Part shown: positions 1 through 64,000 of the stretch, in pieces
Position numbering within the stretch: the stretch's first letter is position 1
Layout of the letters: every line of letters starts with the position of its first letter
Assembly: GCA_030673895.1 (NCBI GenBank)
Contig: JAUTCR010000005.1
Location: forward strand, 124,001-188,000
Length of the DNA: 64,000 nucleotides
Reading direction: 5' to 3'
Origin: Verrucomicrobiota bacterium JB023
Lineage (GTDB): Bacteria; Verrucomicrobiota; Verrucomicrobiia; Verrucomicrobiales; Akkermansiaceae
The notes under the pieces: model-generated
Seen by the model: only the letters and a program-made list of their open reading frames with translations
What the model was told of the DNA's origin: nothing
The model's database searches: none
Translations under genes and position numbers: made by a program

Positions 1-151
1 CCTTGCCAATGGTCAGCGAAACACCATCGACGGCTTTGACGTCTCCCACTTTTCTTCCGAAAACGCCACCTTTGACCGGAAAGTACTGCTTGAGTGCTTC
101 CACTTCCAGCAAGGGCTTTCCTTTCTTTGCTTCTGAAATCTGATCCTTCAA
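1..151 (-). CDS. oppF: Oligopeptide ABC transporter ATP-binding protein, OppF type (N-terminal part only)
   Basis: This is the first 50 residues of a second ABC ATPase; the gene runs off the left edge of the window. The start is TTG at 149-151, three bases after the stop of oppD, with a GAGGGA ribosome site formed by the end of oppD (158-163). The peptide reads LLEVEALKQYFPVKGGVFGR and then VKAVDGVSLTIGK, the usual opening of OppF/DppF proteins just before Walker A, which lies outside the window. It should pair with OppD to power the permeases encoded upstream. The family is clear; the remainder of the gene cannot be judged. Confidence 0.85.
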   Translation of the reverse strand, partial: MKDQISEAKKGKPLLEVEALKQYFPVKGGVFGRKVGDVKAVDGVSLTIGK

Positions 152-154
152 AAC

Positions 155-1132
155 TTATCCCTCGTAACATTCCCGACAGGCTTCGACCCAATGTCCATCC
201 GCGATCTCCGCGAAGGTGGGCCGATTATTGATCATGGTGCTGCGCCGCCCCATCCGTTGGCAAAACCGACATCCCGGTACGAAGTCTTGAATGGCAGCCA
301 CCTGACCGGGAATCGTGGTCAGAATGGACTTCCGCTCATTCTCCAAGCGCGGAATGGAGGCTAACAACCCCTTGGTGTAAGCATGTGCGGGATTGGCGAA
401 GACCTCGGGGACGGGTCCCCGCTCCACCACTCGCCCGGCATACATGACGACCACTTCCTCGCACTGCTCGGCAATGACCCCAAGGTCATGGGTGATCAAG
501 AGGACGGACATCCCCAGCTCCTTCCGCATGTCTTCGAGAAGGTCCAGAATCTGGGCCTGCACTGTGACATCGAGTGCGGTGGTCGGCTCATCCGCAATGA
601 CCAGTCTGGGCTCACAGCAGAGAGCCATCGCGATCATGACCCGCTGTCTCATCCCGCCAGAGAGCTGGTGAGGATAGGCCATCGCGCGAGCCGCGGGGTC
701 AGGGATACCGACCTTGTCCAACCATTCAATCGCTTCCTTCAGCGCCTTGCGCCCGCTGATCTTCTTGTGAAGCCGGATGACTTCGACGAGCTGCTTGCCA
801 ATGCGGTGCACGGGATTGAGAGCGGACATCGGCTCTTGGAAGATGACTCCAATTTCTCCCCCTCTCACCTGGCGCATTCGCTTGGGAGGCACTTGCCTCA
901 GGTCCTCACCATTCAGGGAGATACTGCCCTCGAGAATGTGACCGGAGGGCTTGGGCAGTAGATCGACGATGGACATCGCGGTAACCGTTTTGCCACAGCC
1001 TGATTCTCCAACCAAACCAACTGATTGACCCGCGGCGACGGAGAAACTCACCTTATCGACCGCGCGCACCCAGCCGTTGTCTGTTTGGAAGCTGGTCACC
1101 AAATCCCGGACCTCTAGTAATGCGTCACTCAT
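155..1132 (-). CDS. oppD: Oligopeptide ABC transporter ATP-binding protein, OppD type
   Basis: A 325-residue cytoplasmic ATPase that energises peptide uptake. Walker A GESGCGKT is at 42-49, the signature LSGGM at 157-161 and Walker B LVIADEPT near 177-184, followed by an ITHDLG H-loop. The C-terminal oligopeptide-transport extension holds four cysteines as CxxxC-like pairs (GCRFC and ACREC) instead of the more usual RCPYA pattern; a related DppD is known to carry a C-terminal iron-sulfur cluster, so metal binding is possible here but is inference. The start ATG overlaps the stop of the binding-protein gene as ATGA. Length is normal for the family. The substrate is probably peptides, by context. 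Confidence 0.93.
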   Translation of the reverse strand: MSDALLEVRDLVTSFQTDNGWVRAVDKVSFSVAAGQSVGLVGESGCGKTVTAMSIVDLLPKPSGHILEGSISLNGEDLRQVPPKRMRQVRGGEIGVIFQEPMSALNPVHRIGKQLVEVIRLHKKISGRKALKEAIEWLDKVGIPDPAARAMAYPHQLSGGMRQRVMIAMALCCEPRLVIADEPTTALDVTVQAQILDLLEDMRKELGMSVLLITHDLGVIAEQCEEVVVMYAGRVVERGPVPEVFANPAHAYTKGLLASIPRLENERKSILTTIPGQVAAIQDFVPGCRFCQRMGRRSTMINNRPTFAEIADGHWVEACRECYEG

Positions 1133-3528
1133 TCCTCTCCTCCTTCTTCTTCCTCGCTCGCTGGATTTTCCAAATCCCCGGGGATTGCGGGGATGCCCGC
1201 CGGGGGCACCCGCTCATCCTCGATTTCCTCAATGATTCTCTCCTCCAGCTCTTCCTCCTCCTTGGGTGCTTGGGGTTGTTCGCTTTCAGGATAGCCTTCT
1301 TCTGTAGCCTCAGGCAGCGCTTGTTCAAGCTCAGGCGCAGCTTCAGCCCCCTCCTGGTCCGACACCGGCTCTTCTTCTACAGACTCTTCGTTGGCTTGTT
1401 CCGGTTCGTTAGCCTCCTCTTCTTCAGGCTCGGCTTCTTGCTCCGCACTTTCGCGGTAGTCGTCGACCAAGCGGTCCACCTCAGGGAAGGTGCGGCCCTC
1501 TCGGCGAGCCGCAAGAGTGTCCTCCCTCATCTCTTCATCAATCCAGTAAACGTAGGATTCCATCGGGATGTAAGCTAGCGGCGGGGCGAAGTGCGTGTTC
1601 TCGTTCATAGGCCAGCGAACCCAACGCCAAGTGGCCACTCGCGAGAAATCAATCATGTAGCCGGGTATGAAGAGATCCTCCTCGGCTACGATTTCTTGGA
1701 TTTCATGAGCAGCTCTGATGAACTCCTCACGAGTTCGAGCATTCCTCGTTCCTTCGGTCAAGGTATCCATCCGGTCTGAGGCGTAAGAGAAAACGTTGTT
1801 CGTCTGCGCCTTGCGATTGCCCTGTTCATCGAAAGCATTTCGCGAATGAAAGTACTCGTAGAAGGCAGGCACCGGTGGGATGAATCCCCAGCCCGTATAA
1901 AGCATTTGATGCTCTTTACCCACACCCTTGCGGTAGGCGGAAGTCCCATCACGACCATCAAGCAGGATCGATAAGCCCGCCTTCTTGGCCTCCTGCATGA
2001 GCCGTAGCATCATGCGGGCGCGCTGGGGAACGTTGGCATAGGTGAGTTCAATCTCGAGGCGTTCGCCATTCTCCTTCATCAGGATCCCGTCCTTGGCCTC
2101 CTCGGTGTAACCAGCGGCCGCGAAGTATTCACGAGCCTTCTGAACGGAAAACGGTTTGGCTTGGATATCCGGATTGGTGATATCGCCATATCCGGTCGTG
2201 AACCCCGGCAGGCGGGACGCATCCCCGCGAAATTCAATATCGATGACCTTCTGCCAGTTCATGGCATGGGCTACTCCACGGCGGACGTTTTTGTCATCAA
2301 GCGGCGCTTCATCAACATTGAGATACAATCCCCAAGGAATCCGCGGGTAACGATTATACCAAGTCGTGCGCTCGATGTAGCCGTCAAAGACAGCCTCGAA
2401 CTCGGACTTATCGTAGTAAAATTCCGGCAAGGTGATGGGAAAGTAATCGAGTTCCCCAGCCCGAAAGAGCTCCCACGCCTTGGGGATATCCCGGATTACC
2501 CGATAGGAAAGCCGGTCGGCATTGAAACGATACCGGTAGTACTTCCGGTCCTTCAGCCACCAGTCATCGACCCGTGTCAGGGTGATGCTGTCTCCCTTGA
2601 TGACATCCTCGGGCTTCACCCGATAGGCTGCGGTGCTCGGCGGGACGAGCCATTGGTAACGCTCTTCGTAGTCGGGCCCGAAGTCGTCGTAGAAATGCGT
2701 CGCCGCAGGAGGGATGCTGCAGTAGTAAGCCATCAATTCCACGGGCTTTGGCTCGGGTAAGGTCACGGCGAGCGTCTGATCATCATAGACTGTGAACTGG
2801 GCGAATTGCTCACGCAGATACTGCTTGTAGTAGATGGAGTCGACAAAATCCGAGAGGCGCAGCACCGAGAAGGTGAGAAAATCCTCGGCGACGATGGGGT
2901 GGCCGTCGTTGAACTTGGCCTCGGGATCCAGCCGGAAGAATACCGTCCGGCCATCGGGACCAAGGGCCCACTCACGGGCAACGCCGGGGATGGACCTCTG
3001 CGTATCGGGATGCAAGTCGGTGAGGTAGATCTCGATGTTGTCGTAAAGCTCGCCCCGGATTGAGTTATTCGAATTCGCCCCCAAGCCTCGCAAAGTCGGA
3101 GGAAAGGAGGGAACGAAATAACGGAACGCGCCTCCCTTGGTGGCCTTGGGACTTCCGATTTCCGGCTCATCCATACCGTCCTCCCACACCAGCCCGTCCG
3201 GGATGGTGTCCGGGCTTGCGAAATTGAAGTAATCTCCCAGGCTCAGCCGGAATTCATAACGTTCAATATTCCGCTGGATAGGCTCACGGTTGGCCTCCAG
3301 CTTGGCTTTCTCTTCGGAGTCAGTCGCCGCGCCAATCCTCTCTTCGAGTTCTGCAAGAGCCTTTTTTTCCTCTGCAATCTGGCGCTGCAGCCAAGAGATG
3401 ATGTAATTGTTGTAGCGCTCGTAGAAAGCCTCGGACTGAAGGCCGCGGATTCCCTCATTCTCATCCTGCCGACAGGATGTGAGAAAGAAAGAGAGCAGCA
3501 AACAGATGATGGAAAAATGCTTTATCAC
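1129..3528 (-). CDS. Extracellular peptide-binding lipoprotein, family 5 (YejA-like) with coiled-coil and acidic tail
   Basis: A 799-residue solute-binding protein that should present peptides to the YejB/YejE permease pair. The N-terminus is a lipoprotein signal with lipobox LTSC at 16-19, so it is probably anchored to a membrane in the periplasm. Residues about 45-95 form a charged heptad-like coiled-coil segment not normal in this family. The SBP_bac_5 domain follows from about 110 to 690 (KGGAFRYFVPSFPPTL, then GPDGRTVFFRLDPEAKFNDG). The last 110 residues are a low-complexity Glu/Pro/Ala tail. Typical members have 550-620 residues, so both ends are additions. ATGA overlaps join it to yejE upstream and oppD downstream. 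Confidence 0.9.
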   Translation of the reverse strand: MIKHFSIICLLLSFFLTSCRQDENEGIRGLQSEAFYERYNNYIISWLQRQIAEEKKALAELEERIGAATDSEEKAKLEANREPIQRNIERYEFRLSLGDYFNFASPDTIPDGLVWEDGMDEPEIGSPKATKGGAFRYFVPSFPPTLRGLGANSNNSIRGELYDNIEIYLTDLHPDTQRSIPGVAREWALGPDGRTVFFRLDPEAKFNDGHPIVAEDFLTFSVLRLSDFVDSIYYKQYLREQFAQFTVYDDQTLAVTLPEPKPVELMAYYCSIPPAATHFYDDFGPDYEERYQWLVPPSTAAYRVKPEDVIKGDSITLTRVDDWWLKDRKYYRYRFNADRLSYRVIRDIPKAWELFRAGELDYFPITLPEFYYDKSEFEAVFDGYIERTTWYNRYPRIPWGLYLNVDEAPLDDKNVRRGVAHAMNWQKVIDIEFRGDASRLPGFTTGYGDITNPDIQAKPFSVQKAREYFAAAGYTEEAKDGILMKENGERLEIELTYANVPQRARMMLRLMQEAKKAGLSILLDGRDGTSAYRKGVGKEHQMLYTGWGFIPPVPAFYEYFHSRNAFDEQGNRKAQTNNVFSYASDRMDTLTEGTRNARTREEFIRAAHEIQEIVAEEDLFIPGYMIDFSRVATWRWVRWPMNENTHFAPPLAYIPMESYVYWIDEEMREDTLAARREGRTFPEVDRLVDDYRESAEQEAEPEEEEANEPEQANEESVEEEPVSDQEGAEAAPELEQALPEATEEGYPESEQPQAPKEEEELEERIIEEIEDERVPPAGIPAIPGDLENPASEEEEGGEE

Positions 3529-5117
3529 TTGTAGTAGCTGTATTTTTTAGGATCGAAGGCTTCACGAACAGCCTCACCAACGAAAGTCACAAGAATGAGC
3601 AGGATAAAGAGAGCTCCAAACGCGGAGGAGACCAGCCAAGGCGCCGTTGTCGGATTTTGCAGGCCTTCCCGCAGAAGTTTTCCCCACGTTGCGTAGTCCG
3701 GTGGCAGACCGAAACCCAAGTAATCAAGAGAAGCCAAGGCTAGAACCAGGCCGGATACTGAAAAAGGAACCAGAGTGACGACAATGGCCACGGAGTTCGG
3801 GAACAAGTGCTTGGTGAGGATGCGGGCGGTTGAGGCCCCCATTGATTTGGCGGCCGCGATGTAGTCACGCGATTTCTCTTTGTAGGCTGCGGTCCGCATC
3901 AGGTAGGTCATGCCCATCCAGCCGAAGGCTACCAAAATGGCGCAGATGATGACCAAGCCATAGGTCTCCTTCAAAGTCGTTGGCACTGCGGTCGCCACAA
4001 TCATGACGACGAAGAGGAACGGGACGTTGCTCAGGACCTCGATGAGACGCTGCACCACGAGGTCGAACTTGCCTCCGAAATAGCCCATCAGTAGGCCAAT
4101 ATTCACCCCGAGAAAATAAACCAGCGGGATGTAAATCAATGCTGCCTGAAAGTTGACCTGCAGGCCTCCATAGAGATAAGCCAAGACATCATTCCCTTCC
4201 GTGGTCGTGCCGAGCCAGTGCCGCATCGAAGGCGGTGCTGGATTGAAATCCACCCGCATGAGAGCCCCCGTCTCCTTGGCGAAGAAGTCTTCCTTGGTTC
4301 CTTCTCCCGTCCAGACCTCGCTCTCAAGAACGCCTTCCCGATAGGTGGCCTCATAGACCTTGGAGCCTCCCTCGTCCCAGCCTTCCGCTCGACCATCCTT
4401 GAGTCCATCGCGGTAGCGATAGCCGAGGTGGCGACGCTCAGGCTTATCAATATCGTAAACCCGATAAGCGTAACCGTTGTAGCGTGTCCGCCCATCGGAA
4501 AGGACACCGTCCTCCTCATTGAGAGGCGAGGCAATCGCGACGATTCCCCCATTGGTAGGAGCATAAGGAAGCAGAGGCATGATCACCCAATCGCCGTTAT
4601 CCTCCCTTTTAAACTGCTTCTTCAACTCCAGAAAATCCACCGGTGCCTCCGCCAATTCGTCTGAATCCAGTCCGTAATCGCTGCCCTTCTCGAGCTCACG
4701 GGTGAAAGCGGGCCAAGTGATTTTGCCATCTTGCTTCACCATCAGCGCATCAGGACCGACGACCACAAAATCCAGCGCCGACAAGAGCGCCAGAATGAGG
4801 AGAATCACCAACGACCAATAGCCGCGCCCAATCTCGCGAAAGCGCTTGAAGCGGCGCAAGGTGATCGGACTGAACTTCGTGTTGCCAGAAAATGTCGCGA
4901 CCAGCCAAGCCCCGGCTACCCACACCGCAATATTAATGACCCAAGCGACCACCGGCAAACTCCCGCCCGGATAGTCCGCCATCTCCATCATCAAGCTCTC
5001 GAACTTCCGATTCCAATCGAAAAAGCCCGTCACGGTAGGCAAGCGCAATTGAGCCCAATCCCCCACTCCCGCCAGCACGGCGGTAATCATTAATATCCAA
5101 CCCAGAATCTTCGCCAT
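3525..5117 (-). CDS. yejE: Peptide ABC transporter permease, YejE-like, with MORN-type insert
   Basis: A 530-residue inner-membrane permease. The core after residue 300 (MRHWLGTTTEGNDVLAYLYG, the EAA loop DYIAAAKSMGAS, LDYLGFGLPPDYATWGKLL, FVGEAVREAFDP) closely follows E. coli YejE from memory of that sequence. Two additions make it about 190 residues longer than YejE: an extra N-terminal pair of membrane segments (1-20 and 57-77), and a large periplasmic loop at about 120-300. Within this loop, residues 241-272 (YRDGLKDGRAEGWDEGGSK then YEATYREGVLES) look like MORN_2-type repeats. It lies 7 bp downstream of yejB and overlaps the binding-protein gene by 4 bp. Confidence 0.88.
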   Translation of the reverse strand: MAKILGWILMITAVLAGVGDWAQLRLPTVTGFFDWNRKFESLMMEMADYPGGSLPVVAWVINIAVWVAGAWLVATFSGNTKFSPITLRRFKRFREIGRGYWSLVILLILALLSALDFVVVGPDALMVKQDGKITWPAFTRELEKGSDYGLDSDELAEAPVDFLELKKQFKREDNGDWVIMPLLPYAPTNGGIVAIASPLNEEDGVLSDGRTRYNGYAYRVYDIDKPERRHLGYRYRDGLKDGRAEGWDEGGSKVYEATYREGVLESEVWTGEGTKEDFFAKETGALMRVDFNPAPPSMRHWLGTTTEGNDVLAYLYGGLQVNFQAALIYIPLVYFLGVNIGLLMGYFGGKFDLVVQRLIEVLSNVPFLFVVMIVATAVPTTLKETYGLVIICAILVAFGWMGMTYLMRTAAYKEKSRDYIAAAKSMGASTARILTKHLFPNSVAIVVTLVPFSVSGLVLALASLDYLGFGLPPDYATWGKLLREGLQNPTTAPWLVSSAFGALFILLILVTFVGEAVREAFDPKKYSYYK

Positions 5118-5124
5118 CGTTCGC

Positions 5125-6504
5125 TTACTTGAATTTCACCCGCGGGTCGATCATCGCCACAATGAGATCAGACAGAATATTGCCAATCACCAGCAGAAAG
5201 GCCGCTATCGTCAGCGTCCCCATGATGACCGGGATATCAGGAGCCTCCAAGGCTTGCAGCTGCAGCAGCCCGAAGCCCTGGATATCGAATACCTTCTCAA
5301 TCAGGATACTCCCACTGACCAGGATGGTAACGAGCTGCCCCAGGGTCGTGGCCACCGGGATGATGGAGTTTCGCAACGCATGCCGGAAGACGGCCCGACG
5401 GAAGTTGACCCCCTTTGCCACCGCCGTCCGCACATAATCGGCCGCTAGATTATCCATGAGATTGTTCTTCATCATCATGGTCATGTAAGCGAAGCTTCCC
5501 ACTAGGTAGCTGAGTAGAGGCAGCACGGTATGACGAGCCCGGTCGAGCAATCGCTCCTCGCTATACCAGGGGAGATGAGCGAGCGCCGGATCATCCAGCC
5601 CAAACATGGGGAACCAGCCTTGGCGCGCGGCGAGGAAAGTCATCAACAAGCCTCCCAAGGCAAAACCCGGGATGGCGTAGCCCATGAAGATGAGAATCGA
5701 GCTAGCGTTATCAATAAAGGTGCGGTGCTTCAGCGCCTTCACAATTCCCAGCGGCAGACAGACGGCATAGGTCAAAATGGTGGTGAGAATTCCAAAGTAA
5801 AGCGCCACCGGGATCCGCTGCTTGATCAACTCCCAGACTGGTTCGCCAAACGCAGTCGATTTACCCAAATCACCTTGGAGGATGCCTGAGAAGCGCGTCT
5901 TATAGACAACGGCCCGCGGCGAGTAATTGGGAGGATCCAGCGCCAAGTCTTCTTTCCAAAACATCCAGGCGGGGGTCTGGTTGCGGCGGAGCCAGCGGCG
6001 CTGACGGTCAGCCTCGTTCTCGATCCGCACCTTCCAGCCCGCATCGGACACCTCCTTGCGGGTGTCCGTAAAGATGGCCTTCTCGACCTCTTTATCATTC
6101 TTCTCGACGAAGACCTCTCGCCCGATTCCCTTCAGGACCACTGTCGTCTGCTTCTCCTCATCCGTGATCAAGGGGGAGGCCAGGGTATCCTCCCCGCGCT
6201 GGTAAAATTCCCCTTTGGAGATCCAGCGCTCACGCGGCCACACGCCCAGCCATTGCAGGTAGCCGATCATCACCGGCTTGTCGTACCCGTACTCTTCCTC
6301 GTAATCCTCGATCGTTGCCTCATCCACGCCTCCGCCCTGCTGTTTGCCAGAGCTTCCTCCCCCCTCCGACGCCATTTGCATCTGCATCATGGCCTTCTCC
6401 ATCGGCCCACCGGGCGCGGCCCGCGTGATCAGAAAGACCAACAACGTGACCCCCAGCATCGTGATTGGGACGAGGAGGAGGCGACGGATAAAATAATCTC
6501 TCAT
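5125..6504 (-). CDS. yejB: Peptide ABC transporter permease, YejB-like
   Basis: A 459-residue inner-membrane permease and the first gene of the importer operon. It begins MRDYFIRRLLLVPITMLGV and continues RAAPGGPMEKAM, the hallmark YejB N-terminus. A long polar periplasmic loop (about 45-215) includes a Gly/Gln/Ser-rich stretch. The BPD_transp_1 region follows, with the EAA loop DYVRTAVAKGVNFRRAVFRH and the ending LIVAMIDPRVKFK. E. coli YejB has about 364 residues; the extra length is in the loop. YejABEF in E. coli imports peptides including microcin C; a role in general peptide or murein-peptide uptake here is inferred. The start is ATG, and no strong ribosome site is seen. Confidence 0.9.
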   Translation of the reverse strand: MRDYFIRRLLLVPITMLGVTLLVFLITRAAPGGPMEKAMMQMQMASEGGGSSGKQQGGGVDEATIEDYEEEYGYDKPVMIGYLQWLGVWPRERWISKGEFYQRGEDTLASPLITDEEKQTTVVLKGIGREVFVEKNDKEVEKAIFTDTRKEVSDAGWKVRIENEADRQRRWLRRNQTPAWMFWKEDLALDPPNYSPRAVVYKTRFSGILQGDLGKSTAFGEPVWELIKQRIPVALYFGILTTILTYAVCLPLGIVKALKHRTFIDNASSILIFMGYAIPGFALGGLLMTFLAARQGWFPMFGLDDPALAHLPWYSEERLLDRARHTVLPLLSYLVGSFAYMTMMMKNNLMDNLAADYVRTAVAKGVNFRRAVFRHALRNSIIPVATTLGQLVTILVSGSILIEKVFDIQGFGLLQLQALEAPDIPVIMGTLTIAAFLLVIGNILSDLIVAMIDPRVKFK

Positions 6505-6575
6505 GAACGAAGTCTTTACTTAGGTGGGCTGGCGCCGCGATCAAGCCAGCAGCATGCCAATCGCTTGCTCTTCAA

Positions 6576-6926
6576 TTAAAAAGATGTCTCCCACTCCTTT
6601 TCGCGGAATCCCGTCAAGGCCACTCCCTCTCCGATAACGAAGGGGCGCTTCACCAGCATTCCGTTGCCCTGCAAAAGAGCGAAGGCCTCGGCCTCACTCA
6701 TCGAGCCCATCTGATCCTTCAGCCCCATCGCCCGATAATCCATGCCGGAGGTATTAAAGAGCTTCCGAATCTCACCCTCCTTGGCTGCCAGCATTTGCTG
6801 CAATTCCTCCTGGGTCGGCTGCTCCTCCTTAATCTCCCTCACCTCATGCTCGATTCCTCGCTCGGTGAGCCAAGCCAATGCCTTGCGGCAGGTTGAACAC
6901 TTCGCGTAGCTGTAAACTCGAATCAT
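6576..6926 (-). CDS. Spx/ArsC-family thioredoxin-fold protein (arsenate-reductase-like)
   Basis: A 116-residue thioredoxin-fold protein. The chosen start, ATG at 6926, gives MIRVYSYAKCSTCRKALAWL, the standard ArsC/Spx/YffB opening with a CxxC at residues 10 and 13. A TTG start 36 bp upstream is less likely. Middle motifs include LFNTSGMDYRAMGLKD and the family-typical KRPFVIGEGVALTGF. Members are arsenate reductases, the regulator Spx, or uncharacterised YffB proteins; the sequence alone does not decide, and no arsenic gene is nearby. It lies 71 bp upstream of yejB on the same strand and is divergent from rpsP, so it may share a transcript with the importer. Confidence 0.85.
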   Translation of the reverse strand: MIRVYSYAKCSTCRKALAWLTERGIEHEVREIKEEQPTQEELQQMLAAKEGEIRKLFNTSGMDYRAMGLKDQMGSMSEAEAFALLQGNGMLVKRPFVIGEGVALTGFREKEWETSF

Positions 6927-7259
6927 CTTCCGCGATTTTGACCAGTTCCTCCCGCCCCGCAAGCCCTCGCTGCGGCCTCAATCAAAAAAGACAAAAACAA
7001 CCCTCTCATTTCAATATCGTTAAGACTGATACGCACGTCCGGTCGCCATCTTTGGCAATCCTCAATCTTTTTTTGTCGCCGAGTCGTTCTCGTCACACTC
7101 TCTCCAGAAAGCAATAAGCCGAAGGCTTCTTTCGCCTTGAATTTCCTCCCCGCTTCTGAAATAGATTCGACGCGAAAAGTTTTTTCCGATTATTACTGAA
7201 ATAGATCTTGGCAAGAGCCGATTCTTCCTCCAATTTCCGCGCCCCTTAATTTTTCCGAT
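6927..7259. promoter_or_regulatory. Divergent intergenic region, Spx-like gene / rpsP
   Basis: 333 bp with no gene. It should contain promoters for both flanking genes. The only organised element seen is an 11-bp direct repeat (listed separately) about 55-105 bp upstream of rpsP. No clear minus-10/minus-35 pair and no Shine-Dalgarno sequence before rpsP are seen. Confidence 0.5.
7156..7206. repeat. 11-bp direct repeat with 40-bp period upstream of rpsP
   Basis: CTGAAATAGAT occurs exactly at 7156-7166 and again at 7196-7206. The 40-bp spacing is close to four helical turns, which would place two protein sites on the same DNA face. Function is unknown. Confidence 0.5.
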
Positions 7260-7520
7260 ATGGTAGCACTTCGATTGACCCGCAAAGGAACCAAAGACCG
7301 TCCTTATTACAAGATTGTCGCAGTTGACAGCCGCACCCGCCGTGACGGTCGTCCGATCGAGGTGGTGGGCAACTACGACCCCATGAAGGATGGCGTGAAC
7401 TACAACGTCGACCTTGAGAAAGTCGAGAAATGGCTGAGCAACGGAGCGCAAGCCTCCGAGACCGTCAACAGCATCATCCGCAAGGCTCGCAAGCAGGCGA
7501 AGGCCGAAGCGAGTGCCTAA
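7260..7520 (+). CDS. rpsP: 30S ribosomal protein S16
   Basis: An 86-residue small-subunit protein that binds 16S rRNA during assembly. It begins [20 protein letters not shown] and contains [19 protein letters not shown], diagnostic of bS16. Length is normal. In many bacteria rpsP is followed by rimM, trmD and rplS; here none is present, and a strong terminator follows 78 bp later, so it is a single-gene unit. No Shine-Dalgarno sequence is visible before the ATG. Confidence 0.97.
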
Positions 7521-7597
7521 GTTGCTGAGTCGATAGTTCGACTCCTTGATTCACTTCGAGCGGGACTGCCATGTTCCGCTTAGAGCACGTTCTCATG

Positions 7598-7623
7598 CCG
7601 ACCTCTCCGAGGTCGGTTTTTTT
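7598..7623 (+). terminator. Rho-independent terminator after rpsP
   Basis: Perfect 8-bp stem CCGACCTC/GAGGTCGG with a 3-nt loop, followed by seven T residues. Confidence 0.9.
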
Positions 7624-7689
7624 ATTGCCCCCGTTAGTTATTCGCTCGTCCTTGCCAAGCGGCAATCCCCTCGTTATCTAGCCCGCACC

Positions 7690-8364
7690 ATGAAATTTCT
7701 ACCTGCTCTTTTCTCACTCGCACTCTTTGCCTCTTGTCAGGAAAGCACCACGTCAGAAGCCTCCGAAGCGGCGGCATCGACCGAGCCCAAAGGTCCACAC
7801 CCAGCGCTGAAGGACCCTTCGCTGGCCCAAGAGCAAGCTCCAGCCGAGTTCAAAGCCGAGTTCTCGACCACCAAAGGCAATTTCGAAGTCACCGTGCACC
7901 GGGAATGGTCCCCGCTTGGCGCGGACCGCCTCTATAATTTGGTGAAGATCGGCTACTTCGAAGATATCGCCTTCTTCCGTGCGGTTGAGGGCTTCATGGT
8001 TCAATTCGGCATCCACGGTGATCCTGCCGTCAATGCGGTCTGGAAGGACGCCAATATCAATGACGACCCGAATGTGGGCCAATCAAACACCCCAGGCAAA
8101 CTCACCTTTGCGAAGACAGGAATGCCCAACTCCCGCTCGGTCCAGTTCTTCATCAACTATGGGAACAATGCTTTCCTCGATAATCAAGGCTTCACCCCAA
8201 TCGGTGAAGTCACCAAGGGAATGGACGTCGTCAACAATCTCTACAAAGGCTACGGCGAACGCCCCTCACAGGCTCAAAACACTATCCAGATGCGAGGGAA
8301 CGAATTCCTCAAGCAGAGCTTCCCGGAACTCGACTACATCAACTCGGCCAAGATCGTCGACTGA
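7690..8364 (+). CDS. Cyclophilin-type peptidyl-prolyl isomerase, lipoprotein
   Basis: A 224-residue protein whose start at ATG 7690 gives a lipoprotein signal (MKFLPALFSLALFASC, cysteine at 16). The cyclophilin domain covers about 55-220: FFRAVEGFMVQFGIHGD corresponds to the catalytic FHRVIPGFMIQGGD region with the key arginine kept, and NSRSVQFFINYGNN to the NSNGSQFFI block. The missing QGGD glycine pair (QFGI) is a mild divergence. It should speed proline isomerisation in exported proteins while tethered to a membrane. It lies 36 bp upstream of plsY, possibly co-transcribed. Confidence 0.92.
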   Translation: MKFLPALFSLALFASCQESTTSEASEAAASTEPKGPHPALKDPSLAQEQAPAEFKAEFSTTKGNFEVTVHREWSPLGADRLYNLVKIGYFEDIAFFRAVEGFMVQFGIHGDPAVNAVWKDANINDDPNVGQSNTPGKLTFAKTGMPNSRSVQFFINYGNNAFLDNQGFTPIGEVTKGMDVVNNLYKGYGERPSQAQNTIQMRGNEFLKQSFPELDYINSAKIVD

Positions 8365-8400
8365 TCGACAAGCGGCTCCAAGCTTCTCCACTCTCTGACG

Positions 8401-9129
8401 ATGCCCTACGTCCTGCCCATCCTCGCCTTTCTGTGCGCTTCGATCCCTTTCGGCCTTCTTATCGGGAAGGCACTGAAGGGCATTGATATCCGTGAGCACG
8501 GGTCGGGCAACATCGGCACCACGAACGTCTTTAGGACGCTCGGGAAGGGGCCGGGTATCGTCTGCCTCATCCTAGACATCCTCAAGGGTTATTTACCCGT
8601 CCTCCTCGCACTCAATCTCCTCCAATTTGGAGACAACGATCCTGTGCCGAACCTCGCCTTCCTCGAAGGGCTGCGTCTGACCCTTCCCGCAAGTCAGCAA
8701 ATTTTCGTTCAGACGATCCACATCGTCACTGCCCTCTTCGCCATTCTCGGGCACAACTATTCACCTTGGCTTGGCTTCAAGGGAGGCAAAGGCATTGCAA
8801 CCTCAGCAGGTGTTCTCCTCGCCCTCATGCCAGCCACCGTGGGGATTCTGATTCTCATCTTTCTCGCGGTCTTCCTCACCAGCAAATACGTCTCCCTCGC
8901 TTCTATCACTGCTGCCGCCGCACTCCCAATATTGACTATCGCTGGCGCTTGGCTCGATGGGCAGTTTCAGGATGGAACATGGAATCTACCCCTCTTCGTC
9001 TTTGCTCTCTTGGTCGCCATTCTCGCCATTTGGAAGCACCGCTCAAACATCGAGCGCCTACGCAACGGCACCGAAAACCGCTTCGGCAAAAAGAAAGCAA
9101 AAGCCGGGCAAACGACGGATCCGGCCTGA
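8401..9129 (+). CDS. plsY: Glycerol-3-phosphate acyltransferase PlsY
   Basis: A 242-residue polytopic membrane enzyme that transfers an acyl group from acyl-phosphate to glycerol-3-phosphate, the first step of phospholipid synthesis. Diagnostic motifs are GSGNIGTTNVFRTLGK near residue 36, GHNYSPWLGFKGGKGIATS near 118, and ILAIWKHRSNIERL near the C-terminus. PlsY is usually about 200 residues; the extra length is in a loop at about 75-100 and a basic tail. It needs PlsX, which is not in this window. Confidence 0.95.
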   Translation: MPYVLPILAFLCASIPFGLLIGKALKGIDIREHGSGNIGTTNVFRTLGKGPGIVCLILDILKGYLPVLLALNLLQFGDNDPVPNLAFLEGLRLTLPASQQIFVQTIHIVTALFAILGHNYSPWLGFKGGKGIATSAGVLLALMPATVGILILIFLAVFLTSKYVSLASITAAAALPILTIAGAWLDGQFQDGTWNLPLFVFALLVAILAIWKHRSNIERLRNGTENRFGKKKAKAGQTTDPA

Positions 9130-9160
9130 CGTCTCGCGCACCGCTCGGAAATGTTAGGGC

Positions 9161-9182
9161 CTCGACCTTCCTGCAGGTCGAG
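9161..9182 (+). other. Hairpin downstream of plsY
   Basis: Perfect 8-bp stem CTCGACCT/AGGTCGAG with a 6-nt loop, 31 bp after plsY. There is no T-run, so it may be an RNA-stabilising or factor-dependent element rather than an intrinsic terminator. Confidence 0.4.
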
Positions 9183-9317
9183 CAGGCGAGCGATTCACGT
9201 GCAGCCGTCTTTTAACCCCCCATTGGCTTAAGCCCGGCTTAAACCCTCTTGGCGGGAGGTAAGCCACACTCGTGGAGTGACCTTTCCTTCGCTCTGTGAT
9301 TCAACGGGCGTCCTTCC

Positions 9318-10466
9318 TTGACGACACAAACCCAACTCCCCGAATCCCCTCCCCGCGCTTGGGCTGAGATTGATCTGACTGCCCTTGAGCACAACCTCGC
9401 CTTCATTCGTCGCCATTCAGGACAAGCTGTCATGGCGGTATTAAAGGCAAATGCCTATGGCCATGGCCTCCGCCACATTGCGAAGCATCTCGATGATCAA
9501 AACCTCGCTTTCTTCGGAGTGGCCAACGTCCGCGAAGCGCGCATGCTCGCCGAAGAAGGCATCAAGACGCCGATTTATCTTCTGAGCCCCACCTTCCCCG
9601 ATGAACGTGAGGAGGTGGTCCGACGGAGCTGGGTGCCTTGTCTATCCAGCTTCGAGGAGATCAATCACTTCGCCTCGATCGTTCGCAGCAGCAATGTCGG
9701 CCTCGGCAGCTCCGGAGGTTCACCAAATCGCCAGATGCTCGCCCACCTCACCCTCGATACCGGGATGGGCCGGGGCGGTTTCCTTCCCGGTCAAGTGAAC
9801 GAGGCACTGCACCTTCTTACCCAAACTCCGGAGATCAAATTAGGAGGAGTCGGCTCCCATCTGCCATCCGCCGATGAGGATCCCACCTTCACCCTCCAGC
9901 AGTTCAGACTTTTCGACGACTTGGTGACCGGCGCCCGTGACCTGTTGCCTGCTGACGCTCTCTTTCACTTAAGCAACTCCGCCGGTTTGCTCGACTACCA
10001 ATCAAGCACCACCAATCTCGTACGTCCCGGCCTCGCCCTCTACGGCACCTCTCCCCTGCCGGAATGGCAGCAGGAATTGCAACCGGTGATGACTCTCAAG
10101 TCCCGGATTGCACTGGTGCGCAAGCTCCCCGCCGGACATGGGGTGAGCTACGGTCGTTCCAGTATCTTGGAAAGAGACACCACCGTCGCCACGACGGGCA
10201 TCGGATATGGAGATGGCCTGCCGAGATCCATCTCCGGCAAGGGAGCCTACTTTCTCGTCAATGGTGAGCCCGCACCATTGTTAGGCCGGGTGACCATGGA
10301 CCAAATCATGCTGGATGTCACCGAGCTGCCTTCCTGTCACCCGGGCGATGAGGTCGAGATTTTCGGCTCCAGTCACCCGATTGGCCACTTGGCCGGCTGG
10401 GCAGATACGATCCCGTGGGAGATTCTTACCCGTATCACCCCACGCGTCTCCCGGGTCTATCGATAA
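9318..10466 (+). CDS. alr: Alanine racemase
   Basis: A 382-residue PLP enzyme that makes D-alanine for peptidoglycan. The PLP lysine is K43 in AVLKANAYGHG, the second catalytic residue is Y278 in GVSYGRSS, and TTGIGYGDGLPR with LLGRVTMDQIMLDVT are family blocks. The start is TTG at 9318: an in-frame stop lies 21 bp upstream and the next ATG falls inside the active-site motif, so no other start fits. creC follows after 51 bp on the same strand. Confidence 0.95.
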   Translation: MTTQTQLPESPPRAWAEIDLTALEHNLAFIRRHSGQAVMAVLKANAYGHGLRHIAKHLDDQNLAFFGVANVREARMLAEEGIKTPIYLLSPTFPDEREEVVRRSWVPCLSSFEEINHFASIVRSSNVGLGSSGGSPNRQMLAHLTLDTGMGRGGFLPGQVNEALHLLTQTPEIKLGGVGSHLPSADEDPTFTLQQFRLFDDLVTGARDLLPADALFHLSNSAGLLDYQSSTTNLVRPGLALYGTSPLPEWQQELQPVMTLKSRIALVRKLPAGHGVSYGRSSILERDTTVATTGIGYGDGLPRSISGKGAYFLVNGEPAPLLGRVTMDQIMLDVTELPSCHPGDEVEIFGSSHPIGHLAGWADTIPWEILTRITPRVSRVYR

Positions 10467-10517
10467 TCCCAATCAGTCGCATCGCTCAGGAACGAACAAC
10501 CCGCCGCAGCCTCAACC

Positions 10518-11954
10518 ATGCGACTAACCCGCCTTACTCTTATCCTGATCACCGGGATTCTCGCCCTCGGTTTCTATCGGCTCATCACTTACCTCCTCGA
10601 CGACCTGGAGTTCCAGACCTTTCAGGCGACCGAGGAAGCAATGGTTGATGCCGCCCATCTCCTCGCCTCCCATGCGGAGAGCCAGTTGACGGGCCCGGAA
10701 CTCAGCGAAGAGGCCCTCAGCTCTTTTGACAAAACCTTCGACCACGTTCGGCAACGCGAGTTTTCCGCCAAGATCTTCGTGAAGGAAAAGACCCGGGTCA
10801 CTCTCGATTGCTACCTCACCGATGCGCAGGGCGTTGTCGTTTTCGATTCGAAAGAGAGCCGGGTGGGACAGGACTACTCCCATTGGCATGATGTCGCCAA
10901 GACCCTGGAAGGAGGTTATGGGGCACGCTCCAGCCGGGTGATTGAAGAGGACCCGTATTCCTCCATCATGTTCGTGGGAGCGCCCATCATGTTCGGCGAA
11001 CAGCTGGTCGGAGTGGCAACGGTCTACAAGCCGCAGCGGGATTTGCTGCCATTCGTGAAAGCACGGCGGAGACAAATCATGTTTCCGACAATGGCGCTCG
11101 CGGGAGCGATTCTCTTTCTCATCGCGGCCGTTTTGGTCTGGGTTTACCGGCCGGTCGGGCGTCTTGCCGAGTATGCGCGGCGGATTACCGTGGGGGAACG
11201 TCCTCCCTTCCCCCGCCTCGGCAAAGGCCAGGAAGTCAATGCCCTGGGCACAGCCTTGCGTGACATGCGGGAGGCGCTGGAGGGGCGCTCCTATGTTGAA
11301 ACTTACACCCAGACGCTCACCCATGAATTGAAGAGCCCTTTGGCTGCGATCCGCGGTGCCGCCGAGTTGCTTGATGAAGAGATGCCCCTGGAGGAACGCT
11401 CACGCTTCATCGCCAATATCCGGGATGAGGTGGACCGCTCGGAACGACTGATCAATCGCTTGCTCCACCTCTCGGCGCTGGAAGGAAAGACCGAGCTGGA
11501 GCAGCGAGAGCCGATTCAACTCGGCCAGCTGTTAGAAGACGCGGCCCGCCTGATCAAGAATCAGACCGAACTCCGGCAGGTCACCCTCTCGCTTGACCTT
11601 CCCCCACAAGACTTCGTCCTCGATGGTGACTACTACATTCTTCGTGCTGCCGTGGAGAACCTGCTGCAGAATGCTCTCGATTTCTCACCGGAGGGTTCAA
11701 CGATTCGGCTCGCTCTCCATGTTGAGGACGAGCAGGCCGTGATCACCGTTAGTGACGAAGGCCCGGGGCTGCCGGACTACGCACTCAAGCGTGCCTTCGA
11801 CCGCTTCTACTCCCTTCGCCCCCAAGACTGCGCGAACAAAGGTTCAGGCCTCGGACTCAGCTTTGTCAAGGAAGCCGCGCTCCTCCATAACGGAGAAGCC
11901 ATCCTAACAAATCTCCCGCAAGGCGGCGCCAAGGCCACACTCATCGTCAAATAA
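10518..11954 (+). CDS. creC: Sensor histidine kinase, CreC-like
   Basis: A 478-residue membrane sensor kinase. An N-terminal membrane segment (about 5-27), a periplasmic sensor domain (about 28-195, with DAQGVVVFDSKESRVGQDYS), a second membrane segment (about 198-218) and a HAMP-like linker precede HisKA with phospho-acceptor H269 (THELKSPLAAIRGAAELL). The HATPase domain carries NLLQNALDF, DEGPGLPDYALKRAFDRFYS and GSGLGLSFVKE. It matches the E. coli CreC layout closely, including the sensor-domain wording. No creB response regulator or creD is beside it, which is unusual. In E. coli, CreC responds to growth on fermentable carbon; the signal here is unknown. Confidence 0.9.
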   Translation: MRLTRLTLILITGILALGFYRLITYLLDDLEFQTFQATEEAMVDAAHLLASHAESQLTGPELSEEALSSFDKTFDHVRQREFSAKIFVKEKTRVTLDCYLTDAQGVVVFDSKESRVGQDYSHWHDVAKTLEGGYGARSSRVIEEDPYSSIMFVGAPIMFGEQLVGVATVYKPQRDLLPFVKARRRQIMFPTMALAGAILFLIAAVLVWVYRPVGRLAEYARRITVGERPPFPRLGKGQEVNALGTALRDMREALEGRSYVETYTQTLTHELKSPLAAIRGAAELLDEEMPLEERSRFIANIRDEVDRSERLINRLLHLSALEGKTELEQREPIQLGQLLEDAARLIKNQTELRQVTLSLDLPPQDFVLDGDYYILRAAVENLLQNALDFSPEGSTIRLALHVEDEQAVITVSDEGPGLPDYALKRAFDRFYSLRPQDCANKGSGLGLSFVKEAALLHNGEAILTNLPQGGAKATLIVK

Positions 11955-11957
11955 GAA

Positions 11958-11983
11958 AACCAGAGGTTTGAGAACCTCTGGTT
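11958..11983 (-). terminator. Hairpin terminator between creC and lipA
   Basis: Perfect 11-bp stem AACCAGAGGTT/AACCTCTGGTT with loop TGAG. On the minus strand it is followed by TTTCTTATTT, so it best serves lipA; it may also act on creC. Confidence 0.75.
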
Positions 11984-12022
11984 ACTAACAAGTCGAAGTA
12001 GTCAACCCGTCCGGGCCGCTCC

Positions 12023-12916
12023 TCAAGCCTCCTCCAAATCGAGCTCGGGCTTGAAGTCCGCAGCATGATATGAACTACGAACCAACGGTCCGCTCGCCAC
12101 GTGACGGAAACCCTTCTCCTCGGCCACCGTCTTCCATTCCGCGAATTTCTCCGGCGTCACGTATTCGACGACGGGGAGGTGCATGGGTGTGGGGCGAAGG
12201 TATTGACCCAAGGTCAATACGGTCACGTTCGCGGCACGCAAATCGTCGAGCGCCTGATGGATCTCCTCCTCCCGCTCACCGAGACCGAGCATGATTCCAC
12301 TCTTCGTCGCGACCCTTCCCTGGGCCATCTCCTTTGCCTTCTTAAGAACGGCAAGGCTGCGATCATACTGAGCCCGACTCCGAACAAGCGGAGTGAGCCG
12401 ACGGACCGTTTCGAGGTTGTGATTGAAGATCTCAGGCTTCGCCCGCATGACCATCTCGAGCGCCCAATCCTTGTCATTGAAGTCGGGAACCAGCACCTCG
12501 ATGGTGATGCCAGGATTCGTTTCACGCACTGCGTTGATGGTCTTCTCAAAGTGCTCGGCACCGCCGTCGGCCAAGTCATCACGAGCCACCGCCGTGATCA
12601 CCACGTGGTTTAGATTCATCCGCTTGGTTGCCTCCGCGACGCGCTCCGGCTCATCAACCTCCAAGGCATCAGGCTTTGCCGTCTTGACCGCGCAGAAGCC
12701 ACAAGCTCGCGTGCATTTCTCACCCGCGATCATGAAGGTTGCGGTGCCCTGTCCCCAGCACTCCCAACGGTTCGGACACTGGGCTTCTTCACAGACTGTG
12801 ACCAGATTGAGATCCTTAACGAGATTTTTGGTGTCCCAAAAGACGGGATTGTTCGGGAGCTTGACCCGAATCCAGTCCGGCTTCTTATCAAGGTGCAAAC
12901 TCGCATCCATCCTCAT
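12023..12916 (-). CDS. lipA: Lipoyl synthase
   Basis: A 297-residue radical-SAM enzyme that inserts two sulfurs into protein-bound octanoyl groups. Both iron-sulfur motifs are present: the auxiliary CxxxxCxxxxxC (CEEAQCPNRWEC) and the radical-SAM CxxxCxxC (CTRACGFC). Further blocks are HVVITAVARDDLADGG, HNLETVRRLTP and SGIMLGLGE. I place the start at ATG 12916 (MRMDASLHL); ATG 12910 or an upstream start at 12994 cannot be excluded. No lipB is adjacent. The gene is divergent from kdsD. Confidence 0.95.
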   Translation of the reverse strand: MRMDASLHLDKKPDWIRVKLPNNPVFWDTKNLVKDLNLVTVCEEAQCPNRWECWGQGTATFMIAGEKCTRACGFCAVKTAKPDALEVDEPERVAEATKRMNLNHVVITAVARDDLADGGAEHFEKTINAVRETNPGITIEVLVPDFNDKDWALEMVMRAKPEIFNHNLETVRRLTPLVRSRAQYDRSLAVLKKAKEMAQGRVATKSGIMLGLGEREEEIHQALDDLRAANVTVLTLGQYLRPTPMHLPVVEYVTPEKFAEWKTVAEEKGFRHVASGPLVRSSYHAADFKPELDLEEA

Positions 12917-13078
12917 CCGTGGACCGAAGTCCCCAGGTCGCAATCCTCTCTTACCGCCGACACTTCCTGCGCAACCGCTCATGCGCTCGAGCATAACGCC
13001 TCACCACCAGCAAGCAACCCTGAAGGTTTGCGACGCCCTCCCGCCTTGACTGACGGGGCTTGGCCAGAAGACTGGGGC

Positions 13079-14056
13079 ATGCCCGACCACCTGACACGTG
13101 CCCGCGAAGTCATCCGTCTCGAGACCGAAGCTCTCGAAGCCTTGGGGTCGCGGCTTGGTCAGGAGTTCGAAGCCGCCATCGAGAGCCTCCTTCCAGCCCT
13201 CCAGAGCGGAAAAAAAATTGTTCTCGTCGGCATCGGCAAAAGTGGAAACATCGCACACAAGATCGCAGCCACCTTGACCTCTACCGGCTCGCCCGCCGTC
13301 GTCCTTCATTCCCAAAATGCCCTCCACGGCGACCTCGGGCTCCTGAGTGAAGGAGATGCCGTAATGGCCCTCTCCTACTCCGGAGAAACCACGGAACTCC
13401 TTGACCTCCTGCCTTTTTTGAAGCGGCGCGCCTCGACTCTAATCTCCCTCACGGGCAAGCCTGATTCCACGCTCGGCCGTCACTCCGATCACGTCATCGA
13501 CACCTCGGTGCCGCGGGAGGCTTGCCCCTTGCGCCTCGCCCCCACCTCCTCGTCCACGACCATGCTTGTCGTCGGCGATGCCATCGCGATGGTTTTGCTG
13601 GAGGCCAGAGGCTTCACTGCGGAAGACTTCGCCCTTTATCACCCCGGAGGCTCGCTGGGCCGCAGTCTGTTGACAACCGTCGCGGACATCATGCGAACCG
13701 GAAGCCAGCTGGCGCAAGTGGACCCCGAAGCCAGCGTCTTCGAGGCGCTGACCGCGATGACACGCGCCAAGGCAGGTGCCGCCATTATCCGCAGCGTCGA
13801 CGGGAAGTTGGCGGGAATCTTCACCCACGGGGATTTTGCTCGTAGCTTCCAGAGTGATCCGACAATTGGTTCCCGCCCCGTGAGGGACTACATGACCATC
13901 AATCCCATCACCATCTCCCAGCGGGCTCTCGCCGCTGAAGCGGTCAAAATCATTGCCGAGCGCAACATTGATGATCTCATCGCAGTCGATGAAGAGAACC
14001 AAGAGCCCCTCGGCCTCGTGGACTCTCAGGATCTCGCGCGGGAAAAGTTGATCTAA
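13079..14056 (+). CDS. kdsD: Arabinose-5-phosphate isomerase (KpsF/GutQ/KdsD family)
   Basis: A 325-residue cytoplasmic enzyme that converts ribulose-5-phosphate to arabinose-5-phosphate, the first step towards Kdo of lipopolysaccharide. An SIS domain (about 25-170) has VLVGIGKSGNIAHKIAATL and ALHGDLGLLSEGDAV; two CBS domains (about 205-320) follow, with DIMRTGSQLAQVDPEASVFE and DYMTINPITI. The usual HPAEA before HGDLG is changed to HSQNAL. Start ATG 13079 matches family length; the frame stays open to 12893 but would then overlap lipA. efp follows after 78 bp. Confidence 0.92.
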   Translation: MPDHLTRAREVIRLETEALEALGSRLGQEFEAAIESLLPALQSGKKIVLVGIGKSGNIAHKIAATLTSTGSPAVVLHSQNALHGDLGLLSEGDAVMALSYSGETTELLDLLPFLKRRASTLISLTGKPDSTLGRHSDHVIDTSVPREACPLRLAPTSSSTTMLVVGDAIAMVLLEARGFTAEDFALYHPGGSLGRSLLTTVADIMRTGSQLAQVDPEASVFEALTAMTRAKAGAAIIRSVDGKLAGIFTHGDFARSFQSDPTIGSRPVRDYMTINPITISQRALAAEAVKIIAERNIDDLIAVDEENQEPLGLVDSQDLAREKLI

Positions 14057-14134
14057 GCGTCCGGGGTGGGCCCCTGCCTGATCCTTCCCATCCCGCTTGA
14101 CGGATGGCAATAAAGCCTCCAAAAGCAGCCGCGT

Positions 14135-14695
14135 ATGGCAATCGTCGCAACCAACCTGAAAAAAGGCCAGTGCATCAAATACGAAGGTGACCGCGGAGTG
14201 GTTCTCGGTCTGGAGCACCGGACACCGGGCAAAGGAAACGCCCTCATCGCCGCCACCATTCGTTCTTTCAACAACGGGAACAAGAAGACCATTCGCTTCG
14301 CCTCGTCGGAAAAAGTGGAAGTCATTGAGACCGACCGCCAGAAGCTGGAGTTCTCCTATGCCGATCCATCAGGCTACAACTTCATGGATCTGACCACTTA
14401 CGAGACCGTCACGTTCCCCGAGAGCTTGGTAGGCGATGCCAAGAACTTCATGAAGGAAGGCCAGGAAGTCGAAGTTCTCTTCCTCGAGGGATCGGCCGTT
14501 TCCATCGACCTTCCATCAACTGTGGAATTGAAGGTCACCGAATCCTCGGAAGGAATCAAAGGCGATACCGCCAACAACCCTACCAAGCCGGCGACACTGG
14601 AAACTGGAATTACCGTCCAAGTTCCACTCTTCGTCAAAGAAGGTGACGTCTTGAAAGTCAGCTCCGAAGACGGATCTTACCTGGGCCGCGCCTAG
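14135..14695 (+). CDS. efp: Elongation factor P
   Basis: A 186-residue translation factor that relieves ribosome stalling at proline runs. The KOW-like N-terminal domain carries the modifiable-lysine loop RTPGKGN with K33; later blocks are FSYADPSGYNFMD, PSTVELKVTESSEGIKGDT, TLETGITVQVPLFVKEGD and the terminal DGSYLGRA. Length is normal. Which lysine modification pathway is used cannot be told: no epmA, epmB or earP is in the window. Confidence 0.96.
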   Translation: MAIVATNLKKGQCIKYEGDRGVVLGLEHRTPGKGNALIAATIRSFNNGNKKTIRFASSEKVEVIETDRQKLEFSYADPSGYNFMDLTTYETVTFPESLVGDAKNFMKEGQEVEVLFLEGSAVSIDLPSTVELKVTESSEGIKGDTANNPTKPATLETGITVQVPLFVKEGDVLKVSSEDGSYLGRA

Positions 14696-14717
14696 AATCT
14701 GGGCGGATGATGGTCCG

Positions 14718-14736
14718 GTGTCATAAAAATTGACAC
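14718..14736. promoter_or_regulatory. Operator-like inverted repeat upstream of tRNA-Phe
   Basis: GTGTCA at 14718-14723 and its exact complement TGACAC at 14731-14736 flank a 7-nt AT-only spacer. The right half overlaps a consensus TTGACA (14730-14735) that could be the minus-35 of the tRNA promoter, although no good minus-10 is seen 17 bp later. Confidence 0.45.
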
Positions 14737-14800
14737 AAAGCTTCGCTTTCCCCTTGCCAAACCTAACGAGACCATCCTAAAACCCCGCCCCCCCACAAAG

Positions 14801-14876
14801 GGCCCGTTAGCTCAGTTGGTAGAGCAGCGGATTGAAAATCCGCGTGTCCCTGGTTCGAATCCGGGACGGGCCACCA
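14801..14876 (+). tRNA. tRNA-Phe (GAA), CCA encoded
   Basis: A complete 76-nt cloverleaf. The acceptor stem GGCCCGT pairs with ACGGGCC, the D arm contains AGCTCAGTTGGTAGAGC, the anticodon stem GCGGA/TCCGC encloses loop TTGAAAA with anticodon GAA, and the T arm holds GGTTCGAATCC. ACCA is encoded at 14873-14876. The cognate synthetase beta chain gene pheT lies at 52,493. Confidence 0.98.
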
Positions 14877-14901
14877 CCTCCCTCTATGGGAGGTTTTTTT
14901 T
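14876..14901 (+). terminator. Terminator of the tRNA-Phe gene
   Basis: Stem ACCTCCC/GGGAGGT with loop TCTAT and a run of eight T residues, starting at the last base of the CCA end. Confidence 0.88.
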
Positions 14902-14982
14902 GCCCTTTTTTTGGGCCTCGATTCAGAGACAGACGGGTTCCAAGCTTCCTGCCGTCTCCCTTTCCCTTCAGGATGAGCTGAA

Positions 14983-15675
14983 ATGAGCGGAAGCATTCAC
15001 GACCTCCCGGAGGAGGAGCGCCCCCGGGAGAAGATGTGGCGCTTGGGCCCATCAGCCTTAGGCAATGATGAGCTAATGGCCATCTTTCTGAGGGTAGGAG
15101 TCAAGGGAGAGAGCGCCATCGCGGTCGGGCGGCGTTTACTTGATGCCCATGGCGGCTTGGCTGGACTTGCCCGAATGGAGCCCAAGCTCTTGGCCAAGGA
15201 GCACGGACTCGGCCTGGCCAAGGCCTGCCAGCTCGCTGCTGCCTTCGAGCTCGGACAACGATTGGCCCGCCAGACCGTGGACCGCCTGCCTCTGGACAAT
15301 CCCGGGGAGATCTACCGCGTGATGGGGCCACAGATGGCGCACCTTCGCACCGAGTCCCTACGCGTGCTCGTCCTGAATAGCCGGCTCCACTGCATCGCCG
15401 TCGAGGAAGTCTCCAGTGGATCCTCCAATGAGACGATGTCCTACGTCCGCGATATCCTCCGCCCCGTCCTCCTGCACCAGGCGACCTGCTTCGTCCTCGT
15501 CCACAATCATCCCTCCGGCGACCCGGCACCGAGCCGCGCGGACATCCACGTCACCAAGGAGGTCGAAAAGGCTGCCCAGCTCTTTGACATCCAGCTCGCC
15601 GACCATGTCATCATCGGACAACCGTCCAATCACCATGAGGCCTACGCCTCCTTCCGGGAACTGGGCCTGCTCTGA
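14983..15675 (+). CDS. radC: RadC-family JAB-domain protein
   Basis: A 230-residue protein. A helix-hairpin-helix-like N-terminal half (LPEEERPREKMWRLGP, ALGNDELMAIFLRVGV) precedes an MPN/JAB metalloprotease-like domain with the motif HNHPSGDPAPSRAD beginning at H174, including the H-x-H and downstream aspartate. RadC proteins were named for DNA repair, but their true biochemical role is unsettled. ATG 14983 follows AGGATGAG at suitable spacing. It sits alone between two terminators. Confidence 0.93.
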   Translation: MSGSIHDLPEEERPREKMWRLGPSALGNDELMAIFLRVGVKGESAIAVGRRLLDAHGGLAGLARMEPKLLAKEHGLGLAKACQLAAAFELGQRLARQTVDRLPLDNPGEIYRVMGPQMAHLRTESLRVLVLNSRLHCIAVEEVSSGSSNETMSYVRDILRPVLLHQATCFVLVHNHPSGDPAPSRADIHVTKEVEKAAQLFDIQLADHVIIGQPSNHHEAYASFRELGLL

Positions 15676-15680
15676 CGGTA

Positions 15681-15717
15681 AAAAAAAGCCGCAGGGAAGT
15701 CATCCTCCCCGCGGCTT
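15681..15717 (-). terminator. Terminator of the TPR-protein gene
   Basis: On the minus strand the stem AAGCCGC/GCGGCTT (with partial pairing inside) is followed by eight T residues. It lies between the convergent radC and TPR genes. Confidence 0.75.
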
Positions 15718-15740
15718 CGTCAAAATTGTCTGGCGCGCGT

Positions 15741-17165
15741 TTAGCTGCCGTAGGCGGATTCCACTCGCTGGGCCACGTCGCGGTAGCCGTAGTCGACCTC
15801 GTAGATCTGCTTGAAGCATTCGGTCGCCTTCGCCTTGTCGCCCATTTTGTCGTAGATGGAGCCCAATTCGTAGAGGACTTCCTTCTTGGTATCGTCCATT
15901 CCACGAAGCTCCTCATTAGCCTCGGAGAGACGGCTGACAGCCATATCGGTCATGCCCATCTTCTCGAAGGTTCGACCGAGAAGAATAAGAACCTTGATGC
16001 GAATGTGCGGATTCCGGGTCGCCTGCTGAAGGTGCTGGATGGCTTCGCGGTATTCACCGGAGTTGAAGAGAGCTTCACCCAACTGGAAGCGGAGGGTGGG
16101 ATCGGTCGGGTTCTCCTCCACGCGCCTCTTGCCTTCCGCGACTTGGACCGCGCTCAGCTCGGCGCGATAGTCCTCGAGCTGCTTCTTCGCATCAGCATCG
16201 TCAGGATTTGCGGCCACATAATCTTGCAGCTCCTTGAGGTGCTTGGCGTCCGCCTTGTCCTTCATCTTGTCGGCCTTCGACTTCAGGGCGACGTCATTGT
16301 TGCTCAGCTGGAAGCCCCAATCGTAGAAAGCCCGGGCATTGGCCCAATCCTCAAGATTCTCGTAGATGGCAGCCAGATCCCTCACCACGTTGATGTTGTT
16401 CTGGTCTTCGCCGTAACTTGCCAGTAGCTCGTCGCGACGCTCCTCCATCTGCTCCTTGGTCATGGCCGCGCGGGAGGCTTTCTCGAGCGCCAAGGTCTCA
16501 TCCGCATCGCGCTTCTGAAGGACCACGCTGCCATCCTTACTTCGATTCTGCAGCATGGAGGCTTTCGCCGTGGCATCCTTGGCTCCCTTCACCGCGTCGA
16601 TGTCGGCGGGATTGGCCTTGGCAATGTCTTCGTAAACTTTTGCGGCATCAAGAGGGCGCTCAATCCCCATGTAGAAGTCAGCCAACTTATGCAAAATCTT
16701 GCCTTCTTCCGGGAATGACGCGCGAACGTTCTCGAGCGCCATGGCAGCCGTCTGGGGCATCTCGAGCAGGACGGCCACATCATGGAGGGCATCGTTCAGG
16801 GCTGGGCTATGAGGATCCTTCTCCAGCTCCTTCTCAACCGCTTGCAAGGCCCCATTGGGATCCTTCTGCGCCATTGAGAGATACTTGCGGGAGACGGAGA
16901 CAGTTCCCGCTCCTACGCTCGTTCCGAACAAGCCCTTCTTCTTCTTGGGCCCGCCGGTCAGTTTCGATTCACACTCACGGAGAAGTTCCCTGCCTTCAAC
17001 AAATCCAGGAGCCTCCTTGAGAATCGCCTGTAAGAGAGTGACCGCGTATTTGTGGTTATTAAGGTCGACCGTCTCCTTGGCTTTTTTCCAATAGCCCTGA
17101 AGGCTTGGATCCAATTCCTCGGCTCCCAATTCGGGAAACCCTTTGCTAGTTGCCTGTTCGTCCAT
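15741..17165 (-). CDS. Tetratricopeptide-repeat protein
   Basis: A 474-residue protein without signal peptide or membrane segment, hence cytoplasmic. Repeated helical pairs resembling TPR units run throughout: LHKLADFYMGIERPLDAAKV near 175, LAAIYENLEDWANARAFYDW near 275, LRFQLGEALFNSGEYREAIQ near 365 and VLYELGSIYDKMGDKAKATE near 440. The centre (about 300-345) is lysine-rich and coiled-coil prone. A KKKKGLFG linker is at about 75. It probably acts as a scaffold; no partner is suggested by its neighbours. Confidence 0.85.
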   Translation of the reverse strand: MDEQATSKGFPELGAEELDPSLQGYWKKAKETVDLNNHKYAVTLLQAILKEAPGFVEGRELLRECESKLTGGPKKKKGLFGTSVGAGTVSVSRKYLSMAQKDPNGALQAVEKELEKDPHSPALNDALHDVAVLLEMPQTAAMALENVRASFPEEGKILHKLADFYMGIERPLDAAKVYEDIAKANPADIDAVKGAKDATAKASMLQNRSKDGSVVLQKRDADETLALEKASRAAMTKEQMEERRDELLASYGEDQNNINVVRDLAAIYENLEDWANARAFYDWGFQLSNNDVALKSKADKMKDKADAKHLKELQDYVAANPDDADAKKQLEDYRAELSAVQVAEGKRRVEENPTDPTLRFQLGEALFNSGEYREAIQHLQQATRNPHIRIKVLILLGRTFEKMGMTDMAVSRLSEANEELRGMDDTKKEVLYELGSIYDKMGDKAKATECFKQIYEVDYGYRDVAQRVESAYGS

Positions 17166-17279
17166 TGATATTGTCTGTTTGAGTGTGTGCGAGACTCATG
17201 ATGCGCAAAGCCCCGCTCGTGGCAAGAAAACCCTTCGCCCCCTGACGCTTTCCTTTTCTGATGCCCCTTGAAGCCGGCA

Positions 17280-17852
17280 TCACTTGCGGCCCATGAAAAA
17301 GCTGAGAATCATCGCCAGGAGCCCGCCCTTCTTGCCCCCGGCAGCCCGACCGGCCAGCACCATTCCCGCAATATCATCGAGAACGCGTCCATCGCCGTTA
17401 CGGTCCAGAATCGCCTCCAGCCCGCTCTTGCGAGTTGGCGTTCCCTTGTCTTGGCGGCCTTTCTTCATCAGGTAGGAAAGAATGATCGGAATCAGGATAG
17501 GCAGAATCTTGCGAGCCACATTGACCCCGATTCCGGTCTTCTTGGCGATGGCCTCCGCCGTCTGCTCACCTTTCTCCAACCCGATGATGCCCCCGCCGCC
17601 TAGATCGAGCTCGTCAGCACCATCAAAGAAGCCTCCGAGGCTATCCAATTTTTCCTCCCCGGCACCCAATCCTTCCACGTAGCCGTCAACATCCACTCCC
17701 TGCTCCTTCTTCCGCTTCAGGCCACCCAGGATGATCGGCGCCAAGCTCTCAAGGGCTCCTTGCGCCTGCTCGGAGGAGAGTCCCTCGCGCTTCTCCAATT
17801 CCTCGGCGACAGGGCCGCCCAGCTGCTTCATCAAGTCATCAACAAAACTCAT
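17280..17852 (-). CDS. DUF937 (YidB-like) protein
   Basis: A 190-residue protein of unknown function. The DUF937 pattern is visible: QGALESLAPIILGGLKRK near 33, a Gly/Asp-rich centre, then EAIAKKTGIGVNVARKILPI, a hydrophobic helix LIPIILSYLMKKG, and a C-terminal segment LEAILDRNGDGRVLDDIAGM with an EF-hand-like acidic loop, ending FFMGRK. I prefer ATG 17852 over the adjacent GTG. It is divergent from the MIF-like gene. Confidence 0.8.
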   Translation of the reverse strand: MSFVDDLMKQLGGPVAEELEKREGLSSEQAQGALESLAPIILGGLKRKKEQGVDVDGYVEGLGAGEEKLDSLGGFFDGADELDLGGGGIIGLEKGEQTAEAIAKKTGIGVNVARKILPILIPIILSYLMKKGRQDKGTPTRKSGLEAILDRNGDGRVLDDIAGMVLAGRAAGGKKGGLLAMILSFFMGRK

Positions 17853-17976
17853 CACCCCAGAAAGACACTTTCCCCGCCCGATTGGCCACCATTTTTCCTG
17901 CTCCAGCCTCCACCTCCTGATGAGAAAGCTCTCAAGCTGGATTGATTTCCCGAGCCGAAATTTCTAAGACCAACTC

Positions 17977-18321
17977 ATGCCCTACCTCCATGTGCAAACG
18001 AATGCCTCTCCCACCCGGCATGAGCAATCAGCCTTTCTTTCCGCAGCATCGGAAGCCATATCGCGAATTCTCAGCAAGAACCCCAATTACGTCATGACGT
18101 CGATCGAGTGCGACCGGCCTCTGAATTTCGCAAGCAGCGAGCTCCCCGCAGCATTCCTTGAATTGACCGTCCTCGGCCTTGATGTCTCAAAGAACAAGGA
18201 ACTCGCAACCACCCTCTCGGACCTTGCCCGGGTCCATCTCCATGTCGATGAAGACCGCTGCTTTTCGCGATTCGTCGATACCCCCCGCGGATGCTGGGGC
18301 TTGGGTAACGACGTCTTTTGA
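17977..18321 (+). CDS. MIF-family tautomerase-like protein
   Basis: A 114-residue protein of the macrophage migration inhibitory factor/tautomerase superfamily. After start-methionine removal the N-terminus would be the catalytic proline (MPYLHVQTNA), and K34 in SKNPNYVM aligns with MIF lysine 32. The length and the ending VDTPRGCWGLGNDVF match MIF, where the end is W-N-x-S-T-F. Homologues in bacteria are known but less common than in animals. Expected activity is keto-enol tautomerisation; the physiological substrate is unknown. Confidence 0.85.
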   Translation: MPYLHVQTNASPTRHEQSAFLSAASEAISRILSKNPNYVMTSIECDRPLNFASSELPAAFLELTVLGLDVSKNKELATTLSDLARVHLHVDEDRCFSRFVDTPRGCWGLGNDVF

Positions 18322-18383
18322 CAGAATTTCAAACAATTGTTTGAATGCTTTCTTCGCGTCGTCCGTTTTATTCCCCACAAGCA

Positions 18384-19184
18384 ATGAAAACGATTCCCCT
18401 GCTATTGGCGTTTGCCGCCCTCCTTCCCCTCCCTGCCCAGCAGCCTGCCTGGCTCTCGGAAGTGACCGTCGCGAAGCCCGGCCCCCATCTCCGAATCAAG
18501 CCCGTCCAGCTCTCCTATCAGCTTAGCTGGAATGGCACCATCAACTCCGGACGCGCAACCTTTCGCTTTGGCCTCAAGGACAAACGCTATCCCGGTAGTT
18601 TTCTCGTGCAGACATTTGGCCATTCCTCGGGCGTGGCTCGGTCTGTTTTCCCCTTCGACTTCACTTACACCTCCTTCCTCAAGGGCACCAACTATCGGCC
18701 CCAGGTATTCGTTGCGGAGGAGAAAGGTCGGGATGAAAAGAAGAACACAACCAACCGATACACTTCCAAAGGTGTGACCTCCGCGGAAAGGGAGACCGAC
18801 TTGGAAACGAAAAAAATTAACGATTCCTCCGCCAGCTTCCCCTTCCCGCAATCCTTCGATCTCGCCTCGGCGCTCCTCTATGTTCGCTCCCTCGATCTTA
18901 AGGCGGGGCAAGAGGTGGGAATGGTGGTCATGCCATTCAAGACACCCTATCTCGCCAAAGTGAAGGTTCTCGCCGAAGAGGCCCATCTGGGTCGGGATGC
19001 CCTGAAGCTCGGCCTCACTTTGCAAAAGATCGACAAAGACACCCTGAAGCTGAAGCAATACAAGAAGATGAAAACCTTCACCCTCTGGCTCAGCAACGAT
19101 GCCGAGAGGATTCCCTTGGAGTTTCGCACCAAGGTCTTCATCGGTGATGTGCGTGGAGTGCTTGACTCCAAGAAGAGATTTTGA
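18384..19184 (+). CDS. DUF3108 secreted protein
   Basis: A 266-residue protein with a signal peptide (MKTIPLLLAFAALLPLPAQQ) at ATG 18384. The body resembles DUF3108: LSYQLSWNGTINSGRATFRF near 45, and a C-terminal block with MKTFTLWLSNDAERIPLEFR. Such proteins are periplasmic or outer-membrane-associated with a lipocalin-like beta barrel; function is unknown. It precedes bioB by 88 bp on the same strand. Confidence 0.8.
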   Translation: MKTIPLLLAFAALLPLPAQQPAWLSEVTVAKPGPHLRIKPVQLSYQLSWNGTINSGRATFRFGLKDKRYPGSFLVQTFGHSSGVARSVFPFDFTYTSFLKGTNYRPQVFVAEEKGRDEKKNTTNRYTSKGVTSAERETDLETKKINDSSASFPFPQSFDLASALLYVRSLDLKAGQEVGMVVMPFKTPYLAKVKVLAEEAHLGRDALKLGLTLQKIDKDTLKLKQYKKMKTFTLWLSNDAERIPLEFRTKVFIGDVRGVLDSKKRF

Positions 19185-19272
19185 ACAGACCCCCTCCAGC
19201 GGCTGGACGCATGCGAGGGTGAGCTTGAATTTTTCTTCCGGCACGTGCGGGGCCTGCTACTCTTTCCCGCAC

Positions 19273-20274
19273 ATGACCTTCGACGAACTCCGCAGGCTCT
19301 ATGAGCAACCGCTCTTCGAACTGATTCAGCAGTCTCGCTCTGTCCACGAGGCCAACTGGCCTGAGAATGAGGTCCAGCTCTGCACCCTTCTTTCGATTAA
19401 GACGGGTGGCTGTTCCGAAGACTGCTCTTATTGCGCGCAATCGGCGCGGTATAACTCGGGCGTGGATGCCGAGCGTCTCATGACCTGCGACGCGATCATG
19501 GAAAGAGCCCGGGCAGCAAAGGAAAACGGTTCCACCCGCTTTTGCATGGGAGCCGCCTGGCGTGGAGTGCGCGCAGGCACCCAGCGCTTCGAGCAGGTCC
19601 TTGATATTGTTCGCAATGTCTCCGATCTCGGGATGGAAGTCTGTGTCACCCTCGGTGAGCTCGGCCCCGACGAGGCGCAGAAACTCCGGGATGCCGGTGT
19701 CACGGCCTATAACCATAATATCGATACCTCGCCGGAGCATTATCCCAATATCGTCTCCACACACACCTTCGATGACCGGCTCCGCACGATCCGGAATGTC
19801 CAAGACGCCGGTATGTCAGTCTGCTGCGGAGGAATCCTGGGACTTGGAGAGAGCACCGACGACCGCCTTAAGATGCTGGAAGTGATCTCATCATTCAATC
19901 CTCAGCCGGAGTCGGTCCCCATCAACAAGCTGATGCCCATGCCAGGCACTCCCCTGGCAGAAAACTCGGGCGTGGATGTCTTCGAGCTGGTGCGCATTAT
20001 CGCTCTCGCCCGGATCGCCCTCCCCAAGGCCAAGGTCCGCCTCTCGGCCGGCCGCACTGCTCTTTCGGAAGAGGGGCAAGCCCTTTGCTTCTTCGCCGGG
20101 GCGAATTCTATCTTTTACGGAGACAAGCTGCTCACCGCCGCGAACCCTGCTGTTGAGAAAGACCTCAACCTAATCTCCCGCCTTGGCCTCTCCACTCAGA
20201 AGCCAAATCGTCATCTGGCATCCCCCGATGCCGACCCCGATCGCCCCTTGGAGCCCGCCTGCGCCTCCTCATGA
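19273..20274 (+). CDS. bioB: Biotin synthase
   Basis: A 333-residue radical-SAM enzyme that inserts sulfur into dethiobiotin. The radical-SAM motif CSEDCSYC is at about 52-59 (LLSIKTGGCSEDCSYCAQSA), followed by CMGAAWRGVR, YNHNIDTSPEHYPNI, CCGGILGLGES and RLSAGRTALSEEGQALCFFA. Start ATG 19273 gives normal length. No other biotin gene is nearby. Its stop overlaps the start of the L,D-transpeptidase gene as ATGA. Confidence 0.96.
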   Translation: MTFDELRRLYEQPLFELIQQSRSVHEANWPENEVQLCTLLSIKTGGCSEDCSYCAQSARYNSGVDAERLMTCDAIMERARAAKENGSTRFCMGAAWRGVRAGTQRFEQVLDIVRNVSDLGMEVCVTLGELGPDEAQKLRDAGVTAYNHNIDTSPEHYPNIVSTHTFDDRLRTIRNVQDAGMSVCCGGILGLGESTDDRLKMLEVISSFNPQPESVPINKLMPMPGTPLAENSGVDVFELVRIIALARIALPKAKVRLSAGRTALSEEGQALCFFAGANSIFYGDKLLTAANPAVEKDLNLISRLGLSTQKPNRHLASPDADPDRPLEPACASS

Positions 20275-20726
20275 AGACCCTGCACGTTTCCATAGAGAAA
20301 CAGCTTGTCGAATTACGGGAGGACTCACAGGTCCTCCTGACCCTCCCCGTCTCGACCTCCAAGTTCGGTCTCGGGACGGAGGAAGGCTCCAACCGGACTC
20401 CCTTGGGCACCTTCAGGATCTGCGAGAAATACGGCTGCCGGGCACCCTCCGGCACGGTGTTCCGCGGTCGTGTCCCCATCGGACAATGGTCTCCCGGAAA
20501 AAAATTGGGTGAAGACCTTGTTCTCACTCGAATCTTTCGACTCGAAGGCTGCGAGCCGAAAAACGCGAACACCTATCAGAGGTATATCTACTTCCATGGG
20601 ACCGACCAGGAGCACCTCATTGGCAGCCCGGCCTCGCACGGCTGTATCCGGCTGAGAAATGACGATATGATCACCCTCTTTGATCTGACCCCGGTAGGAG
20701 TGCGCGTTGACATTAACTTAACATAA
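20271..20726 (+). CDS. L,D-transpeptidase (YkuD) catalytic-domain protein without signal peptide
   Basis: A 151-residue stand-alone YkuD domain. The catalytic motif is ASHGCIRLRNDD with C125 and H123, preceded by YIYFHGTDQEHLIG. Proteins with this domain crosslink or anchor peptidoglycan and are normally exported, yet the N-terminus MKTLHVSIEKQLVELREDSQ has no signal or membrane segment. Either export uses another route or it acts in the cytoplasm. It is translationally coupled to bioB and lies 4 bp before serB. Confidence 0.85.
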   Translation: MKTLHVSIEKQLVELREDSQVLLTLPVSTSKFGLGTEEGSNRTPLGTFRICEKYGCRAPSGTVFRGRVPIGQWSPGKKLGEDLVLTRIFRLEGCEPKNANTYQRYIYFHGTDQEHLIGSPASHGCIRLRNDDMITLFDLTPVGVRVDINLT

Positions 20727-20730
20727 AACC

Positions 20731-21390
20731 ATGAAAAAATTCCTTTTCCTCGATTGCGATTCGACCCTCTGTGCCATTGAAGGCGTTGACGAACTCGCTG
20801 CTATGCGAGGTGCCGAAACCGAAGCCAAGGTCATTGACCTAACAAATGACGCCATGGATGGCCGCGTCCCCATTGAGGAGGTCTTCGGTTGCCGATTATC
20901 GTTAATCTCCCCGACCCGCCAAATGTGTGAACAGGTTGCACAGAAATATATCGAGACGCTCTCCCCAGGCGTCGAAGATGCCCTTCAGGAGCTTTCGCAT
21001 CACGGCTGGACTCCAGTCATCATTTCCGGAGGTTTCACGCCTGTCATCGAGCCTCTGGCGACAAAGGTAGGCATTGGCGAGGTCCATGCAGTCGGCCTTC
21101 GGTTCGATGAACACGGAGATTACATCGGCTTCGATGAAGAAGCTCCTACCGCGCGTAATGGTGGCAAACCTCAGATTATCGCTCAGCTAAAGAAAGACTA
21201 TCCCGGCTGCGCGACAGTCATGGTGGGAGATGGCGTATCCGACTTGGAAACCCAACCCACCGTCGATCTGTTCATTGGCTATGGCGGAGTCGTGGCTCGC
21301 GAGAAAGTAAAAGAGGGAGCAAGGCACTTCATTCACTCTTTTACCGAGCTCCCCAAAACTGTTTTAGAACAGTTAAAGTGCAATCATTAG
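20731..21390 (+). CDS. serB: Phosphoserine phosphatase-like HAD hydrolase
   Basis: A 219-residue HAD enzyme. Motif I is LFLDCDSTLCAIEGVDELA (D8 and D10), with the DST and DELA wording typical of SerB; motif II is VIISGGF and motif IV MVGDGVSDLETQP followed by DLFIGYGG. It probably releases phosphate from O-phosphoserine, the last step of serine synthesis, though related sugar-phosphate phosphatases cannot be excluded. It forms a tight group with bioB and the YkuD gene. Confidence 0.88.
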   Translation: MKKFLFLDCDSTLCAIEGVDELAAMRGAETEAKVIDLTNDAMDGRVPIEEVFGCRLSLISPTRQMCEQVAQKYIETLSPGVEDALQELSHHGWTPVIISGGFTPVIEPLATKVGIGEVHAVGLRFDEHGDYIGFDEEAPTARNGGKPQIIAQLKKDYPGCATVMVGDGVSDLETQPTVDLFIGYGGVVAREKVKEGARHFIHSFTELPKTVLEQLKCNH

Positions 21391-21450
21391 ACTACTGACA
21401 AACATTTTCCCTTGCGGAAGCATAAAACTAGTCTTTATGTTGCCCCTCCC

Positions 21451-21789
21451 ATGGCCAAAACATCAACCAAAGGAAAACGTTACACCACTGAAGAAAAGCA
21501 GAAGGTGTTGGACTACGTCGCTCAAGTCGACGCTGAAAAAGGACGCGGCGGTGTTGCTGCGGCATCACGCGAGTTCGGTATTACCCCACTGACGATCGCA
21601 GCTTGGAAAAAGAAACTTGGAGGAGGTTCTGCACCAGCTGCATCGAAGAATGGGAAAGCCCCTCGCGGCGCGACATCACAAGCTCGCGTTTTGCATCGCC
21701 TTGCTGAGATCCTCGACGAGATCGCAGCCAAGCAAGCTGACATCGATGCTCTTGAAAAAGAGTACTCGAAGTTGAAAAAGAAGGTCTAA
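21451..21789 (+). CDS. Small helix-turn-helix protein with C-terminal coiled coil
   Basis: A 112-residue basic protein. Residues about 7-50 (KRYTTEEKQKVLDYVAQVDA ... AAASREFGITPLTIAAWKKK) resemble the helix-turn-helix of transposase/IS3-type and Sin3-like DNA-binding domains. A Gly/Ala/Lys linker and a coiled coil (LAEILDEIAAKQADIDALEK, then EYSKLKKKV) follow. No transposase catalytic domain or terminal repeats are present, so a chromosomal regulator or nucleoid protein is more likely. The exact family is not recognised. Start ATG 21451; a TTG 39 bp upstream is less likely. Confidence 0.75.
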   Translation: MAKTSTKGKRYTTEEKQKVLDYVAQVDAEKGRGGVAAASREFGITPLTIAAWKKKLGGGSAPAASKNGKAPRGATSQARVLHRLAEILDEIAAKQADIDALEKEYSKLKKKV

Positions 21790-21826
21790 CCCACGTTTAT
21801 CCTCACTTCCAGTATTTCCCCTGATA

Positions 21827-21855
21827 GGCATCCTCACCGAGGATGCCTTTTTTTG
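21827..21855 (+). terminator. Rho-independent terminator
   Basis: Perfect 9-bp stem GGCATCCTC/GAGGATGCC with loop ACC and eight T residues, 38 bp after the small HTH gene. Confidence 0.92.
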
Positions 21856-22416
21856 TGGCTTTCGACACGAGCTGCCAGCAGCGTGGAATGGCTGTCTTAG
21901 CCGACGGCTCAACGGAGGAAACTATGCCCTCCCGAAGCCGAATTAAACAAAGCAAAGTGGCGCACCGCTGGGCCTCAGTCAGCTTCTACTGTTTGAAATA
22001 ATGTCCGAAAGTTTGTTCGTTGATCGCTAATTCAGGCAACGTCGAGAGTAGCCGGAGCGTAGCAGACAGGTAGCCATCGGAAACCTCTAACCCAATCCCA
22101 CGACCTCTCCACATAGTCTACTGCCTTTCAGTAGGCAGCAAAATTGGGTGCTCAACTCACCCCCAAGGTCAGCGTGACCACAACTTCCAAGCAACACCCC
22201 AAGTGACGACTCTAGTAACACTGATTGGTTTCCCAAGTCATGCCACTCGGAGCCTCCCCTTCTTATCCGGCTTATCGGGCGATTGATCGAGTCCGCTCTT
22301 CATCAAAAACAAGGCGTCAGACCGTCGACAGAACTCGAGAGAACCTCCTGCGATGAGAGAACGGGATTCAGCCGGCCCCATCCTTCCTTTCTCTGCCCTA
22401 CCGAGATAGCGGCACT
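21856..22416. other. Gene-free interval of about 560 bp between two terminators
   Basis: No convincing coding frame or RNA family is recognised. The longest open frame (62 codons at 22283-22471) has no recognisable features and runs into the rplQ terminator. A short hairpin TGCCTTTCAGTAGGCA (stem TGCCT/AGGCA) lies near 22131-22146. No promoter signal is evident. It could hold an unrecognised RNA or be a decayed gene remnant. Confidence 0.5.
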
Positions 22417-22454
22417 AAAAAAAAAGCCGAACAGGAAATCCTGTCCGGCTTTTC
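22417..22454 (-). terminator. Terminator of the rpoA-rplQ operon
   Basis: Read on the minus strand, a stem made of ACAGG/CCTGT extended by AGCCG/CGGCT (one mismatch) ends in nine T residues. A T-run on the other side makes it potentially bidirectional. Confidence 0.85.
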
Positions 22455-22480
22455 TCAAAGTTAGAAATTAAGCTAATGGC

Positions 22481-22876
22481 TTAATCGTCGTCTTCGTCTT
22501 CCTCGGCACCAACGGCGACGTCGATGTCAACGAATTCGATGACAGCCATTGGCGCGGCGTCTGAGTGACGCACACCAAGCTTGGTGATTCGGCAGTAGCC
22601 ACCCTGGCGGTCAGCCGTCGCTTCAGCAATCTCGCTGAAGAGCTTGGCCACCACGTCCTTCTGACGAAGATAGGCGATTGCCTGGCGACGAGCATGAAGG
22701 TCCCCACGCTTGGCGAGGGTCACCATCTTCTCCACGACAGGGCGCAAGGCCTTGGCTTTGGCTAAAGTTGTGCGAATGCGACCGTGCTTGATGAGCGAGC
22801 ACGCTTGGTTTGCCAGCATGGAACGGCGGTGTGCCGTGGTGCGCTGGAGTTTGACTGTGTTTCTGCGGTGTCTCAT
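22481..22876 (-). CDS. rplQ: 50S ribosomal protein L17
   Basis: A 131-residue protein of the large subunit. It opens [20 protein letters not shown] and has [20 protein letters not shown], diagnostic of bL17. The acidic end (GAEEDEDDD) is an extension of the core. A GGAGCTAAGAA ribosome site precedes the ATG. It is the second gene of a two-gene unit, 11 bp after rpoA, and is closed by a strong terminator. Confidence 0.97.
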
Positions 22877-22887
22877 TTCTTAGCTCC

Positions 22888-24009
22888 TCAATCGTCGATG
22901 TTTTGTGCAATCAGGTCCGCCAATCCGACTGGAGCATCTTCCTCTGCTCCCAGACGTGGGGCCTGGATATGTCCGCCAATCGGACCTGTCAGGAGAGATG
23001 GGTCCAAACTCATTCCGAGGGAAAGACCCAGATCGGAAAGTTTGTCCTTAATCTCATTGAGCGACTTCTTACCGAAGTTGCGGTATTTGAGCATCTCGGC
23101 CTCGCTCTTCATGGCCAGCTGACCAACGCTCGTGATATTGGCGTTGTTGAGGCAGTTGGCGGCACGAACAGAAAGCTCGATTTCGTTGACGCTCATGTTG
23201 AGAAGTTTCTTCAGCGCGGCATTCTCTTCGCTCTGTTCGGCTGGAGCCTCTTCGAACTCGACTGCGTCATCGTCGTAGTTGACGAACACGTCGAGGTGGT
23301 GGCGCAAGATGGCGGAAGCCTGAAGCAACGCATCATGAGGCTCGACCCGACCGTCGGTCCAGATATCAAGCACGAGCTTGTCGTAATCGGTAATCTGACC
23401 AACTCGAGTTGCCTCCACCGCGTATTTGACACGGCTGACCGGGCTGAAAATGGAATCGATGGCGATAACGCCAATTGGTGCATCAGGACGCTTGTTCTCG
23501 TCCGCGACGCGGAAGCCACGACCAACGGAGACTTCGAACTCACAGTCGAACTTCACCTTGCGGTCCAAGGTGCAGATGACGAGGTCCTTGTTGACGACGG
23601 AATACATGGTGTCGTCCTGGATGTCTCCAGCAGTGACTTCGCCTTCCTTGTTAACACTGATGGAAAGGACACGGGATTCTTTTCCGTGGTGCTCGAAGCG
23701 GATGCGCTTCAAGTTGAGAATGATGTCAGTCACATCTTCGACCACACCGGGGAGGGTCGAGAATTCGTGCTGAACGCCGGCGATACGGACCGACGTGATG
23801 GAAGCTCCTTCCAAGGAAGAGAGCAGGACGCGACGAAGAGAGTTCCCAATCGTGTGGCCATAGCCACGCTCGAACGGCTCAGCCACGAACTGGGCGTAGG
23901 TGTTGGTGGCCGTGTCTTCGTTTTTGATCAACCGGTTTGGCAATTCAAACCGATCCAACTTCACGGGTCCCTTCTCATCTTCGAGGACCGTTTCGTTTTC
24001 TTCTGACAT
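22888..24009 (-). CDS. rpoA: DNA-directed RNA polymerase subunit alpha
   Basis: A 373-residue polymerase subunit. The assembly domain (about 15-245) has GYGHTIGNSLRRVLLSSLEG and HEFSTLPGVVEDV; the C-terminal domain (about 275-345) has ELSVRAANCLNNANITSVGQ and RNFGKKSLNEIKDKL. It is some 35-40 residues longer than most, through an N-terminal acidic leader and a C-terminal tail after position 345. The usual rpsM-rpsK-rpsD genes are not upstream; the neighbour there is divergent, so rpoA-rplQ has its own promoter in 24010-24236. Confidence 0.97.
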   Translation of the reverse strand: MSEENETVLEDEKGPVKLDRFELPNRLIKNEDTATNTYAQFVAEPFERGYGHTIGNSLRRVLLSSLEGASITSVRIAGVQHEFSTLPGVVEDVTDIILNLKRIRFEHHGKESRVLSISVNKEGEVTAGDIQDDTMYSVVNKDLVICTLDRKVKFDCEFEVSVGRGFRVADENKRPDAPIGVIAIDSIFSPVSRVKYAVEATRVGQITDYDKLVLDIWTDGRVEPHDALLQASAILRHHLDVFVNYDDDAVEFEEAPAEQSEENAALKKLLNMSVNEIELSVRAANCLNNANITSVGQLAMKSEAEMLKYRNFGKKSLNEIKDKLSDLGLSLGMSLDPSLLTGPIGGHIQAPRLGAEEDAPVGLADLIAQNIDD

Positions 24010-24195
24010 GTTAGTTTATTTTGGCCGGGTTACCCTCCCGCGAGATCCATGGCGCTCTTTTTCAAGAGGATGGAGGAGGACCAACGGCTTGGTTAAATTT
24101 CTCGCGGCGCGCAAGCAACGGCATCACCGCCCAAAAATCAATATTTTTTTGTGTTTTTGCGTTCATTCCTGCTTTCCCTGCGGCGCCGTCTTCCC

Positions 24196-24209
24196 TAACA
24201 TACATGTTA
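24196..24209. promoter_or_regulatory. Inverted repeat between rpoA and the AP2-like gene
   Basis: TAACAT and ATGTTA, exact complements separated by AC, form a 14-bp operator-like site. It lies 27 bp before the ATG of the small AP2-like gene and 187 bp upstream of rpoA. Its binder is unknown. Confidence 0.4.
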
Positions 24210-24236
24210 ATTTCGTAGCTTTCGCCATTTCCCAAT

Positions 24237-24497
24237 ATGAAATCAAAACCCAACCTCACTCGTTTCACATATGAAACAGCAGCCTTCGAGGGCTGGCGCC
24301 TGTGCATTAGCAGAGGCGGCAAGACATTCACTAAATATTATTCCGACAAGCAGTTCGGCGGACCGAGAAAGTCGCTTAACGCTGCCGAGTCGGCTCTCAA
24401 GGATCTCAAGGAGTTGCTCGAGAGCGCAAGACGGGTGAATGGTAAACTGACCCAGACGACCGTTAAAAAGGCTGAAAAAATCCTTAAAAGGGCTTGA
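24237..24497 (+). CDS. Small AP2-like DNA-binding protein
   Basis: An 86-residue basic protein. Residues about 16-62 (FEGWRLCISRGGKTFTKYYS then DKQFGGPRKSLNAAESALKD) resemble the AP2/ERF-type fold, where GWRV-x-RxGK-x-F-x-K-x-FSD-x-YGG is followed by an amphipathic helix. In bacteria such domains occur in integrases, homing nucleases and small regulators. No nuclease or recombinase domain is present. It overlaps the region just upstream of the photolyase gene and may be co-transcribed with it. Family assignment is moderate. Confidence 0.65.
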   Translation: MKSKPNLTRFTYETAAFEGWRLCISRGGKTFTKYYSDKQFGGPRKSLNAAESALKDLKELLESARRVNGKLTQTTVKKAEKILKRA

Positions 24498-24505
24498 TTG
24501 CCCCT

Positions 24506-25936
24506 ATGTCCTCCCCATCGCATCGAGTTGCTATCCATTGGTTTCGGAGAGATCTTCGCGTCTCAGATAACACCGCCTTGCATCAAGCCTGGCAGAGAGC
24601 GGAGAAGGTCGTTCCGGTTTATATCCTCAGCGATTGGGAGCACTCCCATGCATGGACTGGCCCGGGCAGAGAGCACTTCCTTTGTGAGTGCCTGCGATCG
24701 CTGGCCGGTAATCTATCCACTCTGGAAGGTCGCTTGATCCTCAGACAAGGCGCGGCGGTCGACGAATTGGCCAAACTGGCTCGGGAAACCAAGGCGACAG
24801 CCATCTTTTACAATCGCGATCCCGATCCCTTCGGCAAGGCAATTGAATCTCAACTCGAGACCGTCGCCGAAGAGCTGGGCCTTGAACTTTGCCCTTGCGA
24901 TGACGTCTCGATGCATCGCTTCGACGAGACCACCAAGGATGATGGCACCGCCTATCGCGTCTATACTCCCTATAGCAAACGATGGCTCAATCTGGAGAAA
25001 CGAGCTCCGGTGCCTAAACCCGAGCGATTGAATACGCCGGAGTCCATTCCCTCTCTCCCCCTCCCCACGCTCGAAACTTGGCAACTGTCCCTCCCCGGGC
25101 ATGCTGATTTCCTGCCCGGAGGCGAGAAAGCCGCGAGGGAGCGACTGACCGCCGCAGTCGATGAACGCCTGACGCTCTATGCGGAGCTCCGGGACGCGCC
25201 CGCAGCTGAGGCGACATCCCGCCTCTCTCAGGATTTGCGCTGGGGAACGATCTCAATCCGAACAGTTTATGAAAGGGCCCGACACGCCCAAGGTGCGGCA
25301 TCGTCCGGAACGGTGAAGGATAGTTTTCAGAAATATATCAAGGAGCTCGCTTGGCGAGATTTCTATCTGCATCTTCTCGAAGCCTTTCCCGAGGTGCTCG
25401 AGACCGAATTCAATCCGGATTACCGGAATCTCCCCTGGGATGAGCCCGGCGACTCCTTCGAGGCTTGGAAAGCCGGTCGGACAGGCTTTCCCATCGTCGA
25501 TGCGGGGATGAGGGAGCTGCTCACCACGGGTTTCATCCACAATCGCGTGCGCATGATCGTGGCCATGTTCCTCACCAAAGACCTCCACCTGGACTGGCGC
25601 TTGGGCGAGCAGCACTTCGCCCAACACCTACTGGATGGCGAAATCGCCTCCAACAACGGTGGCTGGCAGTGGTCGGCCGGCACGGGAGCCGATGCCGCGC
25701 CATACTTCCGGATCCAGAACCCCTGGACTCAGTCCGCGCGCCACGACCCGAAGGGTGATTATATCAAGAGATGGGTCCCGGAATTAGCATCGGTTCCAGC
25801 TTCGAAACTCCATGCCCCTCCCGAGGCAGGCCCCCTAGCCTCGTCCTACCCCGTGCCCATCCTGGATCATGGCCGGGAGCGGGACCGCACCCTCGCTATC
25901 TTCAAGAAACACCGGGAAGAGATCGGAAAAGCCTAG
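24506..25936 (+). CDS. phrB: Deoxyribodipyrimidine photo-lyase
   Basis: A 476-residue flavoprotein that repairs UV-made pyrimidine dimers using light. It opens with the antenna-domain motif VAIHWFRRDLRVSDNTALHQ; the FAD-binding half has ELAWRDFYLHLLEAFPEV, GRTGFPIVDAGMRELLTTGF, HNRVRMIVAMFLTKDLHLDW and NNGGWQWSAGTGADAAPYFR. This is the class I CPD photolyase pattern. ATG 24506 is preferred; a TTG 12 bp earlier overlaps the AP2-like gene and sits nearer to an AAGGG site. Confidence 0.95.
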   Translation: MSSPSHRVAIHWFRRDLRVSDNTALHQAWQRAEKVVPVYILSDWEHSHAWTGPGREHFLCECLRSLAGNLSTLEGRLILRQGAAVDELAKLARETKATAIFYNRDPDPFGKAIESQLETVAEELGLELCPCDDVSMHRFDETTKDDGTAYRVYTPYSKRWLNLEKRAPVPKPERLNTPESIPSLPLPTLETWQLSLPGHADFLPGGEKAARERLTAAVDERLTLYAELRDAPAAEATSRLSQDLRWGTISIRTVYERARHAQGAASSGTVKDSFQKYIKELAWRDFYLHLLEAFPEVLETEFNPDYRNLPWDEPGDSFEAWKAGRTGFPIVDAGMRELLTTGFIHNRVRMIVAMFLTKDLHLDWRLGEQHFAQHLLDGEIASNNGGWQWSAGTGADAAPYFRIQNPWTQSARHDPKGDYIKRWVPELASVPASKLHAPPEAGPLASSYPVPILDHGRERDRTLAIFKKHREEIGKA

Positions 25937-25979
25937 TCATTCAGTTTACAGTTTCCTCCCCTTTCAGTTAACTTCCCCC

Positions 25980-26873
25980 ATGGATACGACGATTGTCCCG
26001 AGCGCTCCGGTGGGCAATGAGGTCCGGCGCTGCCTCATCTCCCTTCTCGATCAGGCGATTGCGCTCTTGGCCGACGAGGCCCAGCCCTCCAGCACCCGCA
26101 TCCATGAGGCGAGAAAGCTCTGCAAGCGGGCACGCGGGCTCCTCCGCCTCGCACGTCCTGCCCTTGGCTGGATCTATCAACGTGAAAATAAGGCGATCCG
26201 AAATGCCGCGCGCCTCATCTCCGAGGACCGCGACCGCAAGGTACTGGTCGAGACCTGCGATGCCCTCATCAAGACCGGGATCGACACCGGCGACCAGGAT
26301 TCCGCTCTCTCTGTTCTCCAATTCTTGCAGGAAGACTACGAAAGCGAGGTCGAAGACGAGGACACGGTGAACGCTCACATGGAAGATTGTCGGGATAAAC
26401 TGAGAGAATGCCGGAAGCGCATCGAGAAGCTTTCCTTCGACAAGGCCTCGGAAAAAGCGCTCTGCGACGGCATTGCCCACATTTACAAACAAGCTAGGCA
26501 AGGCCTCGAGATCGCGAGCCATGAGCCGAACTCCACCAACTTCCATGACTGGAGAAAGGATGTGAAATATCATCGCTACCATCTCGAGTTTCTCATCCAG
26601 CTTTGGGAGCCCGTGCTTTCATCGCTTAGACAGGAGGCCAAGGACCTAGCCTCCAAGCTCGGTGAAGAGCACGACCTTGCCGTTCTACAGTCTTCGCTTC
26701 GGAGCATGCGCAAGGACCTCGACCCCAAGGGCGTGGCCGCTCTCGACCAAGCGGCGGCGCAACGGCGGGAAATCTTGAAAAGCGAGTCGCTCGAACAAGG
26801 CAGCAAGCTATTGGCCGCCAAGCCCAAGGCGATTAAGAAACAGTTTGCCGCTCTCTTTGAGGCTGCCGACTAG
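25980..26873 (+). CDS. CHAD-domain protein
   Basis: A 297-residue helical protein with conserved basic residues: [20 protein letters not shown] near 39 and [17 protein letters not shown] near 184, the two halves of a CHAD domain that binds inorganic polyphosphate in studied members. It has no signal peptide and no CYTH domain. Start ATG 25980. Its TAG stop shares the palindrome CTAG with the stop of the convergent trpG gene, so the two genes overlap by 4 bp with no terminator between them. Confidence 0.88.
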
Positions 26874-27433
26874 TCGGAGAGGAAGTTGCCCAAAAGTCGC
26901 TTCCCCTCGCCGGTGAGGATGGACTCAGGGTGGAACTGGACGCCGTGGACTTCGTGTTCGCGATGCTTCAGCCCCATAATTTCCCCTTCATGGGTCCACG
27001 CCGTGACCTCCAGGCAATCGGGCAGGCTCTCTCGCTCCACGATCAAGGAATGATAGCGAGTGGCTTCGAACGGACTCGGGAGCCCGGCAAAGACGCTCTG
27101 ATTTTCATGCAAGACCGGAGAGGTCTTGCCATGCATCAGGCGCTCGGCGCGCAGCACCTTGCCTCCGTAGGCTTGCCCGATTGATTGGTGACCGAGGCAG
27201 ACGCCGAGCAGCGGTATTTGCCCTCCCACCTCCTTGATGACATCGAGACAAACACCGGCTTCATTGGGCGTACATGGACCGGGCGAGAGAACAATCTTCT
27301 CAGGCTCAAGGGCCTTGATTTCTTCCACTGACAACTCGTCGTTGCGAACCACCTTGATGTCGGCTCCCAGCTCTCCGAAGTATTGGACCAGATTGTATGT
27401 GAACGAGTCGTAATTATCGATGACCAGCAGCAT
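26870..27433 (-). CDS. trpG: Anthranilate/para-aminobenzoate synthase glutamine amidotransferase subunit
   Basis: A 187-residue class I amidotransferase that supplies ammonia from glutamine for anthranilate or PABA synthesis. It opens [20 protein letters not shown]; the oxyanion block is [12 protein letters not shown], the nucleophile is C79 in [17 protein letters not shown], and the His/Glu pair is in [15 protein letters not shown] 27433 gives the standard length. The partner synthase chain is not adjacent, so TrpG and PabA cannot be separated by context. Confidence 0.93.
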
Positions 27434-27616
27434 GAGATTGAATCTTGGGGTGAGGAGAAGGTCAGCGCCAGAAGGCGACAAGACAAGAGAAAGTCGCCCG
27501 CGATGCCTCGATTCGTAGCCCAACTTCAGCGGAGGCCCTCTTGACTGCAGCGAGATCGAATCCAATTTTTTTAGCAAAATTTCGCCTTGGAAGCGATTTA
27601 TGAAGTGTAAGCAAAT

Positions 27617-29113
27617 ATGAAAAAGAAATCCCTGAGATACCTCACCGTGAGCGGATTGTCGGCTCTAGCCGGCTTCTCCGGATTCATTCTTGCTCAAGAG
27701 AAGTTGAGCGAGGATCCCCCTCCCCTCACACTCTCTCCCGATACGCGTCCGATTGAACGAGTCACCGGAACCAATCCAACAAGCTACGCGCCCATGCTGG
27801 AGGAGGCCACCAAGTCCGTGGTCTCCGTCTACACCAAGGAGACCGTGCGGGTCATTCGTGGCGGCGGATATCAAGACGACCTTTTCAACCGGCTCTTCGG
27901 CATCCCGCGCCGTGGCGGAAGCCAACCCCAGGTCGAGGAAGAACTTCAGCCCCAAGGCATTGGCTCTGGGGTGATTGTTAGCTCGGACGGCTACATCCTC
28001 ACGAATAATCACGTGGTCATGGACCGCCGGGGTGGCGATGCTGACCAGATCCTCGTTCGCCTGAGCGATGATCGGGAGCTTGAAGCAACCTTGGTCGGCC
28101 GCGATCCTCAGACGGACGTGGCCGTCATCAAGGTCGATGGCACTGGCCTTCCTGCCGCGACACTTGCGGATAGCGAGCAGATCAAGGTGGGAGACATCGT
28201 CTTCGCCATTGGTAATCCGCTGGGCGTTGGCCAGACGGTCACGTCCGGCATCGTCTCTGCCACAGGTCGCTCTATCGGAATCTATGAGCGCCAGGGAGGT
28301 TACGAGGACTTTATTCAAACAGATGCTGCCATCAACCAGGGTAATTCCGGAGGAGCACTGGTCGACATCGAGGGTCGGGTGATCGGCATCAATTCAGCGA
28401 TCATGTCGAATTCCGGAGGCTCGATCGGGTTGGGATTTGCCATCCCTTCCAACCTGGCTTCGAGCGTCGCCAACCAGCTGACCGACAATGGAGAGGTGAA
28501 GCGCGGCCTCATTGGCATCCGCATGGGCGAGCTGACCCCCGACCTCGCCGAGGCTCTTGGCCTCCCCGGTAAGTCGGGAGTCCTCATCGATGAGGTTGTT
28601 GATGGTTTTCCTGCCAAAAAGGCGGGCCTCAAGCATGGTGATGTGATCACCTCCATCAATGGGCGCAACATTGACGACATCAGAGAACTCCGCCTCGCAA
28701 TCGCGGAAGTGAGCCCGGGAACAAGCCTCACCATCAAGGCGCTGCGTAGTGAACGGGAGAACGATGAATTGGTGGTCAACGAAAAGACCTTCGAGGTCGA
28801 AGTGGCCGACCCGGATTCTCCCAGTGTGGCCACCCTCGGCAATCTCTTCGAGGGCGTGACCCTGAGCCCGGTTGATCAGGTTCTTCGGGATAAATTCTCA
28901 ATTCCCGACGATGCCAGCGGGCTCATTGTCACTGAGATCGACGCCAACTCACCTTACAGCCGCTACCTCACCCCGGGTGTGGTGATTCTCGAGCTCAACA
29001 AGCGCCCCGTGCGCAGCCTTTCCCAAGCGCGCAAGGTCATCAATCCCGACGGGAGGAATCTCCTCTACGTCTATCACCGCGGTCGCACCCAGTTCCTCGT
29101 CTTGGACATGTAA
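27617..29113 (+). CDS. HtrA/DegP-type periplasmic serine protease with two PDZ domains
   Basis: A 498-residue exported protease/chaperone for damaged envelope proteins. A signal peptide (about 1-26, ending FILAQ) precedes a trypsin-like domain with the triad H132 (LTNNHVV), D167 ([10 protein letters not shown]) and S244 (GNSGGAL). PDZ1 follows at about 295-390 ([20 protein letters not shown]), and a shorter PDZ2-like segment at about 405-498. Arrangement and length match DegP/DegQ. A TTGACT at 27541 with AATTTT 17 bp later is a possible promoter. Confidence 0.94.
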
Positions 29114-29161
29114 GGGACGCGACCTCGCCGGCGAGGGCTCTCGCCGGCTCAGTCAGCTAAG

Positions 29162-30901
29162 TTAATATTCCCTCTTACCCCGTCCCTTGGGGTAAGGGGG
29201 TCTTCCGCGTCCGCGCTCGCGCTTTTGCGGATCCGGTCGCTCGTTGCGAGCACGGTCAAAGTCGAGCTTGAAGCCCTTGCCGCGGAGCTTGGCTCCCTCG
29301 GAGGCTTTGATGGCCTGATTCGCGTGCTCCGCCTTCACCTCAATGAGGGAATGCTTGGGGAACAGATGGATGCGGCCCACGGCACCCCGGGGAAGATTGG
29401 CCTCATTGTAGAGCAGCCCAGCAATATCCTTGGGTAGAATCCCGATGATTTTGCCCATATTGAGGAAAAGACGGACCATGCCCTCCTCGGCCTCTCCATC
29501 GCGGAAGTCGCGGCGACCTTTGCGAGGACCATCATCATCGAAGTTCTTGCGCTCCCGGCGCGGACGATGCTGCTCCGGCTTGTCTTCGTAAATCTCTTCT
29601 CCGTCGCGACCCAGCTCTTCCTTGAGAAGGCCGAAGAGGACGGAAGCAATATCAGTGGAGGTATGCCCTTGGTCGAGCAGCCGATCCACTTGGGAGGAGT
29701 AGTCGGACCACTTGCCGCTCTCAAGCTGCTCTTTGACCCGCTCGAACAAGTTGTCGGCGAACTTGCCCTGTACCTCTTCCAAGGACGGAATCCGTCCGCG
29801 TGGGATACGCTGCTTGGTGTATCGCTCTACATTTTGCAGACGATAGATGTCCCGGCCGTAGACGAAAGTGACCGCCCGCCCTTTGCGGCCAGCACGCCCC
29901 GTCCGACCGATGCGGTGAACGTAATCCTCAGGATCCTGCGGAAGGTCGTAGTTTACGACCAAATCGATCTCCTCAATATCAATTCCGCGCGCAGCAACAT
30001 CAGTCGCCACAAGAATTTCAATCGAGCTTTCCCGGAAGCGGGCCAAGGTGCGCTCCCGCTGGTCCTGGGAGATGTCACCATGCAAGCGGTCTGCTCCGTA
30101 GCCACGCGCCAGCAAGGTCTCGGTCACTTCATCCACCACCCGGCGGGTGTTGCAGAAGACAATCGCAAGACGCGGCTGGTCCATATCCAGCAGACGGGAG
30201 AGAACTTCCACCCGCGATCGATTGCGCACTTCGTAAGAGACCTGCTCGATGGCCTCGACGGTCAGCGTCTTCCGCTTGATTTCCACCGTCCGGGGCGAGT
30301 TGCCGAATTTCTCAATGAGGCTGCGCACTCCCTTACTCATGGTCGCCGAGAAGAAGAGCGTCTGGCGATCCTCGGGCATTTCACCCAGAAGTTCCTCCAT
30401 CTCTTCGCGGAAGCCCATGTCCAGCATGCGGTCCGCCTCATCGAGTACGACCATTTCGATATTCGAGGGGTCGAAGGTGCCCCGACGCAAGTGATCCTGC
30501 AGACGGCCCGGCGTGCCCACAATGAGATGGGCCCCCTGCCGTAGCTGGCGAAGCTGGCGGTCGATGGGTGCGCCGCCATAGACGGGCACCGCGCGGAAGC
30601 CACCCTTCTTGGATGCCAGTCGGTGCAATTCTTCACACACCTGATTTGCCAACTCGCGCGTCGGGCACACCACCAGTGCCTGGGGCACCGCGCGGGAGAC
30701 ATCAATCCGGGCCAAGAGAGGCAAGCCGAAGGCTGCCGTCTTACCCGACCCTGTTTCCGAAAGACCCACCAGGTCTTCGCCGCCCATCGCGGCGGGAATT
30801 GCCGCTGCCTGAATGGCGGACGGACTCTCAAAACCCAAACTCTCAACCGCTTCCAGCAGATCTGCCGGGAGCCCTAACTCTCCAAACGTCATGTCACTCA
30901 T
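29162..30901 (-). CDS. DEAD-box RNA helicase with DbpA-type RNA-binding domain
   Basis: A 579-residue ATP-dependent RNA helicase. Motifs in order: Q-motif [13 protein letters not shown], Walker A SETGSGKT (GSGKT 51-55), [18 protein letters not shown] 154-157, SAT 185-187, then [11 protein letters not shown] and [14 protein letters not shown] DbpA RNA-binding domain follows at about 478-555 ([20 protein letters not shown]), with an Arg/Gly-rich tail. The layout is that of CsdA/DeaD, which acts in ribosome assembly and cold adaptation. The 195-bp space upstream may hold a long leader. Confidence 0.94.
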
Positions 30902-31096
30902 GTCTAATCTCCCACGGTTGCTCGTTTCTCAAATCACCTCAACCGAAGGAGTCTCCACAGCATGCGAGCGACGCGGGCGCTGCCGCTTAACAGGTCTCGC
31001 GCGGGATACAATTGTTTTCGCAAGAATTCCTTGTCGTGCCAACACCCCTAATCCGCGGTCCGCATGAGGATCAAACCGCCGCCCCGAGCCGACCGC

Positions 31097-31930
31097 TCAA
31101 CTCGCGGGTTGATCTTTTCCGACGATGCGTCGCAGCCGCTTCACCTCCGTCGCTTGACCACTCTCAGGGTCAATCTCGACAATCATGCCACCCAGCTCAA
31201 CTGGCCAAGTCGCCATGGGGAATCGGGTCGGCATGCCGGTACGGAAGCGCCACATCACGCTCTCCACCTGACGCCCCAAGACGGAGTGATGCGGACCACA
31301 CATGCCGCTATCAGTCAAAACGGCCGTCCCTCCCGGCAGAATACGCTCATCCGCGGTCTGCACATGGGTGTGCGTGCCGACCACGGCGGAGACCAAGCCA
31401 TCGAGATGATGGCCGAAGGCGATCTTCTCACTCGTCGCCTCGGCGTGGAAGTCCACGAAAATTATCTTCACCCCCTCACTCCTCATCTTCTCCACCTCCT
31501 CCCGAGCGGCGGCAAAGGGATCCTCCAGCGGAGGCTGCATGAAGACGCGCCCTTGCGCATTGAGCACGCCGACTTTTCCCTTGGCCGTCTCCAGCACGAC
31601 GCTGCCGGCACCCACCGTGCCCTCCGGCCAATTGATGGGTCGGAGCAAGCGGGGCTCGGTAGGGAAATAGTCCAATATCTCCTTCTGATCCCAGACATGG
31701 TCTCCGGTCGTGACCACGGCGATTCCGGCTCGCAGAAGCTCAATGGAGAGGCGCGGGGTGATGCCTCTCCCGCCTGCGATGTTTTCACCGTTGGCGATGA
31801 CAAAATCGATGCCCTCCTCCGCTCTGATCTTGGGAAGCTCCTGATAGACGGCCTCCCGCCCCGGCTCCCCGACGACATCTCCCAAAAAAAGTATCCGAAT
31901 CCCCTCGTTCACCCACCCATCCAATTCCAT
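31097..31930 (-). CDS. ymdB: YmdB-type metallophosphoesterase
   Basis: A 277-residue di-metal phosphoesterase. Metal-ligand blocks are ILFLGDVVGEPGR, VIANGENIAGGRG, TTGDHVWDQKEI, IFVDFHAEATSEK and VVGTHTHVQTADE. Bacillus YmdB hydrolyses cyclic nucleotides such as 3',5'-cAMP or 2',3'-cAMP and affects biofilm choice; the activity here is inferred. It precedes the DEAD-box helicase gene on the same strand and is divergent from the vWA operon. Confidence 0.93.
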   Translation of the reverse strand: MELDGWVNEGIRILFLGDVVGEPGREAVYQELPKIRAEEGIDFVIANGENIAGGRGITPRLSIELLRAGIAVVTTGDHVWDQKEILDYFPTEPRLLRPINWPEGTVGAGSVVLETAKGKVGVLNAQGRVFMQPPLEDPFAAAREEVEKMRSEGVKIIFVDFHAEATSEKIAFGHHLDGLVSAVVGTHTHVQTADERILPGGTAVLTDSGMCGPHHSVLGRQVESVMWRFRTGMPTRFPMATWPVELGGMIVEIDPESGQATEVKRLRRIVGKDQPAS

Positions 31931-32020
31931 TGTCTTTCACTCCGCAACCCACCAGCCTGCCAGTATCAGCCTGCATTTTCCTTTTGCGGCGATTGCTCCC
32001 CCTGTTAAGAGTCCATCCAC

Positions 32021-32911
32021 ATGCCCGAGCCGGACGCTATTGAGGAATTAATGACGCGAGTGCATAAGCTCGAGCTCCGCGCCAAGCGCCTGGTGCGCGA
32101 GACCTTTGCTGGAGATTACCACTCGTCCTTCAAGGGACAGGGACTCGATTTCGACGAATTTCGGGAATACCAGCATGGCGACGAGATTCGTTTCATTGAT
32201 TGGAAGGTCTCCGCCCGCCTCGGCAGCCCCTACATCCGTAAGTTCCGCGAGGAGCGTGAACTCTCCGCCATCCTCGCGGTCGACGTCTCGGCCTCCATGG
32301 ACTACGGCTCGAGCCATCTCTCCAAGCGCGAGCTTGCTGCGGAAGTCGCGGCCCTCATTGCCTTCTCCGCCCGGGATAATGGCGACAAAGTCGGCCTCCT
32401 GCTCTACGCCGACGAGCCTCTCCTCTGGCTCCCCCCCGCGAAGGGCACCCGACACATCCTCCGCTGCATCCGCGAGATCCTCGCCACTCCCGCCCCGACC
32501 GCGCCCACCAACTTCCCGGCAGCAGCCAAGCTCATCATGAGAACGGTTTCCCGCAAGTCACTGGTCTTTCTCCTCTCGGACTTCATCGCTGCTGATTTCT
32601 CCCGCTCGTTGGCTTCCCTCTCCCAGAAGCACGAAGTCTGTGCCTTGCGCATCTACGATCCCTACGAGGAGGAATTGCCCGCCGTTGGCAAGGTCACCCT
32701 GACCGATCCCGAAACGGGCTATCACCGGGTGGTCAACACCTCGAATTCCAATGTCCGCATGGCCTTCTCCAAGCTAGCCCGCCGCCACCGCGAGGGTTTG
32801 GCCAAATCATTTTCGCGTTATCAAATCGACCACGCCTCTCTTCCTAGCAATGAAGACCCTTTCAAGGCTCTCCACTCCTTATTCCAACGTCGGGCAAACC
32901 GGCACTCCTAG
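32021..32911 (+). CDS. DUF58 vWA-like protein, Bat operon
   Basis: A 296-residue protein with the DUF58 core: FKGQGLDFDEFREYQHGDEI, RFIDWKVSARLGSPYIRKF and a MIDAS-like motif AVDVSASMDYG near 92, followed by LLLYADEPLLWLPP. It is the first gene of a MoxR-type/Bat (aerotolerance) cluster of chaperone-like factors. The AAA ATPase MoxR that normally precedes it is absent; ymdB is divergent instead. Downstream genes are closely spaced, indicating an operon. Confidence 0.9.
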   Translation: MPEPDAIEELMTRVHKLELRAKRLVRETFAGDYHSSFKGQGLDFDEFREYQHGDEIRFIDWKVSARLGSPYIRKFREERELSAILAVDVSASMDYGSSHLSKRELAAEVAALIAFSARDNGDKVGLLLYADEPLLWLPPAKGTRHILRCIREILATPAPTAPTNFPAAAKLIMRTVSRKSLVFLLSDFIAADFSRSLASLSQKHEVCALRIYDPYEEELPAVGKVTLTDPETGYHRVVNTSNSNVRMAFSKLARRHREGLAKSFSRYQIDHASLPSNEDPFKALHSLFQRRANRHS

Positions 32912-32939
32912 TCAACGAGGTCAATATAGCCCGACTCCG

Positions 32940-33623
32940 ATGGACCAGCGCTCCCTCCTTCATCATCCCGCCGACGCCTCCCACCATCTCCCGGGCCCCG
33001 CCCTGCGGGTGGGACGGAAGGGTCCGCTTGCCACCATGGGCTGGTTGATCGCCATGGGGAGCCTGCTTCAGGCGCAGACAGGGGAGCCGGTTGAAGAGCA
33101 AGAGACCGCCCTGCCCCACGATTTCCTCGATCCCTCCTCCCACCTGCCCGGCCTCCCGGCTTGGGTTTACTGGCTCGGTGCCTTGCTCGCATTGGTCATC
33201 ATTGCGGGCTCAGTCATCCTCTATCGCCGCCTCAATAAGAAGAATCTAGTCAGTTCCCCCGGGCGCAATCCTCTCCGGCTTGCCTTGGCGCGGATCCATG
33301 AACTCAAGGAGCAGAGCGAAACCCTCGCTCTCCCCGAGCTCGCTACCGAGCTCTCCCTCACTCTGCGGCGCTATCTGGCTGACACAAAATCCGACCGTGC
33401 CCTCTTCCAAACCCGCGAGGAGTTCATCGCCAATCAGAGGCGCCTCAATGCCTTGCCCGAGGATGAACGGCAAAAATTGACCGACTTCATCATGAAGCTT
33501 TCGCAATATCAGTACGCCCCTCCGGCCTCCAATGAGGAGGAGGCAGATCAGCTAATTACGGCCTCGCTGGAGCGGTTGAATGCTCTCTCTAGCAATCCCA
33601 CGGACATCCCGACGCATGATTGA
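32940..33623 (+). CDS. Single-pass membrane protein of the Bat/MoxR operon (DUF4381-like)
   Basis: A 227-residue protein that fits the DUF4381 slot of MoxR/Bat operons. A weak N-terminal hydrophobic stretch (about 32-47) is followed by a clear membrane segment (WVYWLGALLALVIIAGSVIL, about 76-95) with a basic RRLNKK stop, and a cytoplasmic helical domain (LALARIHELKEQSETLALPE ... ELSLTLRRYLAD). ATG 32940 is chosen; an ATG at 33036 is possible. It overlaps the next gene by 8 bp. Confidence 0.75.
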   Translation: MDQRSLLHHPADASHHLPGPALRVGRKGPLATMGWLIAMGSLLQAQTGEPVEEQETALPHDFLDPSSHLPGLPAWVYWLGALLALVIIAGSVILYRRLNKKNLVSSPGRNPLRLALARIHELKEQSETLALPELATELSLTLRRYLADTKSDRALFQTREEFIANQRRLNALPEDERQKLTDFIMKLSQYQYAPPASNEEEADQLITASLERLNALSSNPTDIPTHD

Positions 33624-34620
33624 TTTCTTCTCCAAGCTAACCTTTGCCTCGCCCTGGTGGCTCCTCGGCATCCTGCTAGTGCCCGCCTTTTGGTTTCTCG
33701 ATCGCCGCAGCGGGCCACGCTCACGCCTCACCTTCTCGTCCCTCTCAATCGTTGGCTCTCTCGGCACCGAGCCCAAGCGGCGGGCGCTGGGCTTCTTCCC
33801 CCAACTCCTGTCCTTCGCCCTCATCCCCGGCTTCATCGCGCTGGCCAAGCCCCAGCAAAAGGAGACCTTCACCGCGCGCAAAGCCTCGGGCATTGATATC
33901 CTCCTCGCCCTCGACATCTCGCTCTCCATGTCCGCCGAGGATTTCCAACCTCCCGGTACCTACCGCACCATTCGCCGAATCGATGCCGCCAAGGGCGTGA
34001 TTCGTCCCTTTATCCGCCGGCGTCCCAATGACCGCATGGGGCTCGTCGTCTTCTCCGGGCAACCCTACCCGGCTTGCCCGCTCACCTTGGACCACACTTG
34101 GTTGCAAGAAGCCATCGAGCGGGTCCAACTGGGCGACATCGCGGAACAGGGAACCGCGATTGGCTCGGCCATCGCAGCCTCAGCCACCCGGCTCGACGAG
34201 CGGGATTCCAAGTCGAAGATCATCGTCCTGATCACCGATGGAGCGTCGAACTCGGGCAAGCTCTCACCACAACAGGCCGCCGAACTCGCCCGGGACTTGG
34301 GAATCAAAATCTACACCATCGCCATCGGGACCGAGGATGGCCGCGTCGGCCGCCACATCATGCGGATGCCGCGGCAAGAGTTTGATGTCGAGACCTTGCA
34401 AGAGATCGCTTCGCTCACCGGGGGGGAATTTTTCCGAGCCCGCAACTACAGCGACTTGGAGAACACCTTCGCCAGCATCGATCGCTTGGAAAAGACCGAG
34501 GCGGAGGTCGCTTCGACGGTTCAGACAACAGACTTCTACCATTATCCCCTCGCTCTCGCAGCCCTGCTCGCGGCGCTGGCCCTGCTGCATCAGGCGATCT
34601 CCCGCCCTCCTCAGCCCTGA
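33616..34620 (+). CDS. BatA-type von Willebrand factor A membrane protein
   Basis: A 334-residue protein. The N-terminal aerotolerance-type region (MIDFFSKLTFASPWWLLGIL) has membrane segments at about 10-27 and 60-77. The vWA domain (about 92-290) has an intact MIDAS: LLALDISLSMSAEDF, then GTAIGSAIAASATRL and IIVLITDGASNSG. A final membrane helix is at about 308-326. BatA proteins are thought to help assembly or stress resistance of envelope complexes together with MoxR. Overlap with the upstream gene indicates coupling. Confidence 0.92.
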   Translation: MIDFFSKLTFASPWWLLGILLVPAFWFLDRRSGPRSRLTFSSLSIVGSLGTEPKRRALGFFPQLLSFALIPGFIALAKPQQKETFTARKASGIDILLALDISLSMSAEDFQPPGTYRTIRRIDAAKGVIRPFIRRRPNDRMGLVVFSGQPYPACPLTLDHTWLQEAIERVQLGDIAEQGTAIGSAIAASATRLDERDSKSKIIVLITDGASNSGKLSPQQAAELARDLGIKIYTIAIGTEDGRVGRHIMRMPRQEFDVETLQEIASLTGGEFFRARNYSDLENTFASIDRLEKTEAEVASTVQTTDFYHYPLALAALLAALALLHQAISRPPQP

Positions 34621-34760
34621 GGTCCGCAGGTTCCACAATTCTCTCGATTCAGCGGAGAATCCTGTTTACCACTCCCCACCCGCCGCTCGGGCTCCCTCCT
34701 GTGAGCCGGGTGGTTCGTCCTCCTTCGCCCCCTCGCAAAACGCTCGCACCAATTGATTCT

Positions 34761-35933
34761 ATGGCTGGTATCGTCATCAAACCCCGCTCCCGCATCTTCC
34801 AAGGCCACGACTGGGTCTATGCCTCGGAAGTCAAAAAAACCTTCGGCAATCCAGAACCCGGGGACGTGATTTCACTCAAGGATTACAAGGACCGGCCGAT
34901 TGGCTCGGCCATCTACAATCCGGCCTCGCAGATCATCGCCCGCCGCTTCTCCCATCGCACCCAGACGCTCGACCTCGATTTCATTCTGCGTCGCCTCCAG
35001 CGCGCCATCAATCACCGAGCCTCTCTGGCAATTGATCCCACCCTCTGCCGTCTGCTGTGGTCGGAGTCCGATGGCCTGCCGGGCGTGATCCTCGATCGCT
35101 TCGGCGACGTTTTCGTTCTCCAGACCACCACCCTCGCCTTTGACCAACGGAAAGATCTCCTCCGCGATGCCATCCTGCGCTCCTTCCCGGAGGCCAAGAG
35201 CATCATCCTCCGCAATGACACTCCGATGAGAGTCGCGGAAGGGCTCGAATCCGAGATTGAGTTCCTCCATGGCTCGGACCCGGGTCTGTTAGAGGTCGAG
35301 CTTAATGGTCTTAAATTCGAGCTCGATCTCGCCAATGCGCAGAAGACCGGGCTCTACCTCGACATCACGGGAGCTTACCCCTCGGTAGCCCGTTTTGCCA
35401 AGGACCGCGCCGTGCTCGATATGTTCTGCAATCAAGGAGGCTTCGCTCTCCACTGCGCCCAAGCCGGGGCCAAGTCCGTCACCGCAGTCGACATCTCGGA
35501 GACCGCAGTCGCGGCCACCTCCCGTAATGCGGAGCTGAATCAATTCTCCATCGAGACTATCAAGTCGAATGCCTTCGACAATCTCCGGCATCGTGAGAAG
35601 GCAGGAGAAAAGTTCGACCTGATCATTCTCGATCCCCCCTCCTTCACCCGCAACAAGAAGACGGTCAATGATGCGATGCGTGGCTACAAAGAGATCCATC
35701 TCCGCGCCATTCGCTTGCTCAATCCCGGCGGCATCCTGGCCACCTTCTGCTGCTCTCACCATGCGAGCAGGGAGCTCTTCCTCGATAGTGTGCGCTCAGC
35801 CGCCAACGATGCGAAGAAGACCTTGCGCTTGATCGAGTCTCACAGCCAGCGGGCGGACCACCCGATTCTGGCCCATCTTCCCGAGACCGAGTATCTCAAG
35901 GGCTTCACCTTCGAGCTCGTTGCGAGCTTCTAA
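34761..35933 (+). CDS. rlmI: RlmI-type 23S rRNA methyltransferase
   Basis: A 390-residue SAM-dependent methyltransferase. A PUA domain (about 1-75) begins GIVIKPRSRIFQGHDWVYAS, an RlmI-like linker carries WSESDGLPGVILDRFGDVFV, and the Rossmann domain has AVLDMFCNQGGFALHCAQAG and the catalytic-type LIILDPPSFTRNKK. E. coli RlmI makes m5C1962 in 23S rRNA; related enzymes share the layout. ATG 34761 gives standard length. It precedes a convergent gene with only 4 bp between stops. Confidence 0.9.
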   Translation: MAGIVIKPRSRIFQGHDWVYASEVKKTFGNPEPGDVISLKDYKDRPIGSAIYNPASQIIARRFSHRTQTLDLDFILRRLQRAINHRASLAIDPTLCRLLWSESDGLPGVILDRFGDVFVLQTTTLAFDQRKDLLRDAILRSFPEAKSIILRNDTPMRVAEGLESEIEFLHGSDPGLLEVELNGLKFELDLANAQKTGLYLDITGAYPSVARFAKDRAVLDMFCNQGGFALHCAQAGAKSVTAVDISETAVAATSRNAELNQFSIETIKSNAFDNLRHREKAGEKFDLIILDPPSFTRNKKTVNDAMRGYKEIHLRAIRLLNPGGILATFCCSHHASRELFLDSVRSAANDAKKTLRLIESHSQRADHPILAHLPETEYLKGFTFELVASF

Positions 35934-35937
35934 CAAG

Positions 35938-36477
35938 TCACTTCTTCTTACCCTGCCTCCAGCCGTGGCCGGTCAGGCCGCTCAAGGGGCCAAGAAGGTG
36001 GCTGCGGCTGGTATCAACCACGAAGCGGCTCTTCAGCGCTCTCCGGCCAATGAGGAGGGGGAACTGCATCTCCCTCCGGTCCGCCAGACTCAAGTCCACC
36101 TGCCACTCCAGCCCCCGGGGGGAGCGGAACTTGGTTCGCACGAAGATGCGCATCCGCCCCACTCCAGTCGAGCTCTTGACCCGCTTGCGGAACGAGACGG
36201 GAGCCTCACACCTGACCTCCTTGCCCGACTGGGCATGAGTGAGAAAGCTCACCCACTCCTCACCTTCCTTATCAAAGGTGCTCACCTCTTCCGCGTGAAT
36301 GCTTGAGTTATAGGCCCCCGTGTCTGTCTTCCCATGCATGGCTTCGATGCCGAGCGCGGGTAATCCAATCCACTCCCGCCGGCCAATGACCAGCTTGCGG
36401 TCCACACCGAGTTCCTCGCCCGGGTCATCGACCCACTCCATCGTGACCACACGCCATTTGCCCTTTTTCCCAGCCAT
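35938..36477 (-). CDS. Retropepsin-like putative ATP-dependent zinc protease family protein (RimB-like)
   Basis: A 179-residue protein with the DUF785/Zn_protease pattern: VIGRREWIGLPALGIEAMHG, then the aspartic-protease-like KTDTGAYNSSIHAEEV near 52 and FPLLIGRRALKSRFVVDTS near 141. Relatives include RimB, which regulates poly-glutamate synthesis with RimK; no rimK is beside it. The usual AKIDTGA is here GKTDTGA. It overlaps nothing but lies 2 bp upstream of the coding end of recN's neighbour space, effectively in one unit with recN on the minus strand. Confidence 0.85.
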   Translation of the reverse strand: MAGKKGKWRVVTMEWVDDPGEELGVDRKLVIGRREWIGLPALGIEAMHGKTDTGAYNSSIHAEEVSTFDKEGEEWVSFLTHAQSGKEVRCEAPVSFRKRVKSSTGVGRMRIFVRTKFRSPRGLEWQVDLSLADRREMQFPLLIGRRALKSRFVVDTSRSHLLGPLSGLTGHGWRQGKKK

Positions 36478-36479
36478 AC

Positions 36480-38132
36480 TTACGAGATTTCTAGTAATTT
36501 TTTAGCCATCGATTCAGCTTCCTTCCCTCCGCCACCCAGCATGCGGACTAGCTCGGCGATCCTTTCCTTGCCCGTGACCTCCCGGAGTCGGGAAAAGGTT
36601 CGCCCCTTCTCCACCACCTTTTCAACCAAGTAGTGATGCCCCGCCACGGCAGCGACTTGGGGGAAGTGAGTGATGCTGACCACCTGATGGGCATCGCCCA
36701 GGCCCGCCATCTTTCGCCCGACCGCCGCAGCGACCTCTCCGCCAACGTTGGCATCGATCTCATCGAAGACCATCAACGGAGTGCGATCCTGATCGGCCAG
36801 CGCGCTTTTGACCGCGAGCATCACCCGCGCCAGCTCTCCGCTGGAACCAATTTTTCGTAAAGGTTTGAGCGGTTCTCCCGGGTTTGGCCCGAATTGGAAT
36901 TCCACTTCATCATAGCCGACTGGCCCCGCCTCTTTCCGCCTCTGTAGATTGACGTCGAACTCAGCCTGCTTGAAACCCAAGTCGCGCAGATGTCCCTTCA
37001 CCTCTTTGGCCAGCCGTGGTGCCCCTTTCTTACGAATCTTGCTCAGCTCTCGGCCCTGCTCCATCAGGACCTTCTGCGCCGCCTCAAGCTCTTGGCGAAG
37101 TTCAGCCAGCCGTTCGCCCCGATTTTCGACCTTGTCCAAGCGGGCGGCGGCAGCCTCCCCGGTCGCGACGACGTCTTCGAGGGTAGGACCGTATTTTCGC
37201 TTCAATGACTCAAGTCGATCGACCCGCTCTTCCAAGCGACGCGCTTCCTCTGGATCGACTTCCAAGTCCTCCAGATAGTCCCGCAATGAGCCTTCCAAAT
37301 CCTCCAGCTCCACTACGGCTGTCCCAAGGCCGGCGAAGCGCTCACCATTGCCCGCATCCAGTTTTTCAAGCTCGCGGGCGAGACGTTGCAGGTCCCCCAA
37401 TTGTGAGAGCACCCCAGTCTCCCCCTCGAGCAAGCCCAAAGACTCGCCGGAGAGCTCGGCCAGGCGGGAGCCATTGCTCACCTGCTGGTAGCGCTCCTCC
37501 AGATTCGCCATTTCCTCCAGGTTGATCTCAGCGGATTCAATCTCATCAAGCTTATGGCGCAAGAGTTCTAGTTCGGCTTCCCCCGCTTGTTCGGACCGAT
37601 TCAATTCATCGAAAAGTGCGCGGGCCTCCGTGAAATTTTGCCAAGCGTCCCGATACTTTTGGAAGGCCGGCAAGGCGCCGGCATGAGCATCCAGCATAGC
37701 CAGCTGTCGCTCGACCGAGTGAAGGCTCAGTTGCTCTCCCGGCCCATGCAGGTCGACCAGCCGACCTGCCAGAGCCTTCAGCATCGTTAGAGTCGTTGGC
37801 GAATCGTTGACGAACTGTCGTCCCGAACGCTCGCCAACCACCCGGCGAAGGATCAGCTGCCCGTCTTCGCAGCCCGGCAGCCCGGCCTCCTCCAGCACGG
37901 CATCCACAGCCGCGCTTTCCTCTAGCTCGAAGACCGCCTCCACCACGCAGGAGGTCTCGCCAGTCCGGATCAGGCTCTTGTCCGCACGCTCGCCAAGCAC
38001 CAGCTTGAGAGCCCCCACAATAACCGACTTCCCCGCACCGGTCTCTCCCGTTACCCCCACGAGCCCGCAGCCCACCTCCCAGACGAGATGGTCAACCAAG
38101 GCAAGATTCTGAATCCGCAAAACCGTCAGCAT
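36480..38132 (-). CDS. recN: DNA repair protein RecN
   Basis: A 550-residue SMC-like ATPase for double-strand-break repair. Walker A GETGAGKS is at 29-36; a long coiled-coil centre (about 150-365) separates it from the C-terminal head with IGSSGELARVMLAVKSALAD (signature) and PLMVFDEIDANVGGE (Walker B), then VVSITHFPQVAAVAGHHYLV. The N-terminus MLTVLRIQNLALVDHL is typical. The zinc-protease-like gene follows by 2 bp on the same strand. Confidence 0.95.
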   Translation of the reverse strand: MLTVLRIQNLALVDHLVWEVGCGLVGVTGETGAGKSVIVGALKLVLGERADKSLIRTGETSCVVEAVFELEESAAVDAVLEEAGLPGCEDGQLILRRVVGERSGRQFVNDSPTTLTMLKALAGRLVDLHGPGEQLSLHSVERQLAMLDAHAGALPAFQKYRDAWQNFTEARALFDELNRSEQAGEAELELLRHKLDEIESAEINLEEMANLEERYQQVSNGSRLAELSGESLGLLEGETGVLSQLGDLQRLARELEKLDAGNGERFAGLGTAVVELEDLEGSLRDYLEDLEVDPEEARRLEERVDRLESLKRKYGPTLEDVVATGEAAAARLDKVENRGERLAELRQELEAAQKVLMEQGRELSKIRKKGAPRLAKEVKGHLRDLGFKQAEFDVNLQRRKEAGPVGYDEVEFQFGPNPGEPLKPLRKIGSSGELARVMLAVKSALADQDRTPLMVFDEIDANVGGEVAAAVGRKMAGLGDAHQVVSITHFPQVAAVAGHHYLVEKVVEKGRTFSRLREVTGKERIAELVRMLGGGGKEAESMAKKLLEIS

Positions 38133-38218
38133 GCACCGGCATTCTCAATGCCCGATGGCCCACGCGCAACCCGACGATTGGTCCTATTCGATAAAAATCC
38201 TGCCCCGGCGGGACGGCT

Positions 38219-39607
38219 TCAGTCGAGTGTCGGAGTCTCACGCAGGACCCGGTAGAAGGCTCCGTCCAACCCATCGGAATCCTCCCACACGGTCTCGCTC
38301 CCCGAACCATCCGCCGACAGGCTGGCCACCAGAGGTGACTCACCAAAGACCCCGTCTTCTGAACGATAAATCTGGAAAACATCACCCGGGCTCGAGTCGA
38401 TCGTGAGAGTGGGAACCCCCGCAACGATGGCAATCGAGACGTCAAGAGCATCTCCTATGAGCTCAACCGGACGGCCCATGAAGGTCGCGCCCCAGCCACT
38501 CGTCCAGCCATAGGCAACGATCCCGGTCTCATCAAACCCTGCATCAGTGCCCTCACCGCCAGTGGGCTTGTCGCCCTCAAAGACTACCTCCTCCAAGGAG
38601 CTGCATTGACCGAAGACCGAGCTCCCCAGCTCCGTCAGAGTTGCTGGCAAGGTGATACTATCGAGACCGTAGCAACGAAAGAACGCCGCATCCTCAATGC
38701 GGGAGACTGAGCCTGTGAAGACCACCTCCGTAAGGGAAAAGTTCTGATAAAGAGCCCGACTTCCGATGACTTCCAGCGTGGAGGGCAAGGTCAGGGAGGT
38801 CACATTCTGCATCTCACTCATCGACCATGTCGCGATCTCGGTGACCCCCTCGGGGACGGTATAGGATGCGCCCGGTAGAGCTGGGGGGTATTGAATCAAG
38901 CGCGTCCCATCAGCATTGAAGAGAACGCCATCGACTAGCGAGAAGGACGTATTGCCCTCGGCTAACAGAAGCTCGGAAAGGCTCCGGCAACCATAGAGAG
39001 CCTGCGAGCCAAAGGACTCCAAGCTCGCGGGCAAGGCGAGCGAGCCCAGACTCGAGCAGTTGTAGAAGCAGGATGACTCGAGTGAGGTCACCCCTTCAGG
39101 AATCGTTACGGATGATAGCTGCGAGCACCAGGCAAAGGAGTGATTGGCTATCTCCGTCACCCCCACCGGAATGACCACCTCGGTCAAGGCACTGCACTCC
39201 CTGAAGGCCGAGGCCCCGATGCTGGTCACGCTCGCCGGAATGGTGATGGAGCTGAGCGATGAGCATCCGCTGAAGGTGCTCAAGGCAATACTGGAGAGGC
39301 CGCTGGGCAAATTGATACTGGCCAATCCCGAGCAACGGTAGAAAGCCGAATTCTCAATCGTTGTCACGGACGAGGGAAGCTCGATCGAGGTCAGACCGCT
39401 GCATCCCGAAAAAGCCTGCGAAGCGATCGTCGTCACCGGCAGGCCACCCAGGGTCCCGGGTATCGTCAATGCTCCCGTCGCTGCCTCGTCGCAGCTGGTG
39501 ATGGTGACTGCGCTCCCGTTATCAGTATACGTTAGATCACTGACTTCGGCAGCGTTCGCGAATGTTGCCCAGAGCCCGGCTAACAGAAGTGGCGTTGTCC
39601 TTTTCAT
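38219..39607 (-). CDS. Secreted BspA-like leucine-rich-repeat protein
   Basis: A 462-residue exported protein with a signal peptide (about 1-20, ending FANAAE). About twelve LRR_5 repeats of 22-23 residues cover about 25-375, each with the pattern I-x-x-x-A-F-x-x-C-x-x-L-x-x-I-x-L-P, for example SSVTTIENSAFYRCSGLASI. The C-terminal 90 residues form a non-repeat domain (VPTLTIDSSPGDVFQIYRSE) of the kind that often ends secreted verrucomicrobial proteins. A surface or adhesion role is inferred. ATG 39607 is preferred over TTG 39613. Confidence 0.88.
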   Translation of the reverse strand: MKRTTPLLLAGLWATFANAAEVSDLTYTDNGSAVTITSCDEAATGALTIPGTLGGLPVTTIASQAFSGCSGLTSIELPSSVTTIENSAFYRCSGLASINLPSGLSSIALSTFSGCSSLSSITIPASVTSIGASAFRECSALTEVVIPVGVTEIANHSFAWCSQLSSVTIPEGVTSLESSCFYNCSSLGSLALPASLESFGSQALYGCRSLSELLLAEGNTSFSLVDGVLFNADGTRLIQYPPALPGASYTVPEGVTEIATWSMSEMQNVTSLTLPSTLEVIGSRALYQNFSLTEVVFTGSVSRIEDAAFFRCYGLDSITLPATLTELGSSVFGQCSSLEEVVFEGDKPTGGEGTDAGFDETGIVAYGWTSGWGATFMGRPVELIGDALDVSIAIVAGVPTLTIDSSPGDVFQIYRSEDGVFGESPLVASLSADGSGSETVWEDSDGLDGAFYRVLRETPTLD

Positions 39608-39714
39608 CTTCAAGGCTATTAACCGTGAACGGTATCGGTCTTACCTAAAAAACCGTATTTTCCCTCCCCACCATGGTGAGGGACGATGCTTGAAGGCTTG
39701 CAAGCCTAAGGAAA

Positions 39715-40206
39715 GTGGAGCATGACGCCGTCTCCATCGTGAATTCGCCCCAATGCCTGCCCCAGCAAACGCCAGCCTCCGGCTTGCGGGATTTTATCCT
39801 CCAATTCACGAAATACGCTCTCTGCGGGGGAGCGGCCTTCACCACTCATCAAGCAGTCGTCTATGGCCTCGGCTATACGATCAATCCGGCTTTCGGCGCC
39901 GGGCTGACCGACCAGATTCGCTTCGAACGGATGGCGATCAATAATACGGTGGCCTTTGTCATCTCGAATACGGTGGCCTATTTCCTCAACCTTCGTTTTG
40001 TCTTCAAGGCCGGACGCCACAGCAAGCGGACCGAGGTGGGCCTCTTTTTTCTCGCCTCCGCCCTGGGTTTCTTTCCTGCCCTCTGGTCCTTGGATCACGT
40101 CATCCGGGCGCTTTCGCTCAATAGCCACATTGCCACCATCGTGTTCGCGATCGTCGCTGCGGGAGGCAATTTCCTTGCCCGTAAGTTCCTGATCTTCTCG
40201 AAGTAG
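39715..40206 (+). CDS. GtrA-like membrane protein
   Basis: A 163-residue protein with four predicted membrane segments (about 30-50, 72-92, 105-122 and 135-155). FTKYALCGGAAFTTHQAVVY and INNTVAFVISNTVAYFLNLR match GtrA, with FVFKAG following and ending GGNFLARKFLIFSK. GtrA-like proteins are thought to flip polyprenyl-linked sugars in glycan synthesis. Start is GTG 39715 by length; no ribosome site is evident. Confidence 0.85.
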   Translation: MEHDAVSIVNSPQCLPQQTPASGLRDFILQFTKYALCGGAAFTTHQAVVYGLGYTINPAFGAGLTDQIRFERMAINNTVAFVISNTVAYFLNLRFVFKAGRHSKRTEVGLFFLASALGFFPALWSLDHVIRALSLNSHIATIVFAIVAAGGNFLARKFLIFSK

Positions 40207-40272
40207 TGGGCCCCGGCTTCGCTGGACGAATGCCAGATTGAAGCCGCACCGGTTTGCGGCTAAACTCCTAGC

Positions 40273-42762
40273 ATGCGTTGTCCGTGGTTTCGACACTGCC
40301 AGACCATTTTCGTGGCGTTTTTGCTCGTCACGCTCGTGGGAGGTGGCGTGGCCTTGTGGCAGCTCAATCAGAGGGGATTCTCGGGTGAATGGAGTGAGCG
40401 CTTGAGCAAGGAACTCGCCCGGCTCGGCTTGCATGCCGAGTTCTCCACGGCCCGCCTTTCCTGGACGAGAGGCTTGGTCGCCAAGGATCTGAGAATCTAT
40501 AAAGACGAGCAAAAGAGCGAAATCGTTGCTTCCGTCGACGAGCTGCAACTCGATATCGACCGCAACGAGGCCTTGCGAGGCAATTGGGAAGTGAGGTCCG
40601 CGAGCTTTGAGAACGCCTTCGTCAACCTGCCCGACACCTATCATCCTCATGAACTGAGACGCTTGAACGGCCAGGCCCATCTGGGCCGGGACAAGGTGCT
40701 TACTCTGGAGGATGCCACCGCCGAGCTGGGTAGCCTGCTCGTCCGACTGGATGTCCGGTTGACCGACTTTCAACTGAACGATCTCATGGGAGCGGAAGCG
40801 GAGGAAGAGGAGCGTCCGATTGATGACTTCACGCTCCGACTTCTCTCCGAGCTGGCGCTGTGGACCTTGCCAGAGGAAGCCCGCCCTGAGCTCGCGGTCG
40901 CTGTCGAAGGAAGCCTGGGGGAAGCTCAAAACCTCGTCACCCACTTCCATTTTTCGGCCCCCCATCTCCTGCGGCGGGATTATGAGATGAGAGATTTGTC
41001 CGTCGAGGGGCGCCTAACGGCAGGTGCCCTCGATTTGGAAAACATGAGCTTTGCGGATCGGGCCGGCCATCTCCAGGCGTCCGGCTACTACGACTTTCGT
41101 AATCGAAAAGCCGACTTCGAAACCAACTCTTCGGCCGACCTCGCGACCTTGCTGCGCGATGGGTTGGGACTCGATCTTTTGGAAGAACTCTCCTACGAGG
41201 AACCTCCTCTCATCAAGGCTCGCGGAGAGGTCAGCCTCCCTGCCGGAGAGAAACCCCTGGTGAGCCTTCTCGGCCACCTTCAACTTGGCGACTTCCGTTT
41301 TTTGGGAGAAGACTGGCAAGGGGTCGACTCTGACTTCTCTTGGCAGGCGGGCGACCTTTTTCTCCGTGATCTTGTCCTCACGCATGCCGAGGGTCGGGCG
41401 ACCGGCAAGCTCCTGCTGAAGGACGACAACATTCGTTATCAGGCCCGTTCAACCTTACCGGTCAAGGTCTTCGACCCCTTCCTCGCGCCGGATGGAGATA
41501 TCACCAAGATTGTCGCCTCGGCCGATTTTGACGAGGAATCGAAAGTTCGGGTCGACATTCGCGGCACGATCAAGCCCTCGGACCTGACTGATTGGTCGTC
41601 CTCCGGCACGGCGATCATCGAGAACTTCCGGTTCAACGACGTCCCAATCAATCACCTCAGCGCGACCTTTAATTGCACTCCTCTTCAAGCCGTGTATAGC
41701 AGCCCAGAGGTGGAGCTCGACCTCACCGAGGATCCGTCCTTCAAGCGCTTCGGCGGACCGGAAAGCGCCATCGTGCGAGCCGACCAGATCAGCTACGATC
41801 ACACGGTGATGCTCACCCGCATCGAGCACCTCCACGGAGTCTGCTGGCCCGCCGCCGTCATGCGGGCCTTCCTACCGGAGACAGCGGGCTACATTGAGCG
41901 AACCTACCGCAGCACCGAGCCGCCCGGCTTTTCCTCTTCGGGCATCATCGATCACCGTCCCCCTCGGGACCGGACTTACTTCCTGACCCGCTTCCAGAGC
42001 GACGGGGAGCTCCTTTACGACTTCCTCGGGGAGACCGTCACCCTCCAGGACACCTCCGCACTGGTGGAGACCAAGCATCGCGAAGTCACCATCCGCGACT
42101 TCAACTCCTACACCTTCTCAGGCCCGATCCGGGGCGAGGTGAGCATCCTGCTTCCCAACCGCAAGGGTCGCGCGCCCGACTTCCGCGGTCACATGCTCTG
42201 GACCCGCCTTCGCCTGGCGGAGATCGGACACCTCTATGGCTTCGAGAAGATTGAGAAAGGGCTGGTCACCGGCCGCTTTGACTTCATGGGCACGGCAGGG
42301 CGAGTCGAGTCTCTTGAGGGCTCCGGCACAATCGGCTTGGAGCAAGGAGAGCTTTTCAAGGCTCCCATCTTTGGCCCCCTCTCCCCTCTGATCTCAGGGA
42401 TTCAAGGGCACAAAAATGCCTCCCACGAAACCGCGCGCGACGCTTCCGCCAACTTCATTGTCCAGAAGGGAATTCTCTACACCAACGACTTCATCACCAC
42501 CACAGACTCCCTCACCGTGCGGGCCCAAGGAGCGATTGACCTCGCTCGCAAGACGCTCGACATGACCGCCCAGGCGGATACCCGGGGCCTCCTCGGTTTG
42601 GTCACCTTGCCAATAACGGTGACCCCTTTCCGGAATCTCTTCCAATTCCGCGGAACCGGGCTCGTCTCCGATCCTCAGTGGGAGAACACGCCCTTCCAGA
42701 AACAAAACGATACCGAGCCGCTGGTTCCCCCGCCTCCCCGGGCGGTCGTGGTCCCGGAGTGA
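40273..42762 (+). CDS. AsmA-like envelope protein
   Basis: An 829-residue protein anchored by one N-terminal membrane segment (about 11-32). The rest is rich in beta-strand repeats typical of AsmA/TamB-type bridge proteins, with the C-terminal AsmA-like region about 640-800 (GSGTIGLEQGELFKAPIFGP; DSLTVRAQGAIDLARKTLDM; QFRGTGLVSDPQWENTPF). Such proteins carry lipids between inner and outer membranes. The gene is followed by the convergent lpxI after 21 bp. Confidence 0.85.
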   Translation: MRCPWFRHCQTIFVAFLLVTLVGGGVALWQLNQRGFSGEWSERLSKELARLGLHAEFSTARLSWTRGLVAKDLRIYKDEQKSEIVASVDELQLDIDRNEALRGNWEVRSASFENAFVNLPDTYHPHELRRLNGQAHLGRDKVLTLEDATAELGSLLVRLDVRLTDFQLNDLMGAEAEEEERPIDDFTLRLLSELALWTLPEEARPELAVAVEGSLGEAQNLVTHFHFSAPHLLRRDYEMRDLSVEGRLTAGALDLENMSFADRAGHLQASGYYDFRNRKADFETNSSADLATLLRDGLGLDLLEELSYEEPPLIKARGEVSLPAGEKPLVSLLGHLQLGDFRFLGEDWQGVDSDFSWQAGDLFLRDLVLTHAEGRATGKLLLKDDNIRYQARSTLPVKVFDPFLAPDGDITKIVASADFDEESKVRVDIRGTIKPSDLTDWSSSGTAIIENFRFNDVPINHLSATFNCTPLQAVYSSPEVELDLTEDPSFKRFGGPESAIVRADQISYDHTVMLTRIEHLHGVCWPAAVMRAFLPETAGYIERTYRSTEPPGFSSSGIIDHRPPRDRTYFLTRFQSDGELLYDFLGETVTLQDTSALVETKHREVTIRDFNSYTFSGPIRGEVSILLPNRKGRAPDFRGHMLWTRLRLAEIGHLYGFEKIEKGLVTGRFDFMGTAGRVESLEGSGTIGLEQGELFKAPIFGPLSPLISGIQGHKNASHETARDASANFIVQKGILYTNDFITTTDSLTVRAQGAIDLARKTLDMTAQADTRGLLGLVTLPITVTPFRNLFQFRGTGLVSDPQWENTPFQKQNDTEPLVPPPPRAVVVPE

Positions 42763-42783
42763 TCCCCATCGGAGACCGCTCGC

Positions 42784-43590
42784 TCAGATGGCGACGACAC
42801 CCACCTTCAGCTCTTCAGCAAGGCGGGCAGCTTCATCCCACCCGAGCACCAGGGTCATGCCCGCCTCAATGGCAATGGCGCGTATCCCCGACTCCGCGCA
42901 AATTCGAATCGTATCCGGCCCGATGACCGGGACATCGAATCTCAAGTCGTGGTTGGGCTTGGCCACCTTGGCCAGGATGATTTTCTTCCCTTTCCCCAGT
43001 TGGCCTCCACGGCGAACGCATTCGTTGGTCCCCTCAAACGCTTCCACCGCGAGAACCGTTCCCTCGCGCACGACCACGCTTTGTCCGATATCGAGCCGGC
43101 TCGTTTCCTTCGCGATGCCCAGGCCGTAACGAGCGCTCTCCATCTCATCCTCACCCAGCGGCCTCCCCATCACCTGCCCCGGTCCCGGCATGTGCCGCTC
43201 CATGTAAGTGGTGGCAGGTAAGACGGTGATTCCATCCTTGGCAAATTCCTCCACCAACGCCCCGAAGAGGGTCTCCGCGTTGCGCTCCTTCAGCTTGGCC
43301 AGCGCCATGGTCACCCGGAGGTCGGGACGGAGATCAAAGAGATTCTTCGGCGTGATCTGCCCCACCATCACCAGCTCAGTCACCCCTTCCTTCTTCAGGT
43401 ACTTGATGAGCTTGGACAATTGCCCGACCCGGAACCACTCCAGCACCTCCACGCGATCGGCCAAGGACGGATCCGTCTCTCCGGTGAACCCGGCCGCGAC
43501 GAGGCGGATGGGCTCGGCCTGCGAACGGGCCCCAGCGATGAATGTTTCCGGATAGATCCCCTTGCCCGCAATCAGTCCCAGCGTCCTCAC
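42784..43590 (-). CDS. lpxI: UDP-2,3-diacylglucosamine pyrophosphatase LpxI
   Basis: A 268-residue lipid A enzyme that cleaves UDP-2,3-diacylglucosamine to lipid X. Family blocks are LGLIAGKGIYPETFIAGARS, ELVMVGQITPKNLFDLRPDL, GMEAFEGT-like VVREGTVLAVEAFEGTNECV, KPNHDLRFDVPVIGPDTI and IEAGMTLVLG. The start is GTG 43590. It replaces LpxH in several phyla, consistent with a Gram-negative non-proteobacterium. Confidence 0.93.
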   Translation of the reverse strand: MRTLGLIAGKGIYPETFIAGARSQAEPIRLVAAGFTGETDPSLADRVEVLEWFRVGQLSKLIKYLKKEGVTELVMVGQITPKNLFDLRPDLRVTMALAKLKERNAETLFGALVEEFAKDGITVLPATTYMERHMPGPGQVMGRPLGEDEMESARYGLGIAKETSRLDIGQSVVVREGTVLAVEAFEGTNECVRRGGQLGKGKKIILAKVAKPNHDLRFDVPVIGPDTIRICAESGIRAIAIEAGMTLVLGWDEAARLAEELKVGVVAI

Positions 43591-43707
43591 GATTGCTTGC
43601 CTAAGGGGCCGCAGCCCATTTGAAAAGCCCGCGTTCCGCCTTCTTCATACCCGATTTTCGAAAAAGAGTTTTGCCGCCCAATCCCTCCCGTCTATATCTA
43701 CCCGCGT

Positions 43708-44709
43708 ATGGATCTTTTCCTCATTCTCTCCGTCGTTGCTATCATCGCCGCCCTTCTCTTCGGCTTGCTGTTCATCAGCTTCTTCAACCTCTGGTTGCAG
43801 GCCCGCGTCTCCGGAGCGCCGGTCGGATTCTTCAATCTCTTCTTCATGAAGCTGAGGAAGGTCCCCCCCGGCCTCATCGTGAACAACCGCATCACCGCGG
43901 CGAAAGCTAATATCGAACTCAGCACCGACGACCTGGAAGCGCATTACCTGGCCGGTGGTGATGTCACAAACGTCGTTCTCGCCCTCGTAGCGGCTGATAA
44001 GGCAGGCATCGACCTGCCCTTCGCCCGCGCCTGTGCCATCGACCTCGCCACAAAGGATACCGGCAAGACCGTCCTCGAAGCGGTACGCACCTCAATCAAC
44101 CCGAAGGTCATCGAGTGCCCGAACCCCGCAACCGGCGTGACCAAGATCACGGCCGTGGCCAAGGATGGAATCGCGGTCAATGTCCGTGCCCGAGTGACGG
44201 TCCGGACCAATTTGGAGCGCTTCGTCGGTGGTGCCACCGAGGAGACCGTGATTGCGCGGGTCGGCGAGGGCATCGTGACCTCTGTGGGCTCGGCTCCATC
44301 ATACAAGGATGTCTTGGAGAACCCGGACTCCATCTCCCGGCTCGTTTTGCAAAAGGGGGTCGACTCCGGCACCTCCTTCGAGATTCTTTCCATCGATGTG
44401 GCCGATGTCGATGTCGCGGACAACATCGGTGCCCGCCTTCAGGCCGAACAAGCGGAGGCCGACAAGCAAGTCGCGCAAGCGAAGGCGGAGATGCGGCGCG
44501 CTGCCGCGGTCGCTTCCGAGCAAGAAATGGCTGCCCGGACCCAGGAGATGCGCGCCAAGGTGGTGGAGGCCGAGGCCGGCATCCCCATGGCTATCGCGGA
44601 GGCCTTCCGCAACGGCAATCTCGGCATCATGGATTATGTGAAGTATCAGAACGTCAATGCTGATACCGACATGCGGAAGTCCATCGCCGGAGACTCAACT
44701 AACCAATAA
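43708..44709 (+). CDS. floA: Flotillin-like protein FloA
   Basis: A 333-residue membrane-microdomain scaffold. An N-terminal membrane hairpin (about 4-28) leads to the SPFH region (LKLRK-type [60 protein letters not shown]) and a coiled coil rich in Ala/Glu ([20 protein letters not shown]). The end [20 protein letters not shown] is diagnostic. A membrane protein in the same frame follows 12 bp after the TAA stop. Confidence 0.95.
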
Positions 44710-44721
44710 CCCCCTCTCGCC

Positions 44722-45270
44722 CTGGACATCCCATCCAACGTCGTCTTCATCATCGTTTTCCTCGTCGTCGGCATCATCCGCTGGCTGCTGGAAAACGCTG
44801 GGAAGAAGAACACCTCCAAGCCGCCCGAGCATTGGGAGGAATACGACTATTCCGAGAGGGCGGACACCGTCCCGCGCAAGCGTTCGACTCTCGAGGAACT
44901 TTATGACGAAGCGCGCCGGGAGATCCACGAGCGGCAGGCCCGCACGGTTCCCTCTGCGGAGGAAGTGCGTGAGCGAATGGAGCCTCCCCCGCTCCCGCCA
45001 ACGATGCTCCCCCCCAAGCGGCCCGAGCCTCCCCGAACCGCTCCAGCCTGGCAGAATGATCAGCCCATCAATCTCCCGCAAGAAGTTGAGTCCCCCAAGC
45101 TCAGCAAACGGGAGCAGGAAGCGCTGGAAAACTTCCAGAAGCTTGCGGATGCGACGCCAAGGAAATCGACTGGCTCCGCTGCCCGCGTGCGGAAGATGCT
45201 CACCAATCCTGAATCCGTGAAAGATGCCGTCATCCTCGCCGAAATTCTCGGCCCGCGGCGGATTCGTTGA
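44722..45270 (+). CDS. Small membrane protein after floA, probable CTG start
   Basis: A 182-residue open frame that lies in the same frame as floA, after its TAA. The only plausible start is CTG at 44722: translation gives (M)DIPSNVVFIIVFLVVGIIRW, a clean N-terminal membrane segment, then a polar, proline-rich region (EPPPLPPTMLPPKRPEPPRT) and a helical end (LSKREQEALENFQKLADATP). No ATG, GTG or TTG lies between the floA stop and this segment; the first is GTG at 44965, which would lose the membrane anchor. Readthrough of the floA stop is an alternative. I recognise no family. Confidence 0.7.
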   Translation: MDIPSNVVFIIVFLVVGIIRWLLENAGKKNTSKPPEHWEEYDYSERADTVPRKRSTLEELYDEARREIHERQARTVPSAEEVRERMEPPPLPPTMLPPKRPEPPRTAPAWQNDQPINLPQEVESPKLSKREQEALENFQKLADATPRKSTGSAARVRKMLTNPESVKDAVILAEILGPRRIR

Positions 45271-45287
45271 GCCTTTCACTCATTGTC

Positions 45288-45327
45288 CTCCGACGTCGCC
45301 TGACCCGAGTTCCAGGCGTCGTCGGAG
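45288..45327 (+). other. Long imperfect hairpin after the floA operon
   Basis: CTCCGACGTCGCCTG pairs with CAGGCGTCGTCGGAG over 15 positions with one mismatch, loop of 10 nt. There is only a weak T-rich stretch after it; it may end the floA transcript or act in the leader of the sulfatase gene. Confidence 0.55.
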
Positions 45328-45449
45328 ATTTCGTCTCTTCTCCTAGGGACGACACACCGTTTCATTGCCTTGTCATGCTGCCTGTGGAAAATTCGGCACT
45401 TGACGAAATACCCTCTTTGGAAGTTGCGTAGTGAACGTCAGAATTGTTT

Positions 45450-46982
45450 ATGATTAAGTCTTTTTGCGGTCTCCGCCGAATTTTAACGCTCTCCTTGAGC
45501 CTCGCAGCCTCTGCGTTCTCCGCAGAACGGCCCAATGTGATTCTGATTTTTGCCGACGACCTCGGTCCTGGCATTTTGGGCTGCTACGGGCAGGAGATCA
45601 TCGAGACCCCTCATATTGACCGATTGGCTGCCGAGGGGATGAAATTTAACAACTACTACGGCGGCGTCTTCTGCGCGCCGGCACGCTGGACTCTCCTCAG
45701 CGGCCTGCATGACGGACGTGTCGGAGGATGGGGTCAAACGAACGGCGGCCTCATGATTCGCCGTGATACCGGACGCATCTCACAGGAAGAATACGAGCAG
45801 CAGATGGAGCTGGTGAAGAAGCGCAATCCCATCGCCCCCGAGGAAGTCTATCTGGGACAAGTGGCTCAGGCGGCCGGCTACAAGACGGCTCAATTCGGCA
45901 AACTGGATCGCGGCTTCGTGACCTGGCATGAACAGGTCAAACGTTACGGCTGGGACTTCTACGAGGGCTACTACGACCACGTCCGCTGCCACGGCTTTTA
46001 CCCTGCCTACCTCTGGCGCAATGGCGAGCGATTCGACCTCCCCGGCAACACCTCGCCTTATTGTGGCAAAGGAACAGAGAAGGGCGACAATCCGGTCGGC
46101 GAAGGAGGCGAAACCTATTCTCAGAACGTCTTCATCAAGAGCATTCTGGAATACATCCGCGAAAATAAGGACGAGCCGTTCTTCCTCTATCACCCCACCC
46201 AGTTGCCGCATGGTCCGGTCGCCATTCCCGAGCTTCATCCAGATTATGCCGATGATGACCGCCTCTCGCTCGCTGAGAAGAAATACGCCTCCATGGTCAA
46301 GATGCTCGACGATCACGTCGGCTTGATCATGGCCGAGCTGAAGGCGCAGGGCATCGATGAAAAAACGATGGTCATTTTCACCTCCGACAATGGGCACGAG
46401 CTCTACTACGGTCCCAAGCCGGAATACAAAAAGCAGCTGCTACCGAATGGAGAAAAGGCCAACCTCACTGACAAGAAGTGGCGCAGCTCCGAGCATGGCG
46501 ATGTCTTCGATGGTGCCGGCGGCCGCGCCGGCCTCAAGCGGGCTGGCTATCAGGGTGGGATGCAGTGCCCGCTGATTGCCCGCTGGCCTGGCAAGATTGA
46601 GCCCGGCTCCGAGAATGCTCTCCTCAGCGCTCACTACGACTTCATGCCCACCTTGGCTGACATCGTTGGCTCCAAGCAACCCAAGGGCAAGGATGGGATC
46701 TCCTACCTCCCGACCCTCCTCGGGCAGAAGCAAGAGGAAACGCACGACTACATCATCGTGAACAATCGCTTCAAGCAAATGGGGAGCAGCGCCATCATCA
46801 CCCGCGAGGGATGGAAAGTGGTGCAGACCGGCCGCAAGGAAGGAGAGGTCCAGCTCTACAACATCCGCACCGATAATGAAGAGCGCGACAATCTGGAGGA
46901 AACGCATCCCGAACGAACGGAAGAGTTGAAGCGCCTCCTGGAGAAGGAAATCAATTCGCCGCGCCCCGACCTGGCTCCCTAA
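45450..46982 (+). CDS. Secreted formylglycine-dependent sulfatase
   Basis: A 510-residue exported enzyme that cleaves sulfate esters. The signal peptide (about 1-25, ending SAFSAE) precedes the sulfatase N-terminal motif RPNVILIFADDLGPGILGCY. C75 in the CAPAR signature is the residue converted to formylglycine; TLLSGLHDGR follows. Other metal-site blocks are FTSDNGHELYYG and the GYKTAQFGK loop. It resembles arylsulfatase A-type enzymes; the natural substrate, probably an algal or mucin-like polysaccharide, is not readable. ATG 45450 is preferred over the TTG 6 bp before. A cytochrome gene follows after 60 bp. Confidence 0.92.
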   Translation: MIKSFCGLRRILTLSLSLAASAFSAERPNVILIFADDLGPGILGCYGQEIIETPHIDRLAAEGMKFNNYYGGVFCAPARWTLLSGLHDGRVGGWGQTNGGLMIRRDTGRISQEEYEQQMELVKKRNPIAPEEVYLGQVAQAAGYKTAQFGKLDRGFVTWHEQVKRYGWDFYEGYYDHVRCHGFYPAYLWRNGERFDLPGNTSPYCGKGTEKGDNPVGEGGETYSQNVFIKSILEYIRENKDEPFFLYHPTQLPHGPVAIPELHPDYADDDRLSLAEKKYASMVKMLDDHVGLIMAELKAQGIDEKTMVIFTSDNGHELYYGPKPEYKKQLLPNGEKANLTDKKWRSSEHGDVFDGAGGRAGLKRAGYQGGMQCPLIARWPGKIEPGSENALLSAHYDFMPTLADIVGSKQPKGKDGISYLPTLLGQKQEETHDYIIVNNRFKQMGSSAIITREGWKVVQTGRKEGEVQLYNIRTDNEERDNLEETHPERTEELKRLLEKEINSPRPDLAP

Positions 46983-47042
46983 GTCGTCCGGCCTCCATCC
47001 CAGCCCTCTCTCTCAGACCACCACACTGTCTCGACCCATCCG

Positions 47043-49250
47043 ATGTCACCGAATCACCTGCTTCACGCGGCTTGTGCCCTTCCCCTCCTCTCTCTTGGCC
47101 TTGCGGCTCAAGAGCCTCAAATCCCGGCCAGCCACCACTCCTTCCCCGCCCCGATCCAAGGCGAGCTCCTCGTGGGCGAACTGGGCTGTGCCGCCTGTCA
47201 CGATCACTCCGGCGATTGGAAGTCCGGCCCCCGGCTCGATGGGATCAAGGACCGGCTCTCCGCCAACTACCTGCGCGAATACATCGCCCGCCCCCATGCT
47301 AAAAAGCCGGGCACGACGATGCCGGACCTCCTGGCCGGGTATTCCGAGGAAGAGAAAGACGAAATCGCCGGAGCAATCGTGGACTATCTCTTTGAGGGAA
47401 AGAGCGAACCTCTCCCGCTCCAGGCAGTCGAGCCAGCAGCCGTCGAACGCGGTCAGGCGCTCTACACGGAGATCGGGTGTGTCGCCTGTCACAATGCTGA
47501 CGATGCCGACCTGCCGAACTCTTATCCCCTAATTGGCGTTGATGAGAAGTATTCCGTCAAGACGCTCACCGCCTTTCTAGAGGATCCGTTGAAGGTCCGT
47601 CCCGATGGACGGATGCCCGACCTCAACCTCACCCACTGGGAGGCCAAGGATCTGGCCAGCTACCTCCTCCGCGAGCAAAAGGATCCTGCCTCTGCACCTC
47701 AATCAAACAGCTCACCCGCGCGGATCGCTGAGGGTAAGAAACACTTCGAAGGCCTCGGCTGTGTGCAATGTCACAGCCCGGAGAACGCCCTTGAGGACTT
47801 CGCTCCGGCCTTGGCCTCAATCTCCCTCGCGGCCGATTGCTCGAAGGCCCACTATGAGCTTTCCCCAGAACAAAAAGAGACCATCGCGGCGTTCAAACCG
47901 CAAACCCATCCGCTCCCACCCGCCCAAGCCATTCAATTGAAAATGGCTCAGATGAATTGCTACGCCTGCCACTCCCGCGATGAAATCGGCGGTCCCTCCG
48001 AGCAGCGCGATCCGTTCTTCACCACGACCAATCTCAATCTGGGCGATCAAGCCCGCATTCCTCCCCCGCTTGACGGGGTGGGTGCGAAGCTGAAGCCCAA
48101 AGCATTGCGCAAAATCCTACGAGGCGACGGCGGCGTCCGCCCCTACATGAAGACGCGGATGCCCAACTTCGGGAAAGATAATATCGAGGACCTCATCGCT
48201 TGGCTGGGTGAAGTCGATCACGTCGAGCCCATGGAAATCGACCGCAACGAAGACCCGGATGCGATCCGCAAGACGGGCTGGGAGCTGGTCGGCGAGAAGA
48301 ACCTCGCTTGCAACGCCTGCCACACCTTCCTGGGAGAAAAATCGACCACCCTCGACGCCCTCGATCTCTCCGTGATGCACGGCCGCCTCAAGGAAGACTG
48401 GTTCCACCGCTATCTTCGTAATCCTCAGAAATTTCACCCCACCACCATCATGCCCGGCTTCTGGCCGGAGGGTCGCTCCGTGCGCCCGGGTGTGCTTGAT
48501 GGCAATGCCGACAAACAAATCGATGCCATTTGGCAGTATCTCTCCAAGGGCCGGGAAGCCCGCCGCCCTATCGGGGTGCGGCCCGAGCCCATTCCTTACG
48601 GACCTGCTGACGACGAGGCGGTCCTTCTCCGCCGGCAATACAATGGCATCGGGAAGCGGGGCATTGGCGTCGGCTATCCATCTGGCATCAATATCGCCTT
48701 CGATGCGGGCAAGATGACACTTCGCACAGTTTGGCAGGGCGACTTCGCGGAGATGTCCGCCGTCTGGCGCGGTCAGGGCTCCGGCTTTGTCAAGGAAGCT
48801 GGCGATCGTCTCGTCCAACTTCCCGCAGGTCCCAGCTTGGCCAAGTTGCCCTCCATGGAATCGGCGTGGCCCATCGTCCCTCTGGAAGAGAACGCACCGA
48901 ACTTCCAATTCAAAGGCTACTCCGTCGACCAAAAGCAACGCCCGACCTTCCGCTACCTTTTTGAAGGCATCGCGGTCGAGGACAAGCTGCTCGACTCTGC
49001 CGATGGCCCCAGCCTCACCCGGACCCTCACCTTTGCGGAAGAGATCCCCGAGGGTGTTTACTTCCGTCTTGCCCAAGGCTCCGACCTCCAGGCTCATGAG
49101 GATCTCCCCAACGCCTGGCTGCTCGCCGAGGGGCTCGTCATCTCATCCTCCGTCCCCGGCACCCTCGTCAAAGCAGGCGAAGAGGAAGAGCTACGTCTCG
49201 CGCTCGCCGGGCAGACCAAACTGACTCTCGTTTACCAATATCTCGACTGA
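47043..49250 (+). CDS. Pentaheme c-type cytochrome
   Basis: A 735-residue exported protein with a signal peptide (about 1-22). Five heme-binding CxxCH motifs are present: CAACH at 49, CVACH at 146, CVQCH at 240, CYACH at 306 and CNACH at 423. They sit in cytochrome-c-like folds with distal methionine candidates (GTTMPDL, DGRMPDL, KTRMPNF, TTIMPGF). The C-terminal 290 residues lack hemes and look beta-rich. It should take electrons from the dehydrogenase-like protein encoded next, with which it overlaps by one base (TGATG). Confidence 0.92.
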   Translation: MSPNHLLHAACALPLLSLGLAAQEPQIPASHHSFPAPIQGELLVGELGCAACHDHSGDWKSGPRLDGIKDRLSANYLREYIARPHAKKPGTTMPDLLAGYSEEEKDEIAGAIVDYLFEGKSEPLPLQAVEPAAVERGQALYTEIGCVACHNADDADLPNSYPLIGVDEKYSVKTLTAFLEDPLKVRPDGRMPDLNLTHWEAKDLASYLLREQKDPASAPQSNSSPARIAEGKKHFEGLGCVQCHSPENALEDFAPALASISLAADCSKAHYELSPEQKETIAAFKPQTHPLPPAQAIQLKMAQMNCYACHSRDEIGGPSEQRDPFFTTTNLNLGDQARIPPPLDGVGAKLKPKALRKILRGDGGVRPYMKTRMPNFGKDNIEDLIAWLGEVDHVEPMEIDRNEDPDAIRKTGWELVGEKNLACNACHTFLGEKSTTLDALDLSVMHGRLKEDWFHRYLRNPQKFHPTTIMPGFWPEGRSVRPGVLDGNADKQIDAIWQYLSKGREARRPIGVRPEPIPYGPADDEAVLLRRQYNGIGKRGIGVGYPSGINIAFDAGKMTLRTVWQGDFAEMSAVWRGQGSGFVKEAGDRLVQLPAGPSLAKLPSMESAWPIVPLEENAPNFQFKGYSVDQKQRPTFRYLFEGIAVEDKLLDSADGPSLTRTLTFAEEIPEGVYFRLAQGSDLQAHEDLPNAWLLAEGLVISSSVPGTLVKAGEEEELRLALAGQTKLTLVYQYLD

Positions 49251-50749
49251 TGAAATTGCATCTCCTTCCTATCGCCACCCTCGTCTGGCTCCAATCGCTT
49301 GTTCTCCCTGCCGCGGAATCTCTCGGTGAAGAGTGGGGAACGGCTGAGCGCGAGGCGGAATACTATCGCATCGTTGAGATCCCCATCCCCGACCCTCTCT
49401 TCGTGGAGGCTGGCTGCTTCGCTACCATGCCGGATGGCCGCATCGCAGTCGGCACGCGTCGCGGCGATATCTACCTCGTCGAGGGGCTCACCGCCCGCCA
49501 TCCTCTTCCCAAGTTCCATCGCTTCGCCTCCGGCTTCGATGAGTTGCTGGGGCTCGCGCAAAAAGATGGCGAACTCTACGCGACCCAAGCGACTGAGCTC
49601 ACCCGGGTCGTCGATACTGATGGCGATGACCGCGCTGACTTGTATGAAACGATCAATGACTCCTGGGGCTTTGCCAATTACCATGAGTTTGCTCTGGGCT
49701 CAAAGTTCGACAAGGAGGGCAATATCTGGATCGCCCTCGGGCTCTCCAAGTCCTATCACTCCTGGGCGCTCTTTCGGGGCTGGGCATTGAAGATCACGCC
49801 CTCGGGCGAAGCGATCCCCGTGGCCAGTGGATTGCGTAGCCCCCTCGGAGTGGGCGACAACGGACACGGAGCGATGATCTACGCCGAGAGTCAAGGTCCC
49901 TGGAATGGGGCCTGCTCCCTCAAGCACCTCAAGGAAGGCGGCTTCATGGGCCATCCGATTAGTTACAATTGGTATGAGTATGCGCCCAATATGGGCCCAA
50001 CGCCGGTTGAACCCAACAGCCCGTCACGTCTGGAGATTGAGCGCAAGCGAGTGAAGGAACTGGTGCCCTACGCGGTGGTCTTTCCCTTCCGGCGGATGGG
50101 CCGCTCCATCTCCGGCTTCGTCCTCGATGAGACCGATGGCAAGTTCGGGCCCTTCGGTGGTCAGATCTTCATTGGCGACCACACCCTCAGCCTGATGATG
50201 CGGGCCACCATGGAGGAGATCAATGGCGTCTGGCAGGGAGCCTGTTACCCCTTCCGCGAGGGCTTCTCCACCGGCATTCTCAACTGCCACTTCACCCCCG
50301 AGGGGCAGCTGCTCTCGGGCGGGACCAATCGCGGCTGGCCAGTGCGGGGGGCCAAGGAAAACATCCTCGAGCGCCTTGATTGGACCGGTAAGATGCCCTT
50401 CGAGGTGAAGGAAATCAATGTCCTCAGCGACGGCTTCCGCCTCACCTTCACCAAGCCAGTGGACAAAAAGACCGCGACCAATCCAGAGAGCTACGTGCTT
50501 GGCTCCTTCACCCACATTTACCAATCCGGCTACGGCAGCCCGGAGGTGGACCGCACCGTCCCAGTGGTCGAATCCGCCGAAGTCTCAGAAGACGGACTCG
50601 AGGTCCGCCTGAAGGTCAACGGGATGGTCCAAGGTCATGTCCATGAGTTCGAGTTCGGAGCCGTCCGCTCCACCGATGACGACGAGCCTCTCCACCGGCA
50701 CGCTTACTACACGCTCAACGAGATTCCCGCCGCCGAATCAGCCGAGTAA
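49250..50749 (+). CDS. Secreted sorbosone-dehydrogenase-like beta-propeller protein
   Basis: A 499-residue protein with a signal peptide (about 1-22). Blocks such as GCFATMPDGRIAVGTRRGDI, FDELLGLAQKDGELYATQAT and VVDTDGDDRADLYETI match the verrucomicrobial/planctomycetal propellers usually annotated as L-sorbosone or PQQ-type dehydrogenases. About residues 30-380 form the propeller; the last 110 look like an Ig-like strand domain. Whether a PQQ cofactor is bound cannot be seen. Translational coupling to the cytochrome suggests an oxidoreductase pair. Confidence 0.82.
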   Translation: MKLHLLPIATLVWLQSLVLPAAESLGEEWGTAEREAEYYRIVEIPIPDPLFVEAGCFATMPDGRIAVGTRRGDIYLVEGLTARHPLPKFHRFASGFDELLGLAQKDGELYATQATELTRVVDTDGDDRADLYETINDSWGFANYHEFALGSKFDKEGNIWIALGLSKSYHSWALFRGWALKITPSGEAIPVASGLRSPLGVGDNGHGAMIYAESQGPWNGACSLKHLKEGGFMGHPISYNWYEYAPNMGPTPVEPNSPSRLEIERKRVKELVPYAVVFPFRRMGRSISGFVLDETDGKFGPFGGQIFIGDHTLSLMMRATMEEINGVWQGACYPFREGFSTGILNCHFTPEGQLLSGGTNRGWPVRGAKENILERLDWTGKMPFEVKEINVLSDGFRLTFTKPVDKKTATNPESYVLGSFTHIYQSGYGSPEVDRTVPVVESAEVSEDGLEVRLKVNGMVQGHVHEFEFGAVRSTDDDEPLHRHAYYTLNEIPAAESAE

Positions 50750-50934
50750 GTTCTCCCGATTTCCGGGCTTTCCCTCGGTCCTGCGCCCGGCAAGTCCCGG
50801 CTCGCTCCTCCATGCCACCCCAGAAGCACCTAGGGTGACAGCGTCGTTTCGGGGTTGCCTCGAGACCGACGGACAACCTTGACTCATTTTCTCCGCAACT
50901 TCCCCCTAGCGTGCTGGTTCCATCGGCTGTATCC

Positions 50935-51555
50935 ATGGCCAACGCCGCGCGAATGACTCCTCCCCTTCCCGAAGACCCCGATGCCGATAACAAGCGGGAC
51001 GTCGAGCTGATGCTTGAGGTGAAGGGCCGCAATAGCCACGAGGCCTTTGCCGAATTGATGGAAAGACACCAGAATGCCGTCGTCGGCACGGTGGCTAAAA
51101 TGCTTGGAAATAGCATCGAAGCCGAGGATCTGGCCCAGCAGGTCTTCCTCCGCCTTTGGAAGTCGCGGGCTCGCTATGAGCCAAGCGCCAAGTTCACCAC
51201 CTTCCTTTTCACCATCACCCGAAACCTCGTTTTCAACGAAACAAGGCGCCGCTCCCGGCGGAAAGAGCAATCGCTCGACCAGCAACTCGATGAGCATCAA
51301 CTGGAACCCGCCGGCAATCCAAATCATCGCCCCGACCGCGAGAACCTGAACGCCGAGTTACGCTCAGCCGTCGATCGAGCCATCGAAGACCTCCCTGAGA
51401 CCCAACGGATGGCCGTGGTCCTTCGTCGGTATCAGGATATGCCCTATGAGGAGATCGCCCGCGTGCTCGAGCTCTCGCTCCCGGCCGTCAAATCGCACCT
51501 CTTCCGCGCCCGCGCCGCCTTGCGAGAATCGTTGGCCAAATACATGGAGAGCTGA
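50935..51555 (+). CDS. ECF-type RNA polymerase sigma factor
   Basis: A 206-residue alternative sigma factor. Region 2 is FAELMERHQNAVVGTVAKML then DLAQQVFLRLWKSRARY and FTTFLFTITRNLVFNETRRR; region 4 is DLPETQRMAVVLRRYQDMPY then EIARVLELSLPAVKSHLFRA. ATG 50935 is chosen among three possible starts (GTG 50911, ATG 50953). No anti-sigma gene is adjacent: the next gene is xthA on the other strand. A TTGACT at 50879 is a possible minus-35. Confidence 0.92.
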   Translation: MANAARMTPPLPEDPDADNKRDVELMLEVKGRNSHEAFAELMERHQNAVVGTVAKMLGNSIEAEDLAQQVFLRLWKSRARYEPSAKFTTFLFTITRNLVFNETRRRSRRKEQSLDQQLDEHQLEPAGNPNHRPDRENLNAELRSAVDRAIEDLPETQRMAVVLRRYQDMPYEEIARVLELSLPAVKSHLFRARAALRESLAKYMES

Positions 51556-51573
51556 GGAAACTTCCTCCCTCCG

Positions 51574-52332
51574 CTATTTCATCGTCAGGGCAACCGGACA
51601 GTGGTCCGACCCGAGCACCTCGCTCAGGATGCGAGGCTCCTTGACCTTGTCGGCCAAGTCACTTGAGACGTTGAAGTAATCCAGCCGCCATCCGACATTG
51701 CGTCCCCGCGCTCCGCCCCGATAGGACCACCAGGAGTAGGCGCCCTCCAGCCCCGGATTGGCCGACCGGAAGGTATCGACGAAGCCCGCCTCCACCATGG
51801 CATCGAATCCCGCCCGCTCCTCATCGGTGAAGCCCGCACTCATCCGATTCGCCTTCGGCCGGGCCAGGTCAATTTCTTGGTGTGCGACATTCAAGTCGCC
51901 ACAGAAAACCACCGGTTTGGTCTTCTCCAATTCCTTGCAGAAGGCGAGGAAGGCCTGGTCCCAAAGCTGGCGGTAGGCGAGCCGGCGAAGCCCATCCTGG
52001 GAATTGGGAGTATAGACCGTCACGAGAAAAAACTCGTCGAACTCGGCAGTCAGCACCCGGCCTTCGCTGTCATGCTCTTCGATGCCCATCCCCACTCTCA
52101 CGTCCAGCGGGGCGGTCTTGGAAAAGATGGCCACGCCGGAGTAACCGGGCTTGATGGCGCTATTCCAGAAGGTTTCATAGCCCGCCAATTCCAGTGGCAG
52201 ATCGACCTGCTCGGGCTTTGCCTTGGTCTCCTGCAGGCAGAGAACATCGGGACTCTCGGTCGTGACGAAATCGGCGAATCCTTTCTTCATCGCCGCTCGA
52301 AGGCCATTCACATTCCAAGAAATCAGCTTCAT
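51574..52332 (-). CDS. xthA: Exodeoxyribonuclease III
   Basis: A 252-residue AP endonuclease/3'-5' exonuclease of base-excision repair. It opens [19 protein letters not shown]; catalytic blocks are [12 protein letters not shown] (Glu), [19 protein letters not shown], and [12 protein letters not shown] with the terminal [12 protein letters not shown] (Asp-His). ATG 52332 gives normal length. The convergent ECF sigma gene ends 18 bp away. Confidence 0.95.
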
Positions 52333-52492
52333 GCCGCGACCATAGGCCCCAACTCGCGAGGAGGCCAAGCCCGCGATGGCGCGGGGGGCGTCAGTCTCCT
52401 CCTATTCAATCCCTCCAGAAGCTGGAAGTCCGTCTTCCGCCTCATAAAACCCTTGCGCCCCCACGGCAATTCTGGAACCTCAGCGCCGCGAA

Positions 52493-54865
52493 ATGAAGAC
52501 CTCACTGGCTTGGCTCAACGACCACATCGATCTCGACGGATTGTCCACGCAAGAACTCTCCGACCTTCTCACCTTTTCAGGCATCGAGGTCGAGGGCATC
52601 GAAGCCAAGGGCATTCCCTCCGAGCTGATCGTGGTCGCCCAGATTAAGGATGCGGTACAGCATCCCGATGCGGACAAGCTCAAGGTCTGCACCGTGGACG
52701 TCGGAGATGGCACCGACCGTCAGATTGTCTGTGGCGCCAAGAACTATCAGGTGGGCGACAAGGTGCCTTGTTCTCTGCCCGGAGCCGACCTCGGAGGAGG
52801 TTTCGTCATCAAGGTAGGCAAGCTGCGGGGCGTCGAATCGCAGGGCATGCTGTGCGCGGCCAGCGAGATTGGCCTCGTCGACCAGGAGGACGGCCTGCTC
52901 ATCTTACCCGCCGACTCGGTGGTCGGCACCAAGCTCGTCAATCTCTACCCGTCCGATACCATCTTCGAGCTCGAGGTGACCCCCAACCGTCCGGATTCAC
53001 TTTCGCATCGCGGCGTCGCTCGTGAGCTCTCCGTTCTCTCCAAGCGGGAGCTGCAAGACGGGCCTCCGGAGGCCGAACAAACGGCGGCCTCCCCGGTCGA
53101 ACTCAAGAGCCAAACCTGTCCCTACTACACCTGCCGTAGAATCAGCGGAGTGCGGGTGGGAGAATCTCCAGCCTGGCTGAAGGGTAAGCTGGAAGCGATC
53201 GGACTCCGCCCGATCAATAACATCGTCGATATTACCAATTACATTCTCCATGACCTCGGTCAGCCTCTCCACGCCTTCGATGCCGCCAAGGTGAACGGCC
53301 ACCTGGTGGTCAGGGATGCCTTAGAGGGAGAAGTCTTCAAAGCCCTCGATGAAAACGACTATTCCCTGCAGGCTGTCGATTGCGTAATCTCCGATGAAGC
53401 TGGCACCGCCCTCGCCCTCGCCGGTGTCATGGGAGGGCTGGACTCCGGAGTGACTGAGGGCACCACCGACATCATCCTCGAGTCCGCTTGGTTCACCCCT
53501 TCGGAGATTCGTCGCACCTCGCGTCGTCTCATCCTCACCTCCGACTCCTCCTATCGCTTTGAGCGCCAAGCAGACCCTTCCATGGTTCTCCCTGCCGCTG
53601 AACGAGCAACCAGCCTGATCCTGGAACTCGCCGGAGGAACTGCGGAAGACATTCTTATCGCGGGAGAAAAGCCTGCCGCAGCTCCCTCCATCAAGCTGGA
53701 CCTTGAGCAGCTTGCCCAAGTCTCCGCTAGCAGCATCAGCGAGGCCGAAGCCAAGGATTGCCTCACCCGTCTGGGCCTCGCCGAACAAGGCGACGGAACC
53801 TGGAGCATCCCCAGCAATCGTCCCGATCTGACTCGCCCTATCGACCTCATCGAAGAAGTGGTCAGAGTCATCGGCTTTGATCGGATACCCGCCTCCTTCA
53901 CCACCTACGCTGTTCCTAGTAGCGCCACCGACAAAACCTATGACACTGAGCTTGCTCTCAAGAAGCAACTCGCCACCCAAGGCTTCTACGAGTGCCAGAC
54001 TATCAAGCTCATCTCCGACAGCCAGGTCGCCGATTGCTTGACCTTGAAGCCTCTGCAGGATGGCGACTTGATTCGGGTGTCCCTGCCCTTGTCCGAAGAT
54101 CACGCCGTCCTCCGACCCTCGCTGGCACCTGGTCTCATTGCCTCGGCCGCCAATAATGCCCGCCATGGAGCGAAATCATTCCGCCTTTTTGAAAGCGGCA
54201 TGGCCTTCCGCAATCTGGGTGGTGGTAAGAAGAAGGACAGCGAATTCCCGGTCCTCGCCATTCTCCTCGCAGGCCAATCTTCGGCGCCGACATGGGCTGA
54301 GACCGCCCCCCGGACAGCGGACCTCTATGATCTCAAGGCAGTGCTGCAGGCCATTGCCCCTAACCTGCCTCTCGCTTTCAAACCGAAGGATCAGAATGGC
54401 TACCTCTTGGGTGCCAACATCCATCTTGGCGAGGCCAATGTCGGCACTTTTGGTCGCTTGGCCCCATCCCGGTGCCGTGCGCTCGACCTCCCCCTCGACA
54501 CCTACCTAGCCGAGCTGGATTTGGGCAAGGTGGGAAATCTTCTGCGAAAAGAAGGCCCCGTCAGCGACCTCCCACAATTTCCCGGTTCGTCCCGTGATGT
54601 GGCGATGGAATTGCCACTCGAGCTTCCTGCCGCCGATATCGAAGCGGCTCTGCAGAAATTCAAGAACCCCCTGCTTGTTAGCTATCGCTGCGTGAGTCTC
54701 TTCTCGGATCCGTCCGGGGAGAAGATCGCCGCAGATAAGAAATCGCTCGCCTACACCTTGCTCTACCGGTCGCCTGACCGGACTCTCAAGGCCAAACAAG
54801 TCGATGAAGCCCACCAGGCTCTCCTCGACCACCTGCAGAAGAGCCTTCCGGTATCCTTCCGCTGA
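52493..54865 (+). CDS. pheT: Phenylalanine-tRNA ligase beta subunit
   Basis: A 790-residue subunit that binds tRNA-Phe and edits misacylated products. The domain order is normal: MKTSLAWLNDHIDLDGLSTQ, a tRNA-binding OB fold (about 40-150; ICSGAKNY-type IVCGAKNYQVGDKVPCSLPG), B3/B4 editing region (about 205-380; NNIVDITNYILHDLGQPLHA), B5 (about 400-470), the catalytic-like core and a C-terminal anticodon-binding FDX domain (about 695-790; FPGSSRDVAMEL). pheS is not adjacent. The selenoprotein candidate gene is next on the same strand. Confidence 0.97.
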   Translation: MKTSLAWLNDHIDLDGLSTQELSDLLTFSGIEVEGIEAKGIPSELIVVAQIKDAVQHPDADKLKVCTVDVGDGTDRQIVCGAKNYQVGDKVPCSLPGADLGGGFVIKVGKLRGVESQGMLCAASEIGLVDQEDGLLILPADSVVGTKLVNLYPSDTIFELEVTPNRPDSLSHRGVARELSVLSKRELQDGPPEAEQTAASPVELKSQTCPYYTCRRISGVRVGESPAWLKGKLEAIGLRPINNIVDITNYILHDLGQPLHAFDAAKVNGHLVVRDALEGEVFKALDENDYSLQAVDCVISDEAGTALALAGVMGGLDSGVTEGTTDIILESAWFTPSEIRRTSRRLILTSDSSYRFERQADPSMVLPAAERATSLILELAGGTAEDILIAGEKPAAAPSIKLDLEQLAQVSASSISEAEAKDCLTRLGLAEQGDGTWSIPSNRPDLTRPIDLIEEVVRVIGFDRIPASFTTYAVPSSATDKTYDTELALKKQLATQGFYECQTIKLISDSQVADCLTLKPLQDGDLIRVSLPLSEDHAVLRPSLAPGLIASAANNARHGAKSFRLFESGMAFRNLGGGKKKDSEFPVLAILLAGQSSAPTWAETAPRTADLYDLKAVLQAIAPNLPLAFKPKDQNGYLLGANIHLGEANVGTFGRLAPSRCRALDLPLDTYLAELDLGKVGNLLRKEGPVSDLPQFPGSSRDVAMELPLELPAADIEAALQKFKNPLLVSYRCVSLFSDPSGEKIAADKKSLAYTLLYRSPDRTLKAKQVDEAHQALLDHLQKSLPVSFR

Positions 54866-55070
54866 TCTGATTATTACCCTTCCGCATCGCTAGCGGCGTC
54901 TGAGGACAAGCCGTTCTCAGGTGCGGGAGGCCAAGCTGGCGCTTTCCTCAACAAGACGCTTCCAAGCGAGGAAGGCGCGACAGCTCCGCTTCTTCATCCT
55001 GCGCATCTTTTTGCCGCATCCTTCGCAATATTCTCTGAAAATTATCCAAAATGCGCTAAGGTCAGTTGCC

Positions 55071-55745
55071 ATGATCAATAAATTGATACCTACCTTACTG
55101 TTAGGCAGCTTATTGGGATTGTCGGCACGAACTTGGACTTCAGCCGACGGTTCAAAAACCTTCGACGCGGAGCTTGTTGGCTACGACGACGAAAAGAAGA
55201 CAATGACTCTCCTCATCGAGGGAGAAGAGCGCACCTTCGAGCTCAGTAACTTCTCGAAAGCCGACCGCCTCTGGGCGAAGAAAAACTCGGCCAAAAAGGA
55301 GGAGGACATCACCTTGCCTGGTATTCTGACCGAGGACGTCCTGACCAAATTGGAGGACGGCAAATTCGTCCCTGCCAAGATTGAAGGCGAGCCCAAGTAT
55401 TACCTCGTCTATTTTTCAGCTTCTTGGTGAGGCCCCTGCCGTCGTTCTGCTCCACAGTTGGTGGAGAAATTCAACAAGCACCTTGCCGACAGCGACACCG
55501 TGGCGATGGTTCACGCTTCTTACGACCGCGAAGATGACGCCGCACTTGTCTGGGCCCAGAAGGAAAAATTTCCATGGCTGACCATTCTACCCAGCAAGTT
55601 CAAAGAGAGCCAAATCGCTAATTTCAGTCGTTCTGACTACGTTCCCGAGTATCAAATCTATGATGCGGAAGGGAAGCCTCTGGCCGAGGAGGGCGAGGCC
55701 GCGATTGCCAAAGCAATCGAGCTCGCCGGCGAAGAGGACGAATAA
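55071..55745 (+). CDS. Probable selenoprotein: SHD1-thioredoxin-like protein with UGPC active site
   Basis: One reading frame of 225 codons with an internal TGA at 55428-55430. Residues 1-18 form a signal peptide; about 20-70 an SHD1-type domain (RTWTSADGSKTFDAELVGYD ... FELSNFSKADRLWAKK); about 85-224 a thioredoxin-like domain. The TGA is codon 120 and falls exactly where thioredoxins have the first active-site cysteine: YLVYFSASW-TGA-GPC, with C123 as partner. Coding-like sequence continues to 55745 (PQLVEKFNKHLADSD; VPEYQIYDAEGKPL, including the cis-proline region). A SECIS-like hairpin follows the TGA. I infer selenocysteine; a point mutation giving a 119-residue truncated protein is the alternative. 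ATG 55071 follows AAGG. Confidence 0.8.
55450..55466 (+). promoter_or_regulatory. Putative bacterial SECIS hairpin
   Basis: CTCCAC (55450-55455) pairs perfectly with GTGGAG (55461-55466) around loop AGTTG. The loop begins 25 nt after the TGA at 55428-55430 and has G as its second base. Bacterial SECIS elements have a short G-containing apical loop about 16-37 nt downstream of the UGA, so distance and shape fit. It lies inside the coding region. Confidence 0.65.
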
Positions 55746-55785
55746 GGCAGCTGCCCCGGACCTATAATCTTGTTAGTCCATCAAC

Positions 55786-57771
55786 GTGACGACGGTCCGG
55801 GATTTTGCCGAGAGGGTTCTCCTCACGAATTCGCTGGAGGAGAAGCTCTCTCCTCCTCCAGCGCATCTGACTATCGACCCTCCCTCCAAACAATCATTCC
55901 GGGCCCCGGACCTGCCGGGTCGCCCGGACTTTTTATTACCGCGCAAGCCAAGCGAAGGCCGCACGAAGATTCCGTCGGCGAATCAACTGGCTAACGAAGA
56001 TCACCGCTCAACCCTGTTGCACTTTTTCTGTAATCACGAGCTCCTCGCGGTGGAGTTAATGGCTCTCGCCCTACTCAAGTTTCCAGATGCGCCCGATGCC
56101 TTCCGCCGAGGTCTGCTCCGCACCTTGAAGGAGGAGCAGGAACACACCCGGCTCTACCTCGATCGGATGTCGGCTGCCGGCGTATCCTTTGGCGAGCACA
56201 GCCTCTCCCGTATGATCTGGGACCACATTGCGGGGATGGAGTCGCCCATCGAGTATGTCTCCCGCCTTTCCCTCACCTTCGAGCAAGCGAACCTCGACTA
56301 CGCCCGTCACTATGGCGAGGCCTTTGCCCGCGTTGGTGATGAGGCATCGGCAGAATTACTCAATCGCATCTACAAGGATGAGATCGCGCATGTGGGCTAC
56401 GGGCTCACTTGGCTTAGGCGATTCAAGGAGCAGAAAGAGTCGGATTGGAGTGCCTGGCATCGCTCGCTCGCCTTTCCGCTGTCACCAGTGAGAGCAAAAG
56501 GCCCGGAGCCTGCTATCCCTTTTAATGAGGAAGGCCGCCGCAAGGCTGGGCTGACCGACGAATTCATTAAAAAATTGCAACTCTATCAACGTTCCCGAGG
56601 CCGGACTCCCGTCGTCCATTGGTTTAATCCGAATTGCGAGGCTCATGCTCTTGCGGAATTCACAGGCATGCCTTTTTTCCCAAGGGGTGCCGCCCATGAG
56701 CTGGAGCATGACCTGGAGGCCCTGATGCTCGCCAATGCGGTGGCGGATGATGTCGTGCTCATGCGGGAAGTCCCCGGCGAGAGCCATCAGACTCTGCTTA
56801 AGCAAGCAGGCTTCGTCCTCCCGGAGATGGTCAAGGCAAGAGACAACGATTTGGCAACCCGAAAGCTGGGAGGCTTCGCCCCTTGGGCATGGTCTCCCGA
56901 TGCCAGCGAGCGCTTCCGCAGCCTCCGTGAACAAGTGACATCACCCGGCGCGCAGGACTTCCGTGAAGCTTTCCCTCCCAGGTTTTTCTCAAAAGCCCTC
57001 ACCTCGCCAGTGGCTGCGGCCGCGGGTTTGTTAGATAATGAAAGCTACGCGGTATCCTCCACCATTGAGACGCTCCACTTGATCTCTCAATTGGAAAAAG
57101 AGCGGGGATGGACCTCCTTTATTCTCAAGCCCGCCTTCTCCTGCGCCGGCCGGGGGCAGCTCCGCTTCGATGCGGATACCGACCCCATTTCGATCTCCAA
57201 TTGGCTTAGAGCAGCGCTCAGCCAACAGACTCCTGTCATTTTGGAGCCCCTTCTCCCCCGCCTGCTCGACTTTTCCATTCTCTACGATGCATCCAGTAGC
57301 GGCATCCGGTTCGTCGGCTTCACCCTCATGGAGGTGGATGAGAGCGGACGCTATCTTGGCACGACGGTCGCACCCAAGTTCGCGTCTCTCCTCAGCTCCG
57401 AGTTCGCGAGGGAATTTCACCAGCCAATCATCAAGACCGAAGACGGTGACTTCACTGCTCCCGACTTCTATCGCGAACGCTTGCCTCGCTCTCTTGAGAA
57501 GCGCTACCCGGGCTACACCGGTCCGCTGGCGGTAGATGCCTTTTTCTATCGCAAGCCTAGCGGCTCGGTGAAGATCCGCCCGGTCGTCGAGGTCAACGCC
57601 CGCTGCTCGATGGGCCGCATCGCCCATAATTTACGCCACAAGCTCGACCCCAAAAGAGAGGGCACGCTCCGCATTCATCGTAAGAGCGACCCTTGGCCCA
57701 AGGGGGCGTTGCCGCTGAATGATCCAGCAAAAGCGCGACGCTTTATTGCGACTTGGACAATGTCACCGTAG
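55786..57771 (+). CDS. DUF455 ferritin-like domain fused to an ATP-grasp-like domain
   Basis: A 661-residue cytoplasmic protein starting at GTG 55786, 40 bp after the selenoprotein candidate. Residues about 60-235 are DUF455-like with di-iron carboxylate candidates: HELLAVE (E85, E90), KEEQEH (E117, H120), E166 and KDEIAHV (E199, H202). Residues about 265-655 are consistent with an ATP-grasp-type domain: SFILKPAFSCAGRGQLRF, ILEPLLPRLLDFSILYD, YTGPLAVDAFFYRK and RPVVEVNARCSMGRIAHNL. The fusion could couple an oxygenase-type reaction to an ATP-dependent ligation; the product is unknown. DUF455 is clear, ATP-grasp probable. Confidence 0.8.
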   Translation: MTTVRDFAERVLLTNSLEEKLSPPPAHLTIDPPSKQSFRAPDLPGRPDFLLPRKPSEGRTKIPSANQLANEDHRSTLLHFFCNHELLAVELMALALLKFPDAPDAFRRGLLRTLKEEQEHTRLYLDRMSAAGVSFGEHSLSRMIWDHIAGMESPIEYVSRLSLTFEQANLDYARHYGEAFARVGDEASAELLNRIYKDEIAHVGYGLTWLRRFKEQKESDWSAWHRSLAFPLSPVRAKGPEPAIPFNEEGRRKAGLTDEFIKKLQLYQRSRGRTPVVHWFNPNCEAHALAEFTGMPFFPRGAAHELEHDLEALMLANAVADDVVLMREVPGESHQTLLKQAGFVLPEMVKARDNDLATRKLGGFAPWAWSPDASERFRSLREQVTSPGAQDFREAFPPRFFSKALTSPVAAAAGLLDNESYAVSSTIETLHLISQLEKERGWTSFILKPAFSCAGRGQLRFDADTDPISISNWLRAALSQQTPVILEPLLPRLLDFSILYDASSSGIRFVGFTLMEVDESGRYLGTTVAPKFASLLSSEFAREFHQPIIKTEDGDFTAPDFYRERLPRSLEKRYPGYTGPLAVDAFFYRKPSGSVKIRPVVEVNARCSMGRIAHNLRHKLDPKREGTLRIHRKSDPWPKGALPLNDPAKARRFIATWTMSP

Positions 57772-57799
57772 GTTACCGCTGGCTTTTGCCTGTCCGATC

Positions 57800-59332
57800 A
57801 TGCGGTGGTTGCTTCTATTTCTCATTCTCCCTGCCGACGCGCTTCAACTGCGCGTCTATCAAGCGAACAGGCATGACCGCTTTCTCGATTTTCCAGAAAG
57901 CCCAGCTCCCAATCCAGACTTCCTCTTCGCCTCCCTTCCGTTGAATGGGGTCGGCTGGATGGAGAGCGACCCCCGCCGCCAGTTCACCCTGATCAGTCCG
58001 CTTCATTTCGTGGGCGCGAGTCACTTCAAGCCAGCTACAGGTCAGCTCATTCGCTTCCTGGCTCCTGATGGCAGCCTGATTGAGCGCACCGTCGCCTCCA
58101 CCCAAACGGTCCCGAATCCGACGGGAGAAGGCTCCGATCTCTTCCTCGGCACCTTGACGCAATGGGTCGCGGCAAGCAGCGGCATCGAGCCTTTCCCTTA
58201 TCTGAACCTGAATGAGGAAAGCGACTACCTCAATGAAGAGCTTATTATTTTGGGCAAAAATGCCCGGGCTGGTATCGGGAGGCTTTCGGCCTTCGAAGAC
58301 ATTGAGGGGACCGGACTCAATCTTTCCCGCGCCTTCTCCTTCGACTACCTCATCCTCGAGCCGGAAGGCAACGAGGATGATTGCTTCGCGGAAGTTGGCG
58401 ATTCCGGCAGCCCGACCTTTATTCTTCACGAAGGGTCCCCTGCCTTGATCGGAACCCACTCAGCTATCGACGAGCAAACCACTGCCTCCGGTGATGACCT
58501 CGGGACAACGACCTACGACACCTTCCTACCCCACTATCATGATGGGCTGAACACCTTGATGGAAGCCGACGGCTATCACCTCATCAAAGCCATCCCAGCG
58601 AGCACCGCCCTGACCATCTCTCCAACCGTTCCCAGCCCCTTGCGAGCAGGCCTAACCAACGCGATCACCCTCCAAATCTCCAACACGGGAGGAGAGGACG
58701 CCGAGAACCTCCTCCTCGCCACCACCCAAGGAGAACTCTCCGGAGCTGCCGGAACCGATTGGCTGAACAATCCGGATGCGACGCTCCGGCTTGCGCACCT
58801 CGCGGCATCCTCTTCCCTCGAAGTGGTGCAGAGCGTCACCTTCGACGACCCGGGGACTTATGAAATCGAACTCAGTCTGTCCTCGAATAATGCGCCAGCC
58901 TTTGACTGGATCTTGCAGCTAGAGCTGATCGAGTCCTTTACAAGTTGGACCGCTGACTTAACTGACCGGACTCCAGTAGGCGATGACGATGGTGATGGAT
59001 TAGGCAATCTTCTCGAGTATGCCTTGGGAGGAAACCCCTCCGTGAACAGCCTGTTCCACGAAACGAATAACTATCCCCTCGGCTTGGCGATGTCTATCGA
59101 CGACGACGGGCTCCATCTCTCCCACCTCATTCGCAATGATGCTACCGAGCGGGGTCTCACCTACAGCCTGGAGACTTCGCTCCAATTGGATGCCGACACT
59201 TGGACAACTCCAGTAGATGGAACCACCGCCGCAGAGGTCCTTGATGAGTTCTTTTCATGGCAGACGACCACCCTTCCCATCGGTAGCGACCCTGCCCGCT
59301 ACTACCGACTACGTATCAGCTTGTCTGAGTAA
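57800..59332 (+). CDS. Secreted trypsin-like protein with verrucomicrobial C-terminal segment
   Basis: A 510-residue protein with a short signal peptide (MRWLLLFLILPADA). The N-terminal 270 residues look like a chymotrypsin-fold domain: ISPLHFVGASHF supplies a histidine candidate and FAEVGDSGSPTFI (GDSGSP) the serine nucleophile region. An Ig-like/CARDB stretch follows (about 290-385; LRAGLTNAITLQISNTGGED). The end carries DDDGDGLGNLLEYALGGNPS and a beta-rich tail found in many secreted proteins of this phylum. ATG 57800 is chosen. Substrate unknown. Confidence 0.78.
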   Translation: MRWLLLFLILPADALQLRVYQANRHDRFLDFPESPAPNPDFLFASLPLNGVGWMESDPRRQFTLISPLHFVGASHFKPATGQLIRFLAPDGSLIERTVASTQTVPNPTGEGSDLFLGTLTQWVAASSGIEPFPYLNLNEESDYLNEELIILGKNARAGIGRLSAFEDIEGTGLNLSRAFSFDYLILEPEGNEDDCFAEVGDSGSPTFILHEGSPALIGTHSAIDEQTTASGDDLGTTTYDTFLPHYHDGLNTLMEADGYHLIKAIPASTALTISPTVPSPLRAGLTNAITLQISNTGGEDAENLLLATTQGELSGAAGTDWLNNPDATLRLAHLAASSSLEVVQSVTFDDPGTYEIELSLSSNNAPAFDWILQLELIESFTSWTADLTDRTPVGDDDGDGLGNLLEYALGGNPSVNSLFHETNNYPLGLAMSIDDDGLHLSHLIRNDATERGLTYSLETSLQLDADTWTTPVDGTTAAEVLDEFFSWQTTTLPIGSDPARYYRLRISLSE

Positions 59333-59336
59333 GGGC

Positions 59337-60308
59337 TCAAAGAACCCATTTGACTCCGAAAGCCACGATCAGGGGCATCGTCACCAGCGAGAAAATCGAA
59401 GTCGCCAAGACCACTTGCACCGCAACTTGCGGACGTCCTCCATAAAGGCGCGTCATCAGGATAGGCGTCATCGCCGCAGGCATCGCTGCTTGAACAACCA
59501 GGACTTGCTTGAGCTCCTCGATAACGGGCAGGTATTTGGCGAGGGCGAGGATCACGAAGGCCATGGCCACGTTCCTCACAATGACGCCCCCGGCTGCCAC
59601 CTTGAGATCGAGCTTCTCCTTCCCCGCAAGGTCCATGAGCATTCCCCCGATCAAGAGCAGAGCGACGGGAAAAGCGCACTGCCCCAGCCAATTCATCACC
59701 TGTCGGATGACCGCTCCGAGCAACGGGCCATCTGGCTCCAGCCACTGCCAGACGCCAGTATAGCTCACAACGAGACCGGCAACGACCGCAACGATGGGAC
59801 CATTGAGAAGAAACTTTCGAGAATCCGCAATGCTCCCTGTTAGAATCAGGATACCCACAACCCAGAGGGCGATCTCGATGCCCAAACTATGGATGAAGAG
59901 CAAGCCGAGGACCCGGTCACTCCCTCCGGCTTCCACGAAGAGGGCCGCGAGAACAGGAATCGCGGTGTAACCGTAGTTCTGCACCCCGCCTGCCAAGGTG
60001 AAACTCCGGCGACCCGTGCCTGCCTTCATCCCAAGGAGAGAGCCAATCATCCAAGACACTCCGTATCCCAGCACGGCACAGAGAAGCCCAACCCCGATTC
60101 CCCACCCGACGACCGCAGGCTTTAGAATCAAATCATTGCCGAGAACCTTGTCGAGAATGAGACAAGGATAGAGGATGTGGATGGAGACCTTGAGCAGCCC
60201 CCCTTCCATCGCTGCGGGCAGCACTTCGCTTCGTCGAAGCACCGCCCCCAATCCGCACAGCAGATAAACCGGCAAAACTGCCGCGAGAACCGTCTCAAAT
60301 GAAATCAC
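59337..60308 (-). CDS. Auxin-efflux-carrier (AEC) family transporter
   Basis: A 323-residue membrane protein with about ten hydrophobic segments. The opening VLPVYLLCGLGAVLRRSEVL and the mid-protein GGVQNYGYTAIPVLAALF are AEC-family blocks; the C-terminal half has NWLGQCAFPVALLLIGGMLM and QAAMPAAMTPILMTRLYGG. Members export small organic acids such as malate or malonate; the substrate is unknown. The start is GTG 60308. The convergent trypsin-like gene ends 4 bp away. Confidence 0.9.
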   Translation of the reverse strand: MISFETVLAAVLPVYLLCGLGAVLRRSEVLPAAMEGGLLKVSIHILYPCLILDKVLGNDLILKPAVVGWGIGVGLLCAVLGYGVSWMIGSLLGMKAGTGRRSFTLAGGVQNYGYTAIPVLAALFVEAGGSDRVLGLLFIHSLGIEIALWVVGILILTGSIADSRKFLLNGPIVAVVAGLVVSYTGVWQWLEPDGPLLGAVIRQVMNWLGQCAFPVALLLIGGMLMDLAGKEKLDLKVAAGGVIVRNVAMAFVILALAKYLPVIEELKQVLVVQAAMPAAMTPILMTRLYGGRPQVAVQVVLATSIFSLVTMPLIVAFGVKWVL

Positions 60309-60360
60309 GCCGCAAAGTCACACAAATTACGGCTCAAGGCGTACCAAAAAAACTGGAATA

Positions 60361-61686
60361 CTACACTTGCTTGAGGACCCCTGTGGAATCACCGAAGCGG
60401 TCGGCCTTGACTCCCATCTCAGAGAGCATGCGCAGGTAGAGATTCGTGATCGGCACGTCCCCATTGAGCTTCACATGACGACCAGGCTTGAAGGCTCCCC
60501 CACCCTGGCCGGCCAAGACGACGGGCAAGTCCCGGTGAGCATGACGATCCCCATCCGAGATCGCACTGCCGTAAAGAACCATCGAGTTGTCGAGAAGACT
60601 TCGTCCATCAACATCCTTTTTCGCCTTCGCCCGCTCGAGGAAGTAAGCCAACTGCCGACTGTAGAAGAGGTCAATCTTGGCAATCTTATCCAGCTTCTCC
60701 TGCACTCGGTCGTGATGGGACAGGGTGTGGTGCCCATCGGGCACGCCAATGTCTGCGAAACTCCGGTTACTCCCCTCATGAGCGAGAAGAAAAGTCGCCA
60801 CGCGCGTGGAATCTGTCTCGAAGGCGAGGAGCATCATATCGAACATCAGCCGGAGATGATCTTCATAGTTTTTCGGGATGCCGGATGGTGCGACCTGATC
60901 GCCCGGATCAGGGAGGTCCCACTTCTCCGCCTGTTCGATGCGCCGTTCAATCTCACGCACACTGGTTAGATACTCATCGAGCTTCTGCTGGTCGGCTTGG
61001 CCCAGCTCGTTCTGCAGACGCCGGGTATCCTCCATCACAAAGTCCAAGACCGACTTCTCTTCCTCACGTCGACGGAGTAGCGACAACTCCCGTTCCTTAC
61101 CGCTTCCCTTGCCAAAGAGTCGCTCGAAGACCATGCGCGGGTTGTTCTCCGGGGTCATTGGCAAAGTCTCGGAACGCCAGGACAGGTTAAATTGATAAGC
61201 GCAGGAGTAGCCGGAGTCACATGTGCCAGCCTTTCGCACTCCATCAGCGGAAAGCTCCAGCGAACGGAAGCGCGTCACATCGCCCAGATGATCAGCGGCA
61301 AATTGATCGACCGATTGACCAAGGGCGATATCAGAACCTGCCGTTTTCTTAGGCCGGACTCCTGTCAGGAACGCGGCATTGCCCCGGGCATGATCGCCAC
61401 CGCCATCACCACCCGAGGTTGCCATCTCAACCTCCAAACCCTCAAGGATACTAAACTGATCCTTGAGATGGGAAAGCGGCTTCAGGGTCTCACCCGATTT
61501 CCACTTCTCAACGTTCACCCCATTCGGGATATAAAGATAAGCCATCCGCAAAGGGGCGCCGGAAGCCGTCGTCGCCAAGCCGCTGGCAGAAGGTGTCGCA
61601 GCCATCAATGGACGGAGAGACTCGAAAGCCGGAAGCCCAACGGCAGCGCCGATCCCGGTTAGAAATTGTCGTCGCGAAGTCATCAT
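60361..61686 (-). CDS. DUF1552 protein with Tat signal
   Basis: A 441-residue exported protein. The N-terminus MMTSRRQFLTGIGAAVGLPA is a twin-arginine signal; the body matches DUF1552 (LRMAYLYIPNGVNVEKW; GDGGGDHARGNAAFLTGVRP; MDMLLAFETDSTRVATFLL-like block; GVPDGHHTLSHHDRVQEKLD; MVLYGSAISDGDRHAHRDLP). Such proteins are common in Verrucomicrobiota and Planctomycetota, usually beside a DUF1592 cytochrome, which is absent here. Function is unknown. ATG 61686 or 61683 are equally possible. Confidence 0.9.
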   Translation of the reverse strand: MMTSRRQFLTGIGAAVGLPAFESLRPLMAATPSASGLATTASGAPLRMAYLYIPNGVNVEKWKSGETLKPLSHLKDQFSILEGLEVEMATSGGDGGGDHARGNAAFLTGVRPKKTAGSDIALGQSVDQFAADHLGDVTRFRSLELSADGVRKAGTCDSGYSCAYQFNLSWRSETLPMTPENNPRMVFERLFGKGSGKERELSLLRRREEEKSVLDFVMEDTRRLQNELGQADQQKLDEYLTSVREIERRIEQAEKWDLPDPGDQVAPSGIPKNYEDHLRLMFDMMLLAFETDSTRVATFLLAHEGSNRSFADIGVPDGHHTLSHHDRVQEKLDKIAKIDLFYSRQLAYFLERAKAKKDVDGRSLLDNSMVLYGSAISDGDRHAHRDLPVVLAGQGGGAFKPGRHVKLNGDVPITNLYLRMLSEMGVKADRFGDSTGVLKQV

Positions 61687-61872
61687 CACGGAGAAAGACT
61701 ACGATCACCCTCACGACAATCTACCGAAACAGTGGAGAAAATTATTCTGTGAGAGAACCAGTTGGCAAGTGGTGGCAATCACCCCTCGCGCTACGGGAGG
61801 GCTAGCACTTCATGACATACAGACGCAAAATACCGTTCACTTAGCGTCATAATGGCTTCAAACTGCTCCTTG

Positions 61873-62304
61873 ATGAAGATGAAAGCCTCGTTAGCAATTT
61901 TCCCGGCAGTGCTTCTGGTCGCTTGTACGGCCCCGATGAATAATCCCAATAACATAAATCAGGGCGGGACCTACACCGACCCGAACAACCCTTACGCTGT
62001 GCCCGGAGTCAGCACAACCGGCACCTACGATCCCGCTCCACAAGTCAACGCACCTTATCAGCCTGTCGCACCGACGCCCGTTAACCCGCCAGCCTACACC
62101 CCTGTGCCCAGCCAGGCTCCTGTGACCATTCCATCAGCGGGCGCTTCTACCAGCGTGGGTGGGACGACGCATACCGTCTCATCCGGGGACACCCTGTGGG
62201 GACTTAGCAGGAAGTATGGCGTCAGCGTCGACAGCATTCGCCAAGCCAACGGCCTCACCGGCGACACCATCATCACCGGTCAAACTCTCAGCATTCCAAG
62301 ATAA
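61873..62304 (+). CDS. LysM-domain lipoprotein
   Basis: A 143-residue lipoprotein. Start ATG 61873 gives the signal MKMKASLAIFPAVLLVAC with the lipid cysteine at 18. A Pro/Asn/Thr-rich linker (NPNNINQGGTYTDPNNPYAV onward) leads to one LysM at the C-terminus, about 98-143 (THTVSSGDTLWGLSRKYGVS, then SIRQANGLTGDTIITGQTL). It probably binds peptidoglycan from the outer membrane. A start at 61852 would only lengthen the n-region. Confidence 0.9.
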   Translation: MKMKASLAIFPAVLLVACTAPMNNPNNINQGGTYTDPNNPYAVPGVSTTGTYDPAPQVNAPYQPVAPTPVNPPAYTPVPSQAPVTIPSAGASTSVGGTTHTVSSGDTLWGLSRKYGVSVDSIRQANGLTGDTIITGQTLSIPR

Positions 62305-62451
62305 CCCCACCCACTACTAGAATCTTCGTAAACAAAGAAAAAACTAACTGCTCGCTGGGACACAGCGATAAACACAGTAGTTGAATATCTTTTCAGCCTT
62401 GAAGTTTTCTTGTAATACAGGATTCATCGCACTAACCGACCCCACACATTC

Positions 62452-63216
62452 ATGAGTAAAAATATCCAACCATCAGATCTCGAGCTGCAAGCACTCTCAG
62501 TTTTGTGGGCTTTGGGACCCTCGACTGTTAACGACGTCATTGACAACTTCCCCGATGGTAAGGACCGCGCTTACACGACCATCCTTTCTGTGATGCAGAG
62601 TCTTGAGCGCAAGGGTCTCGTTAAATCGAGCCGCTCCGGACGTGCGAATTCCTACTCATCGACTAAGTCTCAGAAGGAGATCATGGCTCCTATCATGACC
62701 GAGCTGGTCAATAACGCCTTCAATGGCAGCGTCGGTGATGCCGCCATCGCAATCCTCTCAGCTGGCAATTTGACTCCAGAGGAGAAAGACGCCCTCGGGC
62801 AAGAACTCAAAGCACATAAAGCTATGGCGAAGAAGAAAACGAGCAAGAAAGCAGCCGCTAAAAAGGTCGCCAAAAAGGCAACCAAAAAGGCTGCGAAGAA
62901 AGCCTCCAAGAAGGTAGCGAAAAAGGCGGCCAAGAAAGCCACTAAAAAAGCGGCCAAGAAGGCGACAACCAAAAAGACAGCGGCCAAGAAAACCGCTAAG
63001 AAGGCGACCAAAAAGGTAGCGAAGAAAGCAGCGACCAAGAAAGCAGCTAAAAAGGCCGCTAAGAAGTCTGTCAAAAAAGCAGCCAAGAAGGCCACGAAGA
63101 AGACGGCCACCAAAAAAGTAGCGAAGAAGGCGGTGAAAAAGACTGCCAAGAAAACTGCGAAAAAGGCGGCAAAGAAAACTGCGAAAAAAGCAGCCAAGAA
63201 ATCGTCCTCCAAGTGA
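62452..63216 (+). CDS. BlaI/MecI-type winged helix fused to a histone-H1-like Lys/Ala tail
   Basis: A 254-residue basic protein. Residues about 5-122 form a BlaI/MecI/CopY winged-helix repressor: LELQALSVLWALGPSTVNDV, YTTILSVMQSLERKGLVKSS and a dimerisation half ending LTPEEKDALGQELKAHKA. From about 123 to the end the sequence is almost only Lys, Ala, Thr, Val and Ser in KKAAKKATKK-type units, like histone H1 C-termini and bacterial AlgP/Hc1 proteins. No BlaR1-type sensor is adjacent. TGTAATACA at 62411-62419 is a short palindrome that might be its own operator. A nucleoid-associated regulator is inferred. Confidence 0.88.
   Translation: MSKNIQPSDLELQALSVLWALGPSTVNDVIDNFPDGKDRAYTTILSVMQSLERKGLVKSSRSGRANSYSSTKSQKEIMAPIMTELVNNAFNGSVGDAAIAILSAGNLTPEEKDALGQELKAHKAMAKKKTSKKAAAKKVAKKATKKAAKKASKKVAKKAAKKATKKAAKKATTKKTAAKKTAKKATKKVAKKAATKKAAKKAAKKSVKKAAKKATKKTATKKVAKKAVKKTAKKTAKKAAKKTAKKAAKKSSSK
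62827..63212 (+). repeat. Degenerate codon repeats encoding the Lys/Ala tail
   Basis: About 385 bp built from variants of AAGAAGGC(A/C) and AAAAAGG(C/T), reflecting tandem KKAAKK-type units. The units differ at third positions, so they are old or selected against recombination. Slippage could change tail length. Confidence 0.8.
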
Positions 63217-63284
63217 TGAGCACCCAGTTCACCGCCTCCGGCAATCGACGGGCGGGTGACTAGGAATTCATTCAAGATTTATCG

Positions 63285-63313
63285 AAAGGGGCATCTCGAC
63301 CAGATGCCCTTTT
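63285..63313 (+). terminator. Terminator downstream of the BlaI-H1-like gene
   Basis: Perfect 8-bp stem GGGCATCT/AGATGCCC with loop CGACC, extended by AAA/TTT, ending in four T residues; 68 bp after the stop. Confidence 0.75.
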
Positions 63314-63399
63314 CTGTGCCCCAGCATCTTACAGGCAGATTCCGCCATTGTCCCCGGACCACTTTGCAGTATGCTGTCCGGCACGCGACCTGACAAAGT

Positions 63400-64000
63400 A
63401 TGGGTATTTTCAAGAAACCACCGCTTCGGGGCGGTAAACGTAACGCAGGAGTTCCCGACGACCTTTGGACAAAGTGCCAATGCGGCGAGCTGATCCACAC
63501 GCTCGATCTGAAGCAACACGCCTACGTGTGTGCCCACTGCAATCACCACTTCCTGCTGCCAGGCCGTGACCGGATTGAACTGCTTACGGACGCCGGAAGC
63601 TTCGAGGAGATGGACCACGGACTTTATTCGGCCAATCCTCTCGGCTTTGCCAATTATGAGCGCAAGACCGCGGATCTGAGAGAAAAGACCGGCCTGAACG
63701 ATGCCGTGATTTCCGGTCGAGCCACCATCGATTCCTTTCCCGTCACCTTAGCCGTGATGGACTTTAAGTATTTTGCCGGCTCCATGGGCTCGGTGGTGGG
63801 TGAAAAGATCACCCGCGCCATCGAGACCGCGACTCGCGAAAAACGAGCGGTCATCATCGTATCCGCCTCATCCGGGGCACGGATGCAGGAAGGAATGCTC
63901 TCGCTCATGCAGATGGCGAAGACCTGCGGGGCCTTGTCGCGGCATCAGGAAGCCGCCCTGCCTTACATTTCCATCCTCACTCACCCCACGACTGGCGGGG
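63400..64000 (+). CDS. accD: Acetyl-CoA carboxylase carboxyltransferase beta subunit (5' part)
   Basis: The first 200 residues of AccD; the gene runs past the right edge. MGIFKKPPLRGGKRNAGVPD leads to the zinc finger, then DRIELLTDAGSFEEM, ANYERKTADLREKTGLNDAV and the carboxyltransferase block FKYFAGSMGSVVGEKITRAI with SASSGARMQEGMLSLMQMAK. With AccA it carries the carboxyl group from biotin to acetyl-CoA in fatty-acid synthesis. The first knuckle reads C26-Q-C28, whereas E. coli has CxxC (C27, C30); the second is normal (C44, C47). Confidence 0.93.
   Translation, partial: MGIFKKPPLRGGKRNAGVPDDLWTKCQCGELIHTLDLKQHAYVCAHCNHHFLLPGRDRIELLTDAGSFEEMDHGLYSANPLGFANYERKTADLREKTGLNDAVISGRATIDSFPVTLAVMDFKYFAGSMGSVVGEKITRAIETATREKRAVIIVSASSGARMQEGMLSLMQMAKTCGALSRHQEAALPYISILTHPTTGG

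Follow-up and report, generated by a model that had tools for sequence, protein, structure and literature searches.

An SHD1-thioredoxin gene with an in-frame TGA at its active site

Between two ordinary neighbours, pheT upstream and a DUF455 protein gene downstream, the window (the whole 64,000-nucleotide stretch analysed here) contains a frame that begins with ATG at 55071 and ends with TAA at 55743-55745. Its sole internal stop is the TGA at 55428-55430 (codon 120), and mechanical gene calling ends the frame just ahead of this codon. The residues around codon 120 are those of a thioredoxin active site, YFSASW-U-GPCRRSAPQL (motif WUGPC), with the TGA at the position of the first active-site cysteine. 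We counted 104 codons downstream of the TGA, in agreement with the count of about 105 in the first-pass annotation of this DNA, and its description of a single frame interrupted once, at the first active-site Cys, was reproduced. The signal peptide that it had reported is clear by eye. The features of the gene are as follows.

55071..55745, forward strand: predicted selenoprotein gene of 224 residues with signal peptide, SHD1 and thioredoxin-like domain and a putative UGA-encoded selenocysteine
55071..55127, forward strand: candidate signal peptide (MINKLIPTLLLGSLLGLSA), by inspection; low pLDDT at residues 1-15; hydrophobic N terminus conserved in homologues
55128..55289, forward strand: SHD1 (SLA1 homology domain 1)-like beta-barrel domain, residues 20-73; AlphaFold2 pLDDT ~95
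55395..55649, forward strand: thioredoxin-like domain (Thioredoxin_8, tryparedoxin-like), residues 109-193
55428..55430, forward strand: TGA predicted to be read as selenocysteine, residue 120, first active-site position; TGA at this column in 85 distinct homologues, TGC/TGT in 19
55437..55439, forward strand: resolving cysteine, residue 123, of the UGPC motif; invariant in homologue alignments A3 and A4
55450..55466, forward strand: putative bacterial SECIS hairpin; 6 bp stem, loop AGUUG starting 25 nt after the UGA, MFE -7.8 kcal/mol

The placement of the TGA, the open frame and the hairpin had together been taken to argue against random decay. The catalytic position upholds this argument. 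The frame and the hairpin alone are weak evidence: of the TGA codons in the window, 30 are preceded by at least 80 open codons and followed by at least 90, and a SECIS-like hairpin accompanies 12 of these 30 as well. As frame and hairpin do not go beyond chance, the case rests on the position at a catalytic residue and on homologues.

The TGA is conserved and the frame beyond it is under selection

A survey of 195 Akkermansiaceae genomes found relatives of the SHD1-thioredoxin in 185. At the codon-120 column, the 104 distinct genes had TGA (85) or TGC/TGT (19) and nothing else, a mixture that the first-pass annotation had anticipated. In the 85 homologues the frame stayed open for 92-118 codons past the TGA and closed with a normal stop, often itself a TGA. 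The median dN/dS downstream of the TGA was 0.14 over 116 comparable pairs, indicating purifying selection, and the relatives showed no general decay beyond the TGA. The TGA genes span eight genera. Among the matches listed from 388 genomes of the phylum, TGA at the active site was confined to homologues from Akkermansiaceae.

Mechanical gene calling stops at the in-frame TGA, just short of codon 120, as it would in a pseudogene: a Cys thioredoxin gene truncated by a nonsense mutation, with the remainder of its frame in only recent decay. Against such a pseudogene, which we reject as exceedingly improbable, stand the recurrence of this TGA at this codon in 85 distinct homologues from eight genera and the purifying selection downstream of it. 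A sequencing or assembly error, with TGC or TGG read as TGA, is conceivable in principle as a single-base error in a 77-contig assembly. The same TGA and a hairpin of the same spacing are found in a second gene of the source genome (contig C75) and in 83 genes of other genomes, and we reject an error as having practically no chance of being correct.

A single-sequence scan of the genome contigs for homologues returned no match. An alignment-based scan returned 80 loci, all with TGC/TGT at codon 120 because the peptide pattern of the scan contains Cys. One Cys homologue (L103, G149:C79:11375-11959) has an in-frame TAG 48 codons past the active site and is a probable pseudogene or error.

The hairpin downstream of the TGA is constrained as a bacterial SECIS element

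The hairpin CTCCAC/AGTTG/GTGGAG lies 19 nt past the TGA (stem 55450-55455 with 55461-55466, loop 55456-55460), where the first-pass annotation had located a 6 bp stem with a 5-nt G-containing loop. For comparison we used a bacterial SECIS model with a strict cut-off of -7.5 kcal/mol (PMC13188914). The window hairpin fits this model, with 6 bp, a 5-nt loop whose second and third bases are G and U, a spacing of 25 nt and -7.8 kcal/mol. The energy cut-off was passed by 40 of the 85 TGA genes and by two of the 19 Cys genes, and several TGA genes have one mismatched stem pair.

The hairpin not only fits the published model but also covaries. The 85 TGA genes were aligned in register (alignment A1), with stem columns 23-28 paired with 34-39. 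In this stem 90% of cells were paired, and double-sided changes were seen in five of the six pairs (32 cells); at columns 28/34, for example, 14 sequences have G-C in place of C-G. None of 500 shuffles came up to the real stem in percentage of cells paired, in count of double-changed cells or in covariation score. When the columns were slid, paired cells dropped to 34-57%. The same columns in the 19 Cys genes were 54% paired, with no double-sided change. RNAalifold over the whole 60-nt alignment gave no consensus structure, and the named hairpin was assessed by counting its pairs.

The loop was AGTTG or AGTTA in 75 of the TGA genes, AGTTT in eight and AGGTT in two. The loop Leu codon was TTA or TTG in 75/75 genes, compared with 13% of the other Leu codons in the same genes; these 75 genes are related and do not represent 75 independent events, though they span eight genera. 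The codon preceding the loop Leu position was CAG or GAG in 85/85, whereas CAA and GAA are in common use elsewhere. These codon choices are synonymous, so the constraint acts at the nucleic-acid level and not on the protein.

Selenocysteine machinery is present and tracks the TGA form

The first-pass annotation had pointed to selA, selB, selC (tRNA-Sec) and selD as genes to look for in the same genome, and all four are present in the source genome (G000; 4.03 Mb, 97.5% complete, 77 contigs). The tRNA-Sec gene scored 62.3 bits, over the Rfam cut-off, with anticodon TCA (ARAGORN). SelB was detected by SelB-wing_2 over its cut-off, SelA with E 2e-110 and SelD with E 5e-112. SelD has an in-frame UGA of its own at SSCAG-U-ASKL, which we take to be its catalytic Sec/Cys site, and the source genome therefore appears to use Sec elsewhere too. 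The SelD gene (L041, G000:C17:129582-130511) is itself a probable selenoprotein gene, with a hairpin ACGCAA-GTC-TTGCGT after the UGA.

A second SHD1-thioredoxin selenoprotein gene in the source genome (L044, C75:119907-120575) has the motif W-U-PPC, and its product is 45% identical to that of the window gene. A SECIS covariance model run over the source genome found only these two paralogues. Weaker matches (<20 bits) were set aside as chance after four had been inspected.

Across the 195 genomes, selA (TIGR00474) was matched in 70, in 69 of them over the cut-off. With TGA forms counted among the matches listed, 58 genomes had both selA and a TGA form, six the TGA form only, at most 12 selA only and 119 neither (Fisher p = 2e-30). 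Five of the six TGA genomes without detected selA are 70-86% complete, and the sixth, G059, is 96% complete.

Some selA and TGA loci are unusual in form. In G080 (C52:1970-3305), selA is split across two frames in a genome that retains the UGA thioredoxin. In G007 (C56:17988-19331), it lies within a 979-codon open frame, compared with ~465 codons elsewhere, which may be a fusion or merely a long open frame. The homologue L038 of G059 (contig C76) retains the TGA and has lost the resolving Cys (U-PSAVST, resembling compensating frameshifts); this could reflect decay following loss of Sec decoding or, alternatively, an assembly error.

The UGA could in principle be read through as another amino acid, either under a reassigned code or by near-cognate suppression with Cys or Trp. 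In some Sec-decoding systems, cysteine may enter at UGA when selenium is short. An alternative code was rejected, as UGA is a normal stop in the same genome, where pheT ends with TGA at 54863-54865, and in many homologues. The conservation of the SECIS loop in TGA genes only, and the way these genes track selA, also argue against another amino acid at codon 120, which we regard as very improbable. From these comparative data, the UGA at codon 120 is very probably read as selenocysteine.

The predicted protein joins an SHD1-like barrel to a tryparedoxin-like domain

The thioredoxin-like domain of the first-pass annotation was recovered by two Pfam models above their cut-offs, PF13905 (E 1.3e-8, 35.4 bits, cut-off 27) and PF00085 (E 5.7e-8). 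All of 40 homologues matched PF13905. AlphaFold2 predicted the 224-residue protein with a pLDDT of 90; its expected mass is roughly 25 kDa, or 22-23 kDa once mature. The thioredoxin domain was nearest to tryparedoxins and a nematode thioredoxin (profile E ~1e-31 to 1e-33; fold Z 13-15), and by these models the C-terminal domain is tryparedoxin-like. The window protein scored 26.3 bits against the model for classical thioredoxin TrxA (TIGR01068), for which the cut-off is 96.8.

The SHD1 domain, also named in the first-pass annotation, was upheld by fold and by homologues. In the window protein itself, Pfam SHD1 (PF03983) scored only 12.7 bits, below the cut-off of 23.7, and we therefore call the protein SHD1-like and not a Pfam SHD1 member by sequence. 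PF03983 exceeded its cut-off in two homologues, L134 (39.9 bits) and L142, and profile comparison (hhalign) linked the window protein to L134 with E 1e-18. When the N-terminal domain was predicted alone, its top PDB match was the yeast SHD1 2hbp (Foldseek rank 1, E 0.008; VIA Z 8.5 over 57/62 residues, runner-up Z 5.2). By its modelled structure the domain thus belongs to SHD1 in fold and in family.

The SHD1 domain is complete ahead of the UGA and is predicted with high confidence to fold alone. The UGA might thus act as a selenium-controlled switch, at which termination yields a 119-residue SHD1 product that is itself functional alongside the long product; in known Sec systems, termination competes with Sec insertion at UGA. 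SHD1-less paralogues have the same UGA and SECIS, and releasing an SHD1 product is therefore not the general function of the UGA. We consider a switch unlikely, though less remote than a pseudogene, a sequencing error or another amino acid at the UGA.

Selenocysteine insertion remains the preferred reading, and we infer from it the following course. tRNA-Sec and SelB would decode UGA 120 as selenocysteine, directed by the downstream hairpin with its conserved AGUUR loop. The predicted signal peptide would carry the protein out of the cytoplasm, and the protein would fold as an SHD1 beta-barrel followed by the tryparedoxin-like thioredoxin domain. Outside the cytoplasm, Sec120 and Cys123 (UGPC) may act as a selenenylsulfide/dithiol pair in the reduction or exchange of disulfides or peroxides, with Sec as the putative attacking residue. 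A DsbD-type membrane reductase would probably recharge this pair, and DsbD-type membrane reductase domains (a DsbD_TM gene) are found in the source genome. The SHD1 domain would probably serve in binding or tethering. Sequence and structural models point to an exported thiol-disulfide oxidoreductase as the probable role of the SHD1-thioredoxin.

Relationship to known thioredoxin-fold proteins

Among the closest described selenoproteins is a thiol-disulfide isomerase-like UxxC protein known from four Sargasso Sea sequences (PMC1088965) and assigned to PF13905 (PMC9312934; example sequence MAK15852.1). It shares with the window protein the Thioredoxin_8 domain and a UxxC motif with Sec first. 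The parts of these two sources consulted report neither SHD1 nor a Verrucomicrobiota host for it. Sec-containing thioredoxins (PF00085, UxxC) likewise have the thioredoxin fold with Sec first in the motif. Classical Trx, however, is short and cytoplasmic, whereas the window protein has a predicted signal peptide and SHD1 and scores low against TIGR01068. Tryparedoxin and nucleoredoxin-like thioredoxins, the nearest solved structures by profile and fold, are eukaryotic Cys proteins with neither selenium nor SHD1.

TlpA/ResA/StoA oxidoreductases are exported reductants with a thioredoxin fold, to which DsbD or CcdA usually supplies electrons. In contrast to the window protein, they have Cys active sites, and the window protein falls far under the cut-offs of their NCBIfam models. 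The thioredoxin-like bacterial selenoproteins TlpA-family UGC, HUIPC-motif, SaoT and GOS_C (PMC13188914) differ in motif or family, and the NCBIfam selenoprotein models stayed under cut-off here.

The first-pass annotation had supposed a fusion of SHD1 and a selenocysteine thioredoxin to be undescribed. In NCBIfam 20.0, including its selenoprotein models, none exceeded its curated cut-off for two SHD1-thioredoxin members, and no report of the family was found in the open-licence literature on selenoproteins with Verrucomicrobia, Akkermansiaceae or SHD1. Since UxxC thioredoxin-fold selenoproteins and the decoding mechanism were already known, it is the SHD1 architecture and the clade that are apparently new within that literature and NCBIfam 20.0. 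The family, which is well supported, adds more than 80 genes to the bacterial selenoproteome, with none reported for this group in the open-licence literature searched. Such genes are easily missed because mechanical gene calling cuts them at the active site.

Evolution of the Sec and Cys forms

A quick tree of 126 thioredoxin domains, built from few columns and with many open forks, required two Sec/Cys state changes, compared with a mean of 36 under shuffling. The nearest Cys relatives, L120 (5001-5693), L121 (5001-5693) and L122 (1702-2238), are nested within the Sec clade, and the AGTT loop is absent from all three. A change from Sec to Cys with later loss of the SECIS would account for its absence, and the three sequences appear to represent such a reversal. 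Cys forms were found in Akkermansia (including A. muciniphila and A. glycaniphila) and in the Haloferula and Luteolibacter relatives examined.

There is a good probability that these genes constitute an undescribed selenoprotein family, comprising the exported SHD1-thioredoxin together with paralogues that lack SHD1 and in part resemble lipoproteins, the genes often standing two or three in tandem. The family would have arisen about once in Akkermansiaceae and expanded there, with selenium serving extracytoplasmic thiol chemistry in several genera and Akkermansia having the cysteine version only. The benefit of selenium to an exported thioredoxin could be tested on naturally occurring Sec/Cys pairs, on tandem Sec copies and on the apparent reversal from Sec to Cys, of which there is at least one case.

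Tandem pairs of Sec-thioredoxin genes, each with its own UGA and SECIS, were seen at a number of loci, and G037 has a triple (L036, G037:C58:48882-50627). Further tandem loci are L020-L022, L024, L025, L028, L032, L034, L035, L047, L048, L051, L073-L075 and L077. Many of the second tandem copies have no SHD1 and look lipoprotein-like (e.g. LLASC, LVSC).
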